From Acorus gramineus (lineage: Eukaryota; Streptophyta; Magnoliopsida; Acorales; Acoraceae): DNA of 64,000 nucleotides. Positions 1 to 64,000 of the stretch are shown piece by piece (position 1 is the first letter of the stretch; each line of letters opens with the position of its first letter). Below the pieces are notes generated by a model. It did not search any database. It was not told the DNA's origin and worked only from the letters and a program-made list of their open reading frames with translations. The stretch lies in contig CM060850.1 of NCBI GenBank assembly GCA_030737835.1, positions 26,943,385 through 27,007,384 on the forward strand, given 5' to 3'. A program made the translations under genes and the position numbers.

Positions 1-175
1 GAATCGAAAGCTATACAAGTAAAATAAATGATTTTATGTTTGATTATGTTTTTAGTTATTCTAGTTGAGAAATATAATAATAAAGCTTTTGATGTTTGTT
101 TGATCATGGATTATATGTTGATAAAATGTGAATAAGGTGTGAATACAGATTTATAATCGATGAAAAAAATGATTT
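1..175. repeat. MITE end, cut by window edge
   Basis: AT-rich sequence that resembles 61105-61490 in the same orientation and 48193-48550 in reverse. All three share a terminal stretch with a TTGAGAAATATAATAATAAAG-like core and an ATAAAATGTGAATAAGGTG-like block. It is read as the right part of a non-autonomous terminal-inverted-repeat element whose other end lies outside the window. The superfamily is not determined. Confidence 0.4.
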
Positions 176-177
176 GA

Positions 178-330
178 CGTAAAAATTTAGAATTTGCCCG
201 CATGTACTCTCTCAATCACTCACAAAAACCAAGGATAGTTTGGTTAATTTTTTCCGATAGTCAGAGAAGGTGCACTTGACTTGGAGACTGTATCTTATGT
301 CAGTTTGATAAACCTGTTTTAAAATCAGAC
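178..330 (-). repeat. Remnant of an FMO upstream region
   Basis: This stretch matches 985-1160 and 13857-13985. All three carry an AATTTGCCCGCA-like start, an AGGAcAGTTTGGTCAATTTT-like middle and a GAGAAGGTGCAC-like end. At 13857-13985 the block lies just 5' of a pseudogenised FMO first exon on the minus strand, so this copy is probably the upstream region of another FMO copy, with its coding part lost or to the left of the window. The alignment was done by eye. Confidence 0.5.
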
Positions 331-820
331 TGCAAATAATGTTGAACACAACGTTATCCTAAAATCTAAAAACGATAATATACTCAGTCTTTTTACGTTC
401 TTTTATAATAGATGCATAACTAATATAGTATATAAATACTTAATGTAATATATATATTCTATTTTTTAAATATATGCTCCATTTGAAAAAAATATAAATA
501 TATGCATTAAATTCGTATGATCATATATTTATTTAATTTTTTCTTATAAAATATCTTTCATCAGTTAAATTCGTATTTTAGAAAAAAAAATATCAAAACG
601 GATGCCAAGGTGGTCAAATATGTCATTTTCCTATTCATAATCCTTTTGTTGATGTATTTTTGCAGTCCTATCTATAGTTTAAATACGGTCTCTCATTCTC
701 TTATACATTCTACTAGGGTAGTGTGAAAAGTTAAGTTTTTTATTTTGTTTTATAAAAAAAATTGTGTTCATTTATTTAAATATATATATTATTTTTTATA
801 AACGAATATATTCCCAAACG

Positions 821-1180
821 ACCACCGCCACCTTACGTCATTACGTGACATGTTTTTTGACCTTTTGAAAAAAATGAAAAAGAAAATCAGTGTTGGCGGA
901 GCAAAATCTTGGGCTTTGGATTTTGAAAGCACATTATGTTACCATGCGCGTCACGCGTGATCGTAATCCGAGTGTGACATTTTTACATTAGGATTATGAA
1001 ATTGCCCGCACTTACTCTCGTGTCTCGCCCAAATCCCAATCACTCGCAAAAAACAGAGGACAGTTTGGTCAATTTTCCCAGCTAGTAAGAGAAGCTGCAC
1101 TTTGACTTGTCAATGTGGAGACTGCATTTATGTTTGATAAATCTATTTCAGAATGAGACTGATAGTGAATGCGAGTCTAA
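821..1180 (-). pseudogene. Vestige of an FMO copy: start of exon 1 plus upstream region
   Basis: Positions 825-838 hold CCGCCACCTTACGT, which on the minus strand equals the first codons of the intact FMO gene after its start (7389-7403). The downstream part (955-1160) matches the upstream region of the FMO pseudogene at 13850-13990. The coding part is reduced to a few codons, so on its own it would be chance-level; the adjacent upstream match makes it plausible. It is non-functional. Confidence 0.4.
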
Positions 1181-1239
1181 ACACGTTTTTTTGTTAACGA
1201 CGAAATAAGAGCCAAAAGCAAACAAAATGGGCACCCACA

Positions 1240-3640
1240 AAGGACTACCCTAAGAGCCCACGTTCATTGAAGGCCTGGTCGAAGTCCAATAGGTAAATGG
1301 GTAGTATACTAATATTTACACAATTATGGTAAAAATCCAAATTGAGTGCTGCTACACTCAGTTAATTTTACAGTCCAATCTGTAATTTAAAAATGGCTTA
1401 TTTGTTGGTGTTTTTGTATTAAAAATTTGTGTTTCAAAATAAAATTATTTTTTCATTTAAATAAATAAAAAATGATTTCTATGTTTGGGTTCAAAATCAA
1501 TCTCCCCATGGTTAGATTAAGTATTCCATAATTCTGGGCTAATAAATTGACCTATAATGGTTGTTATTGAGCTTCATGTGCGGTCATAAACATGTTCCAT
1601 ATTGCTCCTTTAGTATACATGAAAGTGCTCTTGCTTTGGATATATATGCATGCATTTATAAGGACCTGATTTAATTTTATATAGGTCACGTGGCTTTGTG
1701 TGAATATCACATGCAAAAATCAATCCGTTAGTGGGTATGAAAGAAGCTACGTTTTATTTTGTAACCTTACACATGTTGTTATCAATCCATGTAATATTAT
1801 TTGGCCTACCATGGGTTATCAAGCCCACATCGAATAAACTCCTTTGTTTACCCGACCTATCTATCTATATAAACCCTTGACCCCCCATATTTCCTCATTG
1901 ATAGACAATCATTCAAGCAGTGCAGTCAGTAATTGTTAGAGTCCTCTGTATGGCATACATCATCTGTTTATTTTATTTATTCATTAATTCTTTTGGTATT
2001 ATCCAATTTCAATTGAGTAATATTTTATTCTATAAATTTAAAATAATGTTGTTGGAATAGAAATTTAGTATACACTTTTAGGTGCATATAATTAAATGTA
2101 ATATTATTTGAATAATATTACATATGCATGTTTAGGAGTACTTTAGACTAACATGAGTATTAGAGTTTTGTCTTTGTGGAAATGAAGCTCAGTTGTCTGT
2201 GAGACATATATAATAGCCCAACACAATTGGTACTGGTAGTCTGATGTTTTAATGGAACCCTGAGTCAAGTGTTTTGATAAAAGTGTGCACAAACCTGCGC
2301 TGCAGAGCAGATAAAGTGCATGAAAAGGTAATGTATATCCGGGGCTAGATTGATTACTGCGTAGGTGCAGACGTAGTGACTCGTAAATAGCTTGTGAATC
2401 CTGGGGGCAAGTCTGATTAGAATCCTATGCACTAAGGGGGTGGACTAATATCCTTAGCACATGCATGCTCTGTGCACCTTAGGTAATCCAAATGTCCAGC
2501 TTGATTATCTGGTTTAACTCTTTAAAAGGTTAAGTTAGTTATGTCTCCACCCTCAGTGCCACTCTTGTTTAATTTGATTATTAATTATTCATTTTGTTTA
2601 CATATATTTAAACAAGTGTTATATAGAAACTAGAGGTCCAACACCCTTAGCCGTCTATACAATGCGATAATGCAATGTACATTGTATTATTACAGTGTAT
2701 AAAAATTATTTTTTTTTAATTTTTTATTAGTATATCTTAATGTATACTTCACGGAACCAAGGTTCTCGTGTAAATGCACACATGAGTTTTTTTAATGGAT
2801 TTTTTTATTAAAAAAGCTATGCATTTATTTTGTTAGGAAAATAAAAAGAAACAATTAAAGGATAATGTTAGAGATAACCCTCAAACAATTCCCACGTGCT
2901 TTGATTTATTTAAGTAAATGTTTCGGATAATATAATATGTATATGTAGTTTTATAAAATTAAAATATATATTCCAACGAATTGTATATATTCATTTAATA
3001 AAATAAAAAGTGACACTTTTTTTTTTAAGAAACTATAAACGGTATATAATTTGATAATAGAGTTATAATAGTCTGAAAGATAAAATTCGGAGGCAAAAAA
3101 TAGAGACAAGACGGGAAATACAAAAGAGACGTTATAAAATGAGATGAGGGAAATACAAAAAAAGACGGGTTTTCCAAAGTTTCCAAACCGTCCAAAAAAT
3201 GGACCCCTCTCCGGTGATCTCTGGTGGGCCTCAAATTAAGGCCATGTGTCAGAAATTTGAGGCCAATATCAACTCATCTGGGCACCCAACCAATTACTAG
3301 GCTTGTGAACGCGGTCACGGTCGAACCGGACCCAATAGCCTTCAAATAATAAATATTCCAAAATCTAAACTATTATGTTTTTGTTAATAGAATGATTTAT
3401 ACTAAATTCATTTAAGTGCATATTTTATTATTTTATTTTTTGTATATTGTAATGGTCGTTGAACCAATATAGGATACTTAACATGACACTATTAAGACAT
3501 TCTAAAAAATATGAGAGGCATAAGCTTTGAGACACCCTGTCCCAAAATTCACCTCGAGTCATATACATTTATTTAGATGTTATATGCATTTTAAAAATAT
3601 AGAAGAAATTAAAATTCATTAAAATGCATATGATTTCAAA
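1240..3640. repeat. FMO 3'-flank duplication, copy A
   Basis: Positions 1240-1398 match 10790-10955 (shared CCAAATTGAGTGCTG and GTTCATTGAAGGC), and 2650-3640 match 10960-11960. The second part shares TTTTGTTAGGAAAATAAA, GGATAATGTTAGAGATA and CCCACNTGCTTTGATTT. Both copies lie beyond the 3' end of a minus-strand FMO copy, so the duplicated unit included non-coding flank as well as the gene. Copy A contains 1.25 kb (1398-2648) that is absent from copy B. Confidence 0.7.
1398..2648 (+). mobile_element. Solo-LTR-like segment (unclassified)
   Basis: This segment interrupts the duplicated FMO flank and is missing from the other copy at about 10957. It starts near TGTTGG and ends near CCAACA, the complementary ends usual for plant LTRs. 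A TATA-like CTATATAAACC lies near 1870. No internal retroelement domain, primer site or second LTR is seen. The flanking bases do not give a clean 5-bp duplication, so a solo LTR is only one reading; loss of the segment from the other copy is the alternative. If it is an LTR it is a fossil. Confidence 0.3.
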
Positions 3641-4140
3641 CAAAGAGCACGTGACACTTTTGGACGATTTTTTAAACGATTTTAAAGACTAGATGTATTA
3701 TTTTTCAAGAGACAATAATAAATATCATCAACAATAGATATCAATACTTGTAATCCATAATCTGAATAAGCATAAAGATAAATCATTTTCCATATTATTA
3801 TTCATCATCAGAAAATAAGACGTGCTAGCTATACGTTAATGATCAAAATATATCGGCGCGTCACATATATACCTTCAAAACACCTTAAAACATGTCAAGG
3901 CAATAAATGAGACCACAACCAGAAACAATCCTTTATTTTTCTTCTGGACCAAACCCTGCAATACATGTGCAACATATGCATATGCAATATTACATTATTG
4001 TGTGCATACACATTGTTTATACACACTATAAAGGTTTTTTTTTTTTCCTTCCATTTTGTTTCGGATCAGCCTTAGAAAGGGTAATTCTTGGCAGGTTTTT
4101 TAGATTAAGAATCCGAATGTATAAAAACTCAGCAAACCTT

Positions 4141-7100
4141 TTAAAGACCAGCTTCAGATAGCCTTAGCCTATTCCAGTATTCATCATCCCAGTTGTCACG
4201 AAATCCATCGTTTTGAGTCCTGTAACTCTCGAAAATAGCATGGTACATCTGTTCTTTCCATTTTTCCAAGGGTGGGACACCGACCTGAGCAGCAAGCCAA
4301 TTCATGTAGGCGATCTGCCACTCGTCGGACAACATAATGACTTCATGAGAGTAAGAAGAGTAACTATATGAACCAAATTATAGAGATCGAAAATGCGATA
4401 CAAACCTCGTATGAATGAAGCCTGTGAGTGTTGTGCATTGGCTGCCCGGTCGCTTCCATTTGCGCATAAAGTGCTTTAACGGATGCCATCATTTCTTCTT
4501 CTGGTGGGAGCATCACCTTGGAGGATAAAACTTGTGCAATCCACTTGGACTGCAAATCCATCATATGAAAAGATATAGCCTGGTATCACAAATGAAGATG
4601 CGGGAGATTAATTTTAATAACAATCTTGTGAATGACAATCTTGTGAACAGATTGACAAACCCTTTCAGGTAGTCCGACAAAGGAGATCGAAGGAGAGAGC
4701 TTTGGAGGAAAAACATGCTGATACAGAGGTCCAACGCGATTGTCTTCAACGCTTATGATTCCATTTGTTTTAAGAAATGGAAAACTATACTTGTACCTTC
4801 AATAAAGAGACATAAACGATTAAGAAATACACAATTTACAAGATTTTTTGAAAACAAAAAAGAAAGAAGGAACCACATATAAAAAATGTGAAGATTGAAA
4901 AAAAAGTTCATCACGTACCCTGTACAATAAAAAATAACGTCAGCATGAATTGAGGATCCATCATGGAAGGCCACCATACCATCTTCATAGACATGACTTA
5001 TCTACAGAGGCCGTTTGGTAATCTAACAGTTAATGTCAGCAAATCACAACCAAAATGTGTGATTATATTCTTCCTTTCTTCACTAGAATATATTAACTTG
5101 GGAAGAATATATCACGAGGAACTCCGTGGAATGATGTGTATAGATTACAGACCAAAATAAGTTTATCATACCGATGAATGCAGCCATATGTTACTCTGCC
5201 CTTTTAACTTTGAGAATTCCACATCTGTGGATCTCAATGACAGATGAACTTCTTTGGCCACTACTGAAATTTCTCTTGATATATCATGGGCACTTGCAGA
5301 ACTTCCAATTAGAACCACAGTCTGCCCCAACAGAGGATTATGATAAGCATGGCCTCCACAACCAAAAGAATGTCAAGAACAAGTAATCTAAATTCTAAAC
5401 ACGAATGATTCGTTGATAAATTTCAATTCTAAGCTAGATTTTTTGGATTGCACTGTCATTTATTCTAGTTTGACTAGATATCGTGGATATCTATCCCAAG
5501 CATTTTAGTTCATTGATTGAGAATGTGATAGCATATCAGTTTCTCATGGTATGTGGTTATTCTGTTTATTTATTAGCATTATATGTGGAATCAGACTTGG
5601 CATATACGTTATTTATAACAAACTTGTATACTCTTCTCTGTGAGTTTATGAATGGAAAGCGATGTCATGAAGCCTAGACAAGTGAATAAATCTGACCCAC
5701 CCATCTGAAAAACTACGAAATGAATTGTTCAAAAGGTGATTCTTATATCAGATTCACAAATAACAAGGATGATGGGGTTGAAGTTGAAGCAGAGATGCAA
5801 ATGCTAGAGAAGGGACCATTGAGTTCCAATGCAATTGTGGGTGAAATGTCAATCATTAGAGTCTTATTTGGAACGAATTGTCAAACAAATCACAAAATCA
5901 GTTTTCTAAATCATTGGTTCCAAGCAGATATTCTTGAACTTTAGTTTTTGGTGTCAGATTTTGTTTTTTATATTTTAAAAAGTCAACAAAACAACCTTTA
6001 TGAAAAAGTTGATTAAGAATAGCTTTTTCTTATTTTGATGAATTCAGGGCATAAAATGTTTTCGAAAATTCATTCCTAATGAAACCAATTGTCTCAAAGA
6101 CTTTGTTTTTGCAAATTCACTTTTTAAATAATCAATTCCAAATTAATATTCTTGAACATCAATTTTCGTTTCAGATTTTGATTTTTATATTTTAAGTCAA
6201 CAAACTAGCTTTTACAAAATGACTTGTTGATACTAGCTTTTCTAAAATCGATTATTTCATTCATCTTAAAACATTATTGCTTTATGAAAATTGATTCTAA
6301 AAGGGCTTTAGTATCCATCAATTACAATTACATGAATACTTATGATCTTGATATAAAGTGTCTCTAAAAGGAGATTCCAATAGTAAATCCCAAACATACT
6401 ACTGCTACAACTTTTTAATTTCTAAGAAAACTACAAAGGTTACCCATAATAAATATAATGCAATATAATGTGACCAACATATCAAACTAGATCCAGTTCT
6501 TATATACATCATTTTTTTTCAAATTCAATCTAACAAGACACATTGGGATTCCACAAAAATGCATATCATCCAAACAACAGAGCACGAGTACCTGATGTCG
6601 AAATGGTTCGGGGACACGATAGTTGTGACTATGTATTTGTTTCCCGGGCCACTTATCTATCCCTGTCACACTATAATTCTTTCATAAGCAATGTTTTAAA
6701 AACTGATAATTTCAATAAATTGAAAAAATAAACAGATCAAGAATCACTGATTCAATAATTGAATCAATCGAATTTAAAATATGACATAATTAAAAAAAAT
6801 ATTTACATAAAGCTTTTACATAACATTATAATTTAAAACGTGACATAATTTAAAACACAAATTACACTTATCAAATCTCAACTGTCCGATCAAGCTTACC
6901 AGGAACATCAGCGACCCTCGACACACTATTATGTCCATTACACACTACCACCGCCTCAAACGTCTCCACCACCACCGCCTTCGCCTCCAAAGCCTCCACG
7001 ACCCACTCGTCGGCCTGCGGGTCCAGCCCGACAGAGACAACCTCTGACCCGAATCGGACCGGCTCGGATAGCCCGAAATCCCGGGCGAAACCCTCGATGA

Positions 7101-7419
7101 AGGACCGGACCTCCTCGTGCGACGGGAAGGCGCAGGACGGTGGCCCGTCCGGGAATGGGTAGTCGGAGAAGCCCATGAGTGGGCGAGGGAGATTGGCATG
7201 GAGGGACTGGTAGAGGCTGCTGTGGACCCTGGATCGGGCCGGGTCAAGCCCGGTCGGGTCAGACTCGACCCGTTCGTCATAGACCCACGTGCCGCCGACG
7301 TGGCGGGATTTCTCGAAGACAGTGACGTGGTGGCCCACGTTGAGGAGGGATCGGGCCGCGGCCAGGCCCGCTACGCCCGCGCCGATCACCGCCACCTTAC
7401 GTGACCTCCTTTTCACCAT
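4141..7419 (-). CDS. Flavin-containing monooxygenase, FMO GS-OX-like, seven exons
   Basis: FMO GS-OX-type enzymes use FAD, NADPH and oxygen to S-oxygenate thioether substrates such as methylthioalkyl glucosinolates; outside Brassicales the substrate is unknown. The exons read here on the minus strand are 7419-6900, 6662-6592, 5321-5172, 5001-4919, 4796-4661, 4579-4406 and 4320-4141. All introns are GT-AG and phases agree, giving 1314 nt and 437 residues, near the family's usual length of about 450. Motifs in order: GAGVAG for FAD binding near residue 13, the FMO signature WPGKQIHSHNY near 178, the NADPH motif GSSASA near 203, and CTGYKYSFPFL near 272. The last acceptor could be 6 nt further on. 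Exon 1 is GC-rich, the others AT-rich. No stop or frameshift was found, unlike the other copies nearby. Gene function is inferred from family; expression is unknown. Confidence 0.85.
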
Positions 7420-8150
7420 TTTTTTTTTTTTGTAAAAATAATCTTGAATCTTCAGGTCGATGTCAGTTGGGGTTGGTTATGTGGGTGGTGAGATGGGGTG
7501 TCAATCAAACCTTGTGATGTGTATCGTCTCTCTCTTCTGTGCACACTATACGGAGTCCAGACCACAAGCCAGGGTATCAATCCTCGCTTTGATTTGTGCT
7601 TCACCGATCCGAGTGGAAGGTGAAGTAATCCGGGAAGGACTTAGTTTTTTACCCAACAGAATGACTGCCTGAGGGTGTGTGTGCGTGTTCGTGGCACAGC
7701 CGGGATAGCGCGATGCTTGAACAAATAGACGAAGACGACGCCCACACATGAATAATTTTCTTGAAAGTCCACGCAAGAAAGAAGAAAACGACACCTCCAT
7801 AAGATAAAATACCTACGAATTCAGGTAAGGATTCTTGAATTCACAAAGAAGAAGAAATAAAATACCCAGGGGGCGGCGCCACTCTTTCAATAATTTTTTT
7901 TTTTTTTTTCAAAAGCAGCCCAATATTTTTGACTCACTGTTGGACCCATTACAATTTTTACAAATCAGCCCATTGAAATGTCAAAAACAAATTCACATGA
8001 GTTCATCTTTAATTTTTTCTTATACAAAATTCCCTTCTTTTGTTAAATATATACTTCAATAAAAAAATTTAAAACACATGCCAAAATGTGGTATATGTAT
8101 AATTTTTTTTTTCATAACTCTTTTTTTTTATAAGCGTTGATATACTCAGT
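7420..8150. other. Upstream region of the intact FMO gene
   Basis: This should contain the promoter of the minus-strand FMO gene. A 13-base T run (plus strand) sits directly before the start codon. No convincing TATA box was seen within 150 bases. The conserved block found upstream of the FMO remnants at 178-330, 955-1160 and 13850-13990 was not recognised here. The rest is AT-rich, with T-rich runs near 7890 and 8110 and a MITE-end-like GATATACTCAGTCAATTTTG near 8140. Confidence 0.4.
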
Positions 8151-8179
8151 CAATTTTGTATTCTCATCTGCAATTTAAA

Positions 8180-8452
8180 GACCCAAAATCCCGGATGAAA
8201 CCCTTGATGAAGGACAGGACCACATCGTGGGACGGGAAGGCGCCGCATGGTGGCCTGGAGGGAGTGGTAGAGGCTGTCGTGGACTATGGACTGGGCCGGG
8301 TCGAGTCCCAGTTCGACCTGTTCATCGCAGACCTACGTGTTGCCGACGTGGCGGGATTTCTCGAAGACGGTGATGTGGTGGCCCTCGGTGAGGAGGGATC
8401 AAGCCACGGTCAGGTCCGCCATGCCGGCACCGATCACCACCACCTTACATAA
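8180..8452 (-). pseudogene. FMO GS-OX-like exon-1 fragment
   Basis: On the minus strand this matches exon 1 of the intact FMO gene (about 7074-7400). It runs from the codons after the start (lysine-valine-valine-valine, then a GAGMA-type FAD motif) through FEKSRHVGN-like residues to GFHPGF-like residues. An internal deletion removes the part around the NLPRPLMGF segment, and there is no start codon, exon 2 or later exon. The surrounding DNA does not continue the similarity. It is a truncated, non-functional copy in the same orientation as the other FMO copies. Confidence 0.75.
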
Positions 8453-8793
8453 TGGCGGAGCTAGGAATTAACTGGAGGGGGACATTCAACTACAATCTTT
8501 TAATTTTTTTTAAAAAACATGAAATTACCAGGGACGTGCAAAAAAAAAAATGACAATAATAATTACACTCTTACAATAATTAAAGAACAAATCATAAAAT
8601 CATTGAAGCTCATTTATAATTATGGACATCTTCTATAATAATTAATCAATTAATTTATATATAAATTGACTAGGTATTCAAATTTTGATGATATGGAAAT
8701 AAGAGTTTGAAGTGATTGTCATGAAAAATATTTTTTTTCCTCAAAAGCACATATCAGCCAAGTTTGATAAGTTCATTTATCCCATAAATAAGT

Positions 8794-9335
8794 CCAGAGC
8801 CGATCCTGGACAAAGGCGATCAAAGCAATTTGCCTAGGCTCCCACCGTGGGAGGGCCCCCAAAAACGGTCATGAGATGTGCCACTTTTTCCTAGTGAATT
8901 AGTTTTTCCCAACATATTTTTTCTTTTAAAATCAAGTTTAAAATTTCTGTCTACCTAAATATGTATAATCATAATAACACACCCCCATTTCTCGAGGTGT
9001 TTTAACTTCAAAATCTCTCTCCAACTTCTCTAGTTCCAATTAAATCTCTCCCTCATTCCAATTAGTCAAATTAAATAATGCTCAAACCCTCTTTAGGTAC
9101 ATTTTAGATTTTTATATTTTTCCATTCCATTAAAATTTAACTTTTTTTTAATTATTGTTAGGCTTTTAATTTATTATAAAATATCATGTATCTAATTTGT
9201 AATATTTGTAATTTTTAATAAAATGATATATAAGATTTAAACAAGTTAGATTTTTTGTAAATATATATATATGGAACCTCACTTTAAAAATTCACCTAGA
9301 GCCTAGTAAAAAATTCAATTATCATAGCTGGCCCT
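8794..9335. mobile_element. Non-autonomous hAT-like element
   Basis: The 542-bp element is flanked by AAATAAGT (8786-8793) and AAATAAGC (9336-9343), an 8-bp target-site duplication with one change, as expected for hAT. Its ends are CCAGAGCCGATCC and, on the other strand, AGGGCCAGC. A TTTGCCTAGGCTCCCA stretch inside the left end recalls the TTGCCTAAGGCCCTC stretch of the hAT element at 62306-62953. No transposase is present. Confidence 0.6.
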
Positions 9336-9412
9336 AAATAAGCCTCCCTCCACTCCAATTCTAGTCTTTCCATTTATTTTTTCCACGAAATAAGAGACAC
9401 GGACATGTATGT

Positions 9413-9616
9413 TTTTTTTTTTTTTTAAATGATAATGGGTGAATCTACCACTTCTTTTATTATAAAAGGAGTACAGTTCATAGAAAACATAATACAAAGG
9501 ATTAGCAAGGAGAGAAGATCTAAATAATGCCTAAATTAGGAGATCTAACGAAGGCATTCAACTTATCTCCATCCTTTCATCCTACAGGACAATGAGGAGC
9601 GAATTCCTCTCTACCT
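9413..9616 (-). mobile_element. Severely 5'-truncated LINE or retroposed tail
   Basis: A run of T from 9412 marks a poly(A) tail on the minus strand. The 204-bp insert is flanked by GGACATGTATGT (9401-9412) and GGACATATATGT (9617-9628), a 12-bp target-site duplication with one change. Poly(A) plus a long duplication indicates target-primed reverse transcription. The sequence before the tail resembles a 3' untranslated region and contains no recognisable domain, so the source family is unknown. Confidence 0.5.
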
Positions 9617-9689
9617 GGACATATATGTTAGAATACTCAAGATCCAGGTATAAAAAACAAATATTATAAACAGGTTCGAGAGGCTGCTC

Positions 9690-9885
9690 CACGTGAAATG
9701 GGCTTATTACAAGAAGAACCACCTCCAATACTTCCATTTCACTTCACACGCCTCCTCCACCCCCTCAAAAACAAAAAAAAAAAAAAAAGCTAGCCATGAA
9801 AACCTTTTCATGTTGATGTGGGCTTATTACAAAAAGAACCACTTCATCACATTCATTTCACTTCACACACACACACACCACCTCA
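9690..9885. repeat. Local direct duplication
   Basis: A stretch of about 60 bases starting GTGAAATGGGCTTATTACAA (near 9693) recurs near 9816, with shared AAGAACCAC and CATTTCACTTCACAC blocks. An A-rich run and some 60 bases separate the copies. Open frames here are low-complexity and not considered genes. Confidence 0.5.
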
Positions 9886-10204
9886 TGTGTGCTTGCATTG
9901 ATGGCCCAAGCAAAATTATAAAGTTGCCCTAGACTCTCTCTTTAGGCATACAGATGATATATGTAATATGTATACAGATTATAAATTTGAGTAATTTTAA
10001 AGATGTGAGTGTTTCAGTTTTTATATAATAAATTTTTCTTAAAAAAAACAGAGTGGGGCAGCCGCTCCCAAGTCCCAACATGGCTCCACCCTTGACCTTA
10101 CGTGTAGGCCCATCAATGGGTTGCGTAGCAAAATCGGATCCTGTTGATTTTATGACGGTTTATTTATTTAATTGGTTATTTATTTATTTATATATTTATT
10201 GTTT

Positions 10205-10625
10205 CCACGGACGTCACGCGTGTAATTTACTTAACCGGAATTGCTCCCGACTCAAGTTGGATCCAATCCGGCAGACCCGAACAAATAAACGGGTCGGGTC
10301 CGGATCCATCCCTCCCCGACCCGTTAGACCCGAGACCCGATTGTTTTATTAAAATATGCTCAAATAATATTAAACCATCATCATCCCAAAGTTTAGAGTC
10401 GTTAACACACTCGGTCCTTTTACGAGTATATAAATCATAATCATAACAAGCCTATAAATCGGTTTGTTTTGGACAATTAACTTATTAGCTTTTGAATTTG
10501 TATGATTAATTAGTTTGTTGCATAATATGTTAGTGTTTATTGTTTTGAATGTTGTTTAGGTTAATATTGTTTTGAATGTTGTTTAGGTTAGTTAAATTAA
10601 TTATTTTTTTTAATGTGTTTTTATC
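10205..10625. mobile_element. Decayed relative of the hAT element at 55993-56813
   Basis: Positions 10228-10340 share CCGAACAAATAAACGGGTCG and CCCCGACCCGTT with the left part of 55993-56813. Positions 10425-10520 share CATAACAAGCCTATAAATCG and GTTTGTTTTGGACAATTAAC with its interior. Neither terminal inverted repeat nor a target-site duplication is visible, so this copy is truncated at both ends. A 27-base unit (near 10532-10585) is duplicated in tandem inside it. Confidence 0.6.
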
Positions 10626-10689
10626 TAAGTGATTATAACTTTTTATAATCATATATATTTTATTATATATATATATATAGAGACACGCG

Positions 10690-11965
10690 TTTTAGGAAAA
10701 AATCAAAATAGTTAGAGGATTTGCAAATGGGACTGGATTGATTCAATCCAAGTTTACGTGGACTCTCACCCACGAATGGACTTCCGACTGCCCCAGAGCC
10801 CATGTTCATTGAAGGCGCCTGGTCCAAGTCCATTAGGTAAATGGTCTAGACGTATAGTATACTAGTATTGACATAATTATGGTATAAATCCAAATTGAGT
10901 GCTGATATACTCATTAGTTAATTTTACGTCCTATATGCATTTTAAAAATGGTTTTCATCTATCTATACAATGCAATAGTACAATATATATGTACTGTGTT
11001 ATTGCAATTTATGAAAATTACATTTTTTTTTAATTTATTTTTAGTGTATCTTTGCCTATACTTCACGGAGCTTATGTTTTATTAAAAAAAATTATGCATT
11101 TATTTTGTTAGGAAAATAAATTGAAATAATTAAAGGATAATGTTAGAGATAGAATTCAAACAATTCCCACATGCTTTGATTTTTTAAACAAATGTTTCAG
11201 ATAATATATATATATTCATTTAATAAATTTAAAAATGACACTTTTTATTAAAGAAACTATTTATATATAATTTGAGAACAAAGTTACAATAGTCTGAAAG
11301 ATAATATCAGGGATAAAAGAAAGACAGACGAAAAATAAGAAAAAGACGGGGTATAAAAAGAGATTGTTTAAACTATATAACGTGTATATGATGCATAGTA
11401 ATGTACAATGTTTGATATAACATTATCACAGAAGTACGCGAAAAAAAATTTAACAGCTAAGATTTCATACGCACACTTGGGAGGATTCAAGTGACAACTC
11501 CACTGTCAAGTGTCAATTGGTCGAAGGACAGTTTGAAAAGTGGGGCAGACAAAATCCAATATTTCCGAACCGTTCAAAAAAATGGACCTCTCTCCCGTGA
11601 CCTCGGATGGGCCTCAAATGAACCCATGTGTCAGAAAATTAGAGGTTCATGTATCAGAAAATTAGAGGTCAATGTAAACTCATGTGGGCACCCAACCAAT
11701 ATGGGCCCCCACTTTCACCGGCTCAAAAGCTTTGATACACAGAGTCTTAAAAAACGCCTCACATCGTATACTAAATTCATTTAAGTGTATATTTTATTAT
11801 TTTATTTTTTGTAAATTGTAAGGTCGTGGAACCAATATAGAATAATTAACGATACACCACTAAAACATTCTAAAAAAATATGAGAGGCAAAAACTTTGAT
11901 ACACTGTCTAAAAAATAATCTCAAATCATATATTATATGCATTTTAAAAATATAGAAGAAATCCA
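10690..11965. repeat. FMO 3'-flank duplication, copy B
   Basis: This is the partner of 1240-3640. It lies 3' of the minus-strand FMO pseudogene. It lacks the 1.25-kb segment found in copy A, and its match ends near 11965, where the sequence jumps straight to FMO exon 4. Everything equivalent to about 3640-4910 of copy A, including exons 5 to 7, is therefore deleted here. Confidence 0.7.
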
Positions 11966-12010
11966 TTAAAATGTATCCAAATATAGAGTTAATATTGAAA
12001 ATAATTGTCA

Positions 12011-13795
12011 CGGTACCCTGTACAATAAAAAATAACATCAGCGCGAATGGAGGATCTATCGTGGAAGGCCACCATACCATCTTCATAGACGCAACTTATC
12101 TACAGAGGCCATTGTTACAGGATTAGATAAAAATATGCTGAAATTACAAAAATTCAGCACAATAAAATACTAAAACAATAGACAAAATGAAAGAGAGTGA
12201 GAGATGAATGGATGGATGAAGCTCGCTGCGACCCTTAAAGTGTTATTCGGCTTCTCCCGGTGCAGAAGTCACGAACCAAACCGCCCCCAGGATCCAGCAA
12301 GCCCACACAGAGTGCACGCTTAGGTAGAATCAGAAACTGGCTTAGAACTCTATCACCACAAATGCACTCGGGCTACTGGAATAATAGGACATCAGAGATA
12401 TCTCTCACAACTCTCACAAGAGACGATTTCTCTTTGAGTGGATATACACTTTGTAACTTCGATCTATAGAATGACATACGTGGTCTCTTTATATAGACCT
12501 CTAGATAGCCCATTTGGTAACCTAACAGTTAATGTCAGCAATTCACAACCAAGATGTGTTTTTATATTCTTCCTTTCTTCACTAGTAATATACTTCCTGG
12601 GGAAGAACATATCATGAGATATACACCTCTTGCATCATGGTTCTCAGTTGAAGAATGTGTATATATTACAGGCCTGAACAAGTAAATCATACCGATGAGT
12701 GCTGCCATATGTTACTTTGCCCTTCCCCACCTTTGAGAATTCCTCATCTGCGGATCTTGATGAAAGATAAACTTCTTTGGCCACAACTGAAATTTCTCTG
12801 GATATATCATGGGCACTTGCAGCACTTCCAATTAGAACCACAGTCTGCCCCAACAGAGGATTATGATAAGCATATCCTCCACAACCAAAAGAATGTTAAG
12901 AACAAGTAATCTAAATTCAAATTAAGCACACATGAATCATTGATCAATTGCAATTCTAAGCTAGATTCTTTGGATTGCACTGTCATTTATTCTAGTTTGC
13001 CTAGATGTCATGGATATCTAGCTATCACAATAGTTCATTGATTGAGAATGTAATCGCTTATCAGTTTCTCATGGTAAGTGCTTAATTATTCTGTTTATTT
13101 ATTAGCATTATATGTGGAATCCGACTTGGCATATACGTTATTTATAACAACCTTGTATACTCTCCTCTGTGAGTTTATGAATGGAAAGTGATGTCATGAA
13201 GCCTAGAGGCCCTAGACGAGTGAATAAATCTGACCCACCCATCTGAAAAGCTATGAAATGAATTATTCAAAAGTTGATGCTTATATCAGATTCACAAATA
13301 ATAAGGATGATGAGGTGGAAGTTGAAGCAGAGATGCAACCGCGAGAAGGGACTATTGAGTTCCAAACTTCCAATGCAATTGTGTGTTAAATGTCAATCAT
13401 TAGAGCCTCATTTGGAACAAATTGTGAACCTCTGACCCGAAGCGGACCCGCTCGGACAGCCCGAAATCCCGGGCGAAACCCTCGATGAAGGAGAGGACCT
13501 CGTTGTGGGACGGGAAGGCGCCGGACGGTGGTCCGGCCGGGAATGGGTAGTCGGAGAAGCCCAGTAGGGGCCGAGGGAGGTTGGTGCGGAGGGAGTGGTA
13601 GAGGCTGCCGTGCGGGTCGAGCCCGGTCGGGTCGGACTACTCAACCCGTTCGTCGTAACCCACGTGCCGCCGACGTGGCGGGATTTCTCGAAGACAGTGA
13701 CGTGGTTGCCCTCGCTGAGAAGGGATCGGGCCGCGGTCAGGCCCGCAACGCCCGCGCCGATCTCCGCCACCTTCAGTGATCTCCTTTTCACCATT
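12011..13795 (-). pseudogene. FMO GS-OX-like pseudogene (second copy)
   Basis: On the minus strand, exon 1 starts at 13793 with the residues MVKRRSLKVAEIGAGVAGLTA, but a frameshift after the GGTWV motif breaks it. The rest of exon 1 continues in another frame to about 13427, where a deletion joins it to intron-2 sequence equivalent to about 5890 of the intact gene. The end of exon 1, all of exon 2 and part of intron 2 are therefore missing. Exon 3 is at about 12860-12690 (TVVLIGSAASAHDISREIS) and is frameshifted near its end. Exon 4 is at about 12100-12018, split from exon 3 by a 396-bp insertion. Exons 5 to 7 are absent. It cannot make a functional enzyme. Confidence 0.85.
12114..12509. mobile_element. 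396-bp insertion of unknown family
   Basis: The insert separates exon 4 from the intron-3 sequence of the FMO pseudogene; the intact gene reads straight through at 5001-5012. It is flanked by CCATT on both sides (12109-12113 and 12510-12514), a 5-bp duplication. The ends are GTTACAGG and TAGATAGC and do not pair. A TATA-like TATATAAAG occurs near one end on the minus strand. A small solo LTR or TRIM-like element is possible, but no diagnostic part is present. Confidence 0.45.
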
Positions 13796-13849
13796 TTAAA
13801 ATCGCGCGCTTTTTGATTCCGTCGATTTTTGGCTGCACTTGTTGATTCC

Positions 13850-13990
13850 ATGTAATCCGAAAGTCAACATTTTTCCTTCAGAATTACGAAATAACCCGCA
13901 CGTGCTCTGCCATTCACACCCAAAAACCGAGGACAATTTGGTCAATTTTCCCAGCGGGTCTGAGAAGGTCCACGTGATTTTCATCTTTTA
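13850..13990 (-). promoter_or_regulatory. Conserved FMO upstream block
   Basis: This lies 60-200 bases 5' of the start codon of the FMO pseudogene and recurs at 178-330 and 955-1160. Conserved parts are GTAATCCGA, CCCGCAC, GAGGACAATTTGGTCAATTT and GAGAAGGTCCACGTG. The last contains an ACGTG core of the kind recognised by bZIP and bHLH factors. Conservation could reflect either promoter function or simply shared duplication history. Confidence 0.4.
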
Positions 13991-15048
13991 TGTGACTGTA
14001 ACATTATCACGAGGGATGCACATGTTCGTCTGGCAGCTGCTATTTTCTGTGGGAGATGTTACATGTTAAGGATTGGGTTAAGTTCAACATTGATGGAATA
14101 ATTTAATTGTATAATACATTTTATATCATTTGATCTAAATATATTAAAATTGATACATAAAAATAATTATATTTGAGATATTTTATAATTAAAACTTTTA
14201 AATCGAATTTAACATTTATTTAGATTACAATTTTTCTTATTTTAAAAACTTTTTGGTTCTTTCATCCTTTCCCTTCTCCTTCTCCTCCCAAGCCCTTTTA
14301 TCTCCTCTTAGAATTTTCTAAGCCTTCATTAACCCCTCTTGACGATGGTGAGCGGCCAGTCGGCAACGTCGCCAAAACCTTTCCCACAAACCATAGAAGA
14401 AATTAATTTGTTTTATATTTGTTGCATGCAACTAAATTTATAATATGTGCTTGTAATGGGTGGAAGTGTTTTTTTCCTTTTTTACTATTAATTTGTTGTG
14501 TATTTTTTAGTCTTTATTTTGCATACATATATTCTATCACTTTCCCTAATCAAAATTATTTGAGAGTTACAGAGACGACTCCTTTAATAGACTACAAAAA
14601 TAATCAAATCTATCTAAATCATAATAAACTATATCTTAACATTCAAAATAAAAACAGAAAATCAAATCCTAATTATATATATCTAAATAATAAATAATCT
14701 TAATTATCCATAGAGGTAATAGATAAACTTTAACAAATAAAACAAACCGACATATTATTCATAACCGTATGATAGATGGTCCTTTGTGTCGATCAAACGG
14801 TCCATAGATGTGATGCATCAATTCAGACTCTCGGATGCTCGTGAATACACTTCAAGGGGGACCTCCTCATTTGCAAGATTGTTTTACAAACATTCAGGAG
14901 CTAAAGGAAATGATGCACCCAGTCCGCTTTGCAAGGTGGACCACATAAATGTTACTCTCATAATATAAACCCTGCCTCCGGGTATCTTACACCAAAAAAA
15001 AGTCAAACATTTTTGGAAGAGTGCCAATACACTCAGTCTATTTACAGT
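13991..15048. other. AT-rich gene-free stretch
   Basis: No gene is recognised. Open frames are short and low in complexity. Positions 15021-15040 carry GTGCCAATACACTCAGTCTA, an end sequence of the AT-rich MITE family described at 33655-34990. That family forms the target into which the next hAT MITE inserted. Confidence 0.4.
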
Positions 15049-15424
15049 TAGAGCAGATGAACGAGTCGAGTCTAAGTTAAGTCCGAGTCTAGACAAGCTC
15101 ATTTACTTAACAGAAAAAAGAGAAACGAGCAGAACTCAGATAGAGCCTGAGCCTAAGCTTATGTTACTTTCATATGTATAAAATGTTGTGATTTATAAAA
15201 TGTAACTTCTCAAATGCTAAACAAGGTTTTTTAATTTTAGCTAAACGAGTCCGTGTCGAGCCTTGATTCGAGCTTCGGCTTGGCTTGTTTAACAAACGAG
15301 CTGAGCTTGAACACAAAATAAAGCTCGGTCCCGAGCCAAGCAGACCCCGAATCGAGCCTGATACTAAACGAGTCGAGCTTTAACAGGTCAAAGCTCGGCT
15401 CGTTTGGCTCATTTACCACCCTTA
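15049..15424. mobile_element. hAT MITE, 376 bp, complete
   Basis: A perfect 8-bp target-site duplication, TTTACAGT, flanks the element (15041-15048 and 15425-15432). The ends are TAGAGCAGATGAACGAGTCG and, on the other strand, TAAGGGTGGTAAATGAGCC. These are imperfect inverted repeats rich in the GAGCTCGG and AACGAG motifs usual for plant hAT MITEs. There is no coding capacity. The target is itself a repeat end (ACTCAGTC followed by TTTACAGTCC), so this is a nested insertion. Confidence 0.8.
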
Positions 15425-15679
15425 TTTACAGTCCCTTTACAAGCAAGCAATATGTCTCTAACACCATGTATATAATCACTTAATGTGATAAATACATCAT
15501 TTTTTTAATATATACTATACTACAAAAAATATAAAATTATATAAATTAAATTCATATAAATTAATATTTATTTTTCGTATAAAAAATGTCCTACTTCATT
15601 TGTTAAATATATACTTAAAAAAGAAAATCAGAAAACATGTCAACCGGGGATATATATATATATCATTTTTTAATTCATA

Positions 15680-16290
15680 ACTCTTTTTGTTGATAGACAT
15701 TGATACACTCAGTCAGTTTTACAGTCCCGTTTGTAGTTTAGAGACGGTCTCTCTATCGCCTTTACGTTGGACTAGTACAGAGTATGAAGTGTATGAAAAA
15801 ATTAAGTGATTTTTTTTTATAGAAAAATGTACTGGTTTAGATAGATATATAGTTTACTTTTTAAAATAATATGTATTTTATAAGACAAATATATATATTT
15901 AAAAAAATAAAAATATTTTAAGGGCTTCAAACTGGATTTAATGTATCATTTTCATTTAGTGATCCAACCCCTGTTTACGTGGATTTAAATGCATCCTTTG
16001 AAGCCCATTTTAGTAAATGGTTCTCACGTGGAAAATGATACTTCCAGCTCCAAGTGCAATCTTATCTATAATCTTCTAATTTTTTTTTTAAATAAAATAA
16101 AATCTTATACTCTCTCATTCAAATATATATTATTATATAAAATAAAATATATATTAAGATATGATTGTTTATTTTTTTTATTTGAATTAATGAATTTTTT
16201 TTATTTTATATAATATTATGATACAACTTCATACATTATAGCGTATTATATGTTACATTGCATAGAATGATCGTCCAAAAATGATGACGT
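15680..16290. repeat. AT-rich MITE family copies
   Basis: Positions 15690-15735 carry the end motif GATACACTCAGTCAGTTTTA followed by CAGTCC. Positions 16070-16275 carry the interior type, with ACTCTCTCATTCAAATATAT, TTATATAAAATAAAATATAT and ACTTCATACATTATAGCG. The same interior recurs at 34260-34450, 49040-49290 and 50510-50750. Exact ends of the individual copies are unclear because of low complexity. Confidence 0.45.
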
Positions 16291-16424
16291 TTGAGTGGGT
16301 TGCCATTCAAAGTCGAGCTAACAAAATTGTACTCTCAAACCATGTAGCAGCGGTCAAAATCATTCGTAAAATTCACCCGGGAAGTCATCGGGCCGATCCA
16401 GATGCTTTATTATTTAGTAGAGTT

Positions 16425-16928
16425 TTAAGTATAGTTTAATAAATGGATAAATTTTTAGAATAAATTAGTTTAATTTATGAAGATAAAAAATTTACTATTT
16501 TTATCTAGATTTGTAGTTGTTAATATTTTTTATTATCTTTATTTTTTGTGTTCTTATTCTCAATCTTGCATTTGGATCAAATATGGAATAACTTTAATTT
16601 TTTTTTAAAAAATACTAAATCTATCATTCATATTAATAGAACATTAATGTTGTTTAGTAGAACACGTTCTTTTTTTTTTTTGTTTTTTTTTTTTTGAAAG
16701 AGTAGTCATAAATGTTATCCCAATTTTATAAAATAAGGATAAAAAATTAGGACAAAGTCTATTCCATCTTTTATTCAGAACAAACTATCCTTATTTTTTA
16801 TATCAAAATGTGGACAATTGTCCATATTTTCTCCCTTTTTTTTTTTATGTCATATGGGATAACAAGTGATTTAATCAAATTTTTTCATTATCCCAACCCC
16901 TTATCCTCGTGTCAAACTAGACCTTAAA
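16425..16928. mobile_element. MITE, family also at 46678-47163 and 36620-36940
   Basis: About 500 bp that align along most of their length with 46678-47163, sharing CTCAATCTTGCATTTGGA, GACAATTGTCCATA and ATAACAAGTGATTTAATC. The ends are complementary (GTTTAATAAATGGATAA-like on the left, TTATCC...CAAACTAGACCTTA on the right). A shorter relative lies at 36620-36940. It is non-autonomous; a Tourist/Harbinger-like origin is possible but the target duplication was not resolved. Confidence 0.55.
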
Positions 16929-17451
16929 ACTACATTCTTCACCTCTTCTACCTGAATGGGTTGGATTAATTTCGCATCATAATATTAAACAAATGTCATT
17001 TGGATATGCGGTGAGACTAATTCCACTGCAGGAATACAACAAAATGTCACTGTGGATCCAAAATTTTATTTGACTTTTGCTTTTGCACTGCTCATACCGC
17101 ATCCTCAGATCATTTTTTTTCATTTCAGAAGCCCAAAAAATTGATTTTATAATGCGCCTCGCTTTTTTGAATGTGAATATCTTTATCACATACCCAAATA
17201 GACTCAAAATTAGAAGTTCGTCCTCTTGTATGGAATTTGAAGAAGCCCAATGTCACTCATAAAATTAAGCGGTGTACATTCTGATGTAATGATGATATAT
17301 CAGAGTATGATTATATGAGCAAAACGTCCACCAGATGTGAAAACGAAAAAAATGAGACATGTACCCCTCGTATGGCAAAAAAACATATGATAAAAATAAT
17401 AAAGAATAGATAAAAATAGTTAAAAAAAATTATTTATTTTGATATAATAAA

Positions 17452-17836
17452 TCCCGATAGTTATGTCTGGATAAGCTAAGATAAGGTCTGATAACTATTC
17501 TAAAGAAATGGTGGAATTGCTTATCAAGACTTATCTATGCCAATGGATAAAAATAATCTTCTCTGTTATTTTAAAAAATTTATCTCATCTAGCAGACTCA
17601 CACAGATTCTAAAAACTGTCACATCTATCAAATTAATCATATATCTCTCACACTATTCCCAGGGAGTATAATTGTCATTTAAGAAATCATAAACTCTTAT
17701 TCATCACTTTATCCAATGTGAACCAAACAACAAAAAAATCATTTTTATGTTTCCCAATGAGAATAACAAAAAAAACAACCAAACAAAAAGTTGCTTATTC
17801 ACTGGATTATTATTTATCCTAGTATAACTATCGGGA
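17452..17836. mobile_element. MITE with about 23-bp inverted repeats
   Basis: The left end TCCCGATAGTTATGTCTGG and the right end, read on the other strand, TCCCGATAGTTATACTAGG, match at 15 of 19 positions and are both followed by ATAA. The interior is AT-rich without coding potential. A clear target-site duplication was not found, so the superfamily is open. Confidence 0.6.
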
Positions 17837-18189
17837 GTGAATAACCTACTGTCACATCCCATACGAGGTAAGGATCATGTGTAATAATGTACGAAATATA
17901 ATAAAATAAATTAGTTAATTAAATAAAAGTATATAGTCCAAGTCGTTACACATGTCACTACAAGAAAAATAATTTTTTACAAAAGATTTTTAAAACCGTC
18001 ACAAATGTCCATATTTTTATAATAATTTTTGGGTGACACAAATACTTCTCAACATTTGAGACGGGCCATCGCAAATAAGACACTAGTTGTAACAGAAGAC
18101 AAGCCATCGCAGATAGAAAATTTAGATTTAACCCATTCATTTTTTTTACTTTTAATCACAGCCGTCCGATTTTCCTGAATATATAATAA

Positions 18190-18660
18190 TAATAAAAAAA
18201 CCCTAAACAGTTGCTGAGCTTCCCAACAACAGTTGTTGTCGCCATCTCCGTTTGACCTCCGATCTTCGACCGCCGTCTCCGTTTGTCATCTGATCTTCGA
18301 CCGCCGTCCGCCGTTTCGATCAAACCACCGTCGCAGTCCGACTTCGATCGCCGTCTCCGTCCAACTTCGATCGTCCACCGCTCCAATCGCTTCATCGTCT
18401 ACGATCCAGCTTTGATTCCCCAAAGGTGATTCTTCAATGGCTCTCTCTCTCTCTCTCTCAGTCTTTGATTTGGTTCCAACCAATTTTGGGTGTTTTGAAC
18501 AGTGCTAGTGAGCGAGCGAGCAACCAAAATCAATGAACAGTCCGACTCATCCGGACCGTTCATTGATGCCTCCGTCGAAGACGACGCCGACGTGTCCCTC
18601 TCGCTCGCGCCGCCCCTGCCTTTTCATCGCCTTCGATTTTTCCCTCTGTAATATCTGTAC
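18190..18660 (+). other. Leader-like GC-rich segment within the CACTA
   Basis: This segment stands out from its AT-rich surroundings. It contains repeated CCGCCGTCTCCG-type blocks, a CT microsatellite (18440-18461) and then a coding-like stretch up to about 18650 that could read SSGPFIDASVEDDADVSLSL. It looks like the 5' untranslated region and first exon of a gene and precedes the captured exons downstream in the same orientation. Whether it came from the same gene is unknown. Confidence 0.35.
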
Positions 18661-19657
18661 GAATGTGAGGTGTCACTTCCTTCTCTGTTTTGCTTCTTTT
18701 GAAACCCTACTTTCTGTTTATCGATTTGATTATGTTTTAATTGAAAATCCGTGTCTGTGGATGGATTTGTTTCACTTATTTTTTTGGAACTCCATTGCCT
18801 GTTTCATTTTCCATATGATGCAATTCAATGTGTGATGAAGATGTTGAAGCATTTATGTATAAGCTATTCATAATTTTCTTTATGGGTTTCTTCATGCTTT
18901 CTTTGGATATCTTTTATATTTAATGATTTTTTATTTTTGGGTGGTGGAATTATGTGATTCAGGGTTGAAGGGTTTACATAGGTTTTGCTTTGTATAACGC
19001 TTAATCCATGCTTTTCTTAGAGCCTGGAATTCTCTATCATTACTCTTTAATTTGCTTGGCTTTATTTGTTTTCATGTCATATCAGTGTGGAGGTTTATAA
19101 AATTGGTCTGTAATTGCCTTTTTGGTTACATATACTTCTTCAAATTTGCTGATTTAAATTGAGTAAAAAAATTATAAAGATTTATTTAAAGGGAAAAAGT
19201 TGATCATATGACATGTTAGCGAGGGTTTATATGCATTTTGCTATAATTTAATTATTTTGCAGTTTTCCTTATAAAAGGCTTCCTAGTCAGTGCCCGTGTA
19301 GTTTATTGGAGCTGGATATTTTTTCCATTGCTTTTGTTGTTTATAAGTTTGATCTTTCTATGTTGATTACGCTGTTCTTTAATATGCTTGATCAAGGAAT
19401 ATGAATATTGTCTCCCTTGTAAGCTGTATTCTTTTCTCTCTGCTTACATATGACAAATAACGTGTTTCTTATTTTACTTTTACTGTTATCCATTATAGAT
19501 TTAGTTAGTGATTTGATTGTAGGTGTATTCCTTATTTGTTCCTTTATTCCTTAATTTTATGCTCAAGCTAGTAGTACAAACCTACTATTTTGCGTATATG
19601 TTTTCTTGCATCTTCTGCAGTTTTTTTTAAGGCTAATCATGTAAGATTTTCTGGCAG

Positions 19658-21960
19658 ATTTTTATCAGCCTCCGAAGGAGGATGAATTAGAGCAGGATAC
19701 GATTGTCACGATTGTGTATCCTATGGAGCCTCCAGTAAGTTTTCATTTGACCTTGAGCAAGCTTTGGTGAACTAAAGTTCGTTAAGTCTTTCAGATTTGG
19801 CGGGTTTACCTTTTCTTAATTTTCTGTATACGATAACAAACAAAATTTCTAAAGCATTTGGACTAATCCTAGTGCTTGCGTGTGTGCGCGCATTCGTTCT
19901 TTCTTAATATTTATTTAGTTATTAACTTATAAATAAGAGTTTGAAAGTTAAACGTTTATGCATACTGAGATCTTTTAATTTTTCTTGCATTGTGTTCCTA
20001 TAGTGGTTTTGGAATCACTTGGTTAGAGATTTATTGATCTAATGTATTTGAACATCTGTTAAGTTGTGTAACATCTCATGTTTTTGGACAATGTGCCATG
20101 CAAAGGAAGACATATGAAATGGTGGTCCAAATACCATTCTTGGTTTCAATTCTGTTTCTGATTGTTATTTGTCCAAACACAGGAGTTCATCTAGGAATTT
20201 GTCAAAGAGCAGGTTAGAGAATCAAAGAAAAAACAACGCGAGGTATTTGGATTTAAGCATTCTGGTTTCAGATGGCCAAGGACTCTGATGAAGTACTAAC
20301 ATATATATAACACATTGATGATTTTGTTCCCAGGCAAAGGAATTCCGAAAGAAGGCTATCGAGGAAATGTATGAGGTTACTAAAACTGCATTGGAGAATA
20401 TGCGGTTTTATAAGTTCTATCCTGTACAGACCCCAGATACCCCTGATATAAGCAATGTTAAAGTAAGTGTTCATTTTTTCACTAAGAGTTCCCAAATGCT
20501 TATTTGCAAAATCAAAGCACTAAAGGTGCTTATTGAAGTGGCTTTAATATCAATTGGATTTTGAAATTTGGGCAGCTCTTTAATTTAACTTCTTCTATGT
20601 GTGTGTATTCGTGTTTCGTCAACCTTAAAAGCAATACTTGTTGAACAGATATGCCATTTCGAACTAATTGTTTAATATATAGTATATGTAATAGTTAGGA
20701 CTTTACAATAAGTGATCATTTTTAAATTAAATCCCCTGAACCTCTTGGACTAGTGATGGTGAGCTACCATCCTTTTTTAGAGGTTTTAAATATGTAAATT
20801 ACTGAGAGTATAAACAGTGGTGTACTGGTTCTGTAGCAATTAATTGAAAACCATTTTCATATATTCTTTAAATTTGAGGGGCTTGCACTAGAGGATTTAA
20901 AATTCTGAGCAGGGAAAAAACCGTGTGACTTTGTCCTTCTGAACCACAAAAGTGCAATAAATTAGAAAACCAGTCGCCCAAATTTTTTTTTCAAACTTGG
21001 ATTTGAACAGCACAGATCAAATATTTTTTAGACTTTGATTTTCAAAATTTGTATGATTTGTATCAAAGAAGTTGAGTGTATTTGAATATCAGTCACTTAG
21101 GTTGATGAGTTTTCTATAGTTTCCATAGGATTTTATTTTCTAGAGATTTTGAGGGACTGGTTGGAGCTCATTTAATAGTAGTTTTCGCTGAATTGCAGGA
21201 ATTCCATGGTCTACCTGAACACACAGTTCAGGTTGGTTTGCCTTTAAATCTTTAATAGGTTTTTAAGTTATGTGGTCTCTTAGTTTTACATGTATATACA
21301 AGGTGGCATTGTTGAGTACTTCTTTGGGTAGATTTTTGGAGTGGTTTGAAGTTAAACTAACACTTAGGTGAGCACTTTTGAGATCCTGTGAAAGGCTTTA
21401 GGTCTGGATTGAAATTAGATGTGCTTGGAGGTGTTTGGAGTCTTGATTTCGAGTAGCTGTGGTTCGAAGTTTAGTAGTTGGTGTTTAGTTTGTCTTATTA
21501 TCTAAGTAGATGTGATTTTCCTTTTATGCATGCTAGTTGTTGGACTTATGTAGTGCTCTGAAGGGATAGTTGGATGTCAAACTTATCTTATGTCCTTGCA
21601 TGTGATTTATTTGTGTGAAGAACATTTGGATCTGAGTCTTATGTTATTTGGACTAGGGAGGCACCTGATAATGAGAATTCACTAGTAGTTTTATTTTTTC
21701 ATATGAAATTCATTATAAATCTTATTAAAGGTCAACATTCAAAGGCATAATGTTTTATGCTTGTTTATGGGTAAGCAAGTTTTTCTCTAATATGCACTTT
21801 GATGCTTATCTTTAAGTGAATTTAGCAATATGACATGTATATATGCACTCTTTAAGTGATTATTAATGTTCTTCATTGTCAAATGCTATTGCAGATTCAC
21901 CCATGTTTTGAATTGAACAAGCGAGGGGAAGAAGACTTCAATTTTTTTTTTTCCAGCCCT
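19658..21960 (+). pseudogene. Captured host gene fragment with introns (HIT4-like, tentative)
   Basis: Exon-like blocks with proper splice sites are 19658-19734 (YQPPKEDELEQDTIVTIVYP), 20183-20242, 20334-20462 (with RFYKFYPVQTPDTPDISNVK), 21199-21231 and from 21895. The second block holds an in-frame TAG at its fourth codon, so the original protein cannot be made. Frames and phases of the first three blocks agree with one another. The wording around FYKFYPVQTPDTPD recalls the plant HEAT INTOLERANT 4 type of nuclear protein, from memory only. The introns show that DNA, not cDNA, was captured. It lies wholly inside the CACTA element, so transduplication is the best explanation; an ordinary gene later flanked by CACTA ends is less likely. 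Confidence 0.55.
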
Positions 21961-22567
21961 CTATGTACTACATTTGAGCATATTTGTCTCATAGCTATAA
22001 AGTTTATAAAGCTAAACTTTTTTATTATCTTGAGTACCAGATCAAAATCAACATATGCAGATGGCATATCTTTGTTTTTCATGAATGAATATTGCATTTT
22101 TTTTGTTTTTTAGAAATGAATATTGTATCATTTGGTTTTTCATAAGATAAAATTTATTTCATTTTCTTTTTAAGTATTTTAAACCTAGGTTATGTATAAC
22201 AAAAAATTTTAAAATTTGAATAATAAAGAAGATGGAAAAAGTTATTTGCGACGGATGAGGCCATTGCAAAAGGTTATTAACAATTCCTCCAAAATCTTTT
22301 AGCGACGGTTAACTTATCCGTCGCAAATGGTGCTTATAAACTGTTGTCATGTGAAGGAAGTTTTTGCGACGGTTTATTTGCGATGGTAAAAAAACTGCTA
22401 TAAAAGGTATTTACGACGGCTAAAAACAGCTGTTAATCTTTTGCACGCCGTTTGATACGACAGAACTCAAACGGTTGTAGAACCGTCGTCAAAAGGTATT
22501 TGCGACGGTTGTGGAGACTATTTGCGACGGATTGAAGCCGTCGCAAATGCAGATTTTTCTTGTAGAG

Positions 22568-24220
22568 TATAGCAAAAAAAATCACATTCCCATGCATAGA
22601 TCTCATTAGAAAAAGAGAATTGTATGTAAAATTACATATTGATGTTGTGTAATAACTAATACTAAAATAATATATTCACATGATATATAGCTTCCTGAAT
22701 TATGTTGATTATTAATTGAAATTTTGAGGATGTTGGGGAAGTGGGGCATGTGCTTATGTTGTGATCACGTCTCCTAGGGTACGATCTTAAAACTTGTAGA
22801 ATAATTAATAACCATTATAATAAAGTAGATGAGACCATGATATAAAACATATTTTACATGATTTAGCAAATTGCCTACAATTGAAATGAGAAATTGATTC
22901 ACTGATAACTAGTAATCGGGATTGATAAATTCCATCGCCAATTTCATTTCTCAAAACAATCTTGGACAACAAGTTATCTATAAAAATTAAAAAAAAAAAA
23001 AAAATAAAAAAAATGGGGATACTAATTGAACTAACTACGATTTTAAATGTTTTAGTTATTCACAAAAATATCTATGGGCCTTTACAAATAGATGCTATGT
23101 ATCTTGTTAAAATGCAGCATATCTCACAACCGTTTAAATGAAGAGAAGTTTTTAATATCACATTTCATGCGAGGAAAAGCACATTTTTGACAATTTGCTT
23201 AAGCTCGATTAGTTGGCATCAACAAAGTGTGAACCTTCGCCAAATTTTCAAGATCCCGATCTTAAAATAATCCCAACATGATCCCAACATATTAAACTAA
23301 ACCCAACAAATCTTAACCGATCACCATTGTTTATCACCACATGACATGCATTTGTCATTAGATGAGAGCCAAGGAATCTCATTCGAGATGTCCATGAATT
23401 TTTTTGTTTTTTGGATCTATAGACCGTGACTATTTCCATGATTATTGAAGTCTGTATGAATTATGATTAAATGCTAGCTACAAACATGGCTCCACATGAT
23501 CAGATATATAACAATAATGAATCATCCAATAGGGGAGAAAACGAGAAAGAAAAAAATACAGTGGGTGACAATGCTAGCTTGACATCATATCGGACCTGCT
23601 GGACTCAACTCACAATTTTTAAAAATGTTTTGATAATATATAACTAGTTTTGATTCCCGTGATCACACCCGATAAACAACAAATTAATTGTGGATCCCCT
23701 TCTTTCTCTCTCTCTCTCTCTCTTTCTCTCTCAACGATACAATCAATCAATCTATATTCATGTGGACACCAGTTGATTAGGTTCGGGGTATATTCGTGTG
23801 GACACCAGTTGATTGGGTTTTGGTGGGCGGGGGCAAATTTTAGCTATGCCCACAATTCTCACTTGACATGATCTAGTCAGAACTAGATTTGAACGGGTTT
23901 GAACAAGAGACTGAACTATCACACTCTTGAAAATAGATCTCATGATCATCTAAACTATATATCACATGCATGTTTAGTACGTCATGCCCTACTCTTATAT
24001 GATGTCCTAACTATTGAGTCCATTTAGAGTAACTCTAACTTGTAATTACGCTGTTAAAAACATACATGCATTATGAGATTTTACAAGCTTCTAGAAAGAC
24101 AAAACAAGAACATGTATGTGTTTGCATGTCTATTCTATTGTTAAATTGGTCATTATTCAATGCCGTTTATTAAGCTTAAACTGACAAATCGCCAAAAAAT
24201 TCTTCCCATGTCCTTCAATT
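22568..24220. other. AT-rich gene-free stretch
   Basis: No gene is recognised. A CT microsatellite is at 23706-23732. Near 23758-23818 a unit of about 45 bases (TTCGTGTGGACACCAGTTGA) occurs twice. Short open frames are not supported by domains or composition. Confidence 0.4.
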
Positions 24221-24223
24221 CAC

Positions 24224-24565
24224 CTGGTGTTTTCCAAAGACTAGATCCAGTCAGGATTGGATCCGATTAGTTCGGTCAATATCGAACTAGACGACGTAAA
24301 AATCGAACTGCATCACCCATAAACCGAATTGCATAATCAATTGTTGGGTATATATTTCACTCTCCTATTGGATACTGATGATACTTAGAAATTCATATTT
24401 TCTTCAATAGTTGATTGGATCCAATAAGAGAGTGAAATATACATCCAACAATTGATTGTGCAGTTCCATTTATAAGTGGTGCAGTTTGATTTTCACGTCG
24501 TCCAGTTCGATACTGACTGAACTGATCGAATCCAATTCTGACTGGATCCGGTCTCCGTTTTCCAG
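24224..24565. repeat. Long inverted repeat (foldback MITE) upstream of a HyPRP gene
   Basis: Two arms of about 150 bases (24232-24385 and 24412-24562) are inverted copies at roughly 80 per cent identity by eye, with a loop of about 25-30 bases. Matching blocks include ATCCAGTCAGGATTGGAT against ATCCAGTCAGAATTGGAT, CGAACTAGACGACGT against CGAACTGGACGACGT, and AATCAATTGTTGG in both. It ends about 190 bases before the TATA box of the gene at 24843. A transcript across it would fold into a long imperfect hairpin able to feed small-RNA pathways; this is inference. Confidence 0.75.
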
Positions 24566-24755
24566 CTATGTTTCAGGCCCATATGTCCACATGGATTGTC
24601 ATTAGGTCCCTTCCTTCACAAGAATGGACCTCAAACCTACTCTTCCCCTACTCTTCTACTACTAATCCTTCCTCCTTGTCTAATTATCCCATTATTAATT
24701 CCATTTTTTAAAAGAAGATTCTAGTGACCAAGAGTACTCTTCCCTCCACTCTCTC

Positions 24756-24763
24756 TATAAATA
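24756..24763 (+). promoter_or_regulatory. TATA box of HyPRP gene 1
   Basis: TATAAATA lies 80 bases before the start codon at 24843, a normal distance for a plant gene with a short leader. A CT-rich stretch (CCCTCCACTCTCTC) precedes it, as in many plant core promoters. Confidence 0.65.
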
Positions 24764-24842
24764 CCCCCCACAAACAACCCTTTCAAACACACACCATCAC
24801 TAGCATCCTCACTACTTCTACAACCACCACTACTTCTCCAAC

Positions 24843-25268
24843 ATGGGCCCTAAATCCTCCGCCTCCGCCACTCTCTTCGTCGTGTTGAACCTCCTCTTCA
24901 CCTTGGTCACCTCATGTGGAACCTGCTCCACCCCCACCCCCAACCCAACCCCTACCCCATCCCCATCAAACCCCACCAACCCAACCCCTACTCCATCCCC
25001 CTCATCCAAGGGCAAGTGCCCTAAGGATGCTCTCAAGCTAGGCGTCTGCGCCGACGTCCTCGGCCTGGTGAATGTGGTCATCGGAAAGCCGCCCAAGATG
25101 CCATGCTGCTCCCTCCTCAACGGCCTCATCGATCTCGAAGCCGCCGTCTGCCTCTGCACCGCCATCAAGGCCAATGTCTTGGGCCTCAACCTCAACATCC
25201 CCGTTGACCTAAGCTTGATCCTCAACTACTGCGGTAAAAAGGTCCCAGCAGGTTTCAAGTGCACTTAA
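24843..25268 (+). CDS. Hybrid proline-rich protein, 8-cysteine motif (HyPRP 1)
   Basis: The 141-residue single-exon protein has a signal peptide (about residues 1-27, hydrophobic core [14 protein letters not shown]). A short Pro/Thr/Ser linker with two NPTPTPSPS-type repeats covers about 32-57. A C-terminal 8-cysteine domain covers about 59-141 with the order C, C, CC, CLC, C, C and the family motif [18 protein letters not shown]. This is the DC2.15/EARLI1-like type: secreted or cell-wall/plasma-membrane-face proteins related to lipid-transfer proteins, linked in other plants to stress, defence and cell elongation. The ligand is unknown. The start is supported by the signal peptide and the TATA box. 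Four relatives follow on the opposite strand. Confidence 0.92.
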
Positions 25269-25511
25269 GAATAACTCAATTGGGCTCTTGAGGGTTTGTT
25301 GGATGTCTTTCGTTTAGTTTCCTCTTGTTTGATTTTTCTGTAGCTAATGCTACTGTTTCATGGTTTGTATCTTTATTTTCTCTGTTGGAAGTTTGTGGTG
25401 GTGTGTTCGCCTCTCTATGGAGACATGTTGTACGTTTAGTTGCTCTACTTTGATCTGGAGGAGTTCTTGTCATAAACTCTGTGTAAATCACTTCTCCATA
25501 TTTGTTTAATT

Positions 25512-25517
25512 AATAAA
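25512..25517 (+). terminator. Polyadenylation signal of HyPRP gene 1
   Basis: AATAAA lies 244 bases after the stop codon, following a T-rich 3' region with several TTTG and TTGT blocks. It is the first canonical signal downstream of the gene. Confidence 0.5.
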
Positions 25518-25529
25518 ATGTTTCATTCT

Positions 25530-27510
25530 TTCCATTGGTTATTACCTGTTTTCTTAATGAATAATGAGAATCACACGCATCTATATTATTAGAATTTGAT
25601 GTATGAATGAAAGCATCGTTCATGTCTCATTTAGGGTTAACCAACAAAGCATAATAATCTCAATTAGGGTTGTGTTTTGATGGGAAGGTGAGAAGATCTA
25701 CAGACCACCGAATGATATTTGTCAGTACTCACCTACTGTACGTGTGCATGCATGGACGAGGTTGCTCGATCACCAGTCACGACATGTTCAAAGCAGATAG
25801 GATATACAGAATTTGGGCTGGCTTCGTGAATGCCCTTGGGCCTAGTACACATCCCGTTTATTGAGGTCAAGGGACCCGGAAACTTTATGTTCTTGTTCTC
25901 TATCATTCTATTTCCTTTAATCATCAATTCAATTGAGAACTGTAACTGTCTTTTGCTATGTAAAAGTGTTGATAACAATGTCTAATTTTTTTTTTTTTTT
26001 TTTTAAAAAACTGAATTTAATATTTTATTTAAAAGGACTATCATATAATAATTTAAAAGGACTATCATATAATAATCTTTATTTCGGGGAAGTACAGAAA
26101 CAAATGAAACCCGTGACGAGGGCTTGGTGGGTCGGTGGGTGGGGGGCTTTTCAAAATTCTGGCCGTACGTAAACAGAGAGGAGGCCATTGTTTTGGACAG
26201 GATTTTGACCCTTGCTTCCACTTAAATGGCAATCTGTCCTCCCTCTTTATTTATACTGTAGAAGGAAATTTTTATTTTGAAAATGTCACATTTTTTTTCT
26301 TTATCTCATATTTAGTTCATATATATTTAAATATTTTAAATATCATATAATTAATCTCTAATAATAAGATATATACTTTTATATATATTTAAAAAATTGT
26401 ATGGATTTATTTATAAAATATAATTTTTTTTTTGGTAGGTATAATTTGTTAGTATGAGAATGGGGCCTCTTCTGTGCAACGGCTGAAAAGGTCGAGGTGA
26501 TGAATGGCTTGTTTGTTGTAGCATAGGGTGGGATGGTTTGGCTGAAGTAGGGGTTCTTCCCTCCTTGTCCAGCCAATGACCTTTATGTATTTCCCAATTG
26601 GGCACCTTTCAATTTATTTGAATAGACTGCCTTAATTCAATGAAATTTTTTTTTTTTGTTAGTGTGAGTAAATGTCCTTAGTGAAGTACACGAGATTGGA
26701 ATTTGGACTAGAAATAATGGAGCACATCGTTTGTAGTACGGTTTGATTTTTTTAAAATATATATCTTTCTTAATAAAGTATATTAATTATTTTAAGTATA
26801 TACTCGTATAAATTAAATGTATATATTATTATGTTTCTTAAATATAATATATACTAAAATAATATAGTATATTTATCTTTTAAAATAATTTTATGTAGAT
26901 GCAATGAGCCTACCAAAGAATTAAAGTAGTGTTTGGAATTGTAGTGGAAAATGGGAGATTTTAAAAATCTAATCAGTTTTTCAAAAATATTGTTCATACA
27001 ACTTTTCAAACACCAAAAAAAATAATCCATGCACTTAAAATGCAGAAAAACACTGCGTTTAAGAAAAAACATTTGGATCGGCATTGGGCATTGGAGCCAT
27101 AGAATCCATCTAAACGTAGATCCAGGTGGTGCTTGAGGGAATAAGCTTGATACAGAGAAATGTTTGAATTTTTTGAAGCATATATACTTCTCCAATACAA
27201 TGAATGGAATATTTATTTTTTTATAAATTGAAATACATACCCTGATTGTATTATTTCATAATAATATATATTGTGTATATGTAATTATATATACGGTACT
27301 GTTTGTTGATATGACAGTCCACGAGAATGATAAAAAAATTGTCTAATCGAATGGTGCGCTGGACAACTAGTTAGTTTGGTGGTCATAGAATGATGTCTAT
27401 AAACCAGACGTTTTGCAAGCCTGTCTACATCTTTGCTTTGTAGGCCACAAATTCCAATGCCGCGTTAAGTGATTTGGACTTCCGAACGCTTTTTTATTTT
27501 TCAATTTTTG
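25530..27510. other. AT-rich gene-free stretch
   Basis: No gene is recognised. Positions 26031-26078 contain a 24-base tandem duplication with TTTAAAAGGACTATCATATA. Poly(T) and AT-rich runs are frequent. Open frames here are short and overlap on both strands without recognisable domains. Confidence 0.4.
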
Positions 27511-27514
27511 AGTT

Positions 27515-28372
27515 AATCCTAAAAAAATAGGATAATTCTATATAAGTCTTTATTAAAATTGAGACAGACATACAAATTTTTAAAAATTCATAAAAACCCA
27601 TATATATTCCTAGTTTCAACAAAAATTAATCATAACCTAACCTATCGTACTTAACTTTAACTTATAGCCATGAAATGATTAGATTATTCTTAAATTTTTA
27701 ACAATTTTCAATTAATACTTCAATGGAAATTAAGAAACATAAAAAGTCTTACAAGGATAATTTGATCTTTGCATTAACTAATTTATTTTTATTATTATTT
27801 ATGGAGACTATAATATTTACACAATTACATGGTGATAAAATATTCTATCAAATTTGAATGAAATTTTAACCCGAGGATGATAATTAAGTTTTTATGAGTT
27901 TTCAGGGACTCATGTGTCTGCCCTAGCTAATGTTCTAAAAATCTCGTCTAGGCCCCGATTAATCCCCCGCCTAGGCCTAGGCGGTCTCAGCCCATAACGT
28001 TTAGCGCTTAGTCGTTTTTTTAATTAATCCACAGTTGACTAATAAGTTATTAAGTCATCTTATATATTATATATATTTAATTAATTTTTTATGCAATCCC
28101 TATTATGCTTATATTATTAATTTTATCTTGATGTATTATTTTATAGTCTAAAATCATTAAATATATATCATGTATATGTATATGTATTATATTTATTATT
28201 ATAAAAAGTGATTGATTAATCCCCGCCTAGCCGATTAATCCCTAGTCCCTCCTCAACCGTCCGACGAGCGCCTAGCGCTTTTTAAAACATTGGCCCTAGC
28301 TAACTTTTAGATGCATTAATATGGGATTACCTATGTTTACAAGGATGCAGATGTCTTTAACTTTTTTTTTTT
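27515..28372. mobile_element. Older TIR element interrupted by a MITE
   Basis: The left part (27515-27605, with TCTTTATTAAAATTGAGACA and ATTCATAAAAACC) and the right part (27890-28372, with GTTTTTATGAGTTTTCAGGG and TGTGTCTGCCCTAGCT) are inverted copies of one another. A second family member lies at about 51240-51815. The right arm is split by the MITE at 27929-28292 and resumes with AACTTTTAGATGCATTAATA. Long terminal repeats without coding capacity suggest a Mutator-like non-autonomous element. Confidence 0.5.
27929..28292. mobile_element. Mutator-like MITE, 364 bp
   Basis: A perfect 9-bp target-site duplication, GCCCTAGCT, flanks it (27920-27928 and 28293-28301), as expected for Mutator-like elements. 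The ends are AATGTTCTAAAAATC and, on the other strand, CAATGTTTTAAAAAGCGC. GC-rich subterminal blocks (CGCCTAGGCCTAGGCGG on the left, CGCCTAGCGC on the right) enclose an AT-rich centre. No coding capacity. Confidence 0.7.
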
Positions 28373-29920
28373 GTTTTCTGAAAAATTAAAAACACATTTA
28401 ATTTTTAAAATAAACATGTTTTTTTTTTTGCTTTTTTGGTAAATAATTTCATTGCTTTTGTGTAATTTTACAATTATACAGGAGAATCTAATAATAAGAT
28501 ATATACTTATATATATATATATATATTAAAAAAATTCTATGGATTTATTTATAAAATATTAATTTTTTTTAGTGCAATATAACTTATTATGTGAGTAAAT
28601 GTTGCAAGTGAAGTATACAAGATTGGAATTTAGGTCAGAAATAATTGAGCACATTAGTTCATCATAGAAAAGTTAATGCCCTAAAGAATACAAAGGCCTT
28701 ACATATTAATATAAACTTGTGTTATTAAAAATTAAACAGGCTAAACACTAGCTTTTAAAGCAACCATAAATTAAACCCGTTTAATTAATGCATTAATGGC
28801 TTTGTATATCAGCTAATTTGTATTGTCTAATTGGACCAACTAGCCACGTGAACGAGATTTGGATTATTGGCAACATCATTATGGCTCTAGCTAGGAAAAT
28901 ATGGTCTTCATTGTACATTAAATTTAATGTACTTATTAATCTTTTGGAATCATTAATCTGATTGGAGACCGTGGATGCCATTATTTTAATTTTTTTTTAT
29001 AGAACCAGCAATCACGCAAGTGTCATATAATTAATAATAAACCGTATACATATATATGTCCTTTGTACCCTATCATATTCCTTGCTCATGTTATAAAGCT
29101 TAACTAAAGACAATGATATATTTAATTAAGCTCAAGTTTTCTTAGTTATATAGTATTTCTGTCTTTTCTATTAATTGTTTTTAAAACTTTTTTTTGGATG
29201 TTGTAACGTGACTTGCATTCGTGATTATCTGGTGGTACGCCATTTTTAAAAACCAAGACTGTATGCTTGCATTCGGAGGGTTTAATCAGATCGACAAGTA
29301 AAACTTGGCCCCAACGAAGATCAATGTGATGAGATTTCTTAATAATGTCTCATAATATATTAATAATCAGATAATATTGAAAATGACCATAGATGGGATC
29401 CACTGATCGTGTTAAAATTTTTATAAAATTTTACATGTTAATTAAACAGATGCGATGACACATGCATGTCAGTACCTCGTTGGAGAATGATTGGATTCCA
29501 TCTCCACGACTAATGTGCAACAAGTGATGGGATTGTATGTCTGTTAAGTTCCCAAATAATACTAACAAACAACTAAAACGGAAATCGCCAAACCATATAA
29601 ACAAGAGACGAATGCAAGTTTTCATTAGCATTAGCTAACAACAGTTAACCCCATGCACCATAAACCGCACATAAAAACCAAATAGAAAATGAAAAAAAAT
29701 GACATCTTCCATAGAATGACTACAGAAACACAAACCAAGCTTTCAGTCTATCCAACAACACAGACCGATTTCAAAACAACCCCTACAGCAACCCAAAATC
29801 CAACAAACACACATAATTCGATAGACAGAGCGAGAAACTCCCCTATCAAATGACTAAAACCCTAACAAAAGACCCAACACATGCAAAACCAACCAAACAA
29901 ACCCTAAAAAAAATATCCCA
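28373..29920. other. AT-rich gene-free stretch, 3' side of HyPRP 2
   Basis: No gene is recognised. The last 250 bases (29670-29920), rich in A and C on the plus strand, are probably the 3' untranslated region of the minus-strand HyPRP gene. No canonical AATAAA was picked out on that strand. Confidence 0.35.
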
Positions 29921-30562
29921 TCAAAGAGAGCAAACATAATCAGGTGGTGGAGTCTTCCCACAAGTGAGTAGCACATTGAGCATCAAAGGAATGTATATAT
30001 TGAGATTGAGGACCTTAAGCCTTATCGCGGTGCATAGACAGACCGCCGCTTCTAACTCGACAAGCCCTTGAAGCACAGGACAGCAAGTGTTCTGAACAGG
30101 GTCCCCTAGCCCAATATGAACAAGCCCTCCAAGAACATCCACACAGAGCCCCAGCTTCAGCACATCGGCCGAACACTTCCCGGTCGAAGACGGCGGAGAC
30201 GGCGGTGGAGGAATCACCACTGGGACTCCCCCTCCACCACCACCTCCTCCTCCTCCACCACCTCCACCTCCACCTCCACCTCCACCGCCACCTGTGTAAG
30301 GTGGGTAGGTGTAAGTGGGAGGTGGGTTGATCACCGGAGGTGATATGACTACCGGAGGTCGGGTGACCGGCGGCGGCCTTTTGAAGGGAGGGTTTTTGTG
30401 GGGAGGGGTAGTGTAAGGAGGATAGGTCACTGAGGGTGGTTTAGGGTGTGGGTTTTTGTTTCTTGGGGGTTGATTGCAGTAGCCGCATGAGAGGGTTGGT
30501 GGCAGAGATGATGATGCGAAGACCATGAAAATGAGTAAGGAAGAGATGGTCTTGGAAGCCAT
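29921..30562 (-). CDS. Hybrid proline-rich protein with polyglycine linker (HyPRP 2)
   Basis: From the start at 30562 the protein has 213 residues. A signal peptide (MASKTISSLLIFMVFASSSL, about 1-25) is followed by a CGYCNQPP segment and a Pro/Tyr/Lys-rich cell-wall-like linker (SVTYPPYTTPPHKNPPF). Next comes a run of about 22 glycines (codons at 30292-30227), a short Pro-rich stretch and the C-terminal 8-cysteine domain (C, C, CC, CLC, C, C). The frame stays open upstream to 30775, but the inner start is chosen because it gives a signal peptide and sits 50 bases after a TATA box. The domain is divergent (RLKVLNLNIYIPL where relatives have KANVLGxNL). Expected to be secreted to the cell wall or plasma-membrane face. 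Confidence 0.88.
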   Translation of the reverse strand: MASKTISSLLIFMVFASSSLPPTLSCGYCNQPPRNKNPHPKPPSVTYPPYTTPPHKNPPFKRPPPVTRPPVVISPPVINPPPTYTYPPYTGGGGGGGGGGGGGGGGGGGGGGVPVVIPPPPSPPSSTGKCSADVLKLGLCVDVLGGLVHIGLGDPVQNTCCPVLQGLVELEAAVCLCTAIRLKVLNLNIYIPLMLNVLLTCGKTPPPDYVCSL

Positions 30563-30611
30563 TGTGTGAGACTGTTGTACAGTGAGTTGGTGAAGAATTG
30601 ATGAGATTGGG

Positions 30612-30619
30612 TATTTATA
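30612..30619 (-). promoter_or_regulatory. TATA box of HyPRP gene 2
   Basis: TATAAATA on the minus strand, 50 bases before the chosen start codon. It places the likely transcription start downstream of the alternative upstream methionine at 30775, so that longer reading is unlikely to be translated. Confidence 0.6.
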
Positions 30620-32530
30620 GATTGGATATTTAGAAGAACTGATGAGTGAGTGAGTGACCCGTGACTTCTTATCCATGGTGCATTGTTTCTGTGCCGGCTT
30701 TGAATGAAAACTAGGGCAACCATGCTTTATTTTTTCGTATGTGCAGTGCTTAATTTGTTCTTGATAGGCGCACATGTGTGAGTGCAGCGAAAAGAAGGGT
30801 ATGGTATGATTGGTATGGAGAGTTAGGTTTTAATGGTTTATAAGTTTTTGGAATTTCGATTATTTTTTGGGGGAGTAATCAATGGTGGTTCTGTCGTTTC
30901 ATGCATTGCCAACATGTGAAGGAATGCACGGGTTCCATTGCATGGATTTCGTGGCCTGAGATCAATCCGTGAGTGGCCTCTGATTTCGCAATACTGTCAG
31001 CTTTTCTCTCTCTCTCTCTCTCATATTTTTTTGGGTATTATTTTATAAAAAAGAAAATCTGCTAGTTCGTCATAGAAATTATTTTTATTTAATTCGATCG
31101 TTTATGTTTGTTTTATGAATAATTTCTTTCTCATTCCTTTCTCAGGATTATAATGTGTAACCATAAAATGTCTGTTACGCCTTTCTTTTGTTAAAATAAT
31201 AAATATACTTCTTTTTTTTTCTTCTTTTTGATAAAAATGGAAGACGTACACCATACACCTTTTAATTAGAAGAACCATGTCCAATGCAAAAATAAATAAA
31301 AGTAAGATAGAAATACTAAAGCGTACCTCATTAGCAGAAGAGACATCTATTAAAGGGAACTGTGGCCAACACCACCCAATATTCTAAATTGTTGTTTACA
31401 AAAAAAAAATTATTTATTTGTCGAGTCCATACATATGATTTTCAAATAAAGAAGGGATTCAGAATATATTATAGTTCTTGAAGTTGTATACTCACTGGAT
31501 TTTCATAAATAATTAAGAGAATCTATTTATTTGTAAAATAAAAATAATCAATAATTATTGGAGTTTTTTTAATTACAAATGTTTTCTTTAAAATACCTTT
31601 TAAACTCTTTTTTTCCATAGTAACCCAAAAATATTGGAGCTTTTTTTATTACAAATATTTCTTAAGAAAATATGCTAGCTAGTTTGACTCATTCCCATAC
31701 TCTCATAGGTTGTACTTGTATCTTCTTAACATTATTTTTTTTTCTCAGTTTTGAATTTTAATCTATCGGTTTACTTAGGTCCTGTTTTAATATGTGTTCA
31801 GATATACTCTGCATTGAAAAAGACTAAAGATTTTCAAATGTAAATCCACACATTTTTAACATTTAACTTTTCATACATCCATCTTATTTTTTAGGTTAAA
31901 AATTCAGCAATAAAAAAACAAAAATAATAATGATTTTCAAAAATAGAGCTTAAAACACAATATTATACGTAGAATATCAGCATTTCAATTACACATCCAT
32001 ACAGAGTCTTAACGAGAGAAGGATATAAAGCAATGAAGATGGTGTCTGGTGGTTTTGTCAGAGAGGCAGATGAAGCAGGCCACCGATACATTGGACCAAG
32101 GAAGTGAGAGCTGTTGTAGTTTTTAATTGGGCGTTCCGATCCTCAAAGTCTGCACGTGAAGTAGTTCATATCTTAATTTCTGTGTGCGGGACTGCATGCA
32201 GTACTGTTTCAGCTGGATTGTGGTGGGACAAGAATAAGTTCATTGGATGGTCTTTCAGAAGTTGAGATATCTTGTATTCCTCTTGATTTGTGCTGGGCGA
32301 CCAAGTTGGGGGTACGGTTGGGGATGACATGCGTGATGACATATATGTATTTTGAGTTTGAATGGTTAATTGATGAAGTGGGAAGATGTGAGTCCGGATC
32401 ATCTGTACTGTTAAATCACCACATGGGGACACTCTGTGGTTCAATAAAAACATGTTTAACTCATGATGCCCGTTTTTCTTAACCAGAAAAAACAGTATTC
32501 ATGACGTAGGACAAGCAGATGATTTTTATT
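30620..32530. other. Upstream region of HyPRP 2 and gene-free DNA
   Basis: Contains a CT microsatellite (31005-31023) and otherwise AT-rich DNA. A less AT-rich patch at 32030-32480 has overlapping open frames on both strands but no recognisable protein domain or splice structure. No gene is called. Confidence 0.35.
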
Positions 32531-32534
32531 TTTT

Positions 32535-33233
32535 TAAAAGGAAAAATCCAAATAACCCCCGATAAACGGGCTAGAATAACTCCTTGACTTTTTCAAAGAT
32601 TCATATAACCTCTTGAAAATACTTATGTAAATTCAAATAATTTCATAAATTAAATTTCATTGACAGATTAAGATTATTCTGTAAATATTTTGTCTGGTTG
32701 TCTTTGGTAGACAACATAGTATACCAAAAACACTTTACAATGGGTTAAAATGCGAAAAATCATCTTTAAATGATGATTTTACCCCTCTGCATAGAGTTTT
32801 ATAATTTATTCGAATGAGTAAATTTTTTTTGAGAAAAATGTAGTCATTTAACATTACTGAGTGAGATGAGAAGAGTAGATGGATTAGGAAATAAAGCAAT
32901 AACAAAAGAAAAATACACACACTCGTGATGTCAAGTACTGCAGCCCGTATCAACCCAATTGTACCCTTTGAGGGTAGGTAGATAAGACTTTTATTCGAAC
33001 GAGTAAAATTGTCGCGTACAAAAGTTTTTTTTCGCATTTTTAATAATTTATAAGGAGCTTTTGGTATACTATGTTTTTAGTCAGGGTCAATAGAACAGAA
33101 TATTCAAAAAATATTTTTCTTCTATCAACAAAAGTTTTACTTAAGGGTTTATTTAGATTTATTAAGTGTTTTTAGGAAGTTATTTAGATTTCAGATAGTT
33201 TTTGGGAAGGGTTGTTTGAATTTTTCTCTTTAA
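32535..33233. mobile_element. Non-autonomous element with long inverted repeats
   Basis: The left end AAAGGAAAAATCCAAATAAC and the right end, on the other strand, AAAGAGAAAAATTCAAACAAC are inverted copies continuing inward (CCCCGATAAACG against CCCTTCCCAAAAAC). A second inverted pair lies inside (CATAGTATACCAAAAACACTT against AGCTTTTGGTATACTATG). About 700 bp with no transposase; a Mutator-like origin is plausible. The target duplication cannot be told from the AT-rich flanks. Confidence 0.5.
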
Positions 33234-33654
33234 AAAAATATGCGCAGATAGACAAACATTAGTTTTCCTACCATTTTTCAATTCTAATACCAAGCATAAG
33301 ACGGTTTACAAGAAAGATATGGGAAACAGTCTGTCTATCCAGTGTTAATCAGTAAAGTGAGTTACAAAATTGTGTGGGATATGTGGTGTCAAAAAAAGAA
33401 AAAAAGAAAAATGGATTTTTAAAAGAAAAAGAAAAATGCATTTTTAACAGAAGAAGAAAAAAACAGTCCAATTATTATTATTTTTTAAAAATTGTATACT
33501 TTATTGATATATGTATTTTTCTAAAAATGAAATACATATATACTTGATCAATAAATTGTATGAATGCATAAATAGAAAGGTGTAAAAAGAAATTCTATCG
33601 ATGTATTATTGTTATAGTGAGTGCAGATATGAGACCGTAGTTGAATGTAATAGC

Positions 33655-34990
33655 TAAAAAAGGGAAAAATGATATACGCAACCCTGTATGCAGCTTCGTT
33701 CACAACTCTCAACAATGGCTTTCTATTTTTTTAAATAAAATATACAATCGCCTATTGAAATATATACATGTTAAAAAAATGAATTACATACTTAGATAAA
33801 CTAGCATATATTTTTCTATTTAAAAATTTTAAAAATTTCATACTGGTGGAGTTTATTAGTGGCTGAAGCATGTTTTTAGACTGCAAACAGAGTTGCAAAA
33901 TAGATTGAGTTTATCAACATCTAAAAAAAGAGCTCTGATTCACTCAATTTTTTTTACATTGTAAAATATAGTTTCATATACCTCGTTACCCTTCTACACT
34001 CACTATAACGAGATATATACCTCATTGAAATTTTTTTACATTCTATAAATGATATCATTCAATTCGTTGAAGTATATTCTATTTCACCTCTCATAAAAAT
34101 ACATGCATCATTAGATGAGATATATAATTATCTAAAAAATGAAAATACGTGTGGTTTGCTTTTTGGACTGTAAAATGGACTGAGTGTAAAATTTTCCTAA
34201 AAAAAAAAATGATATGTCCAACCTCGTATGTAGTCCTGTTTGCAATTTACACTGTTTTCTTTTTTTTTCTTTTTAAATAAATTATACACTCTCTCATTAA
34301 AATACATATTCTGTTATACAAAATGAAGTATATAATTAGATATAATAATATATTTTTTCTTTAAAAAATATAAAAAATTTAACCTTTATATATTATAATA
34401 GAGCCCATACACTATCATAGTGTATGGGTTGCAGACACTGTTGCATAATGAACTGAGTGTAGGCGCTCAAAAAAAAAAATAAAATGTTAGACTCAGTGAT
34501 TCTATAGTCCAAAACACATGCGATATATGTTTTTAATTTTTTTAGATAGTAAACATTATTTGATGTTGTATATGCTTCGATAAAAATTGTATATCGCTTC
34601 ATTTCGATTTGAAAGGACCAATTTTTTATAAATAAAAAAATTAACGAGATATATACATACCTCGTCCAACAATGTATATGTTTCCCTGCATTTCTAATGA
34701 TGTATATAGGATCGTATTTTAGATTCTAAAAAGAACCGAATGTAATAATAGCACAAAAAAAAGGAGTGCTGATACACGCAGCCCGTTTTCCAAGCCGTAC
34801 GCTATGATAACGTAATATATACTACACTATGTATACTGTACTATCATATTATATATTGTACTCCATTTTTTTTCTTCATTTTTTCACCATGAAAAAAATA
34901 CACTAATGTATCTTAATATATATTTCATTTTATATAATAGCATTTACTTCAAAGGGTGAGTGTATAATTTAAAAATACAGATAAAAATGA
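33655..34990. repeat. Cluster of AT-rich MITE copies
   Basis: At least three copies or parts of one MITE family are packed here (33655-33935, 34200-34475, 34755-34985). Shared features are an end with CAACCTCGTATGTAGTCCTG or CACGCAGCCCG, an interior with ACTCTCTCATTAAAATAC and ATATAATTAGATATAATAAT, and a closing GTTGCATAATGAACTGAGTGT. A second family (GAGATATATACCTCATTGAA) occupies 33960-34140 and recurs at 35226-35471 and 35808-36090. Exact borders and target duplications were not resolved. Confidence 0.5.
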
Positions 34991-35225
34991 GATGGACTAC
35001 AATCAGGACTACAAAGAGGGCTACATGTATCTTTTGTCAAAACAAAGAGCTATTGATGAAGCCCATGGCCCAGACCACATAACGCTAGCCCGTTCCCCAG
35101 TTCACCATAAACTGATGGGTTCATTTGGGTCCATAAAAGAACCGAATGCCTGTTGCTTTATCACCTACCATAGATTTCAAAAAGTCCATGGAAAATGGTA
35201 CATTCACTCCCTTGTTGAGCGCTGT

Positions 35226-35471
35226 TACACACTTTTTTTTTTTTCTACAATTCCAGTCTTATATGGGTAGACTAAAAGTCATCGAAGCATATACTCACAT
35301 TAACGAGATATATGTTTTGATAATTTTTTTCATATTTTCTATAAATGTGTAATGCAATTCATTGTAGTATATGCTTTATTTTTTATAAAAGCGTATAAAT
35401 CATTAGATGATGTTTACTATTTTAAAAAAAATTTAAAACACATGTATGTAAACTGAAATTGTTGTTGGAAA
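35226..35471. repeat. AT-rich MITE copy
   Basis: Matches 35808-36090 along most of its length: TGTTACACAC, then TTTTTTC, then CATATACTCACATTAACGAG-like, TTCATATTTTCTATAA-like, GCAATTCATTGTAGTATATG and ATAAATCATTAGATGATGT-like blocks. The partner lies within the hAT element that follows, so the family inserted at least twice within 600 bases. Confidence 0.5.
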
Positions 35472-36180
35472 CAATCGCAGAGCCAGAATTTTTATGAAGG
35501 GGGGCCTAATGTGTTTTATGCATTATTATATATATATATATATAATTTCAATAGCATAGATTGAAAAATAAATACATATAAAATGAAATAAAGACATTCA
35601 TATAAAAAATAGCACTGAATAATTTTAAAAGATAATTTTCATATTTTAAAAAGATATGTCAAATTTCAAATTGATGATTCACAAAAAAAAAAAATGTCAA
35701 AACATAAATCTACTGTTTTATTTTATTTTATTTTTTTTAGTGGTGGGCTGTTGTATTTAGAAATTTCATATGTAGGTGGAGCCCACGACCTATGGGTCAT
35801 AATTAAAAGAGTGATGTTACACACAATTTTTTTCAGCCCCAATTTCAGTCTCATATGCGTCGATAAAAAATTAACGGCGTCTATACTCACATTAATAAGG
35901 AGTACGCTTCGATAAATTTTTTTTACATTTTCTGTAGAAGTATCCATGCAATTCAATGAAATATATGCTTTATTTTTTTTTACAAAAGCATATAACTTAT
36001 TAGATGAAGTATATAATTTTTAAAAAAATCAAAACAAATGTAGACTAAAATTAGGGCAGAAAATACTGTATGTAATATTATCCTAATTAAAATCGATCTA
36101 TCACAAAAAAAAAGGGATTTAAAAAAAAAACAATCCAGGGGGCATGGGAACCCCCTAAGCCCAAGGTGGCTCCGCCACTG
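35472..36180. mobile_element. Non-autonomous hAT element with a nested MITE
   Basis: The ends are CAATCGCAGAGCCAGAA and, on the other strand, CAGTGGCGGAGCCACC, matching at 11 of the first 14 positions. They are followed by similar G-rich blocks (GGGGGGCC, GGGGGTTCC). The 8-bp flanks GTTGGAAA and GTTAGAAA differ by one base, fitting a hAT target duplication. A MITE copy occupies about 35808-36090. No transposase. Confidence 0.6.
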
Positions 36181-36619
36181 GTTAGAAATAGGACTGTACG
36201 TAACATTATCCATCCCTTGTTTGCAAGCTTACCAATGAAATGTATTTTTTTATAAAAAAAAATAATGTAAAAAATACATGTAAGAATTGAATTGCATATT
36301 TTTACATTTTTCCATAATGAAGTATATTATTGTACACCTTTTGTACATTGTATAGCTTAACTCACATTAATATATTTTCTTGCTTATAAAAAAAACAAGA
36401 AAATAATTTTTTTTTTGTAAAATTTGTTTCATCATTTTTGCAATTTTGGTAAAGTCTTTATAAAGATTTCTCTTTTCTTTGGGAAGAAATAATAAGATTT
36501 CTATATGAAAAGATGTGCACGTTGTACAAGTAAAGAGATATATGCAATCAAAATGTTAGACAAGAGATCTCATTCTATGCATATATGAGAGAGGAAAATC
36601 CAATTAAGGTTAGAATGCA

Positions 36620-36940
36620 TCATCTCAAGGGTTAGTTTGATAAGGGATTAATGTTTTGATGATAAATTATTGTACTTTTAGAAAAAAAAAAATAATCAAT
36701 TTTGTCCATATTTACATTTGTCAAAATTAAGATAAAAATAGAAATAAATATTATTTCAGTATTTAGGTGAAGCAAAAAATCTTTATTTTTATTTTAAAGT
36801 CTGGACAATTGTACACATTTTATCTCGATTATGTTTTTATACCTAAGGTGATAAGTTATCATCCCCTTCAATATTAATTATCTCCACAATTATTATTTAT
36901 CTCACTGTTTATCTGTTTGCTAAACTAGCTTTAAGTGCTT
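36620..36940. mobile_element. MITE related to 16425-16928
   Basis: The left end AGGGTTAGTTTGATAAG and right end TTGCTAAACTAGCTTTAAG are complementary in type and resemble the ends of 46678-47163 (TTTAGTTTGATAA and CCAAACTAGGCCTTA). The interior shares TCTGGACAATTGTACA and GGTGATAAGTTATC blocks. Shorter than its relatives. Confidence 0.5.
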
Positions 36941-37590
36941 ATCGAAAAAAGACTTTGGGGAAGAGGATAAAATAAGGCAAACTCAGAGAAGAGATGTTTG
37001 AATATATATGAGTTTTTTTCTTCTTAAAATTAATTTATTTTAAGGATTTTCAAGTAAGTCAAAATGTAACGTACATGACAAGGAGAAAGAAAAACACAGA
37101 TCGATGACACGTGCCCTGTATCAATATATCACACTATTTAGCATAGGATTACTCATAAGGAACCGATAAAATATTGACATCCGGACATTCATCCGAAATA
37201 ACAGCTTGTCTTCCTTGTCACTCTCTTTGCAGGGCACGTGGTGGGGTTTCCAATCAAATTGTATTTCAGTTGCATGTAGTTGAACAAACAACTTTTTTTT
37301 TTTTTTGGTTAACAACCACTTGGGAATTCTGAAAAACATATATATAATTACATTTTACTATACATGAGAGTACTCTTTGTTGAGTGTAATTGCGATGTAG
37401 TCCCTGATTTTTTAAAATCTTATCCTTGGGTATATATAATGAGAACATGAACAAGGATACAGCTGCTTTTTTATTTTTATTTTTTTTATCCTTTACCTGA
37501 AGGGGCCTCGTAAACGTATTTAAGGAAGAAATTTAGAAGTTTATTTTGTGATATAAAATTGACATGATAAGGGGATGAATGACAATATAA

Positions 37591-40202
37591 GAGGCCGTTT
37601 GGTTCAATCAATTTTCAATGCTTATTTAGTTGAAAGTTGAAAATAAATCATTTTTAACAATAAGTGTGTTTGATTGGGGACAAAAAAAAAACACTGAATA
37701 TAAACTTTTAATAGTCCATTTCAGTCCTTAAAATTCAGTCCACGGGGCCTCACTTATTAGATCCTCCTTCTGCTGATGTTTATGTCAAAAGACTAGTATG
37801 CCCTCCTGAAAACCCACAATTTACAACAAGTATATAAACAAAAATTACTCCTCTCTCTCTCCTCAAACACACCAAAACCCCTAGCCGTCTCTTTAACCTC
37901 GGAAAACACTCTTGCTCCTCGGCTCAACGACCTCCATTGCTGCTCCTCGACCCCCTTCGACCTCCAATGCTGCTCCTCGACCTCCATTGTTGCTCGTCGA
38001 CCTCCCTTCGGCCGCCTTCGACCGAAGCCGCTCCTACTTGTCACCCGATTTCTTCTCCTCCGACATCCTCAGTTGCTCGTCGACCCCCCTTAGACCTCCT
38101 TCGACATCATCTCCTGCTCGTCGACCCCCCTTTGACCTCCTCCGACCTTGTCTCCGGCTCGACGACCTCTCCTCTTCAGAACTCCACGGTAGCTCGATTT
38201 CATGTCCACTGGCCGACGCATCAGGTCTTCTACTTCTACTTTTGGAACCACCCGTCACCGCTCTAGTCATCCTCGTTGCTTCAGGAACCACCCGAGGGAG
38301 AAAATAAAATTTTCTCCGATGATGAACCCTAGATTTGTAAATGTTTTTTTCTTTGCAAGTTTTAGGGGTTATGATTCTCGTTCAGGAATCATGTGAATTC
38401 CTTTGGTTGATTGGAAGTGCATATACCAATTTTAATCATTATTAGCATTTCTTGTTAATACTCTTGCTTAGATTATCTATATTTCATATTCATCCTCACT
38501 GTTATAGTTCTTTTTTAAAAAAGGAAGTAATTATATTTATGTCTGCTGACATATTGATTCTTCTAATGTGAGTGTGTGTGTGTTTTTAATCGTTGAGTCT
38601 CCTCCAGTTAACATAATTGCATGCAATGACTACTTGTAACTTAACAATTCCAACTTTCTATAGAAGGGGATAGGTTGCAGCATCACCATATGAATCTGAT
38701 CTCCATGGGCCTAATTATTCACCATCACTCTGTTGTATTTTCTTTAATTGATAGTAGAGCCAAAGCCCCCCGCTGGGGGGAAAATACCAGAGCTAGGACA
38801 TGAATAATATGTTTGGTCCATTCATATTGCTTATCTTTCATTAATAAATGAACTCCCCTAATGGATACAAGTCATCCTTTGCTAGTTCTCTTTGTTTGAT
38901 ACTTTGGTTAAAGATGCTTTATTCTTTACTACTGCTGTGTGATGGTCAGTGAAAGAAGCTGTTCAGGACCAATGACATTGCTCATTAGATGAGTTTAAAT
39001 TAGTATTCTTAAAATGATTGTTTTTTATTATGTTGATAAATAGAATGATGTGGGATCCAAAATGTTGGCATTTATATGGTTTCTTGATTCAATATTCTAT
39101 TAATCTAGATTTCAGTGTTACACAGACCATATGTTATTCAAATGGATCAAAGTAGTCCAAAATGTTAATGAGAGTTGTTCATCTCATTGGTCTCATCCAA
39201 CTATTTACAATTTACACAATCCATTGTCTGCAATGTTATACAAATAGTTATGTTGTTGGTGAATGAGCCTCACTATCTCTCCAGTTACGAATCAGCATTG
39301 ATCAATTGATCAAATGCTAATCTCTATATACAAAATAGTTTGATATTTGTTTGAATAGTATATACAGTGTGATATATTAGATGCCTTGGAAGTGTGGGAT
39401 ATGTTAAGAGTTATTCACTTGTAGTCTTTGCAATTGTTCTATTCGAAAGGCATATGCATATGTTTCCATGGTTTTGGGGATGGACATGTAAATGCAGTGA
39501 TTTATTCTGTGATTTGTTTAGGCTCAGTGTGCTATGGTTTGATGAGATTTGTTCTTTTTATAAATCTGGTTGATGATGTTGTATCTCATGGAATAGTTAT
39601 TATATGTGTTGCAAACTTTAAAATGTATGACATGAAAGGAGGATTTACATGCTCTTGTATATGTATATATACAAAAAAAAAAAAAAAACTTTTTTAACTC
39701 CGCCTTTGGATTTTCCATTGCCGGTCCCAAGCCCGGAATAGAAGGAGGAGGGGAAAAGTGTGTAAATAATTCAGTTTATGTACTGTGCACATTCACCCTA
39801 TTTTATGCATATATTTCAATCCAAATTATTGATTAATCTGTATAGGCTTCCATGTGGTTCTCCTAACTAGTTAAATTGCAGACTTGCAGTGGTGTAATAC
39901 ATGTATTTTAATCACCATACCAAAATATCTTTTTTTTTTATAAATAGAAAAAAATGCAAATCTTCAAGTTTTTAACCAAACATCAAATAATATTCAACAC
40001 TTATTAAATGGATTAAAATACACTTTTAATAAGCTCTACTGTTCAGTGGTGAACCAAACACACTTATTTTCATAAGTGCTTATAATTTCCGCTGAACCAA
40101 ACAGTTTTTTTTTTCTAAACTGATTAAAACTTATAAGAATTTATATAATATGCACTTATGAATCAACACTTACAATCAACATTCCGCTGAACCAAACGGC
40201 TC
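37591..40202. mobile_element. 2.6-kb TIR element with gene-like interior
   Basis: The left end GAGGCCGTTTGGTTCAATC and the right end, read on the other strand, GAGCCGTTTGGTTCAGCGG form clear inverted repeats that continue inward (a second GAACCAAACAG copy lies near 40092). Flanking TAA (37588-37590) and TTA (40203-40205) differ by one base, so a Harbinger-like 3-bp target duplication is possible. Positions 37850-38320 are CT- and CCTCGACC-rich and look like an untranslated leader and first exon; about 1.9 kb of intron-like DNA follows. No transposase domain was recognised. Confidence 0.6.
37850..38330 (+). other. Leader/exon-like segment inside the TIR element
   Basis: Tandem CTCGACCTCC and CTTCGACCTCC-type units (about 37925-38130) make overlapping open frames on both strands. 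The stretch begins with a CT-rich tract after GTATATAAAC (near 37832), which could be a TATA box. The predicted proteins are repetitive and match no family known to me. It may be the 5' part of a transposon gene or a captured host gene. Confidence 0.3.
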
Positions 40203-40205
40203 TTA

Positions 40206-41338
40206 AGTATTTGAATAACAACTTTTCATGTTTAGTAGACATATTCCAAAAAAAAAAAAAAAAAAGTACGGATAAATTGTTATATTTCGAATGTAAAATG
40301 AGAATTTCATTTAGTTTTGAGTAAATGCTTCAATAATATTTTATTTTTCAAAATTTGACAAATACAAAGAAATACAAAATATATAGATTTTTTACCCCCT
40401 AAATCTAGAATAATTTTTTTTTTTAAAATCTTTTTCCCCCTTCATATTGAACCCAAATGCATCATGCATGAATGCCTGAAAAAAATTAATTTATGGGTTC
40501 CAGTACACTCAAACTGTTAATATGCATTTAATGCATTATATGAAATCGCTTAACGTCATACATACATTTTCTAAGCGTATACCCTAACAAAAAAAAAAAA
40601 AAATACACATTCAATGAGTATGTACATCATTTTTTGTAAGAAAAATTTGCTAAGCATATATAAATAAAAGACAAAAAGCGTGTGTGAACAGGAAGTAGGG
40701 TTACAAATACTACTCGGCGTATCATTTTCCCTAAATTGCAATACCTTTTATTCATTCTTTTCGTCATAGATCACTCTTTTGTTATCCTTCATACAACACT
40801 TCTGCGCGCCCACGTGGATACACACATCCCCACTAATAGCAGCAAGTTCAGAAGGGAAAATATTATACCGGCCTGGAAATTTTTCAATTTTTAGTCTTAC
40901 ACTATTCATTTGAGGTTATATGTATTTATGTGAGAATACTTTCTTTTATTTTATAATTGCATATGACCTCCAAATATATGCACATGACCCAGAGAATGAA
41001 AATTGGACAATTTTTAAGGCTGTGTATCAAAGCTTGTATCTTAAAGAAGGCTACTCCACCAGACATTAATCTTAGGTCTACACATCATTATATAGATTTT
41101 TTTGAGGTAAATTGAACCTAGGCATATCTATTTCATTCAATAACATCACTACCTAGATTAACGATCTAAGAAATGCTAGCTCATATTAGTTAGAGGCGCA
41201 ACAAATTAGTGTTTCTAGAAATATACACATGAACCATAATAGGAACACAAGTACTTCTTAAATAACAAACAAAAATTGAATGACATACTCTAGCACAAAA
41301 ATGCCATCAAGAACAGAAAAGAAAACAAAAGGATTCCC
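40206..41338. other. AT-rich gene-free stretch, 3' side of HyPRP 3
   Basis: No gene is recognised. Poly(A) runs near 40245 and 40590 and a MITE-end-like TCCAGTACACTCAAACTG near 40500 are present. The last 120 bases are probably the 3' untranslated region of the minus-strand HyPRP gene. Confidence 0.35.
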
Positions 41339-41761
41339 TCAATAACACTTGAACCCAGCAGGGATCCTACCCCCACAGTTGTTCAAAACCGAGCTAAGTG
41401 ACACAGTGACATCAAGATTAATGCCCAAAACATTAGCCTTGATGGCCTTACAAAGGCAGATGGCCGCTTCGATGCCGGAGAGGCCCTTCAAGAGCGCGCA
41501 ACAAGAGCCTCCACCGCCTCCCGACCCAATATTCACCAGCCCTCCAAGCAAATCAGCGCAGACGCCGAGCTTTAGGGGGTCCCTGGGGCACGCACGGTAG
41601 ACCGGCGGGTACTTGTACATCGGCGGGGGCTCCGTCGGCCGGATAGGTTTACATTGGTTTGGCTTGCATGGGAGGTAGGTGGAAGAGACCAAGGAGAAGC
41701 AGAGGAGGTTGAGTAGGGGTAGTGAGAGAGATTTGGATGCTAGAGGCTTGGGTGCAACCAT
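41339..41761 (-). CDS. Hybrid proline-rich protein, 8-cysteine motif (HyPRP 3)
   Basis: 140 residues in a single exon. A signal peptide covers about 1-27 (SLSLPLLNLLCFSLVSSTY). A short Pro/Lys/Tyr-rich linker with two extra cysteines (YLPCKPNQCKPIRP) follows, then the C-terminal 8-cysteine domain from about residue 58. A GSGGGGGS loop lies between the second cysteine and the CC pair, and [17 protein letters not shown] follows. The two linker cysteines could pair with each other. Close in the domain to HyPRP 1 and the HyPRP 5 pseudogene. Expected to be secreted. No strong TATA box was found; ACTATAGTATATG about 35 bases upstream is a weak candidate. Confidence 0.9.
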   Translation of the reverse strand: MVAPKPLASKSLSLPLLNLLCFSLVSSTYLPCKPNQCKPIRPTEPPPMYKYPPVYRACPRDPLKLGVCADLLGGLVNIGSGGGGGSCCALLKGLSGIEAAICLCKAIKANVLGINLDVTVSLSSVLNNCGGRIPAGFKCY

Positions 41762-42261
41762 TTTTTGGCCTGCCTTGGTTGATCATGAGCATATACTATA
41801 GTGTTGTTGATTTTTAAGGTGTGTGTGTAGTTCAGCTGCACCCATGTGATCAGGAGGGTGGGGTCTGTAAGGTTTACATGTGTAGCTGGTTTAATTTGTT
41901 TGCAACTTGGGAGGAAAAGACACTGTTTTTGTGCGGAAGTGTGGGATTTGGAGTTTCCCTGATTGAAAGTTGGCATGAGGCGCCCCCACACTTTTTTTTT
42001 AACCATGGTTTCCTTAGTTATTCAGTAAAAGAGTAGAGATTCCTCATATTTACAAATTATTGAATTTAATTCTACTGCATTTTATTTGTTTGAAGAAAAA
42101 ATAGATATCATTACCAGCATTTTCATAAAATAAAAGTGAGTTTGCAAGCATGAATGAGAGGTGAGAGGAGGAGAGAGAACAAAAACAAAAACAAAAAATG
42201 CGCTAAATATCATCTTATTTTTCTTGAAAGAGTAAAGAACACTGAAAATTCCACTCGGTCT

Positions 42262-42495
42262 ATTGCAGTGTTTGGTTATGCGATTGGACAGCTTTTGCAT
42301 TTGCAGAAAGCTAGTTCTGCAATCGTACAATCAAACAATTTTACAATCGTATAATTTTACAAACAGATTTTAAACAAATACTATCAAAAAGTTGCGATTG
42401 AAGAAAGCTGGGGAGGCAGCTTCTTGCAGAATCAGTTTTAAACCCAGCGTTTACTAAAAATCAGTTTTATAATCACGCTACCAAACGCGACTATA
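42262..42495. mobile_element. MITE related to 61940-62170
   Basis: The left end CAGTGTTTGGTTATGCGATT and the right end AATCACGCTACCAAACGCGAC are inverted copies. The interior shares AAAGCTAGTTCTGCAATCG-like and GCTTCTTGCAGAATCAG-like blocks with 61940-62170. Non-autonomous; the target duplication is unclear. Confidence 0.5.
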
Positions 42496-42954
42496 AAAGT
42501 AGTAGTCCAAGTGCCTTGCCAAAAAATAAGTAAATGATATTATGTACCACATGTTATTTTTAATAAACATCTCAGTGTTCATATATATTACGTACAATGT
42601 GACTGCACCATGTCAAGCAGTCCAAGTGCCTTGTGTAAAAAAATGAACAATGCTAAGTACAATGGTTTTTTTTAATAAACATCTCATGTGTGAATATTGT
42701 TATTATTAATATTATATACAACGTTACGTGCAGTCACGTGAAGTCCAATGAATTGCATAACCCTTTAACCACTCTTCTAGCAAAGCGTATATATAGTCCT
42801 TCTCACTACAAGAAAAGTCATCTACGGTGACGGTTTAAAACCATCTCTATAGACAGAAAACCGCCACCATAACCTTTCCTTGCGGTTCAAAACCCGCCTT
42901 GATAACCAGGGTCATTTTATGTTATAGCTGCGGTTGATATGATATATCATGGCG

Positions 42955-43190
42955 GTTTATATAGAGACGGTTACAGAAACCACAGCCATATCTTGGTCAG
43001 ATATTTTTTTAAGTTTCATATATAGTTGCGGTTATATGGAGATGGTTGCGAAAATCGCAGCCATATCTTGGTCAGATATTTTTTTATTTTGATGTATGGC
43101 TGCGGTTTATATGGAGACGATCGCAGAAATCGCAGCCATATCTTGGTCAGATATTTTTTTATTTTCATATATAGCTATGGTTAGCAAAAT
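42955..43190. repeat. 75-bp tandem repeat, three units
   Basis: The block ACAGCCATATCTTGGTCAGA or its close variant recurs at about 42982, 43057 and 43132, a constant spacing of 75 bases. Each unit carries a GCGGTT...CGCAGCC inverted pair able to form a short stem. These are subterminal repeats of the surrounding CACTA, probable binding sites for its transposase. Confidence 0.7.
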
Positions 43191-43482
43191 AACTCAATTT
43201 TGCTGAGTCATTTATCGTGACGTTTGACAAATTGCAGCCAATTGTTTTTTTAACATCCAATTATGATGGTTACAAAACCCGAATATAATTTTTTTTTCCT
43301 GTAAATAATTATCCATCTTTATTCTAAATAATAATTTCACTAAAGACATCCATAATATAGACATTCATAAAAGAAAAATAAACATTACATGCATATAACA
43401 TAATAAGAGTGTAAGACAATATCCAAAGTTACACAGGAAATAAAAGACCAAATTTAAAGATTGTATTTAGGGTGAAAAAAAC

Positions 43483-43914
43483 TTAAATAAACTCTGGAAC
43501 TGAGAAAGTTGACTTATTTGTTCTTGCATTTCTCGCATCTTCTCTTCCTTTGTCTCCTGCATTTTTTCTTGAATTTTTTTGCATTTGTAGTGCACGTTCT
43601 TGCTGCATTTGTTGCATTTGTTGTGTATGTTGTTCCTCCATGTGCTGTATCTTCTCGTGTAAATGATTTGGTGCATCTTCAGATGATCTTCCTTTCCCTC
43701 GTTCTCTACCATTTCCAAAATATTGTGTTGGAGTAACCCCACCACCTAGACCGCGAACTCTCCCATTATGCTCAGGGCCAATAACTGCCACAAGTATATC
43801 TAGATAACTCTCATCCTCCCCATCTTCCAATTCAGTAATATAATTGTCCATTTTAGCCTGAAATAAGAATTCAAATCGCACATCTAAATTCATCATGAAA
43901 AAAATGAGATACAT
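43483..43914 (-). pseudogene. Transposase_24-like C-terminal remnant of the CACTA
   Basis: The frame contains ILVAVIGPEHNGRVRGLGGG followed by VTPTQYFGNG. This is the conserved signature at the C-terminal side of the plant En/Spm transposase family PF03004, from memory. A Gln/Met-rich coiled coil (EEQHTQQMQQMQQERALQMQ) follows, also typical. Only about 100 residues of the domain region survive, without the rest of the protein. The direction is minus. The first residues (MYLIFFMMNL) are probably intron or spacer sequence, so the true start is unknown. Confidence 0.6.
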
Positions 43915-45663
43915 AATTAAATGACAACATTTAAAAATAAAAATATGTTAGCATGATAGAAACAAACTATATAGTTGAATGCTTCAAATCTCCTAAGAAA
44001 TTACACAATTTATAAAACATAAGTGCCAAATTAATACAACACAACCAACATTTCTAATTAAGAAAATTTACTTATTTTTCCATTTAAATGCATATATTTT
44101 TTTTTCAAAAAATTCAGAAGCATCAGTTATAGACCAAATGCTAAATAAATTGATCTAATATGTCATAAGCTCACATTACATAGTACATCACGTTGACAAA
44201 CAAAATTCAATGCCAAAGAACCAAACATTGCAAGAAATCTGTCCATCATACAAGTTTAATGAAACACATCACATAAATTAATTCTTCCCAACATACAAAG
44301 TTAAAAAAAAAAAAAAAACCCACCTCTCAAAGAATAAAAGAATCATGTAATTTTCATATTAAGGGTCCATTGGATTTATTGACTTCTCTCAAATCCAATA
44401 ATTAAATTAGTGATTAAAAAGATTATGCAGTTTATTATTTTAATTTCGGAATTATAAAATTCCATTAAAAAAATATTTTTTTTGAACTTAAGTTTGTGTA
44501 ACTTTTCTCAAATCCTATATGATAATTGCCACATTGGATTATGAAAATTTAGTTGTTATATGAATCACATAAAAATCTAATCTAATTTTTAAAATCTGAA
44601 TATTATCTAAATCTTTTGAGATTTTTTAGGGTACATGGATTTGAAAAGATTTAAGATATGTTAAAAAAATATCAATAATCACAACTTATTATTGATGATT
44701 AAAATTAAAAAGATTATGGATAAGCTAATAGTGAAAATTAAAAATTTCCCAATCATGTAAATGCAATTTACAACCACCAAGTAAAAAATATTTATTATTA
44801 TATTTTCGGAATTATAAAAATTCCATAAAAATAATAATTTTTTTGAAGTTAATATATAATACTTTTAATTTATATGAAATTAAAATATGTGAATTTATTT
44901 TATGTATTGTCTCATCATATTATAACAATGAGTACAAAAAATCAAAACAATGGAAACCAATGAGATTGAGATTACTTACAATAGGGTCACCGACTTGATT
45001 GGAGAAAAAAAAAGTTTACTTGATTTTCATGGATGAGCTTTAGGGAGAAGATGATGAAGGAACCCAATGGAGCCCTGTGATTAGAAAAAAGGGGATAGAA
45101 GTTACGGATGATGTATTTTTTCACAAGGAGGGAAAGACTTTTGGAGTGGAGGGAATTGTGGGATTTGAGGAGTTTTTTTTATAACAATGAATAAAACATT
45201 GGTGCAACAATTAATGCCTTATAAACCAAATTTTTTTGTGCGCCCCATTTTTAAAACCGTCATATTATGTTGCATAACAATCTCCTTAATTCAAAATAAA
45301 AAATTTCTTTAAATGATACTGCGGTTCAAATGCAACCGTAGCAATATGTTATCTATACAGCGATTTTCTAAAACCGCAGCCATATAAAACGCCACCACAA
45401 CCTATTTTTCTCTATTTGATTCAATTCATCTGATAATTAAATTGCCACACTAATTCAGAAAAAAAAAAATCATATGCATGGGTTGGAATCCCATGTAAAT
45501 AATCAAACCAGAATCAAACTTTCCCAACGATAAAATAAAAAAAATCTTCTTATTCATCATAAAAACTAATAATAAACCATCTCATACTCACAAAATGAGA
45601 CAAGAAAAAGGCCACGAGCAGTGGCAGCATATGTGGGCCACCACTCTAGCTAGACAAATTACA

Positions 45664-45807
45664 CAACTCAAAACAAACCCTAAACACACTCAACAGCATA
45701 AACAATACCCATCAGTAAATCAAATCATCCAATAACAACTCAAAACAAACCCTAAACACACTCAACAGCATAAACAATACCCATCAGTAAATCAAATCAT
45801 CCAATAA
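45664..45807. repeat. 72-bp tandem duplication in the 3' flank of HyPRP 4
   Basis: Positions 45664-45735 and 45736-45807 are identical over 72 bases, starting CAACTCAAAACAAACCCTAA. The absence of differences suggests a recent event. It lies 31 bases beyond the stop codon of the minus-strand HyPRP gene, so it probably lengthens its 3' untranslated region. Confidence 0.85.
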
Positions 45808-45837
45808 CAAAACAAAACACAGAAGATCAGAGGTCCC

Positions 45838-46311
45838 TCAGTTGCATATGAACCCAGCAGGGATGGCACAGCCACAACCTGACAAGACCGAGCCCAGTGA
45901 CTTGAGGATGTCAAGGTTCGAGCCCAACACGTTGGACTTCAATGCGAAGCAGAGGCAGACGGCAGCGTCGACCTCCGGGAGGCTCTTCAAGGTGGAGCAG
46001 CATGAGCTACCTCCACTTCCCAATATACCATTCCCCAACCCAACAACATTCCCAAGCCCTAGTCCTCCACTTCCTACATGGACTGCATTCCCCAACCCAC
46101 CAATATTATTAAGCAAGTCTGAACACCCACCAAGCTTTAGGGTTACGGCATGGCACGCGGCGTGGGGGTTCACCGCTGGCGACTTGTGCGCCGGAGAGGG
46201 GTTTGTGGGGAGGGTGGGTATGATGTAAGGATGAGAAGATACCAAGGAGAAGCATAGGAGGTTGAGTGAGAGTAGAAGAGCTGTTGATGCTAAGGCCTTG
46301 GGGAGAACCAT
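45838..46311 (-). CDS. Hybrid proline-rich protein with Gly-rich loop (HyPRP 4)
   Basis: 157 residues in a single exon. A signal peptide covers about 1-26 (ALLLSLNLLCFSLVSSHPY). A short Pro/Ser linker is followed by the 8-cysteine domain from about residue 53. The loop between the second cysteine and the CC pair has about 40 residues, against about 17 in HyPRP 1, because of Gly/Leu/Val repeats (GLGNAVHVGSGGLGLGNVVG). A ninth cysteine lies next to the seventh (SGCGCAIPAG). The motif KSNVLGSNLD replaces [10 protein letters not shown]. The signal peptide is close to that of HyPRP 3, which points to a shared ancestor. Expected to be secreted. Confidence 0.9.
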   Translation of the reverse strand: MVLPKALASTALLLSLNLLCFSLVSSHPYIIPTLPTNPSPAHKSPAVNPHAACHAVTLKLGGCSDLLNNIGGLGNAVHVGSGGLGLGNVVGLGNGILGSGGSSCCSTLKSLPEVDAAVCLCFALKSNVLGSNLDILKSLGSVLSGCGCAIPAGFICN

Positions 46312-46402
46312 TGTTTTTTTCTTTTCTTTCTTTTCTGGCCTTCAGTGAGTGATCCTGCTAGGTATTAGTGGAGTGGTGGTGATGGAAGTTGAATTAGGGT
46401 TT

Positions 46403-46410
46403 CTTTTATA
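46403..46410 (-). promoter_or_regulatory. TATA box of HyPRP gene 4
   Basis: TATAAAAG on the minus strand within CCCTATAAAAGAAACCC, 92 bases before the start codon. Position and sequence fit a plant core promoter. Confidence 0.6.
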
Positions 46411-46677
46411 GGGAATATGAGGTGATTTAGGAAGTATTAGGAGGGGGGAGAGGTCTTACTGGTGCATGCATGCATTAATGGATTAAGTTTTTTTTTGTAG
46501 TCTCTAATAAAAAAAACTGACACATGTCACGTTCATGTTTAATTTTATCCATGTATACGTTGTGCTACACGTACTGATTGGATCTCATCTCACTCATGTA
46601 AGGGACATGAAGAATAGTTTCATTTAGTATAGCTGGCTGTTTGCAACCGTCAAAACCATGCATTTAATTAGTCTCTT

Positions 46678-47163
46678 AGTTTAGGTTTAGTTTGATAAAA
46701 TGATAAATTTTTAGAATAAGTTAACTTACTTTATGAGGATAAAAAAATCACTATTTTTATTCAGATTTGCATTTGGTAATGCTTTTTATTATCCTCATTT
46801 TTTATTTTCTTATCCTCAATCTTGCATTTGGAACAAATATGAGATAACTTCAATTTTTTTTAAAAAATATTAAATCTACCCTTCCTATTAATAGAGCATT
46901 AATATTGTTTAGTGGAGCACATTCTTTTTTTTTTTCATTTATTTTCTTTGAAAGGGTAGTAATAAATGTTATTGGGATAAAAAATTGAGACAAAGTCTGT
47001 TTCACCTTTTACCCAAAACAAACCATCCAATTTTTTATCTCAAAATATAGACAATTGTCCATACTTTATCCTTAATTTTTTATGTCATATGAGATAACAA
47101 GTGATTTAATCCAATTTTTTCTTTATCCTAACTCCTTATCCCCATGCCAAACTAGGCCTTAGG
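46678..47163. mobile_element. MITE, about 490 bp
   Basis: Full-length relative of 16425-16928. The left end TTTAGGTTTAGTTTGATAAA and the right end CCATGCCAAACTAGGCCTTA are inverted copies. The two copies share most interior blocks, differing by small gaps such as a missing ATAAGGATAAAAA stretch. Flanking TTAG-type bases suggest a short target duplication but this is unclear. Confidence 0.6.
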
Positions 47164-47817
47164 ATACAAGTTGGCATGCATGATCCCCACCTTAATATTC
47201 CTTTGGGTCATCCTATTTACCCCCTGTGACTCTTCTTGCAAATGCTTCAAATCTATAGGGAGGGGCCGGAATGCCCGACAACAGACCATCTAGCAAGCTG
47301 GCATACTGTGCAAGGAGCACGAATCATTAGACTAGACAAAGTATGGCCTGAATTACAGGCTATTTTAGACAGTAGTAGACTTGGCATAGCATATCCACAT
47401 GATGCTCTAAACAACCAACCCAACACTATTTTCAATTTTTTTTTTTTGGTACACACTGTTTTCAATTTGTTGATCTTCAATGCATGTTCAGGTACACTTT
47501 GTGTTTATCTGTTCTCTCCCATTTCAGATTTTGTAATTAGAGTTCAGTTATGAAATCGGATAACAAATATCTACCTTTCTTAAAAAAAAAAAAAGCATAT
47601 TATGTTTAGGTATGTAAGAAGAATGATATAGTGTGGATGCAGTGAGGCAGCTCGATTGTCATCTATCGGTTCCCTCTAATTAAATGATTATGGTCTAAGT
47701 TCTCATGCAACACAATGTAACGACCTTCTTTTTTTTTTTTGACAATTATTTAAAATAATTTTTGTGGGATCGAGACAAACATGTGGAGGTAGCCTTCCGA
47801 ACCACGGGTGTCCTTCG

Positions 47818-47850
<33 letters not shown>

Positions 47851-48192
47851 ATTTTCAATGGGATCTTCTTTCGGCATTATATAGACCCAAAAAAAATACG
47901 AACAATATATAAATATTTCTTACTAATTTTTTAGTAGATGAATATATTAAAACTAGCTTAAATATATATATATATATATATTTTTTAATACATAAACCCT
48001 GAAGAGGATCACAGTCTCAGCGTACAACAACAACAAACGAGTACTACTATTAAGAAAACATGGACCAACAAGGATCTAGAGTCCAGAGAACATAATGGGC
48101 AAAAAACCCATAATAAGCAACCCATAGGGTTGGAGACCATTTTTTTTTCTCCCTGCTAGAGGATGTATTCCATTCGGCATCCTCAAGGGGCT
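47164..48192. other. Gene-free stretch with a SINE-like tailed unit
   Basis: An open frame at 47236-47470 is fairly balanced in composition (GPECPTTDHLASWHTVQGAR) but matches no family I know and is not called. At 47765-47848 a unit starting GTGGGATCGAGACAAACATG ends in an A run of 29 bases, like a retroposon tail; no Pol III box was confirmed. Confidence 0.3.
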
Positions 48193-48550
48193 GTTTGGCT
48201 AGAGAAATAGGGGTGGAATAGGGGGGAATAAGGCAAAAAGGTGTTTGGATAGAGGGAATAAAGGAGTATAGCTATGTGGAATTAGGAAAGAATAAACTGA
48301 TATTTGTATTCCAAGTCCACCCATGAAATTGCGTTATTCTTCCACTGGAATAAGGGGACCCACCTATCAAATCATCTGTCATCACCTTCTATACATCAAT
48401 AGGGTCCACATGTCAAATTAACTTTTTACACCTTATTCACATTTTATTCTTCATCAACCAAATACTCTAACATTTATTATTACGTTTTTCAATAAAAATA
48501 ACTGAAAACACAACCAAACACAAAATTTTTTATTCCATTGATAAAATTAA
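48193..48550. mobile_element. MITE of the family at 1-175 and 61105-61490
   Basis: The left end GGCTGTTTGGCTAGAGAAAT is followed by an AGGGGTGGAATAGGGGGAAT-like block. The right part (CTTTTTACACCTTATTCACA, CTGAAAACACAACCAAACAC) is the reverse complement of the interior of the copy at 61105-61490. Non-autonomous, about 350 bp. Confidence 0.5.
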
Positions 48551-49029
48551 AATTTTTTAAAATATGTATAAATCTCATAATAGCTTACGTCTTTATTTAA
48601 ACATGTCCAAGTAATCAGGGTGTCCCCTTACAACCACACTAAGCTGGTCTGAACAGCTTGAACCGTCCCTTTTGGTTGTGAATTCTATCATCCACCATTA
48701 AACTATACGGACTTACCATTTTTTTTAAAAAATGATATTAAAATATTATTTTAATCTTTTTACCATGATTATGTGGTCTTTTAATAAAGTGGATAAGACC
48801 AACCATCCTCTGTTAAACCATGGACTTTTGCCATACGTCACGGCAGGCTATTTTCTTTGTATGCCCAACGACATTATCGATGAGTTGGTAGACATGGACC
48901 CCATTATCTCATATACTTTTGCAAACAAGGAGTCATTTCAGTCATTTCTAACATAAATTGCATCTTGTCCCTGATCAAATGCGTATTTGTTGCAGAGATT
49001 TAATCGTTAATAAATGATATGTCAGTTGA

Positions 49030-49300
49030 TTGTGCAGCATTTACGGTGTACATCATTTTTATTTTTTTAAATTATGTATTTTTTTAATTAAAATCTATAT
49101 TATTATATAAAATAAATTTAAAATATAATAATATTTTTTTTATAAATTTTTTTTTATTTCATACATTATAATAAAACTTCATATATTTTCACAGTGTAGT
49201 ATATATTACATTATTATTGCGTATAAGGCTATGAAATAAATTATAAAACTGACTAAATGTATAAATTTTATTTCATACAGATTGAGTTTAGGAACGCTCA
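49030..49300. repeat. AT-rich MITE copy
   Basis: Carries the family interior (AAAATCTATATTATTATATA, CATACATTATAATAAAACTT) and the closing GACTAAATGTATAAATTT / GATTGAGTTTAGGAACGCTC ends seen at 34200-34475 and 16070-16275. Confidence 0.45.
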
Positions 49301-50479
49301 TAATTTTTTTTTTTTTTTTTATATTGGAGACTCTCCATGACTGACTTTGACGGTTAGGTATACATATACGCATGGTCTGTCTCATGACCCACGTACATAA
49401 TGTAGTAAGAGACAGTGGTCTTCAGTCTTCCCGTGCCACATGCAGCTGCATGTGCCGCATAACTATACATGGAAGAAGTATTATTTTGCAAGGGTTGTCC
49501 ATGGCCCTCTGACAAGGATGAAGTCCTGTTGATTCGGAGAATCTTAATAATACATTCATACTATTATCATGTTGGGTATGACTCTTGTCACATGGATGGG
49601 ACCTCATCCTGACATCCTCGTCCTATGGTACCTTTACAAGTTGCTTTTCTCCATGCCTGAGATTTTTCTCTAATTGAAGAAGAGTTTGGAGAAATCTATA
49701 GGATCAATTGTTTCGATCGATATTTGATGTTAATGGGGACCCACATAAAAGTTTGAGATTTGAAAAAAAACAAGTGTTATTAATTACATGTATCTACTAG
49801 AGGTTGATGCGATATTGCCAATTTTACTATCCAAGCATGGGGCACATGTTTAACACAAATATATATGTATATATATATATAATTACACGGATTTATTTTA
49901 CCCGACGTAACTCTTATTCTTTATCATTGCAAAATCAGCATGTTTTCTTTTTTATCAATATTAAACATTCCACTATTCTCTTGTTTTAGAACAATTTTAA
50001 AAATATATTTTATTCTTACGGTGCATTTAGCAAACAAAATTTTAAAGATTTTAACTTTTTAATAAGTTTAAAAATTGTAATCAAACATGTCAACTTACAT
50101 GCATCATCAATAATAGATTTTATCAAAAGACTGTATCTCAAAATCTGTGTTTCACAAAATAGCCATTATCATTACATGTTAAAAAATTATGTATAAAACA
50201 GCTAAAAGATTATTTTCAAACTGTGTTTCTAAACACACCCTTAGTATACTTGATATGTTGCTATTATTTCATATTATTTTCTTACAAAAGCCTAGATAGG
50301 TGGACAATAACTTACAACAACAACAAATTGATGTGAACTGAGTTTTAGTTAATTCGGTAAACACTTCCTATCACTGTGAAAGATGTCAAAGAATCAAATC
50401 CTAAGTAACACCATTTATTAAAATAAATAAATAAACAACCTATATGGGCCAACAAAGATCCAAAGAAAAGGAAAAAGAT

Positions 50480-50755
50480 GCACGTCATTGCACCCCAATT
50501 GCAGCTCATCCCATTTTATTTTTTTATAAAATTATATACTCACCATTTGAAGTGTATGTTATTATATAAAATGAAATATATAATGAAATATATTAATGTA
50601 TTTTTTTTATAATAAAAAAAAAAAAAAAATGGACTATAATATATATTATGATGATGTAATATATATACTATAATAATATAATATATATTACTTTATTATA
50701 ACATATAAACAGTAAAATAGACTATTAAAACAGATTGTGTGTATTGCTCCTGAAA
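50480..50755. repeat. AT-rich MITE copy
   Basis: Begins GCACCCCAATTGCAGCTC, continues with the family interior (AAATTATATACTCACCATTT, TGAAATATATTAATGTA) and ends AAACAGATTGTGTGTATTGC. Same family as 34200-34475. About 1.2 kb of gene-free AT-rich DNA lies on its left. Confidence 0.45.
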
Positions 50756-51239
50756 AAAAATAAAAAATAAATAGTGGGCTTGAGCCCATGATACCCAGTC
50801 GAAAGGGCAATAAGACTTTAGGGTTTGTATGACCGAGACGTCCCAACGCATGTGATGTCACATCATACGACACAGATATGATTGATATGATGCTCTATTG
50901 CACACTCACCAGTCGTCATCCTAGACAGATGTTCTCTGAAACATTTTGCGGAAGGAAACTCGGCATTGGGTTTTTCATGCACCATATCTTATTAAAGAGT
51001 TTTGTTTTGAGTGTGTCCTGTTTATCTATTGCTCTCCATTCAATTAATTAATTTAATAATATATATTTGTTAAATGGATTTATATTTTCTATCTATGATA
51101 TCATTTAATTTATTATAATATAAATTTTATTTTTATAAAAATTTATCTCATTAGATAATATTTATGATTTTTAATAATCAATAAAATGAAATAAATATAA
51201 TATATTTTAAAATTAATACAACATCACTTTTCATACGAG

Positions 51240-51815
51240 ACTTATATGCATTTAATAAATGATAAATTTTTTTAGACAAAAAGAGATTGTTGAAATTTAG
51301 ACAGACATGAGAATGAAATTGGTAAAATATTATTAAAATATTTTATATTAATATAATTGTAGAGACATTGTAATCTCTAAAAAGATAAGAAAGACATACT
51401 AATCCATAAAAAAAAAAAAAAAACCAAATTACCCTTGAAGGTTTTTTTAATTTTTTAATAGTTCTTCATCTTCCCCGTATCTCATTGTTCACGTCACCTT
51501 ACAGAAACCCTCCACTTCGGTAGCTAGCCTCGTCTCCACGAACGTGATCACCCTCGTCGGCACGCGCCCAGACTCACGAGCTACGGTGCATCGCTGATCC
51601 CACGCGTCCTCAACGAGAGCCTCGAATAGCGGACACCAGCCTGCGGTGGTGTGGTTCGCTGTAGTGGGGGGGTTAGAAAAATTATGGCTATTTTAGTCAT
51701 TCCATGGTGGATGTATTGAGATTTTGTTTTGTGATTTTAAGGACTTACATGTCCGTCCCAGCTTTTATGAAGATTTATATGAGATTTTTTATGTTTACAG
51801 AAATATAAATATCTT
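51240..51815. mobile_element. TIR element with a GC-rich core
   Basis: The right end (ACTTACATGTCCGTCCCAGC, AGATTTATATGAGATTTTTT) matches the right arm of the element at 27515-28372, and the left end carries the family's AGACAGACATGAGAATG. Between them, 51470-51670 is strikingly GC-rich (CACCCTCGTCGGCACGCGCC). Non-autonomous; the GC-rich core could be captured host sequence but encodes nothing recognisable. Confidence 0.45.
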
Positions 51816-53040
51816 TAACCTAATTTTCATATATATATATATAAATTCATATGATCTGATCTGAAACAAAGGGGCATGATTAAAAATTAGGATAAAAACA
51901 TGGGTTTGATGTAACATTACTTCATGGCAAATCCTAATCTCTTTAACAAGGAATGTAAGAAAAGAAGTATGATTCAAAACCCTTTCCCAAATGTTAGGAC
52001 ATCCATTTATATTATGTTCAAGGGCATGCTCTCCTACCTTATCCCATTTTGAAGTAATTAAACAACTGTTACAGGATGATTTGCAACGATTTTATTCAAA
52101 GAACAACCATATATAAGCCATCTACTTGATGCATATATTGCATGCATATTAACTATATTTTAAGTTCTCGACTAATCTTGACTTCTTGTGTACCCGTTTC
52201 ATTTTGATTGGTAATATAAATTTAGATTACCAATAAAAAATTATCTATTATATTTTAAGTTTTGGACCTGGCAGGTTTTATAAAAGGGAAAGTTTGCTAA
52301 TTAATTAAGAAAATGAAACTCATTCTTTTAAAAATTATAGCACACGTTCCAAAAATAATGGGATGTCATCATATTTTAATTAGTTTAAAATAGACTTGAT
52401 TAAAAATTTGACCATGATTCAATGGTTCAACGCTAAAAAAAGAATAAGTAGTACACATCCTCACAAATCCCAATCTTCTGTGTCACACATATATAATAGA
52501 GATTAGAGAACCTCTACTTGGGTTAATGAAGCAGTATCATATAAGTGATGCGTGGAACCGTCGAATATTAATATTATATATAATTTAAAATTATATTATA
52601 ATAATGATCACCTTAATCCGCATCATTGAAATAATTAAAAATTAAGCGCATGCATTTGAGTTTTGACGTCTCTGTGCTCTTGTTGGGTCAGTGCCCAAGA
52701 GCTTCCAAACAATAAATTCAATGAGAATATATATAAATCACCAATATTCTCTTCTCATTCCACATGATTCCTTTAGTTGTGTGTATATATAGTCCACAGG
52801 ATAGAACAAGAAATTGTACTCCAAGAATTAATTACTTCACTAAGATCCCTGTTATTACATTGCAAGGGGAATAAAAGGCCTCATCAGCCTTCACATCCCC
52901 ATATACAATAAACCCAAACATTCAAGAATCCCAAACACCAATCAAATCCCAAACCCAACACTCAAATGTACAAAAAAAAAAAAAAAAAACAGAAACACAA
53001 ATACCACCAAATGAATTGATCAGCCCCAAATTGTTCCCAC
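51816..53040. other. Gene-free stretch, 3' side of HyPRP 5
   Basis: No gene is recognised. The part from about 52860 to 53040, A/C-rich on the plus strand, is probably the former 3' untranslated region of the HyPRP 5 pseudogene. Confidence 0.35.
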
Positions 53041-53424
53041 TTAATAACACTTGAACCCTGCCGGCGGTTTGGAGCCGCAGGCGTTGAGGAGGATGCTCAG
53101 CGATACATCAACGTTAAGGTTGATGCCGAGCACGTTGGCCTTGATGGCGGTGCAAAGACAAGCCGCTGCCTCAAGGTCGGCCAGACCGGCCAAGAGTGAG
53201 CAGCAAGGGGTGTTCAACTGGCTTCCGGTCACCACATTAACAAGTCCCAACAGGTCGGCGCTGACGCCGAGCTTCAGCGCGTCCCTCAGGCAGGTTGGGT
53301 ACTTGGGGACTGGTGGTTTGATGGGCTTTGGGTGGGGAGGTTTTGGTGAGCGTTAAGTGGCAGAGACCATGGTGAAGAAGAGGAGGAGGAGAGCAGTTGT
53401 TGCAAAGGCCTTGGAGGAAGCCAT
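53041..53424 (-). pseudogene. HyPRP pseudogene (HyPRP 5)
   Basis: From the start at 53424 the frame reads MASSKAFATTALLLLFFTMV, a good signal peptide, then a TAA stop at codon 24 (53355-53353). Beyond it the same frame continues unbroken through a Pro/Lys linker and the 8-cysteine domain to 53041 (127 codons in all). The second conserved cysteine is replaced by serine ([10 protein letters not shown] where relatives have KLGVCADLLG). The rest of the domain is intact, including [20 protein letters not shown]. The stop and the lost cysteine, together with the transposon stack just upstream of its TATA box, indicate a dead gene. Translation from the inner methionine at 53250 would give only a half domain. 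Decay is probably recent. Confidence 0.85.
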
Positions 53425-53504
53425 CACTAGCTAGCTAACTAATTAGGGTTTTGGAGATGGAAGGCTTGAGGAGGATTGGAGAGGTGGAGCTAGGGTTGGG
53501 GGGT

Positions 53505-53512
53505 TCTTATAG
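53505..53512 (-). promoter_or_regulatory. TATA box of HyPRP 5, inside a LINE target duplication
   Basis: CTATAAGA on the minus strand, about 80 bases before the start codon. Most of it lies inside the sequence CTTATAGCCCATGT (plus strand) that the LINE duplicated on insertion, so everything further upstream in the original promoter was displaced. Confidence 0.6.
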
Positions 53513-53714
53513 CCCATGTTTTTTTTTGCTTGGTAATTGAGGATTTCATTAATAAAAGAGAGGGTAACATATTTACATCAAAACAAAAAGGATATAGCTA
53601 GGACAAGAAAGAGAGTCCAAAGCTTACATGGATACACATGAAAGATAGTAACGATATTAAAGTCTGATAATAAAAACTAGGATTGGAAATTAGGTGATGC
53701 AGAGAAATACCATA

Positions 53715-56700
53715 TCAAGATATCCTGAGTTGGGGAGTACTCGCTTTGCCTTCAGCAATGAAGGTACTTACTTCTACAGTCAGGTGGCAAGGCTGAAGAA
53801 CAGAGGTTCCAATAGAGGATTGCAGGGAAGCCAAACAATCAGCCACTCTATTCCCCTCTCGAAATACATGTGATGCTTTCCACTCGGAGAGTTGATTGGA
53901 GATGTGGTGGATAAGACGTAGATCACGCAAGGCAGTCCAAGGTATCACACCTTTACCATTGGCCCAAGCAATGGCTGTGGTGGAGTCCTGACTCCGATCA
54001 AACCTTCAAAAGGTTAAGGTTTCCTAGTCGAAGACAGAGTTTAAGACCTTCAACTATCCCCTTTAATTCCAAAACATTGATTGAAGTAGCCCGGGTACGT
54101 GCGGCCATGGCTAAAAGACAGTCACCAGATGGATCACGAATGACAGCCCCAAATGCGAAACGATTGTCTCCAAGGGAACCATCAGAATTTATTTTAATCC
54201 AACCGGAGGGAGGAGGTTTCCATGTGACCTCTGTTAGGATTTCATGCTTTTGAATCAAAGGGAGATTGAAGAGAATACTAAGTGTTTTAGAGAGTGGGGA
54301 GTCACCTTCAATCGCATTACCAAAGAACCTGAATCGAGTAAAGAGCATGATCTGATGAACTAGGTTCTTCTCTGGAGTGAAAGAGCCTTTGAATATCTTT
54401 TCATTGTGGGCGTTCCAAATAAGCCAGATGGTCTGAGAGAGAAGGAAATGAAGAATCTTCTTTTCATCCACAGAAATGGCCGACTTCATGAAACCTGTAT
54501 ACAATTCACCTAGATTGGGAAAGCGAATCCTCTGTATTTTAAACAATTTGTGGATAGATGACCACACATAAGCAGCATATGAGCATTCACTGAAAAGATG
54601 AAGTATTGTTTCCTCAGCTGAATAACAAAGTGAGCATTGATTCGACGGAATAAGTTGCATTTTCCATAGTCTATCCTTAGTGGGCAGACGATTTAAAGAT
54701 GCCTGCCGAAGAAGGAAACTGTATCGAGGGGGCTGAATTGGATTCCAAATTTCAAATGTCCACCCAAGAGGGGAGTGATGCCTATGGACATGATTCCACG
54801 CAGAGGAGGTGGTGATCTGTCTGGTTTTATGGCCTATCCAGATTACAATATCAGGACCCAATCCACCAATATCAAGTTCAGCTATATTAGTCCAAACATC
54901 ATTGAACTCTGCTGGCCAGCGGGTGGGTTTAACCCAAGATCCATTCTCAATGAAAAGATTGACTTTTGCTTGATCAATAGGGCCCCAAAGAAGGAGAGCT
55001 TGATTGTGGAAATGATGACGAAGTCCAAAGCCATGGAGCCAGGGATCATCCAAAATATTTATAGTGTTCCCCTCAAATATTATATATTGAGTTAGAGAAA
55101 AAATAACCCAAGATTTAGAGCTAAGAATTCTCCTCCAGAGACTGGAACTTGAGGAAATTTGCGAAACATTCCAAAGGTTCTTCTTCTTTAGATATCCAAG
55201 ACGGATCCATTGAGCCCAAAGTGATGGATGGTAGATGCTATTTCACAAAATCTAACACCAAGAGCAGCAATATTCCAATCCAAAAGACTCTTGAGGCCGA
55301 GACCTCCTTCCAATTTGGGGGAACACACCAAGTCCCACTTAACAGCACATTGCTTGAATTTGGGAGAGTCCTCGGACCAGAGGAATCTCCTGAGGATCTT
55401 TTGAATAGTATTGATTGTTTTCTTTGGGATCGCAAAACCTGCAGTCCAATAGTGACTAAAACTTAAAAGAACTGTTTTGGTTAGCTCTAACCTACCTGCC
55501 TTAGATAGATATAAACCAGACCAGGTTTTGCAGTCTCCTCTGTATCTTGTCAACCAAGGGAGCACAAGCTACATTAGTTAGACTGCCTGATAATAAAGGG
55601 AGGCCAAGATATTTCACTGGAAGATCACACGAAAGAATGCCAAGAGTATTATGCAACATTTCCTTGTTAAGATTGCAAAAAAGTTGGCTCTTTGTAGGAT
55701 TCAAGTGTAGACCCGAATGGTTAGAAAATTTATTTAGAATGTGTAGAATACCCCTTGCAGAAGAAGGTGAGCAATCAGTGAAAATCATAAGATCATTGGC
55801 AAAGGAGAGATGAGAGACATTATAGTGAGTATCAATGTAGCGGCCAACTTTTTCTAATGAGAGAGAAAAAGAATTCATAACCAATACAAAAAGCAGGGGA
55901 GAGAGGGGGTCTCCCTGTCTGAGACCACATGTTGAATTAAAGAAACCAACAGGGCTTCCATTTATCAATATAGAGAATGAGGCTGTCTGCACTAGGCCTG
56001 TCAACGGGTCGGATTCAGACCCGGATCCGACCCGACCCGGACTCGATTACACGTGTAATATACCCGACCCGATTTGGACCCGACCCGAGTTGGACCCGAC
56101 CCGGCGGACCCGAACAAACAAACGGGTCGGGTCCGGGTCCACCTCGCCCCGACCCGTTGGACCCGACTGTTTTTTTTAATATATGCTCATATATTATAAG
56201 ACCATTAATATTAGTTGATACATAATTTTATTTCTTACTTAACTTATTTTTGTATCTACAAGTTCATAAATCATAATCATAACAAGCCTATAAATCGGTT
56301 TGTTTTGGACAATTAACTTATTAGCTTTTTAATTTGTATGATTAATTAGTTTGTTACATGATTTAGGTTAATTTGTATGATTAATTTAGGTTAATATGTT
56401 AGTGTTTATTGTTTTGAATGTTGTTTAGATTAGTTATGTTTATTATTTAGGTTAATATGTTTTTTATGTTAGTGATTATTGTTTTGGATGTTGTTTAATA
56501 ATTCATTTACTTCTTTTGAATTGTATAAAATTATATTCAAACATAGTCTCATTAACAATAATGTTTTATTATAAAAAATTTCAAATAGAATGATAAGGCA
56601 AACAAATACATGAGCTCTTTTTTTTTTTTTTTTTACCCAACCATCCGGGTCGGGTCGGACCCGGACCCGACCCGGGTCCGACGGGTCCGGGTCCGGGTCC

Positions 56701-58069
56701 ACATTTCCCCGGACCCGCCGGGTCTTGGGTTGGACCCGGACCCGCCGGGTCCTGTCACGGGTCGGGTCCGGGTCCACCCCGACCCGACCCGGACCGACCC
56801 GTTGACAGGCCTAGTCTGCACACACTGAAGTACTAGATTAGTCTAAAAAGGAGGAAAATTGTGGCTCTTCAATACCTCATGGAGATAGTCCCATCGGACC
56901 TTGTCAAATGCCTTGTGAAGGTCAGCTTTTATGCAACATCGACCCTTTGATGATGGAATATTCAAAGTATCTGATCAGCTCGTGTGCTAAGATGGTGCTA
57001 TGAGCAATATTCCTGCCTTTGACAAAGGTAGATTGATGAGGGAGAACAATACGAGGAAGAACCAATTGGAGACGCAAAGCAAGGATTTTCGATATTGTCT
57101 TATATACCAAGTTGTAGAGAGAGATAGGTCTGAAGTTATCTAAGGAGTCCACATGCTTAGACTTTGGAATAAGAGAGATAAAGGTGTGGTTGATTTGTCG
57201 GAGGAGATGTCCAGTAACAAAGAAAGTTTGAATAGCCTTGACAAAGTCAACATGGATTATGTGCCAAAATACATGAAAGAAGCGCGCTGGAAAACCATTA
57301 GGACCGGGACTACTGAGGGGCTCCATAGAAAACAAGGCAGACCGAATTTCTGCATATGTGACTGGAGCAGAAAAGGTGTCACAGTCTTCAGATTTCAGTT
57401 TAGTGGCCAAGCTTAACTCAGGAATGAAAGAGGCTTGATGCTGAGATAGAAGAGACTTGTAATATTCAATCGCAAAGCACTTAATCACCTCTGGATCAGA
57501 AGAGATGGAACCATCGGGCAATTTGACATTGTGGATGGTGTTTGTAGCAGCCCTGGCCTTAAGAGAAGCATAAAAGAATTTTGAGTTACGATCACCATTT
57601 TGTAGCCATGTTTGCCTAGATTTCTGTCGAAGAAGAGCTTCCTCTCTACGTAAAAGCAGCAAGTAATCCTTCTTTGCCTTTGTTTCTGCTTCAATGAAGA
57701 CAAAATTTTGAGGGCTGGAGAGTGGTTAATTGAGCATTATCTAAGCAGAGTTTAGCAGCTTGTAGCTGATGGTCGATCCAACCGAAAGTGACTCTGTTCG
57801 AAAGCTTCAGGTCCCCTTTGAGGTGTTGCAGTTTTTTTTACTAAAACAAACATGGGGGATCCAGATATCTGAATTTCCCGGGCTTTAGAGACTAGGATGG
57901 TAAGATCCGGATGAGATTCCCATGCCTGAATATATCTGAAGGGACGTGGACCCGAGGGGAAAGGTGGTTTGACAGTAACATGAAGTGCAGAGTGATCAGA
58001 GAGACCAGGACCCCTGGAGTGATAGTAGCATTCAGCATGCACCAACAGCCAAGGTAGATTAACCATGAC
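53715..58069 (-). pseudogene. LINE ORF2 remnants: endonuclease, RT, zf-RVT, RNase H
   Basis: The endonuclease C-terminus is at 58069-57752 (PGLSDHSALHV). The reverse transcriptase begins at 57662-56922 (WLQNGDRNSKFF, ISLIPKSKHVDSLDNFRPIS, then KADLHKAFDKV) and resumes after the hAT element at 55984 (GLRQGDPLSPLLFVLVM). Its catalytic box reads SFANDLMIF where active plant LINEs have FADD, so the first aspartate is lost. The zinc-finger-like zf-RVT region is at about 54800-54540 (RLPTKDRLW, CSLCYSAEETILHLFSEC). RNase H starts near 54210 (IKINSDGSLG) and changes frame near 53998, continuing at 53948-53715 (EGNRVADCLASL). A plant-type RNase H at the end is usual for plant L1 elements. Confidence 0.88.
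55993..56813. mobile_element. Non-autonomous hAT element inside the LINE
   Basis: A perfect 8-bp target duplication, GTCTGCAC (55985-55992 and 56814-56821), flanks it. The perfect terminal inverted repeats are TAGGCCTGTCAACGGGTCGG and its complement, apart from one base (GGTCCG) near the inner side. Both subterminal regions are dense in GGGTC/GACCC units; the centre is AT-rich. 821 bp with no transposase. It interrupts the reverse-transcriptase frame between the VQTA and SFSILING parts. A decayed relative is at 10205-10625. Confidence 0.92.
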
Positions 58070-58081
58070 CTTATAGCCCAT

Positions 58082-61076
58082 CACAACCAGAAAAAAGGGT
58101 TTTAGCGACGGACTTAGGCCGTCGTTGTAGGTCATCATCGACGGACATAAACAGTTGCCGTTGGCGTTGATGGTGTCGTGAAAAGGTTGGCGACTGACTT
58201 GACCAAGTCCGTCGCTGTTACATTATTTAGCGACGGCTATAATCCGTCACACTTGGACAAGAGCGACGGATTATAGCTGTTGCTGTAGCTCTTTTGTGAC
58301 GGATAGAATCTGTCGCTGTTGATTTTGACAAGGTGTAAACTGATCTATTGTGACGGACAAAATTCGTGGAGATAGCCCCTACAGAACTTTCTTCAAAGCT
58401 GATTCTCCACTTTTTTTTAATCAAAATATGGATCTCCAATCATTTTAAAAAACAAGGCATTCATCTATATTCAACATTTCAAACCACTTGAACACAAATA
58501 AGAGACAATTGCATGAAGGAAATTTTTTAGGTGAAACTAATACCAAATTAATTTTACAACGTTAAGATATCTCAAAAATACACAAAAAGATACAAGTACA
58601 AAGTATTGTCTAGTGCTCTCAACATATTCTACAAGGGTACGTTCTGTTGTTTATCGATCGTCGTGGTTAAAATCAGAGACAGAGTACTTCTTTCTCTTAC
58701 TTTTACAATCCTCACATGCCTCATCGCCATCCTCAAAGCCTCCCCAACCTCACCCATGAAGGCCCCTATCATAGCATACTCAGTGACTAATTTACAAAGA
58801 CAGTAATATGAGGCATACTAATAATCTTTATTAAATGGTGATTTTAGTAAAAAAAAAAAAGAAAAAAGAAAAAAAATGCTTTTATGTAGGTGCTTTAAAT
58901 ATAGATAATATTAAGAATCTCATAAGCCATGCAATTATACAATATTTACCTTTTGCATTTGAGGAACTCTTCCACTGCTTTAACATGGTCTATGTTAGTG
59001 ATATTATCGGAGTAGGTCTAGTAAGATGGAAAGAACACAGTCAAAGATATGGTTAGCATCACTAAACTTAGCAGCACCCAACAGTGAGAAAATTTTCTAT
59101 GTACTTACGAAGACTTTGGAAGCAATTAGTATATAACAATGATATTTAATAATTTAAGCATGTATTTAAAGTATAGAACTTCCTACAAGCTTTTGATCAT
59201 AAATTAGAGCATATTATACTTGATGCAACTACTCCTGGCCACCTGCAATCTAGTGTTTAAGTGTTGACAAATATTTTGGAAAGTAGGCAACATTGTCAAA
59301 GGTATATTTCTGGTCTACAAGGGATGATAGGAACTGATACTTGCCATGCTGTTTGAACACATGGACATATAAATATCAGGTAATACCAAAAATCGCATGA
59401 CTTGTTTTGTCCATAGAAGTCATCCACCAATCTAAAGTTCATTTACATATATCATCGGTGAAAATCATAAATAACACTACAAGAATGAGAAAAAAACAAC
59501 AACAATAATAATAGGAATTATCATTTATCAGGATGGAGTCATTGCTATATGCAAGACCACTTTGGGTGATGACCTTTTAATGGTCTTTAATAAATTTTTT
59601 ATAGCCAACATAATAGCTATGGCATTGTAACAAATTAAAATTCATGATAATTTATGATATCAAAACACTGAAACAACCGCGCGTGCATTTCAAAAATATG
59701 TTTAAGTTCCACTGTGCACCTTAATTTTTTTGTGTACTTCTGCTAGTTGAGCTTGCAATAACCTTGAGTGGTTACCTAGTTCCTGTGAAAAGTAGTGCAA
59801 TGAGAATTTAATTTCTTCAGATAACAAAAAAGCAGTAGAAAATTCTTAAAAAGGAAGGGGATATGCAAAGCTTGGAGCTCTGAAATGTACCTCAATTTTT
59901 TTAAATGCAATCCTCACATGCTTTAATGTTTTAAAAATAAAAAACTTCAACTAATGAGGTATATGTTTCAATGAAAAATTTATATCGCTCTATTTGAATT
60001 GAATTGAATTGACTCATTTTTAGCAAATGTAAGAAAAAATTAACGACATATATATGCTTAAGGAGGTATGTAACTTTATTTGGGGCGGTAAAAAAGATTG
60101 TGTAATAGTGCCCTTAAAAGAATCAACAACTTCCCCTTCTTATCAAGAGGAGAGGAGAGCATACGCAACACCTGCTCAACCAAATTTTGTTCCATCTCCA
60201 TGGAAAAAAAAAACAAAGTCAGGTAAAACTTTTTACATAAAAAATTAGAAGCATAGATCCCCAACACCACCACCACCACCTCTAAAAAGTTTAACAAAAC
60301 AAGAAAGATTGTACAAATGCAATATCTACAACACCATCAAAGACATAGAGAAAGACTACAAAAATAAAAAATCAGCCATTCAATCTTCTGGTTCCCCAAA
60401 TCCAACACACCTAAAAGTCCATTAATCTCCAGCACCCCTCTTTGATGGCCCAACTAAGAAAAAAATCGAAGTGTGCATGAAAGAAAAACCAAACCCTATA
60501 TCCAACAAAACAAATGTTGAAGAAAGGAAATAAAAACTCAGATATGAACGAAGTCAAAATCAAATTGATTCAATGCTTTTAGAGTTTAGGAACCATAGAT
60601 CTGACTGGAAAAAAAAATAGATCCATACAAGTAATCCATCAAAAACACAAACAAAAAATACATACAAAAAAAAAAGAAAATAAACATGCATACCAGATCT
60701 AGAAAAGCAAGAATATGTGCCATGGGAGCGGTGACAAAGTCTGGTGGCGGCGGTGTCGGAGCTACGATGCAGAGCTGTGCGATGGGAGCGGCGACAGAGT
60801 CCAGCGGCGGTTTGGAGGAAGGGATCAGGTGCTCGTTTGGGGGTTTGGGGGCATGATCTGGTTTTCTGGGTTTTCATGTGTGGGGGGAGAGGTGGCGAGA
60901 TTTGGGGAATACAGGGGGTTTTGGTTTTTTTCATTACTATTTTATTTTTTAAATCCATTAGTGGTGGCTATTGATGAGATTTCTGACGGACAAACCCTGT
61001 CACACAATTCCGACAGTTTTAGTCCGTCACCAATAGTCCCGATGGTCCGTCGGCATTTCTCATTTTTTGGGTTGTG
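58082..61076. mobile_element. CACTA transposon, about 3.0 kb, non-autonomous
   Basis: The left end is CACAACCAGAAAAAAGGG and the right end, on the other strand, CACAACCCAAAAAATGAG, a CACTA-type variant. The 3-bp duplication CAT is perfect (58079-58081 and 61077-61079). Subterminal repeats with AGCGACGG and CCGTCGCT cores fill 58095-58360, and GACGGACAAA / CCGTCACC occur at 60985-61050. No transposase frame is recognised. An exon-like GC-rich patch (60715-60900) contains GGGAGCGGCGACAGAGTC-type repeats and overlapping open frames on both strands, of unknown meaning. It sits within the LINE's distal target duplication. Confidence 0.85.
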
Positions 61077-61104
61077 CATGTGTGGTTCAAGAATATAATT
61101 ATTC

Positions 61105-61490
61105 TGAGATTTATGACTATTCTAGTATAAATAAGAATAAAATAATTTTGTGTTTGGTTGTGTTTTGAATTATTTCAATTGAGAAATGTAATAATAAAGT
61201 TTTTTTGTTGTTTGGATAAAATATGAATAAAATGTGGATAAAGATTTATAAAAGACAAAAAAATGATGACAGTTGATTTATAATAGGTGATGACAATTGA
61301 TTTGATAGTGGGCTCACATATTCTTTTAGTTTGAATAATCTGGAATAACTTAATTCTAATGGGTGGATGGAATCCATATACCACTTTTTACTAGTTAATT
61401 CTTGTATACAGATTCTCATTTATTCCAGTTATCCAAACAACTATAATGAAATTATTTTAACTAATTCAAATTTATACCGAGCTTATTCTC
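61105..61490. mobile_element. MITE in the former HyPRP 5 upstream region
   Basis: The left part (TCTAGTATAAATAAGAATAA, TTTGTGTTTGGTTGTG) and the right part (TTATCCAAACAACTATAATG, CAAATTTATACCGAGC) are inverted. The interior matches 1-175 (TTGAGAAATGTAATAATAAA, AAAATATGAATAAAATGTGG). Non-autonomous. It lies on the far side of the CACTA and LINE, in DNA that originally bordered the TATA box of the dead HyPRP gene. Confidence 0.5.
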
Positions 61491-61939
61491 TAATCAAATA
61501 TGGGCACAGTGTTTTTGGAAGGTGATATAATATAAGCATAATTATTTGATCTGCATGTGATGACATTGGACTGACATGGAGCTGGCACGGGCAACTTGGG
61601 AGGGTAGGGTTAAGATTTTTGTGGTTTGGAGTTTTGCATGGATTGTGGTTGGCAATCACTCCTCTCTCACATGCGTGATGCATGCAATGCAGCTGTTTTG
61701 ATTCTTTGATCTTAATTCTCTGTGTGTGATCCACAGAAATATATATGCATAGAACACCTTTTATGTGCATGCATTTATTGGTATTTTGATTTTTCTTGCT
61801 TTCTTTTTTAGATCATTTTTGTCATTGAGTGTGACAAAAGTTATTCTTGGCACGTGGTTTCCTCCCAATTATCTTCTTTCGGAATAGTATAGTACTTTAG
61901 TTTTCAAAGTACCTCAGTTTTTTGGTGTAATGTGATGTA
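61491..61939. other. Gene-free stretch
   Basis: Less AT-rich than its neighbours at 61560-61740 but with no recognisable gene. If the LINE and CACTA are removed in thought, it lies a few hundred bases upstream of the HyPRP 5 TATA box. Confidence 0.3.
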
Positions 61940-62170
61940 GGGTGCGTTTCATTGTGTGATTGTAAAATTAATTATGTAGAATTCTGTGATTGTAAAACTG
62001 ATTCTGTAAGAAGCTTATTTTCTCAGTTTTTTAAAATCACAGTTTTTGGACATTATTTGTCTGAAATCTGTGTGCAGGAAGATGTTACAGTAAAACTGTT
62101 TGGTTGCACAATTGTAAACGCAGCTTTCTGCAATCGCAATCGCTGTGCAATCGTGCAACCAAACGCACCC
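61940..62170. mobile_element. MITE, 231 bp
   Basis: The ends GGGTGCGTTTCATTGTGTGA and, on the other strand, GGGTGCGTTTGGTTGCACGA are good inverted repeats. GTA flanks both sides (61937-61939 and 62171-62173), a possible 3-bp target duplication. Relative at 42262-42495. No coding capacity. Confidence 0.65.
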
Positions 62171-62305
62171 GTAGTTGAAATCTGCCCCGGGCTTTACCCC
62201 AAAAATAGTGTATTTGGTTATTTGATATTTGAGTTGAGGCCTGCTATGTCAACTATTTCGTGCTGAAATTGGGAAATATTTGATACAGAACACATCAAAC
62301 ATTCA

Positions 62306-62953
62306 CAGGGTCGGCTCTTTTATTAGGCAACTTAGGCAATTGCCTAAGGCCCTCAGATGTACAAAGGCCCCTAAATTGTTTTTATTTATAAGTTGATCCA
62401 CATGTTAGCCAATGATAACTTAACACCTTGCAAAAAAATATTTATTTTTCAAAACAATTAATAGTCATTTTGATATAGTTAAAAAGTAACTAATAAAAAA
62501 TTGATAAAATCTTATGATACCTAAAAAATAGCAAAACAAAAAAAATTGCATAACCAATAGGATTTAAAGATTTTTTTGAATCCCAAAAAAATAGAAATAT
62601 GAAACGGTGAGGCTAAAAAAGTGTTGTTATTGTTTTTTCACTCTTTTATCATTTTCAATATATTCCTTCTTTATTTAAAAAAAACAATTCTTCTCACTCT
62701 ATTTCTTCTTTATATAAAAAAATCTCTTGATTTTCTGTTTGCTGGAGACTAAAAACAATTATGTGGTGTAGACAATAAGGAATAAAGTATTTTTTTATTT
62801 GAATTAAATAAAAACTTACATATAAAAATTCATTAATAATTTTGCAGTCCAAAAAACTAGAAGAATGATTTTTAGTTAAAAAAATTAATAATTTAAAATT
62901 AAAATAAATATTAATTAATTGACTTAGGCCCATAATATATCAGGCCGGCCCTG
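62306..62953. mobile_element. Non-autonomous hAT element, 648 bp
   Basis: A perfect 8-bp target duplication, AACATTCA (62298-62305 and 62954-62961), flanks it. The ends are CAGGGTCGGCTC and, on the other strand, CAGGGCCGGCCTG. Just inside the left end is GGCAATTGCCTAAGGCCCTC. The centre is AT-rich with no transposase. Such CAGGGCCGGC ends are common in plant hAT elements. Confidence 0.88.
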
Positions 62954-63469
62954 AACATTCATAGTTTTTGAACCCAACATCAAAATGACATATTATGTGT
63001 GGAAAATGTTAGACACCATCTCTTTTAACCTTCTTTAGAAAAACTTTATACATGTTGATTTTAATATGTTAATGATATAAAACAATGGCTAATACTGATC
63101 ACCACTTCATCTAATAACTGGGTTTGTTTCTCGAATGAATGAGTGAAGCTCTTTATTACCATCTGCTGTTTGCTTTGCATGATTTGACTCCTGGGATAGA
63201 TATAATCTTTATGCGGTTGGATTTTAAATTTTATTTGTTATTGTTGTTCATGTACTTTATGTTTCAGTTTTCTGTTTTTTTATCCAGAATTCCACGTACT
63301 TTCTCTTGGATGTGGTGTATATGGATATTTGTTTTATATCATATAATGATGAACCATGTTTGAAGTAGATTTTCTTTATGATGTATTTTTCTTGGATTTG
63401 GTGTATATGAATAATTAAGTTTAGATAATTTACTAATTTATTATAATTCATAAAGTTTTCAAAAAAAAT

Positions 63470-63885
63470 TCCAATGTAAAAATACCTAAGTGATAATAGT
63501 ATATGAGGCTTGTCTTTATACTTCTGCCAAGGAATATTTTCTATAAAAATTTTATTAGTAATTCTTTACTTTTATGAAGAAATATTTTCTTAGGTAAAAA
63601 TATAACCTTTTACTTAGGAAACAGTTTGGTGATAATTGTGCATTTTTTACCAAGGATTATTTTCATTGGTAAATGTCAAGTATTAGCAATCAATCATTTT
63701 TACCAAGGAAATTTTTTGTTCCGATCCTAATTATTTTACCAAGGAACAGACATCTTTTTGATAAAAAAATTTATATTCTTTTGCGACGAATTTATCAAAG
63801 AAATATTGCGTTGATAAAAAATCTTTAACAACGAAATTAATGGTGACTTAAAGTTTCCTTGAAAAAAGTCATATTTTTTGTAGTG
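63470..63885. mobile_element. Right end of a further CACTA-like element
   Basis: The end ATATTTTTTGTAGTG (to 63885) is the complement of a CACTACAAAAAATAT CACTA terminus. Before it, a subterminal motif with a TTACCAAGGAA core repeats at least four times (near 63650, 63700, 63730 and variants). No matching left end was found between the hAT element at 62306-62953 and 63470, so the element is deleted or its left border decayed. Subterminal repeats differ from those of the other three CACTA elements. Confidence 0.55.
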
Positions 63886-64000
63886 TTATCTGCATGGCTA
63901 AATGATAACAATTAGGCAGACATCGATAATGTGGAGCGCCCTACAAACGAAAGCGATGGCCAACAATTATTCTTATATTACATCATGGTTACTATTCACC

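Follow-up and report, generated by a model that had tools for sequence, protein, structure and literature searches.

L1-type LINEs of plants that carry an additional RNase H domain are a known type. The LINE described here lies in a 64,000-nucleotide stretch of Acorus gramineus DNA (CM060850.1, positions 26,943,385 to 27,007,384), referred to below as the window. It resembles those elements in its reverse transcriptase, zinc-binding region, RNase-H-like match, poly(A), 14-base target duplication, and 5' truncation, and is nothing new in type, but its target was the junction between a MITE and a gene. hAT and CACTA-like elements nested in older elements are likewise familiar, and those in the window are similar, with inverted ends and 8-base and 3-base duplications, respectively, although the termini of the latter read CACAACC. 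The neighboring gene is comparable to other tandem HyPRP/8CM genes in its hydrophobic N terminus, short proline-rich part, Hydrophob_seed domain, and position in a tandem array, but this copy is a pseudogene. The MITE family in the window is akin to the Tourist-like MITEs of the PIF/Harbinger superfamily, such as maize Tourist and rice mPing, in being short and in having G(N)5GTT ends and TTA/TAA-type duplications. Insertions of mPing that disrupt TATA boxes are mentioned in a part of PMC3782648 that cites Naito 2009. In contrast to those disruptions, the TATA core here remained with the gene, and the junction later became the target of a LINE.

All parts of the locus are of known kinds, and it is the completeness and datability of the record that stand out. 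It provides an ordered and partly dated series of events at a core promoter (duplication, MITE, LINE, and hAT), and the same array offers both a paralogue with an empty site (L008) and an intact paralogue with an element at the same point (L010). With a few related accessions, this locus would allow a test of which event leads in the death of a gene, displacement of the promoter or mutation of the coding sequence.

The HyPRP pseudogene and its array

The assembly analyzed comprises 398.6 Mb in 137 contigs. A genome scan with Pfam PF14547 returned 21 match rows, 12 of which fall on contig C4 between 26.80 and 27.05 Mb. One member of this array is found in the window on the minus strand at 53043..53424 (127 codons, with the ATG at 53424), and matches PF14547 with 90.4 bits over 53047-53295. 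A first-pass annotation of the window had described an early stop and a lost cysteine in this gene, and both were confirmed: codon 24 is an in-frame stop, and at codon 55 serine replaces one of the eight cysteines of the 8CM. The nearby HyPRP paralogues have open frames, and L008 keeps all eight 8CM cysteines in an open frame. We read 53043-53424 as a pseudogene of the HyPRP (8CM) family.

Over 126 codons, the pseudogene and L008 differ with a Ks of 0.320 and a Ka of 0.025. Since their split, the pseudogene branch has acquired 14 synonymous and 5 non-synonymous changes plus one stop, and the L008 branch 10 synonymous and 1 non-synonymous change, with one of each unassignable between the branches. 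Neutral evolution along the whole pseudogene branch predicts 41 non-synonymous changes (P 1.1e-11), and the gene was therefore under strong constraint for the greater part of its history after the split from L008. The ratio of non-synonymous to synonymous changes did not differ significantly between the two branches (P 0.37).

Elements stacked at the TATA box

The TATA core of the gene (TATAAG on the minus strand, 53506..53511) starts 87 bases before the ATG. It is followed on the plus strand by eight bases, GCCCATGT, at 53512..53519, and the two together make up CTTATAGCCCATGT (53506-53519), the gene-side copy of the 14-base LINE duplication. The LINE itself occupies 53520..58069 on the minus strand, with its poly(A) at 53520-53527, and is 3,721 bases long when the hAT and one copy of the hAT duplication are excluded. 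The first 12 bases of its distal duplication, CTTATAGCCCAT, lie at 58070..58081 on the plus strand, and the copy resumes with GT at 61080-61081, beyond the CACTA-like element. The reverse transcriptase, poly(A) tail, and target duplication of a LINE are all present; Pfam matches to RVT_1, zf-RVT, and RVT_3 (RNase-H-like) were obtained in three of the four pieces scanned. We take an SDHSAL stretch to resemble the C terminus of the endonuclease, and the 5' end of the element presumably falls inside the endonuclease region. In each of the three other copies fetched, the 3' end is followed by poly(A) and then by unrelated DNA. Close relatives (87-95% identity) were found for the 3' end only; when the 5' part was searched, the other 30 matches were 64-80% identical, 23 of them below 72%.

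On the far side of the pile, 61077..61505 on the plus strand starts GTGTGGTTCAAG and ends ATGGGC at 61505. When 61077-61500 was used as the query, 5,283 first-look candidates were obtained, and all 40 of those scored, the window copy included, span nearly the whole query; the best other copies among these 40 are 93% identical to the window copy. Alignment of the ends gave the terminus GCCCATGTTTGG, whose complement forms the opposite end. This family consensus fits the G(N)5GTT terminal repeat included in the criteria for Tourist/PIF-Harbinger elements in a section of PMC2213677. The window copy carries one substitution in the motif (GCCCATGTGTGG, in which GTG replaces GTT). Thirty copies were examined for target duplications, and three were dropped for having an end that could not be placed. 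An exact 3-base duplication was present in 14 of the remaining 27 (TTA 6, TAA 3, TTT 2, GTT 2, and TAC 1, hence TTA/TAA in 9 of the 14), a count in which at least three pairs with common flanks (L038/L050, L042/L052, and L043/L051) are non-independent and both GTT cases form one pair. At each of eight shifted control positions, the corresponding count was 0 of 27. The window copy is flanked by ATA and ACA, one mismatch from a 3-base duplication, and 13 of the 27 other copies likewise have no perfect duplication. These features of 61077-61505 fit a Tourist-like MITE of the PIF/Harbinger superfamily. Paired repeat copies were also seen at G000:C11:28489 and C11:2059765, which have the same score; together with the MITE pairs sharing flanks, this suggests segmental duplications or unmerged haplotypes in the assembly.

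With 61077-61505 recognized as the main body of a MITE, the LINE duplication resolves into CTTATA from the gene and GCCCATGT from the MITE. The MITE preceded the LINE at the TATA box, because the LINE now parts the first eight MITE bases, left beside the gene, from the MITE body. The first-pass annotation had the LINE strike the TATA box and duplicate its core; the 14-base duplication is indeed exact, but the MITE had struck the TATA box first. From the orientation of the LINE, we infer that the first-strand nick, at the poly(A) end, was made inside the MITE end.

The hAT element (55993-56813) has identical inverted ends of 20 bases and lies inside the LINE between two copies of GTCTGCAC (55985-55992 and 56814-56821), a duplication already recognized in the first pass. 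No transposase was seen in 55993-56813. Among the 40 hAT copies scored, the window copy included, 36 span the full 821 bases, and the two other copies fetched have 8-base duplications of their own, CTCCTGAC and GTGGCAGG.

The CACTA-like element (58082..61076, 2,995 bases, CACAACC...GGTTGTG) is bordered by CAT at 58079-58081 and 61077-61079 and splits the distal LINE duplication, in agreement with the earlier description. Elements of the CACTA/EnSpm group have CACTA or CACTG termini, a 3-base target duplication, and subterminal repeats. Here, both the window element and the single copy fetched have CACAACC termini rather than CACTA or CACTG, hence the name CACTA-like; GACGGA-type repeats are visible by eye, unscored, near both ends. 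The fetched copy, with GAT duplicated on both sides, is the one close copy (92%) among the 40 scored of 1,532 candidates; with one close copy only, the element carries no age estimate. Pfam gave no match in the one frame of the element scanned. The nested duplications bear out the previously proposed order of the LINE first and the hAT and CACTA elements later, the placing of the CACTA-like element after the LINE turning on one or two bases. At the level of sequence, the structure of the locus and the order of events are demonstrated.

The history that we propose, which as a whole we hold to be highly probable, would begin with a tandem HyPRP gene. After the split from L008, a Tourist-like MITE would have entered the TATA box, and a 5'-truncated L1-type LINE would then have integrated by target priming at the MITE/gene junction, duplicating 14 bases. 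Later, a hAT would have entered the LINE, and a CACTA-like element the distal duplication. The TATA core has stayed with the gene, and the upstream control DNA has been moved about 8 kb away (7,994 bases, 53512-61505, and not the approximately 7.5 kb first estimated). Lost upstream control, possibly with silencing spreading from the elements, would have ended function and with it selection, and the stop and cysteine changes could then have accumulated freely. For this last chain, from loss of control through loss of function to coding decay, which we infer, the dating is compatible and is no proof.

Age of the insertions and loss of the gene

Private changes were counted in each dated layer. 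The MITE has 25 in 425 sites (0.059 per site, 95% limits 0.038-0.087), the LINE 10 in 475 (0.021, 0.010-0.039), and the hAT 9 in 808 (0.011, 0.005-0.021), the limits overlapping widely between LINE and hAT and barely between MITE and LINE. One or two outgroup copies served to polarize the LINE changes, and 3 additional sites were ambiguous; the hAT changes were polarized by two copies; the MITE consensus was built from 29 copies chosen for similarity to the window copy. The other 29 MITE copies lie 0.012-0.064 from that consensus, with a family mean of 0.041. The resulting age ranking, MITE, then LINE, then hAT, is consistent with the nesting. Of the 25 changes in the MITE, 18 are C>T or G>A, as are 8 of the 10 in the LINE; the element clocks run fast by deamination. 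A deamination-free clock was also used, with 5/96 as one timing input and base-change classes entered by hand.

If the gene had evolved neutrally since the MITE arrived, 13.0-16.6 non-synonymous changes would be expected (P 0.026-0.003), and with the family-mean MITE age of 0.041 the P value for this model is only 0.059. The point estimates are 0-0.017 per site for gene death and 0.046-0.059 for the MITE. The gene was probably still alive after the MITE had arrived, and the MITE would not have been the killer. Neutrality since the LINE predicts 3.3-5.9 non-synonymous changes, and 6 were seen, which would place the death of the gene near the time of the LINE; the data fit either order of the two events. 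Which came first, silencing or mutation, had been described in the first-pass annotation as not known; the LINE and the death stay unordered, but the question is partly answerable, in that a long period of selection was followed by a late death.

A doubtful but still credible alternative is that the gene, as a redundant tandem copy, died first by chance mutation and that the LINE followed into an unselected promoter. The open frames of nearby paralogues mean that such a loss may be tolerated, and under the deamination-free clock the 6 non-synonymous changes seen compare with 3.3 expected since the LINE (P 0.12). Against it, the point estimates for death and for the MITE make death before the MITE unlikely. 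We favor the history in which displacement of the upstream DNA preceded the coding decay.

The ancestral junction and the promoters of the paralogues

The old upstream promoter DNA of the HyPRP gene lies at 61506..61940 on the minus strand, of which 61543-61815 can be aligned with the L008 promoter. A query with 61502-61940 gave 6 genome matches, the best besides itself being the L008 promoter (E 2.5e-31); the upstream DNA of L006 also matches (E 2.0e-30). In L008, the match stops 124 bases before the ATG. The two flanks in the window were joined, with the insertions and one 3-base copy removed, and aligned globally to the L008 promoter. The score was 360. None of 200 joins with shuffled upstream DNA scored above 159, and the values were 80.5 for the DNA at present next to the gene and 133.5 for the MITE taken as upstream DNA. 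Alignment is poor over the 40-60 bases immediately upstream of the TATA box, and the break was placed by the element ends rather than by the alignment. By this comparison, the tandem paralogue L008 represents the empty site, with its promoter uninterrupted.

In 9 of the 10 paralogue promoters examined, TATATAAA, TATAAAA, or TATAAAT stands 80-104 bases before the ATG; the L008 TATA box is TACATAAA, 68 bases before the ATG. The promoters of L009 and L012 differ in length upstream of the TATA box. In L006, about 750 bases (G000:C10:6476181-6476939) intervene between the conserved upstream block and the TATA box; this extra stretch has, besides itself, five short genome matches only, and L006 was rejected as a further element case. 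Nor was an element junction at the TATA box demonstrated for L004/L011, in which the promoter similarity ends about 10 bases before the TATA box and the repeats found lie about 200 and 400 bases farther up.

The possibility that the TATA core near the gene was brought by the MITE, rather than derived from the gene, is very unlikely. It draws on L001, a MITE copy with CTTATA at the corresponding MITE end and TATAAG at the opposite one. The 14-base CTTATAGCCCATGT, however, occurs in the 398.6-Mb genome at two forward-strand sites and no reverse-strand site, one in the window and the other L001, despite the abundance of the MITE, which argues that CTTATA is not part of the MITE family end. Moreover, L008 is alignable with the C-rich run and leader that adjoin the TATA core, and paralogue TATA boxes are at similar distances. 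L001 (G000:C1:27826685) was also considered as a source of the gene promoter, or as a paralogous site, and was set aside as another MITE copy; its palindromic CTTATA/TATAAG context perhaps reflects a four-base TATA duplication.

Entry of the CACTA-like element into the MITE before the LINE is most improbable. Evidence that CATGT was still whole comes only from the G and T that follow CAT in the gene-side copy, and that T may belong to the poly(T) run; the G at 53518, however, would then require an untemplated base at the poly(A) junction. Insertion of the CACTA-like element after the LINE remains our reading.

The first-pass proposal that the LINE landed on the gene's own promoter, with GTGTGGTTCAAG onward as the original upstream DNA, deserves almost no credence despite the 14-base duplication and split distal copy on which it drew, since candidate copies of the MITE at 61077-61505 number in the thousands and the L008 promoter aligns to 61506 onward and not to the MITE. 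An empty site running from the TATA box to GTGTGGTTCAAG, as then proposed, would represent the MITE-only stage and not the original promoter. The case shows that a repeat can pass as an original flank when events are read from duplications alone.

Compared with its sister L007, the empty site, the intact paralogue L010 carries an insert of about 820 bases. Similarity resumes at CCCTATATAAACC, which puts the end of the insert no more than about three bases from the TATA box. The insert occupies reverse-complement positions 388-1206 (G000:C4:27028043-27028861) and is multicopy, with 228 candidates in the genome, 40 of which were scored. The L010 insert itself has no clear target duplication. The ends of two other copies were fetched; one (C3) has an 8-base duplication, ACTGGAAT, and none was seen for the other (C10). 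With the duplication in one of the two, the insert is considered hAT-like. The L010/L007 gene pair has a Ks of 0.173 and a Ka of 0.030. An element abutting the TATA box is compatible with a conserved coding frame and need not be fatal, because L010 is intact with an element there.

In one gene, the same 14 ancestral bases were hit by the MITE, the LINE, and the CACTA-like element alike; at L010, the TATA box is adjoined by a hAT-like element unrelated to these. We advance only tentatively, and as rather unlikely, the idea that TATA boxes of the HyPRP array are recurrent landing sites; L010 is one case among 11 promoters viewed, with unequal closeness of comparison, and the hot spot is only a lead. 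If it were true, the array would offer a natural series of genes whose core promoter has been severed at one and the same point from the DNA upstream of it, one of them dead and another apparently alive.

Two further elements lie in the window beyond the old promoter DNA. At 62306-62953 is a hAT-like element with CAGGG...CCCTG ends and an 8-base duplication, AACATTCA; its ends resemble those of the L010 insert, and a BLAST search of the L010 upstream DNA against the window gave no match. A short element with GGGTGCGTTT...AAACGCACCC ends occupies 61940-62170, and a relative of it is found about 500 bases upstream of the HyPRP gene that occupies 41339-41761.
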